Origin: Syntrophales bacterium
Lineage (GTDB): Bacteria > Desulfobacterota > Syntrophia > Syntrophales > JADFWA01
Reading direction: 5' to 3'
Length of the DNA: 35,558 bases
Assembly (NCBI GenBank): GCA_030655775.1
Contig: JAUSPI010000267.1
Location: 1-35,558 of the forward strand
A program made the translations under genes and the position numbers. The stretch's first letter is position 1, and every line of letters starts with the position of its first letter. The notes under the pieces are model-generated. The model saw only the letters and a program-made list of their open reading frames with translations, did not search any database and was not told the origin of the DNA. Positions 1 through 35,558 of this stretch are shown piece after piece.

Positions 1-141
1 AAGTGCCTAAAGTTAAAAAATGCGCTTTCAGCGCAGCCTGTTTCGAATTTGACCGCGCCGAAGGCGTGTACATTAACTTTAGCTCACTTTAGGCACTTCA
101 AACTTTAGGCACTTTTGGGGTTGCGGCTTTGCCCCCTTTAG
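1..141. repeat. ACTTTAG-family dispersed repeat, identical to the right end of the window
   Basis: This stretch is base-for-base identical to positions 35418-35558, in the same orientation. It opens with AAGTGCCTAAAGTT, has a GC-rich centre with two small hairpins (TGCGC-TTTCA-GCGCA and CGCC-GAA-GGCG), and closes with AACTTTAGCTCACTTTAGG and a further ACTTTAGGCACTT unit. It ends in a third hairpin module, GTTGCGGCTTTGCC. Diverged relatives lie at 3413-3691, 23833-23875, 26252-26335 and 30463-30604. A 141-base perfect terminal overlap in a fragment full of essential genes suggests assembly closure through a repeat, not a phage-like terminus. No gene lies between here and recR. Confidence 0.9.
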
Positions 142-167
142 GGATATACCCTGTTTACCCTCTAACC

Positions 168-767
168 TTACATCCCTCGACGGAATTCAATAGCCTTTGC
201 CAGTGTCATCTTGTCCATATATTTTAGGTCTCCACCTACCGGTACACCAAGGGCAATCCTGGTCACTTCTATTCCTTTATCCCTGACAAGTTTAGTGACG
301 AGCAGTGCTGTCGATTCACCCTGAACGCTTGGATTGGTTGCTAAAATAATCTCCTTAACCTTATCGTTCGATACCCTCTCTAAAAGTTCCCTCAGTTTCA
401 GTTGGTCAGGTCCGATCCCGTCAAGCGGCGACAAAATTCCATGAAGGACATGGTACGTGCCACTGAAGCTGCCGCTCTCTTCTATTGCCATCAGTGAATT
501 CGGTTCCTCTACCACACATATTATTTTTCTATCCCTTGTGGTATCTTTACATATTTCACAAAGGTTTCCTTCTGACAGATTGAAGCAGACGGAACAGAAC
601 CGGATTTTCTCCTTGACTTCAATAATGCTTTGAGCAAGCCTTCTCGCATCATCATCAGAGGCACGAAGGATAAATGTAGCCAATCTCGTTGCAGTCTTCT
701 CCCCTATTCCGGGAAACCTGCTGAGTTCACCAATCAGACGTCTTATTGGAGGAGCATAGCCTCTCAT
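168..767 (-). CDS. recR: Recombination mediator RecR
   Basis: RecR acts with RecF and RecO to load RecA at gaps in single-stranded DNA during recombinational repair. The 199-residue protein has the usual length and layout: an N-terminal helix-hairpin-helix with [13 protein letters not shown] (residues 18-30), a four-cysteine zinc finger (C58, C61, C70, C73), then a Toprim domain with VVEEP and a C-terminal [12 protein letters not shown] segment. It is the last gene of a minus-strand group dnaX-ybaB-recR, 14 bases after ybaB. This order is widely conserved in bacteria, which supports the assignment. The stop codon lies about 27 bases from the terminal repeat at 1-141, so the repeat sits immediately 3' of the gene. 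Confidence 0.97.
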
Positions 768-781
768 TGTGAAAAGCTCCT

Positions 782-1096
782 CTACATCAAACCCGGGATA
801 TTAAGACCACCCGTTATCTTTGACATCTCTGCGGAAACCATTTCCTGGGCCCTGCGTATCCCCTCATTTACGGCCGCTACAACCAAATCTTGAAGCATCT
901 CTATATCTTCTGGATCAACAATATCTTTTTCAACTTTCAGTGACACCAGTTCATACTTTCCGTTAACAACGGCGGTTACCATTCCTCCTCCGGCTGTCAC
1001 TTCAACAGTTCTGGATTCCATCTCTTCCTGAAGACGTGCAATCTTAGCCTGCATCTTCTGGGCCTGCTTCATTATATTTCCAAAATTCTGTGCCAA
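782..1096 (-). CDS. ybaB: YbaB/EbfC family nucleoid-associated protein
   Basis: This is a small DNA-binding, nucleoid-associated protein of the YbaB/EbfC family, which forms dimers with a tweezer-like shape and is nearly always encoded between dnaX and recR. It has 104 residues and shows the family signature: a methionine- and glutamine-rich helix ([19 protein letters not shown]) followed by [21 protein letters not shown] and a C-terminal [10 protein letters not shown] helix. The start codon is TTG at 1094-1096. It is supported by a strong Shine-Dalgarno sequence, AGGAGG, eight bases upstream, and no in-frame ATG fits better. Its exact cellular role is not settled for the family. Confidence 0.95.
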
Positions 1097-1104
1097 TATA
1101 CCTA

Positions 1105-1110
1105 CCTCCT
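1105..1110 (-). promoter_or_regulatory. Ribosome binding site fixing the TTG start of ybaB
   Basis: The minus strand reads AGGAGG here, eight bases before the TTG start of ybaB. The perfect anti-Shine-Dalgarno match at near-ideal spacing justifies the unusual start codon. The 132-base gap between dnaX and ybaB also holds an AT-rich stretch reading TATAAT on the minus strand, which might be a -10 element. I could not find a convincing -35 at the right spacing. Confidence 0.7.
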
Positions 1111-1228
1111 GAAATCTTAATTATTATTATATAAAGTGTTGCCTTGTTCCAACACTAATGCTTGCCCCATTTTTAACGCTGCGACGTTGAATCCTATGAA
1201 CTATTAACACGCCCGGTACCGCCCGTAA

Positions 1229-2893
1229 TCAATGATTACCTCTCGGAATAACTTCTTTCACCTCGGCACCCTCAAATACATCCAGAACCTTTTGCAACAG
1301 CGGCTGGTTCAGAGCTTCCTTCTTTATATCGTCGCCGCTGTTATTCCGGGCTCGGGCAAACCCATTTCCACTCATGTGGCTGCTGTCTTCCGGATCTGGT
1401 TCAACCGACTCGATTTTTACAACTACATCCTCCCGGAAAAAATCCTTCGATATCTCAGTCAGACGATCCTTTTGAATTTTCTCATTTATATAATCGAGAA
1501 AAACATATCCGCGTGGAAACCCTATACGTAAACACCCGTTTTCATACCCTAAAAATTTTCCCGGCTCAATTTTGGACCAGAGAGGAAAGCCCTTCTTCTT
1601 TACAAGGCTCTTAAAGTCTTCCCAGAGATTCTCAAGATTCATTTCTTCTTTGATTTCGTATCCCGCGCGACCCTTTTCAGATTCAGACAATTTCTCAAAA
1701 ACGTTCAAAGGTTTCTGAGAGGATTTTATGGAAAGTTCTTCTCCCGAAGACAGCTTTCTCTCAAGGTTTTCCATCTTCCCCAATATCTCATCAACCGGTA
1801 CCATCGGTTCAAGATAGGCCATCTTCGCAAGAACAAGTTCAATATTCAATCGCGGATTAATACTCCTTCTGATATCTTCTTCTTCACCAATAAGGACATC
1901 CAACAGGCGCTGAAGGGTCTCCCTGGAAACGCCCTCTACCTGTTCTTTCAACTTATCAATCTCACTTCCACCCAGACCGACAAGGGAAACATCACCCCCT
2001 AATATCTTTGTCAAAAGTAAATTCCTGAAATGACCCATGAGTACCTGGTAAAAGTATTTCATGTCCAGGCCTGAGTAATACCCTTCATCAATCATCTTCA
2101 AACATGCACCTGCGTTTCTCTCAAAAACTGCCGCAGAAAGATCAAAGAGAAGACCTCTGTCGGTTAAACCCAGAAGTTCTTTTATGTCACCGTCCTTAAT
2201 ATCGGTACCGGCATAGGATATTACCTGATCAAATATACTCTGGGCATCCCGCATGCTACCATCCCCGCCCTCGGCAATCCAGTCAAGACCGGTTTCACTT
2301 ATAGTTATGTTTTCCAGGCTCGCAATATGGCGCAATTTATCAATGATAAGCTTTTGGGGTATCCTTTTGAAGTCGAAACGCTGACATCTTGAAAGTATAG
2401 TGGCAGGAACTTTGTGGGTTTCGGTTGTGGCAAATATAAAAATCACATGGGATGGAGGTTCTTCAAGGGTTTTAAGGAGCGCGTTAAATGCCTCCTTTGT
2501 CAACATATGTACTTCATCGATTATATAAATCTTGTAGCGTGAAGATGCCGGAGAAAATTTTACATTTTCTCGCAGTTCCCTTATCTCATCTATTCCCCTG
2601 TTTGACGCCCCGTCAATCTCGTAAACGTCCAGAGACGTTCCATCGGTTATCTCCCTGCAATTGGTGCATTCATTACAGGGAGTTTCTATGGGACCTTTCC
2701 CGCAATTCAGGGCCTTGGCCAGGATGCGTGCTACGGATGTCTTCCCGACACCTCTGGGACCACTGAAAATAAAGGCATGTGCGACACGGCTGCGACTAAT
2801 GGCGTTCTGGAGAGTTTTCACCACATGATCCTGCCCCACAACATCCTCAAAAACCTGAGGTCTCCATTTTCGGGCGATGACAAGATATTCCAT
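1229..2893 (-). CDS. dnaX: DNA polymerase III subunit gamma/tau
   Basis: DnaX is the motor subunit of the clamp loader, which opens and places the sliding clamp on primed DNA and tethers polymerase cores. The 554-residue protein shows the full AAA+ core: Walker A GPRGVGKT (45-52), a zinc module with C64, C73, C76 and C79, Walker B region IIDEVHML (124-131), sensor 1 FATTETHK, and SRC (168-170), the arginine-finger motif. The clamp-loader oligomerisation domain follows, then a lysine- and glutamate-rich C-terminal part that is poorly conserved. I looked for a slippery A-run that would generate a short gamma form by frameshifting and found none. It lies directly downstream of the SRP RNA gene, a very old gene neighbourhood. 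Confidence 0.97.
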   Translation of the reverse strand: MEYLVIARKWRPQVFEDVVGQDHVVKTLQNAISRSRVAHAFIFSGPRGVGKTSVARILAKALNCGKGPIETPCNECTNCREITDGTSLDVYEIDGASNRGIDEIRELRENVKFSPASSRYKIYIIDEVHMLTKEAFNALLKTLEEPPSHVIFIFATTETHKVPATILSRCQRFDFKRIPQKLIIDKLRHIASLENITISETGLDWIAEGGDGSMRDAQSIFDQVISYAGTDIKDGDIKELLGLTDRGLLFDLSAAVFERNAGACLKMIDEGYYSGLDMKYFYQVLMGHFRNLLLTKILGGDVSLVGLGGSEIDKLKEQVEGVSRETLQRLLDVLIGEEEDIRRSINPRLNIELVLAKMAYLEPMVPVDEILGKMENLERKLSSGEELSIKSSQKPLNVFEKLSESEKGRAGYEIKEEMNLENLWEDFKSLVKKKGFPLWSKIEPGKFLGYENGCLRIGFPRGYVFLDYINEKIQKDRLTEISKDFFREDVVVKIESVEPDPEDSSHMSGNGFARARNNSGDDIKKEALNQPLLQKVLDVFEGAEVKEVIPRGNH

Positions 2894-2930
2894 GAACTAT
2901 TCCTAATAAGGCAAGCTGAGCGATAATAAA

Positions 2931-3033
2931 TGATAGCCAGGTTACCCGCGGCACACGTTGGTAATTGCTGCCGCTGCTTCCTTCCGGACCTGACGGGGTT
3001 CACAACCCTCCGTTGCACGGAACCCGGCTATCA
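2931..3033 (-). ncRNA. ffs: Signal recognition particle RNA, small bacterial 4.5S type
   Basis: The minus strand carries the diagnostic SRP tetraloop region, GTCAGGTCCGGAAGGAAGCA, the M-domain binding site for Ffh. The ends pair as a long stem: TGATAGCCGGGTT at the 5' end pairs, with G-U wobbles, to AACCTGGCTATCA at the 3' end. The length of about 103 bases fits the short bacterial type without an Alu domain. The RNA joins Ffh in the particle that targets nascent inner-membrane proteins. It lies upstream of dnaX, as in many bacteria. No intrinsic terminator is visible between it and dnaX, so the two may be cotranscribed. Confidence 0.95.
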
Positions 3034-3067
3034 AATCAAGATTGCAAATAAGACACAGGGTTGCTGT

Positions 3068-3201
3068 GAGAGCTTTGCAAAACTGCAATTCTGGTCATTG
3101 CGAGGAGCTTTAGCGACGCGGCAATCTTACGAATTATCAATATGTTGCGAGATTGCTTCGCTTTGCTCGCAATGACAATATTGGTATTATGCAAAGCTCT
3201 C
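3068..3201. repeat. Nested palindromic repeat (a palindrome inside a palindrome)
   Basis: The outer inverted repeat is GAGAGCTTTGCA at 3068-3079 against TGCAAAGCTCTC at 3190-3201, a perfect 12-base match. Inside it lies a second perfect inverted repeat, GTCATTGCGAG at 3094-3104 against CTCGCAATGAC at 3166-3176. The inner one resembles the GTCATTGCGAGNNNNGCGAAGCAATC repeats seen between genes in many bacterial genomes. No ORF of note lies within. It occupies most of the gap between the SRP RNA and tRNA-Ser. Confidence 0.8.
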
Positions 3202-3212
3202 GCTGTATTTGA

Positions 3213-3228
3213 CAGGGCTAAAGCCCTG
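3213..3228. repeat. Short perfect hairpin CAGGGCT-AA-AGCCCTG
   Basis: This is a seven-base-pair perfect stem with a two-base loop, directly after the nested palindrome. It has no T-run on either side, so it is unlikely to be an intrinsic terminator. It is probably part of another intergenic repeat family. Confidence 0.55.
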
Positions 3229-3256
3229 TGCTACAAGCTGACCCCTGATCCCTGTA

Positions 3257-3291
3257 GACCTTGAAAAACTGAAAAATATGGCTTTTCAAAG
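3257..3291. repeat. TTGAAAAACTGAAAAATA repeat, copy 1
   Basis: This copy reads GACCTTGAAAAACTGAAAAA followed by TATGGCTTTTCAAAG. Related copies lie at 6724-6760, with the extension GGTTTTGAGGGCGAA, and at 11890-11926 on the other strand. The first and last parts can pair (CTTTGAAAAGCC against TTTTCAAAG). The position is intergenic, just downstream of tRNA-Ser(GGA) on the minus strand. Confidence 0.6.
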
Positions 3292-3315
3292 CTTTCCCCT
3301 GAATGAGCCAATATC

Positions 3316-3410
<95 letters not shown>

Positions 3411-3412
3411 AT

Positions 3413-3691
3413 AAGGCGGCAAAGCCGCAACTAAAAAGGTTCAAAAAAGTGCCTAAAGTTTGAAGTGCCTAAAGTGAACTAAAGTTGATGCACTCGTAAA
3501 AAGTCAGTTTTTGTCACCCTGAATTTATTTCAGGGTCTCGAACTTACTGAAATAATTAGATGCTGAAACAAGTGAGATCCTGAACCAAGTTCAGGATGAC
3601 AAATGGTGCAGTTTACGACTTTTTACGAACTTGTCAAAGTTAACTGATCAAAATCTTTAACTTTAGGCACTTAAGCAACTTTAGCTCACTT
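3413..3691. repeat. ACTTTAG-family repeat interrupted by a MITE-like element
   Basis: In reverse orientation relative to the copy at 1-141, this element starts with the hairpin module GGCGGCAAAGCCGC (3416-3429). It continues with AAGTGCCTAAAGTTTGAAG and TGCCTAAAGTGAACTAAAG, and ends with TTAACTTTAGGCACTT and AACTTTAGCTCACTT near 3657-3691. Between the arms, at 3487-3635, sits a separate element with TCGTAAAAAGTC/GACTTTTTACGA ends, flanked on both sides by AAAGTT. This fills almost the whole space between the two tRNA-Ser genes. Confidence 0.8.
3487..3635. mobile_element. MITE-like element, TCGTAAAAAGTC termini, copy 1 (149 bp)
   Basis: The left end is GATGCACTCGTAAAAAGTC and the right end is GACTTTTTACGAACTTGTC, with the 12-base TCGTAAAAAGTC core inverted except at its outermost base. 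The interior holds another palindromic pair, TGTCACCCTGAATTTATTTCA-like on one side and CCTGAACCAAGTTCAGGATG on the other. AAAGTT occurs immediately outside both ends, compatible with a six-base target duplication. Removing the element plus one AAAGTT restores the normal arm sequence GAACTAAAGTTAA of the host repeat. It encodes no protein, so any mobility would need a transposase in trans. Confidence 0.65.
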
Positions 3692-3709
3692 CACACTCTC
3701 AACTCTTAA

Positions 3710-3803
3710 TGGCGGAGAGGGTGGGATTCGAACCCACGTGAGAGCTTTTGGCCCTCCAATCGATTTCGAGTCGACCCCGTTATGACCACTTCGGTACCTC
3801 TCC
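3710..3803 (-). tRNA. tRNA-Ser(CGA)
   Basis: The minus strand folds as a second class II serine tRNA. The acceptor is GGAGAGG/CCTCTCC with discriminator G and encoded CCA, the anticodon arm is GTCGACTCGAAATCGAT with anticodon CGA, a long variable arm follows, and the T-arm is GTGGGTTCGAATCCCAC. The length with CCA is 94 bases. It reads UCG codons. It lies between tadA and tRNA-Ser(GGA), with the interrupted ACTTTAG-family repeat separating the two tRNAs. Confidence 0.95.
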
Positions 3804-3830
3804 ACTTATTAAAGATCAAAATGAAAGGTG

Positions 3831-3875
3831 ACTCTCCCCGCCTACAGAGCGGGGCTTGCGGGTGCACTCCCGGTC
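3831..3875. repeat. GC-rich hairpin repeat (CCCGCC/GGCGGG family), copy 1
   Basis: CTCCCCGCCTACAGAGCGGGG forms a hairpin, followed by CTTGCGGGTGCACTCCCGGTC. The reverse complement is very similar to 11153-11200, and shorter relatives lie at 6661-6697 and 19936-19973. This copy is just 3' of tadA. There is no T-run, so if it affects 3' ends it does so without a classical intrinsic terminator. Confidence 0.65.
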
Positions 3876-3880
3876 AAACG

Positions 3881-4351
3881 TTACAAAGTGAGCGGTTTTA
3901 CCCTCTTTTCACGAAAAAATCTACTCAAAATCTCGGCACACTCATCCTTCAGAATGCCACCTGTTATCTTTACGGAATGATTGAGTCTTTTATCGTCAAG
4001 GATGCCATAAAGAGAAATCACCCCCCCATTTTGGGGATCATCTGTGCCAAATACAACCCTCGAAATCCTTGCCTGTATTATAGCTCCGGCACACATAACA
4101 CATGGCTCAAGAGTTACGTAAAGTGTTGTCCCGGCAAGGCGATAATTTCCGATCTTACCCCCGGCTTTGCGGATAGCCACAATCTCCGCATGAGCAGAGG
4201 GATCATTCATCACGATGGAGCTGTTGTGCGCCTTAGCGAGTATATCATCTCCCCGGGTGATTACAGCACCGACAGGAACCTCTCCGGCTGCATACGCTGC
4301 CCTTGCCTCTTCGAGCGCAAGCCTGATGAACCCTTCATCGTTGTTTTTCAT
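3881..4351 (-). CDS. tadA: tRNA-specific adenosine deaminase TadA
   Basis: TadA converts adenosine to inosine at the wobble position of tRNA-Arg(ACG), an essential step for reading CGN codons. The 156-residue protein shows the zinc-dependent cytidine/deoxycytidylate deaminase fold. H54-A-E56 gives the zinc ligand and catalytic glutamate, and PCVMC (83-87) gives the other two zinc ligands. AAGEVPVGAVI near residues 21-31 is typical of TadA. The start at 4351 is the only reasonable one. A promoter at 4360-4388 puts the expected transcription start almost exactly at the ATG, so the message may be leaderless. It belongs to the old tadA-tRNA-SRP RNA-dnaX-ybaB-recR neighbourhood. Confidence 0.96.
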   Translation of the reverse strand: MKNNDEGFIRLALEEARAAYAAGEVPVGAVITRGDDILAKAHNSSIVMNDPSAHAEIVAIRKAGGKIGNYRLAGTTLYVTLEPCVMCAGAIIQARISRVVFGTDDPQNGGVISLYGILDDKRLNHSVKITGGILKDECAEILSRFFREKRVKPLTL

Positions 4352-4359
4352 TTAGAAGA

Positions 4360-4388
4360 ATAAAATATCAGTTCTCCCTCTTTGTCAA
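4360..4388 (-). promoter_or_regulatory. Sigma-70-type promoter for tadA
   Basis: The minus strand has a consensus -35 TTGACA (4383-4388), a 17-base spacer and a -10 TTTTAT (4360-4365). The -10 ends only eight bases before the tadA ATG, so transcription should begin at about 4352-4353. That leaves no room for a ribosome binding site. Confidence 0.55.
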
Positions 4389-4419
4389 GTTAAATGATAT
4401 TTTCAAACAGTATATCTGC

Positions 4420-4449
4420 TTGATTTTCACCCCCTAATTACACTATATA
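4420..4449 (+). promoter_or_regulatory. Possible promoter for the TonB-like gene
   Basis: TTGATT (4420-4425) and TATATA (4444-4449) are 18 bases apart, about 30 bases before the ATG at 4480. The -10 is reasonable and the -35 is a weak match. Confidence 0.35.
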
Positions 4450-4479
4450 GACAGGTACCATAAAATAAGAGCTCTGACT

Positions 4480-5052
4480 ATGCTTTCAAAAAAATTAGTG
4501 CTTACATTCGTGTCGTTTTCTCTGGCCATACATATCGCCATTCTAACAGCGGTAGGAATAATTGATGGGCGGAGAAATCATCAGATAAGCTTTTTTACAG
4601 TCGACTTAAAAGAACAATTGAAAGACGACGAAAGTATAACGAATAAAGAAAGAGAGAGTAATTCGCCCACTGGACATGCAGACACTAAGGATAAGTTTAA
4701 GGGAACTATCAACTCTATACGGCATGAAAAAGAAGATACAGTCAATCTCGGGAGGGATACAAAGTACTATTCTTACCTTACGAAATTGAAAGAAAATATA
4801 AAGAAGAACTGGCTATATCCCAAACAGGCTTATATCCGGAAGGAAGAGGGAACCACCGTTGTTAAATTCTCCATTGTAGAAGATGGATCCCTCATAGACA
4901 TTTGCATAATCGCATCTTCCGGATTCAAATCTCTTGACACGGAGGCACTCAATGTTGTCAAATTATGTGCCCCTTACACTCCCCTTCCTAAAAACTTCAA
5001 TCTGTCAAAACTTAATATAGTGGCAAATTTTCAGTACGGGCTGGCCGATTGA
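4480..5052 (+). CDS. TonB family protein (C-terminal TonB domain, single membrane anchor)
   Basis: The 190-residue protein has an N-terminal membrane anchor (about residues 7-28, LVLTFVSFSLAIHIAILTAV), a charged linker rich in K, E and D (about 45-95), and a C-terminal TonB-type domain (about 98-187). That domain shows the typical pattern YLTKLKENIKKNWLYPKQA, then VVKFSIVEDGSLIDICIIAS and LDTEALNVV. TonB proteins transmit inner-membrane energy to outer-membrane receptors; relatives of this shape also occur as envelope proteins of unknown role. The usual partners exbB, exbD and a TonB-dependent receptor are absent here. The linker is short and lacks the Pro-Lys repeats of E. coli TonB. It supports a Gram-negative envelope. 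The next gene, an MFS transporter, starts 55 bases later and may be cotranscribed. Confidence 0.8.
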   Translation: MLSKKLVLTFVSFSLAIHIAILTAVGIIDGRRNHQISFFTVDLKEQLKDDESITNKERESNSPTGHADTKDKFKGTINSIRHEKEDTVNLGRDTKYYSYLTKLKENIKKNWLYPKQAYIRKEEGTTVVKFSIVEDGSLIDICIIASSGFKSLDTEALNVVKLCAPYTPLPKNFNLSKLNIVANFQYGLAD

Positions 5053-5107
5053 AGTATTGTTAAATCTATCATTTACAGCATGAATGATCTTTTAGAATTT
5101 TAAACCC

Positions 5108-6328
5108 ATGAACAACGAGAGAAAAATTATATATTTTACCTGCGTAGGCCACTTCTTTTTTCATTTTTATGAACTGGTATTCCCGGCTTTGGCTATCCCT
5201 CTTATGATTTCATTAAAGATGACCCTGCCGGAAGTGCTGAAATTGAGCTTCTTCATGTATCTGTTGATGGGATTGGGTGCACTGCCCTGGGGGATTGTTT
5301 CCGATCATTACGGCAATCGCAGGAGTCTGGTAATTTTTTTCATTGGAACAGGTACGGGAGCAATCCTGACCGCCTTTTCAGACTCTGGAACATCGATCAT
5401 GTTATCCCTCGCTATTATAGGTTTTTTTGCAAGTATTTATCATCCGGCCGGAATGGGCCTGATTTCTCTTGGTACACGAAACAGGGGTATGGCCCTCGGC
5501 ATCAACGGGGTTGCGGGTAACATAGGGCTTGCTACCGCTCCCTTTGCAGCAGGCTTATTAAATTGGTTGGTTGGATGGCAGATAACGTATTTACTGATCG
5601 GACTGTTCAGCATTTTCTGGGGAATTATCCTCTACTTTAAGAAAATTGATGAAACACCGATAACGCACGATAACGAGAACATGACAACCACCGGAGCGAA
5701 CAATAATTACCTTAAGTACTTCCTGATCTTATGCGTGGTTATGACACTTGCCGGATTAACTTACAGGGCAAACAGTGTAGTTCTGCCCGCTTATCTTGAA
5801 TTCAAGGCAAGTTTTCTCTGGAAACTTTTCCAAAGTGCGGACATTACCAATATTGAAGGGACAAAGACCATGGCGGCCACACTGCTGGCTTCATCCATTT
5901 ATGCGGTTGGCGTCTTCGGACAACTTGCCGGCGGAAAACTGGCCGACAAATACGATCTTCGCTGGCTTTATCTGATCTTTCACGGACTGAGTCTGCCATT
6001 TCTTATCTTTATGGGTATCTTAAGTGAACAATTCCTGGTGGTCTCTGCCGGATTTTACCTCTTTTTTGCTCTTGGTATGCAGCCAATCGAGAACAGCCTG
6101 GTTGCTAAATTTACACCGAACAGATGGAGAAGTACCGGCTACGGGATAAAATTTATCCTCACCTTTGGAGTGGGGTCTACAGCTGTCTATTTAGTCGGCT
6201 GGATAAGGGAGTTATGGAGCCTCAACGTAGTCTATTTTTTTTCAGGGGGAATCGTCACACTCATACTGCTTTGCATAACATGCCTTATCTTTTTTTCACG
6301 GGGAATAACCTGCAAAAATATTCCCTAA
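5108..6328 (+). CDS. Major facilitator superfamily transporter
   Basis: This 406-residue integral membrane protein has about 12 hydrophobic segments split by a central hydrophilic stretch (about residues 183-200, KKIDETPITHDNENM). The loop between helices 2 and 3, GIVSDHYGNRRSL, is the classic MFS motif A (GXXXDRXGRR), and a related GGKLADKYDLRW follows in the second half. The substrate cannot be told from the sequence. The HFYELVFPALAIPLM start is reminiscent of efflux-type MFS members, but that is a weak hint. No clear Shine-Dalgarno sequence precedes the ATG. It follows the TonB-like gene and faces the minus-strand zinc-ribbon gene across a repeat-filled 448-base gap. Confidence 0.88.
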   Translation: MNNERKIIYFTCVGHFFFHFYELVFPALAIPLMISLKMTLPEVLKLSFFMYLLMGLGALPWGIVSDHYGNRRSLVIFFIGTGTGAILTAFSDSGTSIMLSLAIIGFFASIYHPAGMGLISLGTRNRGMALGINGVAGNIGLATAPFAAGLLNWLVGWQITYLLIGLFSIFWGIILYFKKIDETPITHDNENMTTTGANNNYLKYFLILCVVMTLAGLTYRANSVVLPAYLEFKASFLWKLFQSADITNIEGTKTMAATLLASSIYAVGVFGQLAGGKLADKYDLRWLYLIFHGLSLPFLIFMGILSEQFLVVSAGFYLFFALGMQPIENSLVAKFTPNRWRSTGYGIKFILTFGVGSTAVYLVGWIRELWSLNVVYFFSGGIVTLILLCITCLIFFSRGITCKNIP

Positions 6329-6368
6329 AACCTCAAACAAAACCGTCCTGCAACGTCTTGCACCACTA

Positions 6369-6722
6369 AACTACTAACAAGTTCGCAAAAAGTCTTTTCG
6401 GAGCGAATTCTAGCATTTTGGGAAATAGATGCTGGTAGTGACTGGCGTTAAGAAAATCTAACTGTTTGAGTGCGTTAGCACGAGTTTTAGATTGTAGGAT
6501 CGGGTTTTACACCCGACCGCAAACGGTGGCATATAAAATGCCACCCTACAGAATTGATTTGTCAATCGATTTATCAATGGTCCCCAAAATGGTTCTGAGC
6601 GAAGAAAACTGACCGGAGGCGCATCCCGCAAGGGGGCGCAATATAAAAAAATATATTCCTTACCGGGAAGTCCCGCCCTGTGGGCGGGGAGCTTCACTTT
6701 TTACGAATGCATCAACTACTAA
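6369..6722. mobile_element. Composite MITE-like element with TCGNAAAAAGTC termini, copy 2, flanked by AACTACTAA
   Basis: The left end is ACAAGTTCGCAAAAAGTC (6377-6394) and the right end is ACTTTTTACGAATGCATC (6696-6713). Compared with 3487-3635 the two distinguishable ends are swapped, so this copy is inverted. The nine bases AACTACTAA lie directly outside both ends (6369-6377 and 6714-6722), which suggests a target duplication of seven to nine bases. The 340-base interior has no gene. It contains a hairpin GGTGGCAT/ATGCCACC near 6525-6545, a GATCGGGTTTTACACCCGAC palindrome, and the GC-rich CCCGCC/GGCGGG hairpin at 6661-6697. Confidence 0.55.
6661..6697. repeat. GC-rich hairpin repeat (CCCGCC/GGCGGG family), copy 2
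   Basis: TACCGGGAAGTCCCGCCCTG followed by TGGGCGGGGAGCTTCAC. The CCCGCC-CTGT-GGGCGGG core forms a strong hairpin. It lies inside the composite element between the converging MFS and zinc-ribbon genes and matches the copy at 19936-19973 in reverse orientation. Confidence 0.65.
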
Positions 6723-6723
6723 A

Positions 6724-6760
6724 CCTTTGAAAAACTGAAAAATAGGGTTTTGAGGGCGAA
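6724..6760. repeat. TTGAAAAACTGAAAAATA repeat, copy 2
   Basis: CCTTTGAAAAACTGAAAAAT followed by AGGGTTTTGAGGGCGAA. It matches the reverse complement of 11890-11926 closely and 3257-3291 in its first half. It sits between the composite element and the end of the zinc-ribbon gene. Confidence 0.65.
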
Positions 6761-6776
6761 TACGGAATCATTATAA

Positions 6777-7100
6777 TTACATGATTTTATAAATGAGAGA
6801 GAGTATTGAGAGAATAATGATAACTGTAAATACCAAAAATATCTTTCTGAAGCTTATAGAACCCAGAACAAAATGGCCGCAGTTTTTACATACCGTTCTT
6901 TTCGATTCTATCGGTTTTTTACAATTAGGACAGAGGGCTGTTTTTTCCGTTTCAAGGAGTTTTCTCGCGGAGCTTTTTTTAACTTCCTCTTGGACATCAT
7001 ATCTCCATTCACAATCAAATGTCGGACATTTCCCTTTAAGTGACATATTGTCCGACCAGACAAAACTTCTCAGGCATTCAGGACATTCAATTTTTAACAT
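6777..7100 (-). CDS. Small membrane-anchored zinc-ribbon protein
   Basis: I do not recognise a named family. The 107-residue protein has eight cysteines in four pairs: C6/C9 with C25/C30, and C57/C60 with C71/C74. They form two likely zinc ribbons (ECPEC...KCPTFDC and LCPNC...CKNCG), joined by a charged helix. A C-terminal hydrophobic segment (about 85-106, IFLVFTVIIILSILSLIY) should anchor it, with the zinc domains probably cytoplasmic. A Shine-Dalgarno-like GAGGGAG lies about ten bases before the ATG. The ATG overlaps the stop of the 41-codon ORF at 7094-7219, suggesting translational coupling. It is downstream of korDABC on the same strand, so a link to that complex is possible but unproven. 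Confidence 0.75.
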   Translation of the reverse strand: MLKIECPECLRSFVWSDNMSLKGKCPTFDCEWRYDVQEEVKKSSARKLLETEKTALCPNCKKPIESKRTVCKNCGHFVLGSISFRKIFLVFTVIIILSILSLIYKIM

Positions 7101-7219
7101 GAAGCTTCTCCCTCACTTTTCTCTTTTTTGATGGCTCCCAAATTATATGGAGGACAATCAAGCTTCAGAGGCTTTTCAAAAATTTCGCTGCAACCACTGT
7201 GGCCACAGTTGATTTGCAT
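7094..7219 (-). CDS. Candidate 41-residue cysteine-containing small protein
   Basis: This short ORF lies between korC and the zinc-ribbon gene. It runs from ATG at 7219 to TAA at 7094 and overlaps the next gene's start by seven bases in the ATGTTAA arrangement typical of coupled genes. The product begins MQINCGHSGCSEIF and continues EKPLKLDCPPYNLG, giving C5, C10, C22 and a C-terminal C41. The C-X4-C spacing and the PLKLDCPPY stretch recall the first zinc ribbon of its neighbour (MSLKGKCPTFDC). No strong ribosome binding site precedes it, so it could also be a chance ORF or a remnant of a longer zinc-ribbon domain. Function unknown. Confidence 0.5.
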   Translation of the reverse strand: MQINCGHSGCSEIFEKPLKLDCPPYNLGAIKKEKSEGEASC

Positions 7220-7259
7220 GTTACAGAGTTATGGAGTTCAAGTAAATAAGACCCCTGGT

Positions 7260-7805
7260 TTAACGGTCAAGATTTTTCACCAACTTCACACCCAACTCCA
7301 GGGCTTCTTTACTTGCACTAAAAAAATCAACAGGGATTCTTCTCTCAAGTACTTTTCTGATCGATTCTGGCTTAATCAACTGGGTAAGATGAATCAAGGC
7401 GCCAATCATGCAAATATTAAGGACAATTGGCGTTCCTATCTTATCCATCACTTCTTCATACATATCAAGTTCTACCTGTCTTGCATCAACTTTTTTTTCC
7501 TGCTTGATATAATGACTATCAGTCAATAAAAGACCACCGGGCCTTATAAAACCAGAGAATTTGTTATATGCTTCCTGAGACAGACACGCAAGGACATTTG
7601 GCTGGATAACCTTGGGAAAGAGAATGTCTGAATCTGCGATGATGACGTCAGAACGGCAGCTCCCTCCTCTGGCCTCCGGACCATACGACTGGGACTGTAC
7701 CGCATTTAAACCCTCATATAGAACTGCTGCTTCAGCAAGTATTATCGCTGCTGTTATTATACCCTGTCCCCCTGAGCCAGCGAAAATAATCCTGCATCTT
7801 TCCAT
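7260..7805 (-). CDS. korC: 2-oxoacid:ferredoxin oxidoreductase, gamma subunit
   Basis: This is the gamma subunit of an oxygen-sensitive complex that oxidatively decarboxylates a 2-oxoacid, most likely 2-oxoglutarate, to its CoA thioester with ferredoxin as partner. The reaction can run in reverse as a carboxylation. The 181-residue protein opens with the family signature IIFAGSGGQGIITAA (residues 6-20), followed by QSYGPEARGGSCRSDVIIAD and a C-terminal LELGVKLV. The size and motifs fit the stand-alone gamma domain found in four-subunit enzymes. It is the last of korDABC, three bases after korB. Whether the substrate is 2-oxoglutarate or a branched-chain 2-oxoacid cannot be settled from the sequence. 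Confidence 0.9.
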   Translation of the reverse strand: MERCRIIFAGSGGQGIITAAIILAEAAVLYEGLNAVQSQSYGPEARGGSCRSDVIIADSDILFPKVIQPNVLACLSQEAYNKFSGFIRPGGLLLTDSHYIKQEKKVDARQVELDMYEEVMDKIGTPIVLNICMIGALIHLTQLIKPESIRKVLERRIPVDFFSASKEALELGVKLVKNLDR

Positions 7806-7808
7806 AAC

Positions 7809-8612
7809 TTACCTTTCTTTATGCGCCTTTTCTATAATCTTATCATATTCAGAACAATACTCCGGCCGCTCTTCCTGAATAAATATCCCCCTTTCAATCA
7901 GTTCCGGGTATTTCTTTTTCATCTTGCTGCCTATCGGGGTTGTATGTGTTCTGTAATACTTAAGCATATTAACTGCACTGGCAAATTCGTTCTTTCTGCC
8001 GAAATAGACGGGGCATTGGGATATGATCTCTACGACTGAAAACCCCTTATGCGCAATGGCTTTTTCCAGAATCTCTATTGTCGAGGTTACATGGTAGGTC
8101 GTTGTCCTGGCTACAAACGAAGCACCGGCACCCAGGGCAAGCTTAACGATATCAAATGATTGATCTATATTGCCATAAGGGGCGGTAGCCGAAAAGTTGC
8201 CATACCCGGTTGTCGGCGAATACTGGCCACCTGTCATGCCGTAGACACTATTGTTCATGATAATGGCGGTGATGTCAATATTACGCCTTGCCGCATGAAT
8301 AAGGTGATTGCCGCCGATTGCGAGGGCATCGCCATCACCCATGGGAACGATTAATGTAAGCTCCGGCCTGCTGAGCTTGACACCCGTTGCAAAAGCAAGG
8401 GCTCTTCCGTGCAGCGTATGCAGGGTATGAAAATCGAGATATCCGCAGATCCGGGAGGAACATCCGATTCCCGAAACGAGCACAATGTCATTTTTCTTTA
8501 TCCCTGTACTTTCTATTGCCCGGATCATGCAGTTCATTATAGTACCGTGACCGCAGCCTGGACACCAGATATGAGGAAAGAACCTTTCCCTTATGTAATC
8601 TTTCACTGCCAT
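7809..8612 (-). CDS. korB: 2-oxoacid:ferredoxin oxidoreductase, beta subunit (TPP-binding)
   Basis: The beta subunit binds thiamine diphosphate, Mg2+ and usually one [4Fe-4S] cluster. The 267-residue protein has WCPGCGHGTIMN near the N-terminus (C17 and C20 as cluster ligands), then SGIGCSSRICGY with two more cysteines. The TPP motif GDGDALAIGGNHLIHAARRN is followed by MNNSVYGMTGGQYSPTT. The length matches KorB/VorB-type subunits. It is tightly packed between korA and korC with three-base gaps on each side, so the three are surely one transcript. It acts in the cytoplasm as a heterotetramer with the other three subunits. Confidence 0.94.
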   Translation of the reverse strand: MAVKDYIRERFFPHIWCPGCGHGTIMNCMIRAIESTGIKKNDIVLVSGIGCSSRICGYLDFHTLHTLHGRALAFATGVKLSRPELTLIVPMGDGDALAIGGNHLIHAARRNIDITAIIMNNSVYGMTGGQYSPTTGYGNFSATAPYGNIDQSFDIVKLALGAGASFVARTTTYHVTSTIEILEKAIAHKGFSVVEIISQCPVYFGRKNEFASAVNMLKYYRTHTTPIGSKMKKKYPELIERGIFIQEERPEYCSEYDKIIEKAHKER

Positions 8613-8615
8613 CGA

Positions 8616-9764
8616 TCAGGATCCCTTCCCCTGGATGATTCTCAGGATGTTCAGAACATCCGTCGGGGTAATGAAGCTTCCGTTGATCTGGTTAGCAAGA
8701 AATACTTTGTCAGGATTATCCGAAGCCTTTTTCACCTCATGAAGGATCTGACCCATATTCATCTCGACCACAATAACGTAATCAGCAGTGGCACACCTTC
8801 TCTTGACGGCATCGACAGGAAATGGCCAGAGGGTCTGTAGTTCCAGCAGTCCAAGCTTTTCACCTCTTGCCCTCCTGTTTCTCACGACATGAAGGGCTGT
8901 CCTGGCAGATGACCCATAAGAGATCAGGAGATAGTCTGCATCGTCAACAAAGAATTCCTTTATCCTGGTGATTTCTTCCGTATGACCCTGTATCTTGTCT
9001 ACCAGATGGTGCATTAATCCATATACGATCTTCGGATTGGTGGACGGGAACCCCCACATGTCATGCATCAACCCGGTAACATTAAACCGATGGATACCAC
9101 CAAAATCAGACATTGGAAGCCGACCGTCTTCCCTCGGAAGATAAGGGTGATAGTCAGTTCCTCCTTTTACGGATGTCTTCAGTCTTTCCACCACATTGAT
9201 CTCTCCTTGCTCCGGCATTATTAACCTTTCCCTGGTATGGGCAACAACTTCATCAAAAAGTAAAATAACCGGGGTTCTGAAGGTCTCAGAGAGGTTGAAA
9301 GCCTCGACGGTCATGGCAAACACATCTTGATTATTCGACGCTGTCAGGGTAATGATGGCATGTTCTCCGTGTGTTCCCCACCGCGCCTGCATGACATCTC
9401 CCTGGCTCCCACTGGTGGGAAGACCTGTGGAAGGGCCTCCCCTCTGAACATTTACTACGACACAGGGGGTTTCGGTCATCACAGCAAAACCGATTGCTTC
9501 CTGTTTCAGGGAAAAACCCGGCCCACTGGTCGCCGTCATGACCTTTTTCCCGGTAAGAGAGGCCCCGATTATAGCGCACATGGAGGAAATCTCATCTTCC
9601 ATCTGGATAAACTTCCCCCCATTCTGTGGAAGCCGATAAGAGAGTAATTCTGCGATCTCCGTCGAAGGAGTAATTGGATACCCTGCAAAAAAGTCAAGAC
9701 CTGCATAAAGGGCTCCCTCAACACAGGCTTCGTTGCCCTGAACAAAAAGGATATTTTTTTTCAT
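8616..9764 (-). CDS. korA: 2-oxoacid:ferredoxin oxidoreductase, alpha subunit
   Basis: The alpha subunit carries the pyrimidine-binding side of the thiamine diphosphate site and the substrate-specificity determinants. The 382-residue protein starts with FVQGNEACVEGALYAGLDFF and the signature GYPITPSTEIAELL, followed by ATSGPGFSLKQEAIGFAV and RGGPSTGLPTSGSQGDV. These are hallmarks of the KorA/VorA group. The C-terminal part has SYGSSARTALHVV and LQTLWPFPVD, the transketolase C-terminal-like domain. There is no fused gamma domain, consistent with the separate korC. It follows korD by 12 bases. I favour 2-oxoglutarate as substrate on general resemblance; a 2-oxoisovalerate enzyme is the main alternative. 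Confidence 0.93.
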   Translation of the reverse strand: MKKNILFVQGNEACVEGALYAGLDFFAGYPITPSTEIAELLSYRLPQNGGKFIQMEDEISSMCAIIGASLTGKKVMTATSGPGFSLKQEAIGFAVMTETPCVVVNVQRGGPSTGLPTSGSQGDVMQARWGTHGEHAIITLTASNNQDVFAMTVEAFNLSETFRTPVILLFDEVVAHTRERLIMPEQGEINVVERLKTSVKGGTDYHPYLPREDGRLPMSDFGGIHRFNVTGLMHDMWGFPSTNPKIVYGLMHHLVDKIQGHTEEITRIKEFFVDDADYLLISYGSSARTALHVVRNRRARGEKLGLLELQTLWPFPVDAVKRRCATADYVIVVEMNMGQILHEVKKASDNPDKVFLANQINGSFITPTDVLNILRIIQGKGS

Positions 9765-9776
9765 CTGTCAAACACC

Positions 9777-9953
9777 TTATTTTAGTTCTATTGCAAGATC
9801 AGGACAGCGAAGCTCACACATCTTACAGCCGGTGCACTTTTCCGGATAGGCAAGCGTAGCCTTTTCCATGTCATCCATGGCCAATGCATGTTCCGGACAG
9901 AACTCCACACAGATTCTGCATCCCTTGCACCACTCCCTGTTGATAACAGGCAT
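9777..9953 (-). CDS. korD: 2-oxoacid:ferredoxin oxidoreductase, ferredoxin-like delta subunit
   Basis: This small polyferredoxin subunit passes electrons from the catalytic subunits to external ferredoxin. The 58-residue form has two complete [4Fe-4S] motifs: C9-K-G-C12-R-I-C15-x3-C19-P and C40-T-G-C43-K-M-C46-x3-C50-P. I chose the ATG at 9953 because GGGGGA lies about five bases upstream and the protein then starts MPVINREWCKGC, close to the family norm. An in-frame ATG at 9974 would add MTEKGEK, but the promoter at 9982-10010 places the transcription start almost at that ATG, so it would have to be read leaderless. It is the first gene of korDABC. Confidence 0.9.
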   Translation of the reverse strand: MPVINREWCKGCRICVEFCPEHALAMDDMEKATLAYPEKCTGCKMCELRCPDLAIELK

Positions 9954-9981
9954 CTTTTCCCCCTTCTCAGTCATCGGAATG

Positions 9982-10010
9982 ATTATCTATGTATTTGACG
10001 TACTTGTCAA
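9982..10010 (-). promoter_or_regulatory. Sigma-70-type promoter of korDABC
   Basis: The minus strand shows consensus TTGACA (10005-10010), a 17-base spacer and GATAAT (9982-9987). The expected transcription start is about 9975. This gives a leader of about 21 bases containing GGGGGA before the ATG at 9953. It is one of the best promoter matches in the window, in the 152-base gap between divergent genes. Confidence 0.65.
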
Positions 10011-10071
10011 CTGTTTAGCTCAGATTACGTGCTTCTAACAAGGAAAAAAAGTGACGTTGAAAGTTGATAAA

Positions 10072-10077
10072 TATAAT
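10072..10077 (+). promoter_or_regulatory. Possible -10 element for the DapB-like gene
   Basis: A perfect TATAAT lies 28 bases before the chosen ATG at 10106, with a strong ribosome binding site AAAGGAGG (about 10089-10096) between them. The upstream GTGACG at 15 bases is only a poor -35. Confidence 0.4.
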
Positions 10078-10105
10078 GTATCATAGTGAAAGGAGGTTTG
10101 ATCAA

Positions 10106-11110
10106 ATGAACTCAAGAAATATTCGGGTAATTCACTACGGGCTGGGGCCCATAGGTGCTGAAACAGCAAGGTTGGTATTGAAAAAACCACATATGGAGAT
10201 AGTGGGGGCAGTCGATATATCAAAGGATATGGCGGGCAAGGATCTGGGAAATATCCTGGATCTGGAACGGGAATTAGGAATAGTTGTGACTGACAACGGA
10301 AGGCAACTGCTATCCGGGGTTAAGGCGGACGTTGTCATCCACACAACAGGATCACGCATAAAAAACATATTCTCACAACTGATTCAAATCGTGGATACTG
10401 GAATTAATGTAGTCTCTTCTGCTGAAGAGTTGTTATTTCCATTATCTGAAAACGCTGAACTGGCCAATGAACTTAACCTGAAAGCGATTGAAAATGGCGT
10501 GACTGTCCTCGGTACCGGTGTGAATCCTGGATTTGTCATGGATTCCCTTCCCCTTTTTATGACAGCAGTTTGTCAGGATGTGAAAAAAATTCATGTCGAA
10601 AGGGTTGTTGATGCCGCCACGCGCAGGCATCCGCTACAGAAGAAGATCGGGGCCGGAATGACTCTTGAAGTCTTTCGGGCAAAAATAGATGAAAAATCAC
10701 TTGGGCATGTCGGACTTCTGGAATCTTTCTACTTTATCGCCGATCGGCTGCGTCTCTCTATCGATGAAGTTAAGGAAACTGTAGACCCTGTTATGGCCGA
10801 CAGTCCTGTAAAAACCGATTATTTTGATTTGAAAACTGGTGACATCACCGGGGTAAAACATATCGTCGAGGGAATAAACGACGGCGAAAAGGTAATTACG
10901 CTCGATCTGAAAATGTATATAGGGGCAGACGATCCGCACGATTCCATTTCTATTGTAGGGATTCCCAATCTTAATTTGAGAATCGCCGGCGGCATTGCGG
11001 GAGATCAGGCCACTGCGGCTATCTTAGTAAATTCCATCCCCGCAGTTATTGAAGCAGCACCGGGGCTTACTACTGTGAAAGATCTTCCGGCACCATATTT
11101 TTACCGGTAA
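10106..11110 (+). CDS. NAD(P)-dependent dehydrogenase of the DapB / 2,4-diaminopentanoate dehydrogenase-like family
   Basis: The 334-residue protein begins with a Rossmann motif, IHYGLGPIGAETARLVL (residues 9-25), followed by VGAVDISKDMAGKDLGNIL, typical of dihydrodipicolinate reductase-like enzymes. The middle has GTGVNPGFVMDSLPLFM and VVDAATRRHPLQKKIG, and the C-terminus has IAGGIAGDQATAAILVNSIP. This pattern fits the group that includes 2,4-diaminopentanoate dehydrogenase of ornithine fermentation, but no other ornithine-degradation gene is nearby, so the substrate is open. It is not an ordinary DapB, which is about 270 residues. The start at 10106 is supported by AAAGGAGG ten bases upstream; a start at 10064 would ignore that site. 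It is divergent from korDABC. Confidence 0.8.
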   Translation: MNSRNIRVIHYGLGPIGAETARLVLKKPHMEIVGAVDISKDMAGKDLGNILDLERELGIVVTDNGRQLLSGVKADVVIHTTGSRIKNIFSQLIQIVDTGINVVSSAEELLFPLSENAELANELNLKAIENGVTVLGTGVNPGFVMDSLPLFMTAVCQDVKKIHVERVVDAATRRHPLQKKIGAGMTLEVFRAKIDEKSLGHVGLLESFYFIADRLRLSIDEVKETVDPVMADSPVKTDYFDLKTGDITGVKHIVEGINDGEKVITLDLKMYIGADDPHDSISIVGIPNLNLRIAGGIAGDQATAAILVNSIPAVIEAAPGLTTVKDLPAPYFYR

Positions 11111-11152
11111 GACGTTACCGTTTGGATTGTTGGTATGTTGAACCTCTGCCCC

Positions 11153-11200
11153 GACCGGGAGCGCACCCGCAAGCCTCGCCCTATAGGCGGGGAGCTTCAC
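11153..11200. repeat. GC-rich hairpin repeat (CCCGCC/GGCGGG family), copy 3
   Basis: GACCGGGAGCGCACCCGCAA followed by GCCTCGCCCTATAGGCGGGG and AGCTTCAC. It nearly matches the reverse complement of 3831-3875. It lies between the converging DapB-like gene and def, where a bidirectional 3' hairpin would be useful. No T-run is present. Confidence 0.65.
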
Positions 11201-11211
11201 ATCACGATTTT

Positions 11212-11775
11212 TTATCTGTCAAAAAATATTTTTTCGAAGAATTCCTGTTTTTTCTTGGGATAGTACAGTGTTCCATCCTGGTCAACTACAAGTTTCCCGT
11301 CAAGATGATCGAGTTCGTGCTGCACGATACGAGCAAGAAAACCGGTGTACCGCTTGCTTATCTTCTTCCCGTGAATATCATAGGCCCTGACCTTTATTTC
11401 GGTAAATCTGCTTACCTCAACCTGTACTTCAGGACATGAAAGACACCCCTCGGTTCCTTTCGCCATTTCTCCCCGGCTCTGGGTAATACGGGGGTTAATT
11501 AGAACATCATAGTCATCTTCGCTTCTGATCGGGGTCTTCTCATCAAGTCCCCTCGTCCTGAAGGCAACAATTCTTTTACTTATCCCGATCTGCGGAGCAG
11601 CAAGACCGAAGGCATCGTCCCTTTCGAGAAAGGCATTGACAAGCGTTTCTATATCTTTTTTGCCTTCATCATCAAACGGAATGGGAATTTCATCTGACGG
11701 GTTTGTTAAAAGCCTTGCTTCTTCATCATTGATCTTTTCGTCTTTCCATAATGTCCAGATTTTAGTATTTTGCAT
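11212..11775 (-). CDS. def: Peptide deformylase
   Basis: Peptide deformylase removes the formyl group from the N-terminal methionine of new proteins, using Fe2+ or another metal. The 187-residue protein has all three family motifs: AFGLAAPQIG (55-64), EGCLSCP (109-115) with metal ligand C111, and QHELDHLDG (152-160) with ligands H153 and H157 and catalytic E154. Motif 2 reads EGCLSCP where EGCLSVP is more usual, a small oddity. An N-terminal extension of about 20 residues (MQNTKIWTLWKDEKINDEEA) precedes the usual start. GAGGAAAG lies just upstream of the ATG. It is not next to fmt, its common partner. Confidence 0.95.
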   Translation of the reverse strand: MQNTKIWTLWKDEKINDEEARLLTNPSDEIPIPFDDEGKKDIETLVNAFLERDDAFGLAAPQIGISKRIVAFRTRGLDEKTPIRSEDDYDVLINPRITQSRGEMAKGTEGCLSCPEVQVEVSRFTEIKVRAYDIHGKKISKRYTGFLARIVQHELDHLDGKLVVDQDGTLYYPKKKQEFFEKIFFDR

Positions 11776-12090
11776 AAATTTCTTTCCTCATAAAATTAAA
11801 CGCTACTATCTGAAAGCTTTGAAAAAATGGTTTTTCAATGCTCCTGTCTGCGTACGGACACGGACACGCACAGGCAAGCAGAACATTTTTTCGCCCTCAA
11901 AACCATATTTTTCAATTTTTCAAAGGTCTATATCATTTGATATTTATTTTTACCACCATTGCGTTTCTGTTTCAAGAAAATCGCAACCTCTTATATAGAT
12001 ATCGAATCTATAGATTCTTGATAATTTTATTCATGTCTGTTAGTGTCTTGCAGGTTTTAATAGAAAAATCGTTATGTAGATTCAAGGAAG
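11776..12090. repeat. 315-base intergenic region with TTGAAAAACTGAAAAATA repeat copy 3
   Basis: The gap between the divergent def and HemW-like genes holds no convincing gene. At 11890-11926 it has TTCGCCCTCAAAACCATATT followed by TTTCAATTTTTCAAAGG, the reverse complement of the repeat at 6724-6760. At about 11818-11842 there is CTTTGAAAAAATGGTTTTTC, which can pair with that segment, so 11818-11926 reads as an inverted-repeat unit of about 110 bases. Its centre contains CGTACGGACACGGACACGCA. The remaining 160 bases before 12091 are AT-rich and probably contain the promoter of the HemW-like gene; I could not fix its position. Confidence 0.55.
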
Positions 12091-13356
12091 ATGATAGATT
12101 TGATAGGTGAATTGATAACTAAGAAGGCCCGGCGGGAATTCGCAAGGACATTAAACTTTAGCAAAGAAGAAAAACCTGCTATTCCTCCGTGTGACTCAAA
12201 ACAGATTCGCCTTCTTTATGCTCACATTCCATTTTGCGAGAAGCTTTGCCCCTACTGTTCCTTTAACCGTGTCGTCTTTGAGAAAACTCTCTGCCGTAAT
12301 TATTTTGATGCCCTCAGAAGAGAAGTGCTGCTCTACAAAGAAAACGGTTATGATTTTGACGGGCTGTACGTAGGCGGAGGGACGCCTACCATCCTGATGG
12401 ATGAGCTGGAGGAGACGCTTAAACTGATCAGGGATTGTTTTAAAATTCGAGAAATTTCTGTAGAGACCAATCCAAATCACCTGACGGAAATAAATATTAA
12501 ATCTTTGAAGCGGGCTGGTGTAAACCGCCTATCCGTGGGCGTACAGAGTTTTGACGACGGTCTCTTGAAGGCAATGGATCGATACGGCAAATATGGAAGC
12601 GGCGAGGCGATTGCTGAACAATTGTACGCTACACTAGGGCACTTTGATACACTGAATGCGGACATGATCTTCAATTTTTCTTCCCAGACACCTGAAATGC
12701 TGAACAGAGACCTCGATATCCTTGTCGAAATGGAAATTGATCAAGTCACGTACTATCCGTTGATGGTTTCCGATTCCACACGAAAGACTATCACAACAAA
12801 TCTCGGTCGAGTAAACTACCATAAGGAAAAGCGATTTTACCATCAGATCGTGGAGCGGCTGACCAGGCACTATCGTCTGTCATCGGCCTGGTGTTTCTCC
12901 AGGAAAGATTCAATGATCGACGAATATATTGTGAACTATGATGAGTATGCGGGTCTCGGGAGCGGTTCTATCGGGTATTTGAACGGCACGTGTTATGCGA
13001 ATACTTTTAATATCGGGAAATATATTGATCAGGTAAACCGGGGAGAGATTCCCCTTATGGCTTCCCGTCGCTTCACAAAGAAGGAACAGGTGCGCTATGA
13101 TTTTTTGATGAAACTCTTTGGTATGGAACTTGATACCGCTCCTTTACGGAAAAAGTATGGTGCAGATTTTTATCAGTATATCTGGTATGATATTTTCGCA
13201 TCGTTTTTAATTGGCGGCCTCCGTTATAGGAGAGGCAGATTTTATCTGACAAACAGGGGCAGGTATTACTGGGTTATCATGATGCGGGAGTTTTTCACTG
13301 CGGTGAACAACTTTCGGGATTTTTGCCTTGCCGAGACGACAATAAACAAGGAATGA
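12091..13356 (+). CDS. HemW/HemN-like radical SAM protein
   Basis: This is a radical SAM protein related to oxygen-independent coproporphyrinogen oxidase HemN and the heme chaperone HemW. The 421-residue protein has the cluster motif C49-E-K-L-C53-P-Y-C56 preceded by LLYAHIPF, then GLYVGGGTPTIL, VETNPNHLTE and GVNRLSVGVQSFDDGLL, all standard for this group. A HemN-type C-terminal domain follows (about 290-400). It lacks an obvious N-terminal HemN extension and is longer than typical HemW (about 380). Its role may be heme trafficking, another anaerobic heme step or a HutW-like heme-handling reaction; the sequence does not decide. No other heme genes are nearby. AAGGAAG directly abuts the ATG, closer than usual. 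Confidence 0.82.
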   Translation: MIDLIGELITKKARREFARTLNFSKEEKPAIPPCDSKQIRLLYAHIPFCEKLCPYCSFNRVVFEKTLCRNYFDALRREVLLYKENGYDFDGLYVGGGTPTILMDELEETLKLIRDCFKIREISVETNPNHLTEINIKSLKRAGVNRLSVGVQSFDDGLLKAMDRYGKYGSGEAIAEQLYATLGHFDTLNADMIFNFSSQTPEMLNRDLDILVEMEIDQVTYYPLMVSDSTRKTITTNLGRVNYHKEKRFYHQIVERLTRHYRLSSAWCFSRKDSMIDEYIVNYDEYAGLGSGSIGYLNGTCYANTFNIGKYIDQVNRGEIPLMASRRFTKKEQVRYDFLMKLFGMELDTAPLRKKYGADFYQYIWYDIFASFLIGGLRYRRGRFYLTNRGRYYWVIMMREFFTAVNNFRDFCLAETTINKE

Positions 13357-13529
13357 ACTACCCCGCGGCAAACAGAGGGGTATCAAAATGAGTGTTTTAT
13401 CTTTCCTGTCGCAGCAAGCTGCGGGGAATTAAACCCTACAGATTTCGCATTGTCCTTCAAATGATTAGAGTAATCCGTGTAATCTGCGAAATCTGTGGAT
13501 TAAAACCACAGAACTGAAGGTAGAGTGCT
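13357..13529. repeat. Intergenic region with palindromic and repeat-like sequence
   Basis: CGCAGC-AA-GCTGCG at 13410-13423 is a perfect hairpin. It is followed by AGTAATCCGTGTAATCTGCG and AAATCTGTGGATTAAAACC, a type of sequence that recurs between genes in many bacterial genomes. No gene is seen. A plausible ribosome binding site, GAAGG, lies shortly before selA. Confidence 0.45.
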
Positions 13530-14945
13530 ATGCATAAGGAATCATTGAAAAAACTTCCCAAGATAGATGAGATTATGCTCGTTTTAGAAAAGCGGGGAAC
13601 ACTTGAAAGGGCTCCACGAGATGTTGTGTTATCGACGTGCCGTTCCGTCGTAGGAGATGTAAGGGGGTTGATATTATCAGCGAAAGAGGATGATACCGAT
13701 ATCCTGGTTCCTTCACTTGATGAAGTGGCGGCCACAGTGGCTGAAAAAATAGAAAATATCAGGAGGTACAGTTTCCGTCGAGTGGTAAATGCCACTGGAA
13801 TCATCTTACACACCAACCTGGGAAGAGCACCTCTCTGCAAAGAAGCTCTTGAGAGGATTTCAGAGGTGAGTTGCGGGTATTCAAATCTGGAGTTTGATCT
13901 TGAGAAAGGAAAACGAGGACTCCGATATGACCATGTTCAAAAGATTCTCTGTGAACTCTCGGGAGCAGAAGATGCACTGGTTGTCAACAACAACGCTGCT
14001 GCCGTATTGCTTGTTCTGAATACCCTGTCCGAGGGGAAAGAGGCAATCGTATCAAGAGGGGAGCTTATTGAAATCGGCGGGGAGTTCCGTATTCCCGAGG
14101 TTATGGAAAAAAGCGGGGCCATATTGAAAGAGGTGGGCACCACGAACAGGACCCATCTTTCAGATTATAATAATGCGGTCAATAAAAATACCGGTCTCAT
14201 CTTAAAGGTTCACACAAGTAACTTCAAAATCGTCGGTTTCACCGAGGAGATAGGGCTTCCCGCACTGGTAGACATTGGAAAACGTAAAGAGATCCCCGTG
14301 ATGAATGACCTGGGGAGTGGCTGTTTCGTGGAACTGGACAGGTACGGTTTTGAAAAAGAACCTACCATCCAGGAAGTTTTGAAAACGGGGGTAGATGTGG
14401 TGACCTTCAGCGGCGATAAGCTTTTGGGTGGCCCGCAGGCAGGAATTATACTGGGGAGCAAAAATATTTTGGGAAAAATAAAGGGGAACCCGCTCAATCG
14501 TGCCCTGAGGATAGATAAATTGACCCTTGCTGCCCTGGAAGCTACGATGAAACAATATCTGAACGGTGAAGGCGCTCTCTCCAATATCAGGATACTCCGC
14601 TCGATAACAGAACCCCTGGCCGATGTCGAGAAGAGGGCAGAAAAGCTTCTGACACTCTTGCAGGAGCTGGATAGCGAGGGGGTGGTTCTTACTCTGAAGA
14701 AGGGGGCGTCCATGACCGGCGGCGGCGCTCTTCCCACGCAGGAGATTCCTACGATGCTTTTGAGTGTCAAATCGTCCCGTATTTCAGCAAACAGTATGGA
14801 TGAGCACCTGAGACATTGTGATGTTCCTGTTGTTGTCAGAATATCTGACGATGAGGTTCTTCTGGACTTGAGGACCATTGATGAAGAAGAATTTAAATTT
14901 ATTGAGACAGGATTGCAAAGCATTTACCTGCCGATTGCGAATTAA
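13530..14945 (+). CDS. selA: L-seryl-tRNA(Sec) selenium transferase SelA
   Basis: SelA is a PLP enzyme that converts seryl-tRNA(Sec) to selenocysteyl-tRNA(Sec) using selenophosphate, so this organism probably makes selenoproteins. The 471-residue protein has the usual length, with an N-terminal tRNA-binding part, VVNATGIILHTNLGRAPL (85-102), and AEDALVVNNNAAAVLL. The PLP lysine is K297 in TFSGDKLLGGPQAG, and the DLGSG motif (260-264) lies before it. selB often follows selA, but here the next gene is an RluD-type pseudouridine synthase overlapping the selA stop by one base. No selC or selD is seen in the window, so the rest of the pathway must lie elsewhere. Confidence 0.96.
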   Translation: MHKESLKKLPKIDEIMLVLEKRGTLERAPRDVVLSTCRSVVGDVRGLILSAKEDDTDILVPSLDEVAATVAEKIENIRRYSFRRVVNATGIILHTNLGRAPLCKEALERISEVSCGYSNLEFDLEKGKRGLRYDHVQKILCELSGAEDALVVNNNAAAVLLVLNTLSEGKEAIVSRGELIEIGGEFRIPEVMEKSGAILKEVGTTNRTHLSDYNNAVNKNTGLILKVHTSNFKIVGFTEEIGLPALVDIGKRKEIPVMNDLGSGCFVELDRYGFEKEPTIQEVLKTGVDVVTFSGDKLLGGPQAGIILGSKNILGKIKGNPLNRALRIDKLTLAALEATMKQYLNGEGALSNIRILRSITEPLADVEKRAEKLLTLLQELDSEGVVLTLKKGASMTGGGALPTQEIPTMLLSVKSSRISANSMDEHLRHCDVPVVVRISDDEVLLDLRTIDEEEFKFIETGLQSIYLPIAN

Positions 14946-15931
14946 TGATGTCTAAAGAGCAGGAAAAAATTCAATTCATAGTCGCTGACAGTGAAAATGG
15001 AACGAGGGTCGATGTTTTCATCTCCCAGCAGGATGTTTCGCTGTCCCGTTCTCAGATAAAAAGAGTGGCGGATGAGGGGCTGATCCGTGTTAACGATTCC
15101 AGGGTCAAGGCAGGTCACAGACTGAAGGAAGGGGATACAGTCGTTCTTTTAAAGCAGGAGGCCAAAACATACGACAACGTACTTCCAGAAAATATTCCTC
15201 TCAATATTGTTTATGAAGATGAGTCCCTTCTGGTAGTGGATAAACCAGCCGGCATGGTCGTTCATCCGGCCGCGGGCAATTATCAGGGCACTCTTGTCAA
15301 TGCCCTTCTCTTTCACTGCAAGGATCTTTCAGGTATAGGAGGTGTCCTTAGGCCCGGGATAGTTCACCGTCTGGATAAAGGCACGTCAGGCCTGATGGTG
15401 GTGGCCAAATCGGACGCGGCTCACAGAGGGCTGGCAGAGCAATTCGAAAAACACCTCGTGAAAAAGGTATATAAAGCTCTTGTTTATGGGGATGTAACAG
15501 GAGAAGAAGACGTTATTGATTTACCGGTGGGAAGACATCCTTCAGACCGGAAAAAGATGTCAACAAAAAGCAGGAGGGGCAAGGAGGCGATTACGCGCTG
15601 GAAAGTGCTTGAACGGTATGGAGTTATTACCCTTCTCGATGTCGCAATTGAGACGGGCAGAACCCACCAGATAAGGGTTCACTTAAACGCTCTGGGTTAT
15701 CCGGTAATTGGCGATACCGTTTATGGCAGTTCGAAGAGAGTCAATTCCATAAACGATAATCTGCTCCGGACAAGGGTGAAGGCCATTAAGAGGCAGGCCC
15801 TGCACTCAGGCATGATTGGGTTTTTGCATCCTATAACTGGGGATTACATGGAATTTTCATCCCCCCTGCCGGACGATATGGACAGCCTCTGTAAGTATTT
15901 GAGTGAATATGTTTCCCGGAAGTATGAGTAA
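14945..15931 (+). CDS. rluD: RluD/RluC-type ribosomal large subunit pseudouridine synthase
   Basis: This enzyme converts specific uridines of RNA, probably 23S rRNA, to pseudouridine. The 328-residue protein has an N-terminal S4 RNA-binding domain (about 18-78, TRVDVFISQQ...GLIRVNDSRVKAGHRL) and the RluA-family catalytic domain with IVHRLDKGTSGLMVVAKS (139-156), where D144 is the catalytic aspartate. GRTHQIRVHLNALGYPVIGD follows near the C-terminal side. The S4 domain and length favour RluD over RluC, but the target uridines cannot be proven. The start ATG overlaps the selA stop by one base; a second ATG is three bases downstream. The close packing implies cotranscription with selA. Confidence 0.9.
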   Translation: MMSKEQEKIQFIVADSENGTRVDVFISQQDVSLSRSQIKRVADEGLIRVNDSRVKAGHRLKEGDTVVLLKQEAKTYDNVLPENIPLNIVYEDESLLVVDKPAGMVVHPAAGNYQGTLVNALLFHCKDLSGIGGVLRPGIVHRLDKGTSGLMVVAKSDAAHRGLAEQFEKHLVKKVYKALVYGDVTGEEDVIDLPVGRHPSDRKKMSTKSRRGKEAITRWKVLERYGVITLLDVAIETGRTHQIRVHLNALGYPVIGDTVYGSSKRVNSINDNLLRTRVKAIKRQALHSGMIGFLHPITGDYMEFSSPLPDDMDSLCKYLSEYVSRKYE

Positions 15932-15953
15932 GCAGGGACAGTTCCATATAAGG

Positions 15954-15969
15954 CCGATGAGGGCATCGG
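15954..15969. repeat. Hairpin CCGATG-AGGG-CATCGG between rluD and pgeF
   Basis: A six-base-pair stem with a four-base loop, flanked by AGGGAC and GTCCCT, which can extend the pairing. There is no T-run. It lies just before a leader (15975-16006) that resembles the one in front of prfA. Confidence 0.45.
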
Positions 15970-16006
15970 TCCCTACTTTGTGCCTTTGGCACTGGATTAG
16001 TTACCC

Positions 16007-16810
16007 ATGTTCAACTTTTCTCAAAAGGGCAAAATAAGATATTTAGAATCGCCATTGCTGAAAGAGTTCGATTTCATTACACACGCCTTTTGTACACGGT
16101 ATGGCGGAGTGAGTGAGGGGATGTTTGCAAATCTCAACTTGAGTTTGCGGGAGGGAGATAATGAGGAGATGGTCTCCCGAAACTGGGAGATACTCGCTTC
16201 CTCCTTTGGTCTATCCGTAGAACAGCTTTTTATGGCAAAACAGGTCCATAAAGACGGGATATGTGTTCTCGATGATGACCCAGGCCCAGTTCTGAACGCT
16301 AAACGAGCTCCCGATTTCGATGCCATTATTTCGAACAGGCCACATCTGGCAATAGGAATACTGACCGCAGATTGTGTCCCTGTATTGCTGGTGGATATAA
16401 CAAAGCGGGTAATCGGCGTTGTCCATGCCGGATGGAAGGGGACTTCCCTGAACATCGCGGCAAAGGCAGTTGACACTTTTGTAAGAAGATTTTCCTCCAG
16501 CACAACTGACATTATTGCCGTTATCGGCCCGGCGATAGGACGCTGTTGTTATCAGGTTGATGATATAGTTTTTGAAGCAATGAAGGAAGATGGGAACAGG
16601 GAATCTTTTTTCGGCAAATGTAACGAAAAGGGAAAGTGGATGTTCGATCTTCCGCTGGCAAACAGGCTCCAGATTCGAAACGCTGGAGTTCCTTCGGAAA
16701 ACATATCTCTCGTAAATGTTTGTACATCCTGTCGTTATGATGCTTTCTTTTCACACAGGCGGGACAGGGGAAATACCGGACGCCAGTTAAGCTTCATTTT
16801 TTTAAGATAG
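16007..16810 (+). CDS. pgeF: PgeF/YfiH (laccase-domain, LACC1-like) protein
   Basis: This 267-residue member of the multicopper polyphenol oxidorectase/DUF152 family has relatives described as purine nucleoside-cleaving enzymes and as editors of peptidoglycan precursors (YfiH/PgeF). The key segments are FITHAFCTRYGGVSEG near the N-terminus, AKQVHKDGI, AIGILTADCVPVLLVD with the metal cysteine, VVHAGWKGT with the metal histidine, AVIGPAIGRCCYQV, and a C-terminal CTSCRYDAFFSHRRD. All are intact. It is commonly found near rluD in bacteria, as here. No strong ribosome binding site precedes the ATG; the upstream 30 bases resemble the prfA leader. The in vivo substrate is uncertain. Confidence 0.9.
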   Translation: MFNFSQKGKIRYLESPLLKEFDFITHAFCTRYGGVSEGMFANLNLSLREGDNEEMVSRNWEILASSFGLSVEQLFMAKQVHKDGICVLDDDPGPVLNAKRAPDFDAIISNRPHLAIGILTADCVPVLLVDITKRVIGVVHAGWKGTSLNIAAKAVDTFVRRFSSSTTDIIAVIGPAIGRCCYQVDDIVFEAMKEDGNRESFFGKCNEKGKWMFDLPLANRLQIRNAGVPSENISLVNVCTSCRYDAFFSHRRDRGNTGRQLSFIFLR

Positions 16811-16884
16811 ACTGTCTCGATTGTTGCGTCTATGTGAGATTTCGTCTAATATTTTAACGGTCATTTCGAGTACAAAAAAACCTC

Positions 16885-16911
16885 TTGACATGTGGAAAAG
16901 TGTGGTATAGT
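16885..16911 (+). promoter_or_regulatory. Candidate promoter upstream of the long rho leader
   Basis: A consensus TTGACA (16885-16890) is followed after 15 bases by TATAGT (16906-16911), which is preceded by TG, making an extended -10 (TGGTATAGT). The spacer is two bases shorter than ideal. Use of this site would give rho a leader of about 310 bases. The rest of 16811-17232 has no gene and no repeat family that I recognise. Long leaders before rho are known sites of Rho autoregulation in other bacteria. Confidence 0.45.
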
Positions 16912-17232
16912 AGTGTCAGAAATTTTGGAAAGACATATGGAAAGTCCTTCCTTTTTTAAGTTGTTCATAAGCTCAAGTTAGCTGCCTATTACCTAAATCC
17001 ACGTTTGACAAGTTCACGAAACGCTTACGTCTCTTTCTTTCCCTTTAATGGAAGAAAATTGCGATTAATGAAATCTCATATTAAACATATAGTAACTTTT
17101 CCTCACCGGTAAACGTGTAAAATATGACTTCTTTCAAAAACAGCAAGTTTTGTGCTCCAATAAAGTTTGTCTTGAGCTTTTAAGTTGTACTATTAAGATA
17201 TTACATGAAAAAATTTCAGGAGAACGGTGTTT

Positions 17233-18480
17233 ATGAATGTAGCAGAAATTAAAAAACAACCGATTAGTGAACTTACCGGTCTGGCAAAAGGGCTGAATGT
17301 CGTCGGTGTCAGCGGGATGAGGAGGCAGGATTTAATTTTTGCCATTCTACAGGCCCAGGCTGAGAAAAACGGGACAATTTTAGGAGAAGGTGTTCTGGAG
17401 ACCCTGCCGGATGGTTTCGGTTTTCTCCGAGCGGTTGATTATAATTATCTTCCAAGCCCGGACGATATATATATTTCCCCCTCGCAGATAAGGAGATTTA
17501 ACCTAAGAACCGGAGATACTGTGTCAGGAGAGGTCAGGCCTCCCAAAAACGGTGAAAAATATTTTGCCCTCCTCAAGGTAAATTCTGTAAACTTCGGCAA
17601 CCCCGAAGAAATCAGAGACAAGATTCTCTTTGACAATCTCACCCCGCTTTACCCCGAAGAAAAATTAAACCTGGAATGCAATCCTGAAAATTTATCAACA
17701 AGGATAATGGATCTTTTTACACCTATAGGAAAAGGACAGAGGGGATTGATAGTATCGCCTCCCAGGGCGGGTAAGACAGTTTTGCTGCAAGATATAGCCA
17801 AAAGCATAACGACCAATCATAAAGAAGTGGTCTTGATGGTACTCCTTATTGACGAACGTCCGGAGGAAGTTACGGATATGGAGCGGAATGTGGATGGGGA
17901 GGTTATCTCTTCGACCTTTGATGAACCGGCTACGCGGCATGTTCAGGTTGCGGAGATGGTTATTGAGAAGGCGAAGCGTCTGGTTGAGCATAAAAGAGAT
18001 GTCGTCATTCTTCTCGATAGTATCACCCGACTTGCCAGGGCTTACAATACCGTTGTCCCCCCCAGCGGGAAGGTTTTATCTGGCGGTGTTGATTCCAACG
18101 CCCTGCACAAACCGAAGAGGTTTTTTGGTGCCGCCAGGAATATAGAAAACGGCGGCAGTCTGACTATCATTTCAACGGCCCTCATTGATACGGGAAGCAG
18201 AATGGATGAAGTTATTTTTGAAGAGTTTAAGGGAACCGGAAACATGGAGCTTCACCTGGATCGCAAGATTGCTGACAGAAGAGTTTTTCCCGCATTTGAT
18301 CTGATCCGTTCCGGTACGAGAAAAGAGGAGATGTTAATACCAACGGAGAACCTCAACAGAATATGGATACTGAGAAGGTTTCTCCAGGAAATGAACCCTG
18401 TAGAGGCTATGGAGTTTATTATCGGAAAAATCAGAAAAACTGAAAACAATCAGGAATTTCTTGATGCAATGAACCAGTAA
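17233..18480 (+). CDS. rho: Transcription termination factor Rho
   Basis: Rho is a hexameric RNA helicase that terminates transcription at untranslated C-rich RNA. The 415-residue protein has an N-terminal helical domain ([20 protein letters not shown]), a cold-shock-like primary RNA-binding domain with [10 protein letters not shown] (58-67), and the ATPase core. The core shows Walker A SPPRAGKT (175-182), [14 protein letters not shown], Walker [14 protein letters not shown], the Q/R-loop region [20 protein letters not shown] and a C-terminal [11 protein letters not shown]. There is no long N-terminal insertion. I chose ATG 17233 over GTG 17227 because AGGAGA ends nine bases before the ATG but only three before the GTG. 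It begins the rho-rpmE-prfA-prmC-murA-hisD series. Confidence 0.97.
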
Positions 18481-18529
18481 AAATTAAAACGCTTACAAAC
18501 TTAAAAAGATATATCGACGGGAGATTATT

Positions 18530-18745
18530 ATGAAGAAAGGTATTCATCCAGAATATGCAGAGGCTACGATAACATGTTTGTGTGGAAATGTTATTCAAAC
18601 CAAGTCTACCAAGAAGGATGTTAAGGTGGAAATATGTTCCATGTGTCATCCCTTCATGACCGGCAAACAGAAAATCATTGATACTGCAGGTAGGGTGGAA
18701 AGGTTTAATAAAAAATACGGGCGCACAGCTGAAAAAACTGCCTGA
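18530..18745 (+). CDS. rpmE: 50S ribosomal protein L31, zinc-binding type
   Basis: L31 bridges the two ribosomal subunits. The 71-residue protein begins [20 protein letters not shown] and has the zinc-ligand pattern C16, C18, C36, C39, so it is the C+ form that can act as a zinc reserve. The C-terminal [17 protein letters not shown] is typical. GGGAG lies about eight bases before the ATG. It sits 49 bases after rho, an order seen in many Proteobacteria. Confidence 0.96.
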
Positions 18746-18806
18746 TTCTTTGCACCCCACCTTTCACTTATGCATTTTGTTACGATAATAACACAAACCA
18801 AATAAA

Positions 18807-18843
18807 CTTTGTGCCTCTGTGTCTTTGGAACTTGAGTAGTTAC
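18807..18843 (+). repeat. Leader segment of prfA similar to the pgeF leader
   Basis: ACTTTGTGCCTCTGTGTCTT followed by TGGAACTTGAGTAGTTAC runs directly into the prfA ATG. The pgeF leader (15975-16006) reads ACTTTGTGCCTTTGGCACTG and GATTAGTTACCC before its ATG. The shared ACTTTGTGCC, TTGG-ACT-GA and TAGTTAC blocks suggest a common repeat origin. Neither leader has a strong Shine-Dalgarno sequence. Confidence 0.5.
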
Positions 18844-19914
18844 ATGTTTAAGAAACTTAAAAATATTGAAATAAGGTATGAAAACCTGGAAGAGAAGTTG
18901 AGTGATCCTGATATCCTTAGTAACCTTGGAGAATATCAGAAATACGCCAAGGAGCATTCTGGTCTTCGCGATCTTGTGGAAACATTTAGAGAGTATGAGA
19001 AAACCAGTTCACAATTAAAAGAAAATGCAGCTCTTCTCTTGGAAAATGATGAAGAGTTAAAAGAAATCATAAAAGAAGAAACTCCTCAACTTAAAGAAAA
19101 GCTTTACACCCTTGAAACTAAGCTGAAGACTCTATTGCTTCCCAGAGCTCCCAACGATGACAGGAATGTATTCCTGGAAATACGGTCAGGAACAGGGGGA
19201 GATGAGGCGGGGCTTTTCGCTGGAGACCTTTTTCGGATGTATGCAAGGTATGCAGAAATGTGCAGGTGGAAGGTGGATGTGATGAACAGCAGTCCCGCAG
19301 GTGGCATGGGTGGTTTTAAAGAAATAGTAATGCTCATCGAGGGGAAAGGGGCTTACAGCAAGCTAAAGTACGAAAGTGGCGTACACCGTGTACAGAGAGT
19401 GCCTGTTACAGAGGCTCAGGGACGGATACATACGTCTGCCGTCACGGTCGCGGTTCTTCCTGAAGCAGAAGAGGTGGAGGTTAAAATAGACCCCAAAGAT
19501 CTGAGAATAGACGTATATCATTCGAGTGGACACGGGGGACAGAGCGTCAATACCACGGATTCTGCTGTTAGAATTACCCATATGCCTACCGGTTTGGTGG
19601 TAACATGCCAAGATGAAAAGTCCCAGCATAAAAACAGAGCAAAAGCGATGAAGGTACTCAGGGCAAGGCTTCTGGACAGCTTGATAGAAGAACAGAATGC
19701 AGAGATTTCTGAAGCAAGGAAAAGTCAGGTAGGAAGCGGAGATAGAAGTGAACGGATAAGAACCTACAATTTTCCTCAGGGGAGAATCACCGATCACAGG
19801 GTAGACCTTACACTCTATAATCTTGAATATGTCCTTAACGGAAACATACAGGAAATAATAGATATCCTGACGACCCATTATCAAACCGAAGTGCTTAAAA
19901 AAACTGCTGCTTGA
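18844..19914 (+). CDS. prfA: Peptide chain release factor 1
   Basis: RF1 recognises UAA and UAG stop codons and triggers peptide release. The 356-residue protein has an N-terminal coiled-coil domain, the codon-reading tripeptide PVT (187-189, in [15 protein letters not shown]. coli has PAT), and the catalytic GGQ (231-233, in [20 protein letters not shown]). The PxT tripeptide, rather than SPF, separates it from RF2. The start at ATG 18844 gives the normal N-terminus [19 protein letters not shown]; an upstream frame to 18811 falls in repeat-like leader sequence. It is followed by prmC, which methylates the GGQ glutamine. Confidence 0.97.
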
Positions 19915-19935
19915 ATCGTCCAGCCAACACGTTGT

Positions 19936-19973
19936 GAGTCTCCCCGCCCACAGGGCGGGGCTTCCCGGTAAGG
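19936..19973. repeat. GC-rich hairpin repeat (CCCGCC/GGCGGG family), copy 4
   Basis: GAGTCTCCCCGCCCACAGGG followed by CGGGGCTTCCCGGTAAGG. The core CCCCGCC-CACA-GGGCGGGG is a strong hairpin. Unlike the other three copies it lies between two genes on the same strand, prfA and prmC, so it is presumably transcribed within the operon. The rest of the gap up to 20108 has the stem GATTC/GAATC and nothing else that I recognise. Confidence 0.65.
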
Positions 19974-20108
19974 AAATCGAAGATTCATGAGCGAAGCGAA
20001 TCATCGGAGATAGTGAGCAGTTGCGAACAATATGTTTGTTTTATATTTCACCCGGTCGATTTACCCGCCATTTGCCGTTCCGAAAACCAATTCGTTTCTG
20101 GAATTAAG

Positions 20109-20969
20109 ATGTCATCATTGAATATTCTCAAAATTTTAAATCAGACTACGCTCAACTTTCAAGAGAGTGGATTTAGTTCATCCAGATTAGATGCAGAGGT
20201 TCTTTTATCTACTTATTTAAAAACAGATCGATCCGGATTGTACGCTAATTTTGAAAGGTTGATTACCGATGAAGATTTAATCGGATTTTTAAGTTGGGTT
20301 GAGAGAAGGCAAAAGGGAGAACCCATCGCCTACATCACCGGCAGGAAAGAGTTTTGGTCTCTTACTTTCGAAGTGAACCCTGAGGTATTGGTACCACGGC
20401 CCGAGACGGAGCTCCTTGTGGAAGAGATACTCAAGGTCTGCTCAGAGGTGAAAGATCGGGAGACAGCGATTCTGGAGGTCGGTACTGGAAGCGGGGCGAT
20501 AAGTGTGGCTGTTGCATCTGATTTTAAAAAGGCACACATTGTTGCCACTGATACATCCATAGAAGCCATCAAAGTGGCCAGAAAAAATGCTGCAACCAAC
20601 GGCGTTACGGAAAGAATTTCTTTTCTTCACGGCAATTTACTTGAACCTGTTTCAGGAAATTTTGATATAATAGTTTCAAATCCTCCTTACATATCTGAAG
20701 AAGAATTTGAGCACCTCCCCGTTGAGGTAAGGATTTTTGAACCGAAGGGGGCACTACTTGCAGGCCCGGATGGAACAGAATTCCATTATGACCTTATAAG
20801 GGAAGGGAGTCATTATTTAAACTTTGGTGGCTGGCTCTTTATGGAGATAGGAGCTGGACAAAAGGGTGCAGTTGAAGATATGCTAAGAAAAAATAAAGTT
20901 TATGACAGCATAGGTTTCAGGACAGACTATGGTGGAATAGAACGAGTCGCCATGGCAAGGAGAAAGTAA
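20109..20969 (+). CDS. prmC: Release factor glutamine methyltransferase PrmC
   Basis: PrmC methylates the glutamine of the GGQ motif of release factors, using S-adenosylmethionine. The 286-residue protein has the N-terminal helical domain, the VPRPETELLVEE signature (96-107), SAM-binding LEVGTGSGAISVA (122-134) and the catalytic NPPY (191-194, in IVSNPPYISEEEF). I chose ATG 20109, giving MSSLNILKILNQ, because this matches the usual family start. An in-frame GTG at 20013 would add 32 residues with no family resemblance. The ribosome binding site is weak. Its substrate RF1 is encoded immediately upstream. Confidence 0.95.
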   Translation: MSSLNILKILNQTTLNFQESGFSSSRLDAEVLLSTYLKTDRSGLYANFERLITDEDLIGFLSWVERRQKGEPIAYITGRKEFWSLTFEVNPEVLVPRPETELLVEEILKVCSEVKDRETAILEVGTGSGAISVAVASDFKKAHIVATDTSIEAIKVARKNAATNGVTERISFLHGNLLEPVSGNFDIIVSNPPYISEEEFEHLPVEVRIFEPKGALLAGPDGTEFHYDLIREGSHYLNFGGWLFMEIGAGQKGAVEDMLRKNKVYDSIGFRTDYGGIERVAMARRK

Positions 20970-21070
20970 AAAGTCAGAAGACAGAAGACAGGAGGCAGAA
21001 TTCAGAAGACAGAAGAAAACGGGAATAATTTTTCTATTCTGACTCCTGTCTCCTGTCTCCTGACTTCTGG
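20970..21070. repeat. Degenerate CAGAAGA/TCTTCTG inverted repeat between prmC and murA
   Basis: The left half is made of reiterated CAGAAGACAGAAGACAGGAG units and the right half of the complementary CTCCTGTCTCCTGTCTCCTG units, separated by an AT-rich centre. The whole could fold into one long imperfect hairpin. It encodes nothing. It ends about 35 bases before the murA ribosome binding site. Confidence 0.7.
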
Positions 21071-21111
21071 TTTACGGCTTCTGGCTTACGGCTACAGACC
21101 ATGGAGGTCAT

Positions 21112-22362
21112 TTGGATAAAATAGTTATATATGGTGGAAAAAGGCTTGAGGGGGAGGTTTGCATAAGCGGTTCCAAAAACGCAGCTTTGCCGATACTTGT
21201 GTCCTCTCTCTTGACCGATGGTTGGAACACCTTTCATAATGTTCCCGATCTGGTTGATATCAGGACGATCAAGAAGCTCTTGAAGAACCTCGGGGTGGAA
21301 ATTGAAGAGGGAGAAGTTCTGAGGATCAATGCCGGCAAAATCGCCAGTTGTGAGGCTTCCTATGATCTGGTGAAGACGATGAGGGCATCAATCCTGGTTC
21401 TCGGCCCCCTCGTAGCCAGGATGGGGGTGGCAAGAGTTTCCCTGCCAGGGGGGTGTGCAATAGGCGCCAGACCGGTAAACCTTCACATAAAAGCACTTGA
21501 AGACCTCGGAGCAAAGATAACTCTTCACGATGGTTACATTGAGGCAAAAGCGTCAAGGCTTAAGGGAGCCACTGTTTATTTTGACATACCTACGGTTACC
21601 GGTACAGAAAACATCATGATGGCCGCTTGCCTTGCAAAGGGAACTACCCTTCTTGAAAATGCTGCAAGGGAACCGGAAATCGTAAACCTGGCTGAAGTAC
21701 TCCGTGGTATGGGAGCGAAAATCAGCGGGGCGGGAACAGATTTAATCAGGATAGACGGGGTTGATAGCTTGCACCCGGTTGAGGCAACAGTTATACCCGA
21801 CAGGATAGAAGCTGGCACATTTATGATAGCATCGGGGATAACGGGAGGGGACATAAAAATTCTGGGGTGTAACACAGGTCATCTTGATGCACTCATAACC
21901 AAGCTGCGCGATACGGGAATGGACATTTCTTTTATTGACGGTGGTATCAGAGCTGTGGGAAGGGAAAAAATAAAGAGTACTAATATAAAAACCATTCCTT
22001 ATCCCGGATTCCCTACCGACCTCCAGGCACAAATAATGGCTTTAATGGCTATCGGAGATGGACTCAGTGTTATCACGGAAACTGTTTTTGAGAACAGATT
22101 CATGCATGTAAGTGAGTTGATACGGATGGGAGCTGATATATTGATCGAGGGAAACAGTGCTATCGTAAGAGGTGTTTCAGGGCTTCGGGGTGCTCCGGTA
22201 ATGGCTACCGATCTCCGTGCATCCGCTTCTCTCATACTTGCAGGTTTGGCAGCAGAAGGAAAGACTGAACTTTCAAGGATCTATCATATAGACAGAGGAT
22301 ATCAGAAAATCGAAGAGAAACTCGCATCCCTTGGTGCCAACATAAAAAGGGTAAAGGAATAA
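21112..22362 (+). CDS. murA: UDP-N-acetylglucosamine 1-carboxyvinyltransferase MurA
   Basis: MurA catalyses the first committed step of peptidoglycan synthesis, moving enolpyruvate from PEP to UDP-GlcNAc; it is the target of fosfomycin. The 416-residue protein starts [20 protein letters not shown], has [16 protein letters not shown], and keeps the catalytic cysteine C115 in [16 protein letters not shown] cysteine here predicts normal fosfomycin sensitivity of the enzyme, by contrast with the Asp variants. [12 protein letters not shown]-type and DRGYEK-like segments are also present ([26 protein letters not shown]). The start is TTG at 21112, supported by GGAGG about five bases upstream. hisD follows after one base, so the two are cotranscribed. 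Confidence 0.96.
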
Positions 22363-22363
22363 G

Positions 22364-23662
22364 ATGAAGGTAATCCATACTGAAGATATTCTGTTCGAAA
22401 AAGAATTTAACAGAATCAAGGACAGGGGAAAAGCGATTGATGAAACAGTGACGGACGCTGTCAGAGAGATAGTAGATGATGTAGCTAAAAATGGGGATGC
22501 AGCCCTTTTTAAATACACCAAGAGATTTGAACAGATTTCCTTGAATGCCGACACGGTTGAAGTAACTCCCGCTGAGATAGAAAATGCCATCAAATGTCTC
22601 GATGCGAGTGAACTTGAGATTCTGGAGTTTGCTGCCCGGCGGATAGAAAAATTTCACCGGAAACAGTTAACAAGCTCCTGGTGGGCTGACGAAGAGGAGG
22701 GAATTACGCTCGGTCAACTGGTAACACCGCTCAACAGAGTAGGCGTATATGCCCCCGGAGGCCTCGCCCCCTATCCCTCTACTGTCCTCATGGCCACAAT
22801 TCCGGCAAAAATCGCTGGTGTCAGGGAAATATTCATGGTTACTCCTTCAAAGGGTGGAAAAATAAATCCCCTCGTATTAGCTGCCGCAAATTTGAGCGGT
22901 GTCGACAGGATATTCAAGATAGGAGGGGCCCAGGCAGTAGCAGCTCTTGCCTACGGTACGGAATCAATTCCACCGGTAGACAAGATAGTTGGTCCTGGAA
23001 ATGTGTATGTGACAACCGCGAAGGGAATGGTTTATGGAAAAGTGGGAATAGATATGATGGCTGGGCCGAGCGAAGTATTAATAATTTCTGACGGGACGGC
23101 GGATCCTTCTGTGGTTGCAGCAGATCTCCTTTCTCAGGCAGAACATGATGAAATGGCCAGTGCCATCCTTCTAACGCCTGCGGAAGAATTTGCTTTTAAG
23201 GTCGCCCGTGAAGTAGAAGTGCAGCTGAAAAGTCTTTCAAGAGAATCAATCGCCACCAGGGCCATAGAGAATTTTAGTGCGGTGATAGTTACCAAAGATA
23301 TGGATGAGGCAATTGAGATTACCAACAGGTTTGCCCCGGAACACTTACAACTGATGGTCGAAGAACCGGATCAGCTCTTGGAAAAGATAGAAAATGCTGG
23401 AGCGGTCTTTCTCGGGTACAGTACTCCGGAAGTCCTCGGAGATTATATTGCAGGACCAAACCATATACTTCCTACTGGAGGAACTGCAAGATTTTCCTCT
23501 CCCCTGGGAGTTTATGATTTTGTGAAACGAACGAGCGTTATTTCTTTTTCCCGGAAATCTTTACAAAAATATGGTGACCGGGCAGTAAAATTCGCCAGCA
23601 TGGAGGGTCTTGATGCTCACGGGAAATCAATAACAGTTAGGTTGGCACCAAAAAATCCTTGA
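22364..23662 (+). CDS. hisD: Histidinol dehydrogenase
   Basis: HisD carries out the last two steps of histidine synthesis, oxidising L-histidinol to histidine with two NAD+; it is a zinc enzyme. The 432-residue protein shows NRVGVYAPGGLAPYPSTVLM, IGGAQAVAALAYGTESIPPV and KIVGPGNVYVTTAKGMVYG. It also has DMMAGPSEVLIISDG, LLSQAEHDEMASAILLT, FAPEHLQLM and GPNHILPTGGTARF, which together carry the zinc and catalytic residues of the family. It starts at the ATG one base after the murA stop. No other his gene is in the window; hisG is often near murA and hisD in related bacteria but is missing here. Confidence 0.96.
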   Translation: MKVIHTEDILFEKEFNRIKDRGKAIDETVTDAVREIVDDVAKNGDAALFKYTKRFEQISLNADTVEVTPAEIENAIKCLDASELEILEFAARRIEKFHRKQLTSSWWADEEEGITLGQLVTPLNRVGVYAPGGLAPYPSTVLMATIPAKIAGVREIFMVTPSKGGKINPLVLAAANLSGVDRIFKIGGAQAVAALAYGTESIPPVDKIVGPGNVYVTTAKGMVYGKVGIDMMAGPSEVLIISDGTADPSVVAADLLSQAEHDEMASAILLTPAEEFAFKVAREVEVQLKSLSRESIATRAIENFSAVIVTKDMDEAIEITNRFAPEHLQLMVEEPDQLLEKIENAGAVFLGYSTPEVLGDYIAGPNHILPTGGTARFSSPLGVYDFVKRTSVISFSRKSLQKYGDRAVKFASMEGLDAHGKSITVRLAPKNP

Positions 23663-23744
23663 CAAAGTGCAACTTCTGCGTTTAGTTGCCTTATGCCTTA
23701 GTTTTGAAATTTGTGTTTTCTCTCGCAGAATATATTTTGTTTTA

Positions 23745-23875
23745 GTTCAATGAGTTGGAGACCCTGAATGATCCTGAAACAAGTTCAGGACATGATTTTG
23801 GGTGACAAAAAAAGACTTTTTACGATTGCATCAACTTTAGCTCACTTTAGGCACTTTAAACTTTAGCCACTTTTT
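23745..23875. repeat. Truncated MITE-like end joined to an ACTTTAG-family arm
   Basis: GACTTTTTACGATTGCATC (23814-23832) is the right terminus of the TCGTAAAAAGTC family. It runs directly into AACTTTAGCTCACTTTAGG and then CACTTTAAACTTTAGCCACTT (23833-23875). Upstream, ACCCTGAATGATCCTGAAAC and TTCAGGACATGATTTTGGGT resemble the interior of the copy at 3487-3635. I could not find the matching left terminus, so this copy looks incomplete. It ends five bases before tRNA-Gly. Confidence 0.65.
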
Positions 23876-23880
23876 GCTGA

Positions 23881-23955
23881 GCGGGCGTAATTCAGAGGTA
23901 GAATGTCAGCTTCCCAAGCTGGACGTCGTGGGTTCAAGTCCCATCGCCCGCTCCA
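23881..23955 (+). tRNA. tRNA-Gly(CCC)
   Basis: The acceptor stem is GCGGGCG/CGCCCGC with discriminator T and an encoded CCA. The D-arm is ATTCAGAGGTAGAAT, the anticodon arm is TCAGC-TTCCCAA-GCTGG with anticodon CCC, and the T-arm is GTGGGTTCAAGTCCCAT. It reads GGG codons. The length is 75 bases with CCA. It occupies the place that the tRNA gene metY takes in front of rimP-nusA-infB in E. coli. Confidence 0.95.
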
Positions 23956-23982
23956 AAAATTCTTCTTGAAATGAATTTTTTT
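23956..23982 (+). terminator. AT-rich terminator-like hairpin after tRNA-Gly
   Basis: AAAATTC (23956-23962) can pair with GAATTTT (23973-23979) around a ten-base loop, and a run of seven T residues spans 23976-23982. The stem is weak because it is AT-rich. It could help define the 3' end of the tRNA precursor. Confidence 0.4.
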
Positions 23983-24022
23983 CTATGTTAGCTTAGCATA
24001 GATCATCGATAGTAGTTTGATG

Positions 24023-24045
24023 AGTGGGCATGTGCCCACTTTTTT
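24023..24045 (+). terminator. Intrinsic terminator/attenuator between tRNA-Gly and rimP
   Basis: AGTGGGCA-TG-TGCCCACT is a perfect eight-base-pair hairpin followed by a T-run (24040-24045). It is the clearest intrinsic terminator in the window. It ends only 14 bases before the rimP ATG, leaving no space for a new promoter, so the operon must be transcribed through it. That suggests attenuation rather than simple separation. Confidence 0.8.
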
Positions 24046-24059
24046 ATTTTTGGCGATAT

Positions 24060-24542
24060 ATGTACGATTTATCACAAATATACCGGGAAAAGATTAAGAA
24101 GGTAGTAGAATCCGTTATCGAATCTGAGGATATGGAATTGGTCGATGTCGAATGTCTGAAGATGAAATCCCGCTGGCTGGTAAGAATTTATATGGACAAA
24201 GAAGAGGGCATTACTTTAGATGATTGTTCTGAGATCAGCAATCAGGTCAGCGATTTACTCGACATACATGAAGTACTTCCAGATACTTACATCCTGGAGG
24301 TGTCTTCACCCGGTCTGGATCGCCCCCTTGCAAGAGAAAAGGATTTCATTAAATACAGGGGACATAATATCAAGGTTAAAGTAAAAAACAAGCTGGATGG
24401 GAAGAAAATTATTCGAGGGAAATTGTTAGATTTTAACGATGTTAACGGAAAAGAGATTCTAATTATTGATACGAAAGAGAAAACATATAGCATACCAAGA
24501 GAAACTATAATTAAGGCTACTCTTGAGTATGATTTTAGTTAG
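24060..24542 (+). CDS. rimP: Ribosome maturation factor RimP
   Basis: RimP helps assemble the 30S subunit. The 160-residue protein has the family pattern: an N-terminal alpha/beta domain with DMELVDVECLKMKSRWLVRI and MDKEEGITLDDCSEISNQVS, then YILEVSSPGLDRPLAREKDF, and a C-terminal Sm-like domain. I chose ATG 24060 (MYDLSQIYREKIKKVV), because an in-frame GTG at 24024 falls inside the terminator hairpin. The ribosome binding site is poor (GGCG). Its place directly before nusA is conserved across bacteria. Confidence 0.95.
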   Translation: MYDLSQIYREKIKKVVESVIESEDMELVDVECLKMKSRWLVRIYMDKEEGITLDDCSEISNQVSDLLDIHEVLPDTYILEVSSPGLDRPLAREKDFIKYRGHNIKVKVKNKLDGKKIIRGKLLDFNDVNGKEILIIDTKEKTYSIPRETIIKATLEYDFS

Positions 24543-24620
24543 TCATAAGTGATTGATGATTGGTGGACAGCGATGACTGATCACTGAGAACTGATTACTG
24601 AAAAATAGGGGGATTTTTAG
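24543..24620. repeat. Degenerate ACTGAT repeat between rimP and nusA
   Basis: The gap reads as loosely reiterated CTGATCACTGAGAACTGATT-type units, with GTGATTGATGATTGGTGGAC before them. It resembles the degenerate CAGAAGA tract before murA in style. GGGGG shortly before the nusA ATG is the likely ribosome binding site. Confidence 0.45.
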
Positions 24621-25874
24621 ATGTTGCCGGAACTTAAACGCCTGATCGAGCAGATAGAACGGGATAAGGGCATAGATAAGGAAACAATTATAGAGGTACT
24701 GGAAACAGCTATGTTAACGGCTGCTAAGAAAAAACTCGGTCCGCATGTAGATGTGGAAGCCAGATATAATGAAGCTGCGGGAGAAATAGAAGTGTTTCTG
24801 TTTAAAACCGTTGTGGAAAAAGTGTTAGATACTGATACTCAGATATCTCTGGAGGATGCACGAAGAAAACTGGATGAAGAAGCGGAGCTGGGAGACAGCC
24901 TGGGCATGAAGATAGAGGCACAAACTTTCGGCAGAATTGCGGTTCAGACAGCAAAACAGATTATAATCCAGAAGGTGAGAGATGCAGAACGGGACAAAAT
25001 TTATGAAGAATACCTGGATAGAAAAGGAGAATTGGTCAATGGTTTTGTTCAGAGATTTGAGGGAAGAAACATCATAGTTAATCTAGGTAGGGCAGAGGGA
25101 GTAATTCCTACAGATGAACAAATTAATAGAGAGTCTTTCAGAAGAGGAGAAAGAATTCGAGCATATATATTTGATGTAAAGAGAATATCCAAAGGTCCCC
25201 AGATAATTCTTTCCAGGACACATCCAGGGTTACTCAGAGCACTTTTTGAGATTGAGGTTCCCGAGATTTCCGAAGGGTTGATTGAGATTGTAAACATATC
25301 AAGAGAACCTGGCAACAGGACCAAGATTTCTGTTAAAACAAATGATAAGGATATTGATCCGGTCGGTGCATGTGTAGGCATGAGAGGTTCCCGTGTGCAG
25401 AGTGTAGTACAGGAATTAAGAGGGGAAAAAATAGATATTGTTCCATATTCCGATGATCAGGTAGAATATGTCTGCAATGCCCTGTCTCCGGCTAAAGTTG
25501 ACAAGGTCACTGTGGATACTGAGGCGCGGTCAATGGAAGTTATTGTTCCAAACGATCAACTTTCTCTGGCTATCGGAAGAAATGGACAGAATGTAAGATT
25601 GGCTGTAAGACTCACGGGATGGAAGATTGATGTCAAGAGTGAATCAACCGAAGCGGAACAGGCAGAAAAAGGATATAAATCTCTCATGCAGATACAAGGG
25701 GTAGGTGAAGTTACCGCGGAGCTTCTCTTCAACGAGGGCTTTAAAAATGTTAAGTCATTGTCACAGGCCAGTCCGGACATGTTAACTATGATTCCAAAAA
25801 TCAGCGAGAAAAAGGCATTAGCCTGGATTGAAGAAGCAGGAAAAATCGTTAATAGAGAGACCATCAAAAAATAA
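24621..25874 (+). CDS. nusA: Transcription termination/antitermination protein NusA
   Basis: NusA binds RNA polymerase and nascent RNA, slows elongation, aids intrinsic termination and takes part in rRNA antitermination. The 417-residue protein has the N-terminal polymerase-binding domain (about 1-125), an S1 domain (about 133-200, GELVNGFVQRFEGRNIIVNL), and two KH domains, including GACVGMRGSRVQSVVQEL and LAIGRNGQNVRLAVRLTGW. A single short helix-hairpin-helix tail follows (about 352-410, MQIQGVGEVTAELLFNEGF). It lacks the two long acidic C-terminal repeats of E. coli NusA. The ylxR and L7Ae-like genes that often follow nusA are absent; a 550-base repeat block separates it from infB. Confidence 0.96.
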   Translation: MLPELKRLIEQIERDKGIDKETIIEVLETAMLTAAKKKLGPHVDVEARYNEAAGEIEVFLFKTVVEKVLDTDTQISLEDARRKLDEEAELGDSLGMKIEAQTFGRIAVQTAKQIIIQKVRDAERDKIYEEYLDRKGELVNGFVQRFEGRNIIVNLGRAEGVIPTDEQINRESFRRGERIRAYIFDVKRISKGPQIILSRTHPGLLRALFEIEVPEISEGLIEIVNISREPGNRTKISVKTNDKDIDPVGACVGMRGSRVQSVVQELRGEKIDIVPYSDDQVEYVCNALSPAKVDKVTVDTEARSMEVIVPNDQLSLAIGRNGQNVRLAVRLTGWKIDVKSESTEAEQAEKGYKSLMQIQGVGEVTAELLFNEGFKNVKSLSQASPDMLTMIPKISEKKALAWIEEAGKIVNRETIKK

Positions 25875-25890
25875 GAACAAGGTTAAACTT

Positions 25891-26043
25891 GACAGTCTCA
25901 TAAAAAGTCACAAACCTCCCTCTCCCTTGATGGGAGAGGGCTGGGGTGAGGGTGAAAGCAACGACATTTCAAGCGGTTATATCCCCCTCCCCTTTGTCCC
26001 CTCCCACCGGGGGAGGGGAAATTCAACTTTTTACGAGATCATC
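25891..26043. mobile_element. MITE-like element, TCRTAAAAAGTC family, copy A of a tandem pair (153 bp)
   Basis: The left end is GACAGTCTCATAAAAAGTC and the right end is ACTTTTTACGAGATCATC. AAACTT lies directly outside both ends (25885-25890 and 26044-26049). The interior is a different palindromic repeat, CCCTCTCCCTTGATGGGAGA and GGGCTGGGGTGAGGGTGAAA, with CCCCTCCCACCGGGGGAGGG near the right side. It is inserted between nusA and infB and encodes no credible protein. Confidence 0.7.
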
Positions 26044-26049
26044 AAACTT

Positions 26050-26181
26050 GATGGTTTCGTAAAAAGTCGGGTTTTGTTCCTCTCTGTCATTCCCGCGTAG
26101 GCGGGAATCCAGTTATTGTAAGGTGTTATAGACTCCCGACTGCGCGGGAGTGACAAGATTTGGACTTTTTACGAGTGCATC
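26050..26181. mobile_element. MITE-like element, TCGTAAAAAGTC family, copy B of a tandem pair (132 bp)
   Basis: The left end is GATGGTTTCGTAAAAAGTC and the right end is GACTTTTTACGAGTGCATC. AAACTT lies directly outside both ends (26044-26049, shared with copy A, and 26182-26187). The interior holds yet another palindrome, TCATTCCCGCGTAGGCGGGA followed by CTCCCGACTGCGCGGGAGTG. Copies A and B therefore share ends but not interiors. Confidence 0.7.
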
Positions 26182-26251
26182 AAACTTAGATGTTCAGCAA
26201 AACACATCGGCGGTTTTTTGTCGATATGGCATTTTGTGTTTATTGATTAGG

Positions 26252-26335
26252 AGTGAGCTAAAGTTAATGCAGCCTGCGCTGAAAGCGCATCCCTTAACTT
26301 TAGGCACTTTAGTTCACTTTAGGCACTTTAAACTT
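26252..26335. repeat. ACTTTAG-family repeat upstream of infB
   Basis: GAGTGAGCTAAAGTTAATG opens the copy, CTGCGCTGAAAGCGCAT is the central hairpin, and TTAACTTTAGGCACTTTAG with TTCACTTTAGGCACTTTAAA closes it. In orientation it is reversed relative to 1-141, and it lacks the CGCC-GAA-GGCG module. Together with the two MITE-like copies it fills most of the nusA-infB gap. Confidence 0.8.
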
Positions 26336-26424
26336 TTATTTCGATACAAATAGTGTCTGCCCCACGGGGGCCTCTTCTTCCAAGTGAAATTTTGGAACAA
26401 AAACATATTCGGGGAGTTTCAAGA

Positions 26425-28803
26425 ATGTCAAAAATGAGAGTCTATGAATTGGCAAAAGAGTTGAACATAAGCAGTAAAGAGTTTATTTCTGGCTTAGAAA
26501 AGCTTGGTATAGCTGTAAAATCACATTCGAGCTCACTTGAAAGCAGCGATGTTGAGAGGATACGGAAAGAATTTGCATTAGGTGAACTGCACGAGGTTGA
26601 GGAAAAGAGAATAAAATCCACCGTTATCAGGAGAAGGGCTGTACGCCCCCCGGTCGGAATCGAGAAGAAAGTGCCCTCTGAACCTCCGGTGGATGAAGAA
26701 ACAGCCGTAGAAGAGGTGCCTGTAGAGAAGAAAAAAGAAGCTGTTGAAATTACTGAAGTTAAAGATGAACCCGAAAAGGAAAAGGTGGCATGGAAGAAAC
26801 CGGCAAAGAAAATCCCCGAAAAGAAAAAAGAAGAAGATTTACCTGTCAGCACCTCAACGGTAGCTGTCAAAAAGGTTGAAAAAGAAACAGAGGAAAAGAT
26901 ACCTCCACGGAAAAAGATCTTTATAAAGCAGTTCATCGAGAAGAAATTAAGGCGTAAGAAAAAGGAAAGGATTGAAAAACCGGCAGCTTGGCAACAGGGG
27001 AAAAAGGCGACCATCGTCGAGATGAAGAAGACGGAGATTACAACTCCAAAGGCAATCAAGCGAAGGATAAAAGTGGCAGATACAATAAGTGTCGGCGATC
27101 TGGCTAAAAAGATGGGTGTTAAGGTAAGTGAACTTATAAGTAAACTTATTGCGCTCGGCGTGATGGCAACCATAAACCAGTCTATTGATTGTGATACCGC
27201 TACAATAATCGCCAGTGAGTTTGGATATCAGGTGGAACCTATTGTAGATGAATATCAAGAATCTATCAAAAGGATTGATAGCCCTCCGGGCAATCTCAGA
27301 CCGAGGGCTCCGGTAGTAACTATAATGGGGCATGTCGATCATGGCAAGACATCTCTTTTAGATACCATAAGACAAACGAATGTTATAGGCGGAGAGGCCG
27401 GCGGAATTACGCAGGCCATAGGTGCATATCATGTAGATTTGAAAGGCAGAGATATCGTGTTCCTGGATACCCCAGGGCATGAAGCATTCACTGCTATGAG
27501 AGCCCGAGGTGCCCAGGTAACAGATATTGTTGTTCTTGTTGTAGCTGCCGATGACGGAGTAAAGGAACAAACCATTGAGGCAATTAACCATTCTCGCGTG
27601 GCTGGCGTCCCGATCATTGTTGCCATAAATAAGATTGATAAACCGGGTTCCAATCCCGAAAGAATAAGGCAGAGACTATCGGAGCATGATCTTGTCCCTG
27701 AAGAATGGGGTGGGAACACGATATATGCCGAGATTTCAGCAAAAGAGAAGACCGGGATAGAAAATCTACTTGAATTGATACTTCTCCAGGCAGACATTAT
27801 GGAACTCAAGGCAGACCCTGACAGATTTGCCCGTGGCGTTATAATAGAAGCAAAACTTGACAGGGGCAGGGGTCCTGTAGCTACAGTTCTGATTCAAGAA
27901 GGAACTCTATTAGAGGGTGACGCCTTTATTTCCAGAAAAGAGTACGGCAGGGTTCGGGCCATCATAAATGACAAGGGACAACGTGTAAAAGAAGCCGGAC
28001 CTTCCACGCCGGTGGAGGTTATAGGTTTTTCAAATGTACCCCAGGTAAGCACGGATTTTGTTTGTGTTGAGGACGAAAAAAAGGCGCGCAGCATCGGAGA
28101 ACACTGGTTAATAAAAGATAGGGAGAAGGAACTTGGTGCTTCTTCCAAGATCACACTTGATCAGCTGTATGAAAAAATAAAAGAAGGAATAAAAGAACTG
28201 AATGTAATCATAAAAGGCGATGTCCAGGGCTCTATAGAGGCTTTATCCGAGGCATTGAACAAGCTTAGTACCAAGGATATAAAATTGCATATTATTCACA
28301 GCTCCACAGGTACAATTACAGAAAATGACGTAATGCTGGCATCGGCATCCGATGCGATTATTATAGGATTTAATGTAAGACCTGACGCCAGAGTTTCAGA
28401 AATTGCTGAACAGGAACGAGTAGATATAGAGCTCTACGACGTTATATATGACGCAATTGCCGATGTGAAAGCCGCTATGGAGGGACTCCTTGATCCAGTT
28501 TACAAAGAAGTGGTTCAAGGGCGTGCTGAGGTTCGGCAGCTGTTTAAGGCGCCAAAGGTGGGCATCATCGCTGGCAGCTACGTTACAGACGGTAAAGTGA
28601 TAAGGAATTCCAATCTCAAAGTTGTAAGGGATGGGGTGGTTATTTATGACGGCAAGATACTTTCACTCAAGAGATTTAAAGATGACGCGAGTGAAGTCGC
28701 CTCAGGGTTTGAATGTGGTATAACGGTAGATGGTTTCAATGATATCAAGGTAGGAGATACAATCGAGGCTTATATTAAAGAGCAAATAGAAAGAAAATTA
28801 TAA
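26425..28803 (+). CDS. infB: Translation initiation factor IF-2
   Basis: IF-2 is the GTPase that brings initiator tRNA to the ribosome and joins the subunits. The 792-residue form has a first IF2_N module (about 4-50, MRVYELAKELNISSKEF) and a long Lys/Glu/Val-rich linker (about 60-210). A second IF2_N module follows (about 215-270, ISVGDLAKKMGVKVSEL). The GTPase domain has G302-HVDHGKTS, DTPGHEAFTAMRARG and NKIDKPG, and domains II to IV come after it. I chose ATG 26425 because GGGGAG lies eight bases upstream and MSKMRVYELAKELNI is the family start; a GTG at 26353 would add 24 unlike residues. DUF503, rbfA and nrnA follow closely. Confidence 0.97.
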   Translation: MSKMRVYELAKELNISSKEFISGLEKLGIAVKSHSSSLESSDVERIRKEFALGELHEVEEKRIKSTVIRRRAVRPPVGIEKKVPSEPPVDEETAVEEVPVEKKKEAVEITEVKDEPEKEKVAWKKPAKKIPEKKKEEDLPVSTSTVAVKKVEKETEEKIPPRKKIFIKQFIEKKLRRKKKERIEKPAAWQQGKKATIVEMKKTEITTPKAIKRRIKVADTISVGDLAKKMGVKVSELISKLIALGVMATINQSIDCDTATIIASEFGYQVEPIVDEYQESIKRIDSPPGNLRPRAPVVTIMGHVDHGKTSLLDTIRQTNVIGGEAGGITQAIGAYHVDLKGRDIVFLDTPGHEAFTAMRARGAQVTDIVVLVVAADDGVKEQTIEAINHSRVAGVPIIVAINKIDKPGSNPERIRQRLSEHDLVPEEWGGNTIYAEISAKEKTGIENLLELILLQADIMELKADPDRFARGVIIEAKLDRGRGPVATVLIQEGTLLEGDAFISRKEYGRVRAIINDKGQRVKEAGPSTPVEVIGFSNVPQVSTDFVCVEDEKKARSIGEHWLIKDREKELGASSKITLDQLYEKIKEGIKELNVIIKGDVQGSIEALSEALNKLSTKDIKLHIIHSSTGTITENDVMLASASDAIIIGFNVRPDARVSEIAEQERVDIELYDVIYDAIADVKAAMEGLLDPVYKEVVQGRAEVRQLFKAPKVGIIAGSYVTDGKVIRNSNLKVVRDGVVIYDGKILSLKRFKDDASEVASGFECGITVDGFNDIKVGDTIEAYIKEQIERKL

Positions 28804-28816
28804 CAATTTTCATGAA

Positions 28817-29167
28817 ATGGTAGTCGGCATAGGTATAGTAGATATTTATATTTTTGACAGCAGATCTCTGAAGAGAAAACGTGGAGTTCTGCGCAGTATA
28901 TTGAAGAGAACACAGAACCGGTTCAATATATCCATAGCAGAGGTAGGTAATAACGACAACTGGAAAAGGAGCAGGATCGGATTCAGTGTGGTGGGAAATA
29001 ATTCGAGTTACATCAATTCCAAAACAGATGAAATTCTCAGGTTTATTGATAGTTTAAACCTCGCTGAGATATTGAATTCGAAAATTGAAATCACCAGCCT
29101 TTCCGATATTGCAGAACAGTGTGATTACATAAAAGATGTCACGGTAAACGATTATGGCGAACTTTAA
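28817..29167 (+). CDS. DUF503 / YlxP-like protein
   Basis: This 116-residue protein of the DUF503 family is found in the nusA-infB-rbfA operon of many bacteria and has no firmly established function. The signature is VVGIGIVDIYIFDSRSLKRK near the N-terminus (replacing the usual VHLPESxSLKxKR), followed by RGVLRSILKRTQNRFNISIAEV and VGNNDNWKRSRIGFSVVGNN. It starts 13 bases after infB and its end overlaps the rbfA start by 14 bases. The location suggests a role in ribosome assembly or translation initiation, but that is inference from context only. Confidence 0.9.
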   Translation: MVVGIGIVDIYIFDSRSLKRKRGVLRSILKRTQNRFNISIAEVGNNDNWKRSRIGFSVVGNNSSYINSKTDEILRFIDSLNLAEILNSKIEITSLSDIAEQCDYIKDVTVNDYGEL

Positions 29168-29513
29168 AAGAGCTGACAGGGTAGCCGATCTCATAAAAGC
29201 AGAAATTTCAGATATCTTATTGAAACGTGTAAAAGATCCGAGAATTGAACATGTTACCATTACCGGTGTGAAATTGTCCGATGATCTTCGTTTGGCAAAG
29301 GTTTTTTTTGTACAGATGGGCAGCGATACCTGCAGTGAAGAAACCATGACAGGAATGCAAAAGGCTACCGGTTTTTTGAAAAGAGAGCTGGGAATGAAAC
29401 TGCAGCTTCGCTATGTACCTAATATAACCTTTATTTACGATAAATCATTCGATTACGGGACTCGTATAGACAGGTTGTTGGAAGAACTGAAGGAAAAGGG
29501 GACAGATGTTTGA
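29154..29513 (+). CDS. rbfA: Ribosome-binding factor A
   Basis: RbfA is a late 30S assembly factor that binds near the 5' end of 16S rRNA helix 1. The 119-residue protein begins MANFKRADRVADLIKAEISD and has LLKRVKDPRIEHVTITGVKL and RYVPNITFIYDKSFDYGTRID, the standard KH-like family segments. It overlaps both neighbours (14 bases with DUF503, eight with nrnA), which implies coupled translation. Confidence 0.96.
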   Translation: MANFKRADRVADLIKAEISDILLKRVKDPRIEHVTITGVKLSDDLRLAKVFFVQMGSDTCSEETMTGMQKATGFLKRELGMKLQLRYVPNITFIYDKSFDYGTRIDRLLEELKEKGTDV

Positions 29514-30468
29514 TAAAATTGTCAGGGTCATAAATTCTTGCCGGAATTTTCTTATAACCTCCCATATTCGGCTCGATGGTGATGCCATAGGATCAGAACT
29601 GGCCATGTACCATGCCCTTCGTAATATGGGAAAAGAGGCTGTTGTTTACAACCAGGATGAGACCCCCGAAATTTACAGATTTCTTCCTGGCGCTGAATTT
29701 ATTGTCAACACCCTTGAATCTCTTGAAAATTTTGATGTTGTTTTTGTATTAGATTGCAGTAAAATTGACAGGATGGGAAATGAATCTGCCCGTGTTAGTG
29801 CTGCCATTAAGAAGATGATAAACATAGATCACCATATCTCAAACGGGGGGTTCTGTGATATGTCTCTGATCGATCCTGAAGCGAGTTCCACCGGAGAAAT
29901 AATTTATCGACTCTTAGAAAAAATGGGTGTTGCCCTGACTGAAAACATCGCAATAAACCTCTATACGGCCATTCTCACGGATACGGGGTCGTTTCGCTAT
30001 TCCAACACCGGAAGAGATACTTTCACAATAGCAGGAAAACTCGTGGAAAAAGGAGCGAACCCCCAACGGATAGCTGAAAGGATATATGAGATGAATCCTC
30101 CTGCTAAAATTAAACTTCTGACGAAGGTTCTCGAGACATTCGAGTCCGATTGGGATGAAAAAATCAGTTCCATTGTGGTTACCCATAAGATGCTTGAAGA
30201 AGCGGGGGCCCTTCCCGAACATACTGAGGGCTTTGTAGATTTTGCCCGTTCAATTGAAGGCGTTGAAGTTGCTGTACTTTACAATGAAATGTCCGAAAAC
30301 AACTTTAGGATAAGCCTTCGATCAAAGGGAAGAATTAATGTGGAACGGGTAGCCGGAGAATTTGGAGGTGGAGGTCACTCCAATGCCTCGGCTTGCATGA
30401 TTCAGGGGGATATTGATACAGTCAAAAGAAGTATAGTAACCTGTATTGTGAATCAACAAAAGAAGTGA
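29506..30468 (+). CDS. nrnA: DHH-family bifunctional oligoribonuclease and PAP phosphatase NrnA
   Basis: NrnA degrades short oligoribonucleotides from the 5' or 3' end, depending on the member, and hydrolyses 3'-phosphoadenosine 5'-phosphate. The 320-residue protein has the DHH-domain metal motifs ITSHIRLDGDAIGSELA (H20, D24, D26), FVLDCSKIDRMG and NIDHHISN. It ends with the DHHA1 substrate domain and its GEFGGGGHSNASACMI motif. Its place between rbfA and truB is conserved. The TGA stop (30466-30468) lies inside the first AAGTGAACTAAAG unit of an ACTTTAG-family repeat, so the native 3' end of the gene has probably been remodelled. Confidence 0.94.
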   Translation: MFDKIVRVINSCRNFLITSHIRLDGDAIGSELAMYHALRNMGKEAVVYNQDETPEIYRFLPGAEFIVNTLESLENFDVVFVLDCSKIDRMGNESARVSAAIKKMINIDHHISNGGFCDMSLIDPEASSTGEIIYRLLEKMGVALTENIAINLYTAILTDTGSFRYSNTGRDTFTIAGKLVEKGANPQRIAERIYEMNPPAKIKLLTKVLETFESDWDEKISSIVVTHKMLEEAGALPEHTEGFVDFARSIEGVEVAVLYNEMSENNFRISLRSKGRINVERVAGEFGGGGHSNASACMIQGDIDTVKRSIVTCIVNQQKK

Positions 30469-30604
30469 ACTAAAGTTTGAAGTGCCTAAAGTGAACTAAA
30501 GTTAATGGTACACGCCTTCGGCGCTGTTAAAACAAAACAAGTTGCGCTGAAAACGCATTTTTAACTTTAGTCACTTTAGCTCACTTTAGTCACTTTAGGC
30601 ACTT
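30463..30604. repeat. ACTTTAG-family repeat filling the nrnA-truB gap
   Basis: The copy is reversed relative to 1-141. AAGTGAACTAAAGTTTGAAG and TGCCTAAAGTGAACTAAAG form the left arms, and ACGCCTTCGGCGC and TGCGCTGAAAACGCA form the two centre hairpins. TTAACTTTAGTCACTTTAG, CTCACTTTAGTCAC and TTTAGGCACTT form the right arms. It provides the TGA stop of nrnA and ends four bases before an ATG in frame with truB. In this operon the repeat must be transcribed. Confidence 0.85.
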
Positions 30605-30619
30605 AGAATGCGTGATTGT

Positions 30620-31552
30620 ATGAACGGCGTTATAATAATTGACAAACCTCCGGGGAAGACATCATTTGCTGTTGTTGAAAATATCAAGAAGATACTCGGC
30701 GCAAGGAAAGTTGGCCATGCCGGCACCCTTGATCCACTTGCTACCGGAGTGCTTCCCGTGTGTATTAATGAGGCAACAAAGCTTGCTCAGTTTTTTTTGA
30801 TGGACAGCAAAGAATACAGGGCCACTATGTTACTGGGCATTGAAACTGATACTCTTGATATAGATGGCAAGATAACAGCCAGGAAGGAACCGCGGGTCAC
30901 CAAAAGTGACATAGAGAATACGTTGAATAGTTTTGTGGGGGAAATAGAACAAAAACCTCCCCGCTATTCTGCAATTAAATTTAAGGGAAAACCGTTGTAT
31001 GAATGGGCACGACGGGGAAGTGCCGTTGATCCCCTTCCCAGGACGGTCGACATACACCAAATAATTCTCGAAAACGTAGAATTGCCCTATGTGACCTTTT
31101 TTGTATCATGTTCCAAGGGAACCTATATAAGATCCCTTTGTTCCGAAATAGGTGAGAGATTGGGGTGTGGAGCATGCTTGTCCGCGTTGAGAAGGATAAG
31201 AAGCGGCTATTTTGTTGAGGAATCGGCCATCTCTTTTGAAAATATTAACCATCAGAAAGCGGAGGAGATGTTATTAAAAAACCTGATCCCGATGGTAGAT
31301 GCAGTGTCATGTTTTCCTACCATTGATGTCGATCAAAGGTTAGCAGACAGATTACGTAATGGCTATCAACCGTTGGTTGGTGATATGGCAGAGAATCAAA
31401 TTGATACTCTTACTGCTGGACAAGTGATAAAATTTATCTCGAGTGGCAATTGCCTTGTTGCCCTGGCAAGAATGCTTTATTCCTTTGACCAGATTTCGGC
31501 ACTTGATTCAAAGAAACAATTGGTCGAAATTATAAGGGTATTTAATTATTAA
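30620..31552 (+). CDS. truB: tRNA pseudouridine-55 synthase TruB
   Basis: TruB makes pseudouridine 55 in the T-loop of tRNAs and also acts as a tRNA chaperone. The 310-residue form begins MNGVIIIDKPPGKTSFAVVE and has VGHAGTLDPLATGVLPVCI, where D38 is the catalytic aspartate. KPPRYSAIKFKGKPLYEWAR and CSKGTYIRSLCSEIGERLG follow. I chose ATG 30620 because MNGV is the usual family N-terminus; an in-frame ATG at 30608 would add MRDC and lies four bases after the repeat. Neither start has a recognisable ribosome binding site, unusual for this operon, and the repeat upstream may have replaced it. Confidence 0.95.
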   Translation: MNGVIIIDKPPGKTSFAVVENIKKILGARKVGHAGTLDPLATGVLPVCINEATKLAQFFLMDSKEYRATMLLGIETDTLDIDGKITARKEPRVTKSDIENTLNSFVGEIEQKPPRYSAIKFKGKPLYEWARRGSAVDPLPRTVDIHQIILENVELPYVTFFVSCSKGTYIRSLCSEIGERLGCGACLSALRRIRSGYFVEESAISFENINHQKAEEMLLKNLIPMVDAVSCFPTIDVDQRLADRLRNGYQPLVGDMAENQIDTLTAGQVIKFISSGNCLVALARMLYSFDQISALDSKKQLVEIIRVFNY

Positions 31553-31636
31553 CGAAAGATGACAAATACAATGTACGTGGAGTTGCTATGGAGCCAAAAA
31601 ACTCGCGTAGAATTTTTTAACAAGGAGGAAGTATAA

Positions 31637-31906
31637 GTGGTATTGGAATTAGACAGAAAAAAAGGGATAATTGAAGACTTTCAGGTTCACGAGAAAGACA
31701 CCGGGTCTCCGGAGGTTCAGATTGCTCTCCTCAGTGCCAGAATAAAGTATTTGACAGAACACTTTAAGATTCACAAAAAGGATCACCACTCCCGCAGGGG
31801 ACTTTTGAAACTCGTCGGGCAGAGGAGGCGGCTTCTCGATTATCTTAAAGGTAAAAACGTAGAGAAGTACAGGAATGTTATTGAACGCCTTGGGATAAGA
31901 AAGTAA
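31637..31906 (+). CDS. rpsO: 30S ribosomal protein S15
   Basis: S15 is an early-binding 30S protein that contacts 16S rRNA helices 20-22. The 89-residue protein has the family pattern [39 protein letters not shown] and [16 protein letters not shown]. The start is GTG at 31637, supported by AAGGAGG eight bases upstream. It is followed by pnp after 137 bases, the classical rpsO-pnp pair. In E. coli S15 represses its own translation and pnp is processed by RNase III in this region; I see no decisive hairpin here. Confidence 0.97.
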
Positions 31907-32043
31907 GAAGAGCAATTAAAATGCTTGCTTTCGGGCACTCAAACAAAGGTAGCTTTCAGAAATGAAGTGCAGGACTTGAGCTTTGCCAACACATAGCAGT
32001 GCTAAATGATGGCTACCATACTATAATTTTTAAAGGAGAAAAT

Positions 32044-34164
32044 ATGAGTAAAATATTTAGTGCAAATTTTGCGGGGAGAGAGATCTCTCTGAAATCACAT
32101 TATATGGCAGGTCAGGCGGATGGCGCTCTTCTCGTTACTTACGGTGATACTGTGGTTCTTGTCACGGCAGTATCGATGAAAAGCAAAAGAGAAGGCCTTG
32201 ATTTTATGCCGTTGACCGTCGACTATCAGGAGATGACCTACGCGGCAGGTAAGATTCCTGGTGGATTTTTTAAGAGAGAAGGACGTCCTAATGATAATGA
32301 GATCCTGACATGCAGGATTATTGATCGATCCTTACGACCTCTTTTCCCTGATGGATATTTTTATGAGACGCAAATTGTGGCAACAGTGCTTTCATTGGAT
32401 GCTGAAAATGATTCCGATATTGTCGCTATGCTGGGTGCATCCGCTGCCCTTGAGATATCGGACATTCCCTTTGAGGGACCGGTTGCCGGTGTGAGAGTTG
32501 GCCGGGTTGGGGAAGAACTTATATGTAACCCTACGACGGAACAGCTAAACAACAGTGACCTGGATCTCTTTTTAGTTGGAAGAAAAATTCTTCCAGGCAC
32601 AGGTGGTAGAGAATTTGATGTCAACTTAGTGATGCTCGAGGGAGGGTCTCTTGAAGTTGAGGAAGATGTGATAGTTGAAGCTATAAAGATTGGTCTGGAA
32701 TCGATCAGGCCTGTAATTACGCTTCAGGATCAAATTCGCCAGGCTATAGGCAATGAAAAGAGACCAGTAGAACCGGTTGAAATTGATGAGGACCTTCGTA
32801 AGAGCATTTCTGATATGGCCATGACATCTCTGAAAGAGGCTTATGCGATTCAGAAAAAACAGGACCGTCAGGCAAAACTGCATCAGGTGAGAGAGTCGGT
32901 CGTAGCTGAATTCGCTTCTGAAAATGCCGAGCTTGGTCCAATGGTGAAGACCGTCCTGGAAGAGTTAGAAAAAAAGTTCCTCAGGGCTATGATTTTAAAT
33001 GAAAAGAAAAGAATAGACGGCAGGTCTAATACGGACATAAGGCCGATCAGTTCTGAGGTAGGGCTTCTTCCAAGGACGCACGGATCAGCACTGTTTGCCA
33101 GGGGGGAAACCCAGGTCCTTGCCGTTCTCACACTCGGCACGTCTTCAGATGAGCAGAGGATGGATTACATAAGCGGGGAGGAGAGAAGAACATTTATGCT
33201 GCACTATAATTTTCCCCCTTATTCCGTAGGTGAGGCAAGATTTTTAAGAGGTCCCGGAAGGAGGGAAATAGGACATGGAGCGCTCGCAAGAAGGGCATTG
33301 CTTCCTCTTCTTCCTTCTCAGGAAGAGTTCCCCTACACAATAAGGATTGTTTCCGAGACATTATCCTCCAACGGTTCATCATCCATGGCCACGGTTTGTG
33401 GAGGGATCCTTTCCTTAATGGATGCGGGAGTGCCGGTAAAGAGTATGGTTTCCGGTATTGCCATGGGTTTATTGAAGGAAGGTGAAGAAGTCGTCATCCT
33501 TTCCGACATTCTTGGCGATGAAGATCACGCAGGTGATATGGACTTCAAGGTGTGTGGTACAAATAAGGGTATTACTGCCATGCAAATGGACATAAAGATC
33601 GATGGCATCACAGAGGATATCCTGAAAAAAGCTCTCTATCAGGCAAGGGAAGGAAGACTTTTTATAATTGAAAAAATGAAGGAAACTCTTGCTGAACCGA
33701 GGGAAGATGTTTCGCTTTATGCCCCGAGGATAACCACTATAATGGTCAAGCCGGACAGGATAAGAGACGTCATAGGCACCGGTGGAAAGAACATAAGGCA
33801 CATTATAAGTGAAACAGGAGTCGATATAAATGTGGAGGATGATGGAACGGTGACGATTGCTTCCAATGATTCGGAGGCGGCAAGTAAGGCTGTTGCCATG
33901 GTCAAGATGCTGACCGAAGATGCGGAAGTAGGAAAGATTTACCTCGGTACGGTAAGGAAAGTTGTCGATTTTGGAGCCTTTGTGGAGATATTGCCGGGTA
34001 CAGACGGCCTGGTACATATATCTCAGCTCGCCAGGGAAAGGGTCAATAAGGTAACGGATGTCCTTAATGAAGGCGACAAGGTGTCTGTTAAGGTTATCGA
34101 GATTGACAGGCAGGGGAAAATAAGATTGAGCAGGAAGGACGCACTTGAGCACGATGCAGAATAA
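32044..34164 (+). CDS. pnp: Polyribonucleotide nucleotidyltransferase (PNPase)
   Basis: PNPase degrades RNA from the 3' end using phosphate and is a core part of the degradosome. The 706-residue protein has two RNase PH domains around a helical linker. The first begins IFSANFAGREISLKSHYMAG; the second begins IDGRSNTDIRPISSEVGLLP and carries FARGETQVLAVLTLG and DILGDEDHAGDMDFKV with the metal aspartates. A KH domain (RIRDVIGTGGKNIRHI) and an S1 domain (GKIYLGTVRKVVDFGAFVEI) follow. The start at ATG 32044 has AAAGGAG six bases upstream; a longer frame from 31999 is less likely. The end overlaps the M16 peptidase start by 11 bases. Confidence 0.97.
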   Translation: MSKIFSANFAGREISLKSHYMAGQADGALLVTYGDTVVLVTAVSMKSKREGLDFMPLTVDYQEMTYAAGKIPGGFFKREGRPNDNEILTCRIIDRSLRPLFPDGYFYETQIVATVLSLDAENDSDIVAMLGASAALEISDIPFEGPVAGVRVGRVGEELICNPTTEQLNNSDLDLFLVGRKILPGTGGREFDVNLVMLEGGSLEVEEDVIVEAIKIGLESIRPVITLQDQIRQAIGNEKRPVEPVEIDEDLRKSISDMAMTSLKEAYAIQKKQDRQAKLHQVRESVVAEFASENAELGPMVKTVLEELEKKFLRAMILNEKKRIDGRSNTDIRPISSEVGLLPRTHGSALFARGETQVLAVLTLGTSSDEQRMDYISGEERRTFMLHYNFPPYSVGEARFLRGPGRREIGHGALARRALLPLLPSQEEFPYTIRIVSETLSSNGSSSMATVCGGILSLMDAGVPVKSMVSGIAMGLLKEGEEVVILSDILGDEDHAGDMDFKVCGTNKGITAMQMDIKIDGITEDILKKALYQAREGRLFIIEKMKETLAEPREDVSLYAPRITTIMVKPDRIRDVIGTGGKNIRHIISETGVDINVEDDGTVTIASNDSEAASKAVAMVKMLTEDAEVGKIYLGTVRKVVDFGAFVEILPGTDGLVHISQLARERVNKVTDVLNEGDKVSVKVIEIDRQGKIRLSRKDALEHDAE

Positions 34165-35413
34165 GACCGTTCTGGATAATGGCATAAGGGTCATCTCTGA
34201 AGAGATCAATCATGTGAGATCGGTTTCAATAGGGGTTTGGGTCAGGTGCGGTTCTCGCAGTGAAAATTATACCATAAACGGGATGGCCCATTTCATAGAG
34301 CACATGCTCTTCAAGGGGACAAAGAATCGATCCGCCTTTGACATAGCATCGGAGATCGATTCTGTCGGTGGCGTAATGAATGCCTTTACCGGCAAGGAAT
34401 TAACCGCCTTCTATATTAAGATTCCAGATTACCATCTTGCTATGGCGATTGACCTTCTTGCTGATATACTAAAAAACTCTCTTTTTGATCCCGCGGAAAT
34501 AGAAAAGGAATCGTCGGTGGTTCTTCAAGAAATTTCTATGGTGGAAGATACACCGGATGATTTTATTCACGATTTTTTCGAGAAAACCTTCTGGAATGGG
34601 CACCCCTTAGGTCTTCCTGTCTTAGGAACAAAGGAAACGGTTGTCAATTTTGGAAGAGATAGCCTTATTAACTTTTTTACTGAAAGATACACAGGGGAAA
34701 ATATAACGTTGACCGCTGCAGGTAATCTGAAACATGATGTCCTGGTTAATCTTGCCAAGAACACCTTTGGATCGTTAGAAAGAAAATCGATAAAAGAATT
34801 GCATAACAAACCTCTCATAACACCTGCAGTTGCCGTAATTGAAAAAGATCTGGAACAGGAACATATTATTGTCGGTACCACTGCTCCCCCTTCCACAAGC
34901 CAACTGCGATATCCCGCCCTGTTAATGAATATTGTTCTTGGAGGAAGCATGAGTTCGAAACTTTTTCAGGAAATCAGGGAAAAGAGGGGGCTTGCTTACT
35001 CCATAAGTTCTTATCTCGTTCCATACAGGGACGCGGGCATATTGGGTATTTACGTGGCTACCAGTGAAGATAAGGTTAAGAATGTCATTGGTTTGATATT
35101 TGAAGAATTGGATAAGCTCAGGAGTAATTTACTGACAGAAAAAGAGCTTCATTCAGCCAAGGAGCTGGTAAAAGGAAATTTGCTATTAAGTATGGAAAGT
35201 ACCGACAACCGTATGACAAAACTTGCAAAAAATGAGATTTTATTCGGACGTAATATCCCAGTAGAAGAGATTGTAAAAAATATAGAAGCCGTTAGCAGGG
35301 AAGACATAAAAAATCTGGCCGGCGATATCTTCAGCTTCGACACCATTTCTTTAGCAGCTCTGGGAAAAGTTTCGGAAAAGGATATTACAGATTTAGTTAA
35401 AAGTGTAAAGTGA
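34154..35413 (+). CDS. M16 family zinc peptidase (PqqL/YmxG-like)
   Basis: This 419-residue insulinase/pitrilysin-type peptidase has the inverted zinc motif H46-F-I-E49-H50 and the third zinc ligand E126, spaced 76 residues away as expected (H-X-X-E-H-X75-E). The second half carries a non-catalytic M16 domain with FQEIREKRGLAYSISS, which contains the conserved R/Y pair. Such genes commonly follow pnp in deltaproteobacteria and Firmicutes. The substrate is unknown. I chose ATG 34154; a TTG at 34145 is possible. The TGA stop (35411-35413) lies in an AAAGTGAACTAAAG unit of the terminal repeat. Confidence 0.92.
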   Translation: MQNKTVLDNGIRVISEEINHVRSVSIGVWVRCGSRSENYTINGMAHFIEHMLFKGTKNRSAFDIASEIDSVGGVMNAFTGKELTAFYIKIPDYHLAMAIDLLADILKNSLFDPAEIEKESSVVLQEISMVEDTPDDFIHDFFEKTFWNGHPLGLPVLGTKETVVNFGRDSLINFFTERYTGENITLTAAGNLKHDVLVNLAKNTFGSLERKSIKELHNKPLITPAVAVIEKDLEQEHIIVGTTAPPSTSQLRYPALLMNIVLGGSMSSKLFQEIREKRGLAYSISSYLVPYRDAGILGIYVATSEDKVKNVIGLIFEELDKLRSNLLTEKELHSAKELVKGNLLLSMESTDNRMTKLAKNEILFGRNIPVEEIVKNIEAVSREDIKNLAGDIFSFDTISLAALGKVSEKDITDLVKSVK

Positions 35414-35558
35414 ACTAAAGTGCCTAAAGTTAAAAAATGCGCTTTCAGCGCAGCCTGTTTCGAATTTGACCGCGCCGAAGGCGTGTACATTAACTTTAGC
35501 TCACTTTAGGCACTTCAAACTTTAGGCACTTTTGGGGTTGCGGCTTTGCCCCCTTTAG
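35408..35558. repeat. ACTTTAG-family repeat at the right end of the window
   Basis: AAAGTGAACTAAAGTGCC leads into 141 bases identical to positions 1-141. The first unit supplies the stop codon of the M16 peptidase gene, as a related unit does for nrnA. The sequence stops inside the repeat, so what follows in the real chromosome is not known. A dut gene often follows in related operons, but none is seen here. Confidence 0.9.

What the first reader, a model, noticed from the sequence alone, without database searches (positions are those of the whole stretch)
30463..30604. A repeat that supplies stop codons and fits exactly between operon genes
The nrnA stop codon (30466-30468) and the M16 peptidase stop codon (35411-35413) are both the TGA of an AAGTGAACTAAAG repeat unit. 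At its other end the nrnA-truB copy stops four bases before an ATG in frame with truB. In related operons nrnA and truB are closely packed. The repeat seems to have inserted at or replaced the gene ends without breaking the frame, and it may have removed the truB ribosome binding site. As RNA it would fold into a long stem inside an essential operon.
Basis: partly seen in the sequence, partly recalled or inferred. Interest (0 to 1): 0.55.

Follow-up and report, generated by a model that had tools for sequence, protein, structure and literature searches.

The report
Stop-rich hairpin repeat between operon genes
The repeat looks like a short copy of a hairpin element whose full-size versions carry a small protein gene otherwise known from insertions in ribosomal RNA genes; copies sit at gene ends and often supply the stop codon, which gives an old question about that protein a place to be tested.

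Summary
The nrnA-truB copy (30463-30604) and the M16 copy (35408-35531) are paired inverted arms of AAGTGNNCTAAAG-type words; both genes end on the TGA of the outermost word. The word pattern occurs 134 times in this genome (reversed pattern 0) and on contigs labelled with several phyla. Placement is not random: in 70 gaps between same-strand genes the stop lies a median of 7 nt from the element (start: 26 nt) and inside it in 21. At M16 the element also supplied the last seven codons.

The main result lies outside the window. Full-size versions of these arms enclose a four-helix-bundle gene (PF05635, 23S rRNA intervening-sequence protein, IVP): 14 of 14 fetched loci with a close IVP (69% identity or more) have such words beside it, 0 of 17 more distant ones do. 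Many other IVP genes lie between inverted arms of other short words (18 of 24 and 25 of 30 loci; control genes 0 of 45).

Best reading: a non-autonomous copy of an intergenic relative of the 23S rRNA intervening sequence. Mobility and RNase III cutting are inferred, not shown.

The parts
30463..30604 (.). Short (IVP-less) hairpin element between nrnA and truB: left arm of AAGTG words, 63-nt core, inverted right arm
   Evidence: RNA fold z -6.96
30466..30468 (+). nrnA stop codon TGA inside the outermost word (frame AAG|TGA)
   Evidence: same column as TAA in G002
29506..30468 (+). nrnA (DHH/DHHA1)
   Evidence: Pfam PF01368 and PF02272; NCBIfam NrnA model hit below its cut-off
30620..31552 (+). 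truB, read from the start conserved in relatives; the mechanical ORF begins at 30608
   Evidence: TIGR00431; junctions compared
35408..35531 (.). Second copy after the M16 peptidase gene (64-nt core in reverse orientation)
   Evidence: RNA fold z -5.05
35389..35407 (+). Extended end of the long form of the element (AGATTTAGTTAAAAGTGTA), read as the M16 codons DLVKSV
   Evidence: near-identical extension beside many other copies listed; M16 C-termini of relatives
35411..35413 (+). M16 stop codon TGA inside the outermost word
1..114 (.). Same element as 35408-35531 read from the other contig end (first 141 bases equal the last 141)
3447..3691 (.). Copy between the two tRNA-Ser genes, with another repeat inside the core
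23835..23872 (-). Unpaired arm just before tRNA-Gly
26251..26328 (.). Short copy with a 34-nt core
20971..21069 (.). Hairpin of the same build but other words (CAGAAGACAG), beginning two bases after the stop of the ORF ending at 20969
   Evidence: inverted arms of 31-40 nt, 80-90% complementary; ORF end; sequence

Best explanation
The repeat is a short, non-autonomous copy of a dispersed hairpin element. A full-size element is two inverted arms made of tandem short words (here AAGTGNNCTAAAG and variants, 9-10 nt apart) around one gene for a four-helix-bundle protein of the 23S rRNA intervening-sequence family (IVP, PF05635). Short copies keep the arms and have a core of about 20 or 64 nt instead of the gene. 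The words hold stop codons in up to three forward frames, so an element landing at or just before a gene's end still closes the frame. Shown: the arms, the predicted hairpin, the copy number, the linkage of arms to IVP genes, and the placement next to stop codons. Inferred: that the elements move with help from an IVP acting in trans; that they survive mainly at gene ends because each gene can still be translated on its own; and that the stem in the transcript is cut by RNase III, as rRNA intervening sequences are.
For: Arms with IVP: 14 of 14 fetched loci with IVP at least 69% identical to P0004 carry AAGTG-type words beside the gene (11 on both sides by strict pattern; L290, L292 and the contig-end L295 on one), against 0 of 17 fetched loci at 58% or less (Fisher 8e-9 for 13 against 17). 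Intact IVP ORFs are the sole content of arm pairs in L048, L071 and L102. A 64%-identical IVP with AAGTG-type arms lies on a contig of a genome titled Bacteroidetes (L330). Of 13 genomes with the close IVP 9 hold the exact 22-mer; of the other 382 sampled 18 do (Fisher 5e-9). Other IVPs have inverted arms of other words: 18 of 24 and 25 of 30 loci, against 0 of 45 nrnA/M16 gene flanks. Words follow the IVP clade: shared in 32 of 50 pairs with IVP identity of 65% or more (16 of 29 without the AAGTG group), 23 of 2046 pairs below 35%, 2 of 23 same-genome pairs. Stop codons: (stop side nearer 49 to 20, p 6e-4; 0 of 114 elements inside an ORF). The known rRNA element of Coxiella has an inverted-repeat stem, an S23p ORF, tandem heptamers before the ORF and RNase III excision (PMC4990558).
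Against: No insertion event was seen. No target duplication was found (1206 and 320 of 5000 permutations reach the observed value). Arms of one copy do not match each other better than arms of different copies, as strict compensation would give (15.1 against 18.6; 17.0 against 17.5). This genome's only cognate IVP found is frameshifted (L256); of 30 IVP loci fetched from five related genomes only 2 lie inside AAGTG arms. The chromosome record CP070769 has the word but no PF05635 match. 20 of 89 IVP loci fall below the arm-score cut-off, L290 of the close group among them. The M16 copy ends in a contig overlap.
Confidence: 0.72

Rival explanations
1. The word arrays are older local repeats (slippage and inversion products), and IVP elements merely prefer to insert into them; the arms are the target, not part of the element.
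For: Short copies without IVP far outnumber IVP copies. Intergenic heptamer arrays are in print without IVP in the parts seen (TAACTGA, PMC4679880; GGGNATC, PMC4692102). One foreign-word IVP sits inside the core of an AAGTG copy (L257). Word sharing among close IVPs is not complete, 32 of 50 pairs.
Against: The word goes with the IVP clade more than with the genome. AAGTG words and the close IVP occur together in genomes titled with two phyla. Arms lie within 100 nt of the IVP match on both sides in 18 of the 24 loci.
Confidence: 0.15
2. A REP/BIME-type element moved by a RAYT (Y1_Tnp) transposase.
For: Dispersed intergenic hairpins of this size; Y1_Tnp genes exist in the five genomes searched.
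Against: 0 of the 20 Y1_Tnp loci fetched have paired AAGTG arms, 2 have a single one-word match. The gene found inside arms is IVP.
Confidence: 0.05
3. A host regulatory hairpin (terminator or mRNA stability element) kept at operon junctions for its function.
For: Strong predicted stem in the transcript; placement after stop codons.
Against: No terminator-like site on the sense strand at either copy. Same-strand placement (87 of 107) is no commoner than in gaps without an element (250 of 299). At the same two junctions G002 has hairpins of unrelated words, and 23 of 26 loci of other families have nrnA and truB within 30 nt.
Confidence: 0.08
4. A retroelement part of the DGR kind, with IVP acting like Avd beside a reverse transcriptase.
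For: PF05635 resembles the DGR protein Avd (passage in PMC10053308).
Against: 3 of 12 genomes with the repeat (G014, G401, G385; 96-97% complete) have no RVT_1 match, while all 12 have PF05635. Template and variable repeats were not looked for.
Confidence: 0.08

Closest known systems
Bacterial 23S rRNA intervening sequence (IVS) with S23p/IVP ORF, e.g. Coxiella burnetii
   Same: Inverted-repeat stem around one IVP gene, short tandem repeats beside the ORF, ORF decaying in some copies
   Different: Lies between protein genes instead of inside an rRNA gene; many copies per genome, most without the gene; arms made of lineage-specific words
MITE-like non-autonomous elements
   Same: Short inverted-repeat copies that outnumber the gene-bearing form
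   Different: No target duplication found; arm ends vary in number of words; no known transposase
Intergenic heptamer arrays (TAACTGA in Beggiatoaceae, PMC4679880, outline and passages seen; GGGNATC in Xanthomonas and Nostoc, PMC4692102, outline seen)
   Same: Short tandem words between genes; for TAACTGA also stop codons in all forward frames, overlap with upstream stops and a patchy spread across phyla
   Different: Described as direct arrays; the words S23, four helix and intervening do not occur in the TAACTGA paper's main text
REP/BIME sequences with RAYT
   Same: Dispersed intergenic hairpins
   Different: No Y1_Tnp gene within paired arms among 20 loci

Membership tests
23S rRNA intervening sequence (IVS) | Inserted in an rRNA gene | tested here: not met
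   Copies in the window lie between protein or tRNA genes; the Rfam scan of the window shows no ribosomal RNA
23S rRNA intervening sequence (IVS) | Terminal inverted repeats forming a long stem | tested here: met
   Predicted folds z -6.96, -5.05, and -5.31 for an IVP-bearing copy
23S rRNA intervening sequence (IVS) | ORF of the S23p/IVP family in full-size members | tested here: met
   PF05635 and TIGR02436 for P0004; chain 2rld_A E 8.4e-21; not present in the two window copies
23S rRNA intervening sequence (IVS) | Excised by RNase III without religation | not testable with these tools
   needs RNA end mapping
MITE | Target site duplication | tested here: not met
   Shared flank word 2.56 against 2.37 and 3.03 against 2.77; 1206 and 320 of 5000 permutations as high
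MITE | Gene-bearing relative with the same ends | tested here: met
   IVP loci with AAGTG arms
REP/RAYT | Partner Y1_Tnp gene bounded by the repeat | tested here: not met
   0 of 20 fetched loci
Diversity-generating retroelement | Reverse transcriptase | tested here: not met
   no RVT_1 match in 3 of 12 repeat-bearing genomes; the other 9 have one
Intrinsic terminator | Stem followed by a T-run on the sense strand | tested here: not met
   one minus-strand match at each copy, shuffles give 0.5 and 0.4

The most novel reading that the evidence does not exclude
IVP/S23 proteins are the dedicated partners of a bacteria-wide class of hairpin elements. Each IVP lineage has its own short word from which both arms are built; rRNA intervening sequences are the members that landed in rRNA, and many unexplained intergenic short-word repeats are their gene-less copies. 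Word arms at a fixed site can be replaced by arms of another word (G002 at both window junctions), which would mean repeated landing at stop codons or rewriting of arms in place.
Probability: 0.45. Interest if true: 0.85.

Novelty: new variant of a known kind. Interest (0 to 1): 0.7.

Why it matters
The introduction of PMC4990558 says S23p proteins have no known function; its discussion cites Ralph and McClelland 1993 for the idea that the rRNA intervening sequence was a mobile element whose ORF coded a mobility component. Dozens of intergenic copies per genome, with a word that goes with the IVP clade, give a system in which that can be tested. It also accounts for a class of stop-supplying repeats at gene ends, and for at least this contig ending in one.

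Tried and rejected
Literature: the word itself, 0 papers. Nine further searches on IVP, inverted repeats, mobile elements, heptamers and Avd: none of the listed titles and abstract openings, nor the passages opened, describes intergenic word-armed IVP elements. Only open-licence PubMed Central was searched; most listed papers were not opened.

Tried and negative: target duplication and arm compensation; terminator on the sense strand; enrichment between same-strand genes; paired arms around Y1_Tnp. No clean empty site was found: G002 looked empty at both junctions but has hairpins of other words (z -2.8 and -3.8); other long gaps fold no better than shuffles or weakly so (G001 z -0.2, G004 z -1.5, G019 z 0.4).

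Mended on checking: one search translated IVPs of minus-strand loci on the wrong strand; its identity table is replaced (89 loci, 78 with arm score 18 or more in the pair table; strand chosen by fewer stops; L338 and L368 keep stops). One search guessed positions for loci at contig ends; with exact positions the count is again 25 of 30. One close IVP match not fetched (G225:C207) was fetched later and has arms on both sides.

Limits: one search listed 100 of 134 places; only those and the window were used for this genome's elements. Loci L027 and L030 overlap, so the 46 pairs count some places twice (drop duplicates by flank). One search fetched 30 loci out of a much longer match list. One search used full-length IVP hits with long flanks (24, plus 10 close ones of which 8 reach the score). 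The score alone is no proof at one locus: random segments reach it in 10 of 560 and, inside the IVP loci, 26 of 300; 1 of 9 Y1_Tnp flanks does. The 12 plasmid loci (of 27 records found) reach it in 12 with 300 nt plus 20 nt of gene, 9 with 300 nt, 8 with 250 nt; control genes 0 of 45 in the first. Genes are mechanical ORFs of at least 150 codons. Phylum names are titles of assembled genomes; short contigs may be misbinned.

Full report
What is there. The nrnA gene ends AAG AAG TGA and its TGA (30466-30468) is inside AAGTGAACTAAAG at 30463-30475; the M16 peptidase gene ends GTA AAG TGA inside the same word at 35408-35420. Each word is the outer end of an arm made of words AAGTGNNCTAAAG/AAGTGCCTAAAG, and an inverted arm closes the element, giving 142 nt at nrnA-truB and 124 nt at M16. 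Both fold into long stems, with 0 of 200 shuffles as low. The genome holds 134 matches of AAGTGANCTAAAGT and none of the reversed pattern. In the loci examined I found 46 paired elements (some counted twice through overlapping loci), with cores of 20-22 nt, 34 nt, 53-65 nt, or 144-377 nt; in several of the long ones other repeats or an IVP gene lie inside.

Who has it. Of 41 genomes around and including the window's own, 7 have the 14-mer, 5 of them with 20 or more matches, in two families. Of 395 genomes of the phylum 27 have AAGTGCCTAAAGTNNNCTAAAG.

Stop codons. In 79 element ends of this genome and 179 of others, 100 have a gene of at least 150 codons ending within -150..+80 nt; 29 of these stops are inside the element, 53 lie within -13..+10 nt of its edge, and 9 are the AAG|TGA case. 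With genes called on both sides, 114 elements gave none inside an ORF, 87 between same-strand genes, 7 convergent, 13 divergent and 7 unclassified. In the 70 same-strand gaps with both genes within 300 nt, the stop is a median of 7 nt away and the start 26 nt; the stop side is nearer in 49, the start side in 20 (p 6e-4), and the stop is inside in 21. The same-strand share is like that of gaps without elements, 250 of 299.

What happened at the two genes. In the same family, G002 ends nrnA at the same column with TAA, G003 has an AAGTG copy there with a TAG two codons before its TGA, and G001 has a decayed copy whose TGA ends the gene three codons later. After the shared IT the M16 tail is DLVKSVK in G000 and DLVRSVK in G003, both with the element; KALVRP in G002; SGLRGYRV in G001. 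The G000 tail matches the extended end seen beside many other copies, so the element supplied codons there. In 23 of 26 loci of other families nrnA and truB overlap or lie within 30 nt. G002 is not empty: its nrnA-truB gap and its M16 downstream gap fold into hairpins of other words (z -2.8, 2 of 200 shuffles as low; z -3.8, 1 of 200).

The full-size element. Some arm pairs hold about 380-430 nt, and in L048, L071 and L102 this is one intact ORF of 116-122 codons. It matches PF05635, 23S rRNA-intervening sequence protein, TIGR02436 four helix bundle protein, and chain 2rld_A (run on the L102 protein P0004). Searching 395 genomes with P0004 gave 30 fetched loci, plus one fetched later. The 14 with IVP at 69% identity or more all have AAGTG-type words beside the gene (11 on both sides by strict pattern; L290, L292 and the contig-end L295 on one); the 17 at 58% or less have none within 500 nt. 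This genome's copies inside such arms are a frameshifted cognate IVP (L256, also L294 in the count) and a different IVP with its own words inside an AAGTG core (L257). A genome titled Bacteroidetes has a 64%-identical IVP with AAGTG-type arms.

The wider pattern. Other IVP genes also tend to lie between inverted arms of tandem short words, each with its own word: 18 of 24 and 25 of 30 loci reach a score that 0 of 45 control gene flanks reach. On finished plasmids of cyanobacteria, Chloroflexota, Bacteroidota and Spirochaetota, 12 of 12 fetched loci (of 27 records found) do so when 20 nt of the gene are included, 9 without them and 8 with 250-nt windows. Of the 9 with a same-strand gene upstream, 6 have its annotated stop inside the arm (L370, L372, L375-L378; the arms of L372 and L378 score only 16 and 18 in that call). 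In Nostoc TCL26-01 and Anabaena 7122 the IVP lies between cas2 and cas1 on the opposite strand; an earlier paper noted IVP genes in cas loci (passage in PMC3936711). Over 78 loci with arms, pairs of IVPs with 65% identity or more share the arm word in 32 of 50 cases, pairs below 35% in 23 of 2046, pairs in one genome in 2 of 23.

How it most likely works. Inference: transcribed stems are cut as in rRNA intervening sequences, which have a like plan of inverted stem, IVP ORF, tandem heptamers and RNase III excision (PMC4990558: abstract, introduction, discussion and passages). A cut between two cistrons, like one in a loop of rRNA, would do little harm, so copies persist there. Words that close the frames let a copy sit at the very end of a gene. 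How copies arise is open: no target duplication and no arm compensation within copies were found, and a reverse transcriptase match is absent in 3 of 12 genomes.

Limits. Evidence is comparative. The strongest point is the arm-IVP linkage; movement itself is not observed, and a prior description may exist outside the open-licence library searched.

Noticed in passing
window 1-141 and 35418-35558: The first and last 141 bases are identical because the contig begins and ends inside the same repeat; a circularity test could take this for a terminal repeat. 141 is a common largest k-mer of an assembler (recalled).
   Followed up: partly
window 20971-21069: A second word-hairpin (CAGAAGACAG words) begins two bases after an ORF's stop at 20969: same build, different words.
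   Followed up: partly
window 3617-3643, 23814-23840, 26025-26051, 26163-26189: Another dispersed repeat family (GACTTTTTACGA...), sometimes inside AAGTG elements.
   Followed up: no
window 3828-3863, 6662-6697, 11165-11200, 19934-19969: A third repeat family with CCCCGCC...GGCGGGG stems.
   Followed up: no
L298 1690-1944 and L300: A GIY-YIG ORF (PF01541, E 1.1e-12, for L298) splits the IVP gene; L300 from another genome shows the same flanking sequence.
   Followed up: partly
L102 2924-3409, L126, L183: Upstream proteins end in element-coded tails such as KVPKVPKMT, because the 9-nt word keeps the frame.
   Followed up: partly
L291 1357-1458: Left arm of eleven AAGTGCCTA-type tandem words, unlike the mixed words of most copies seen.
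   Followed up: no
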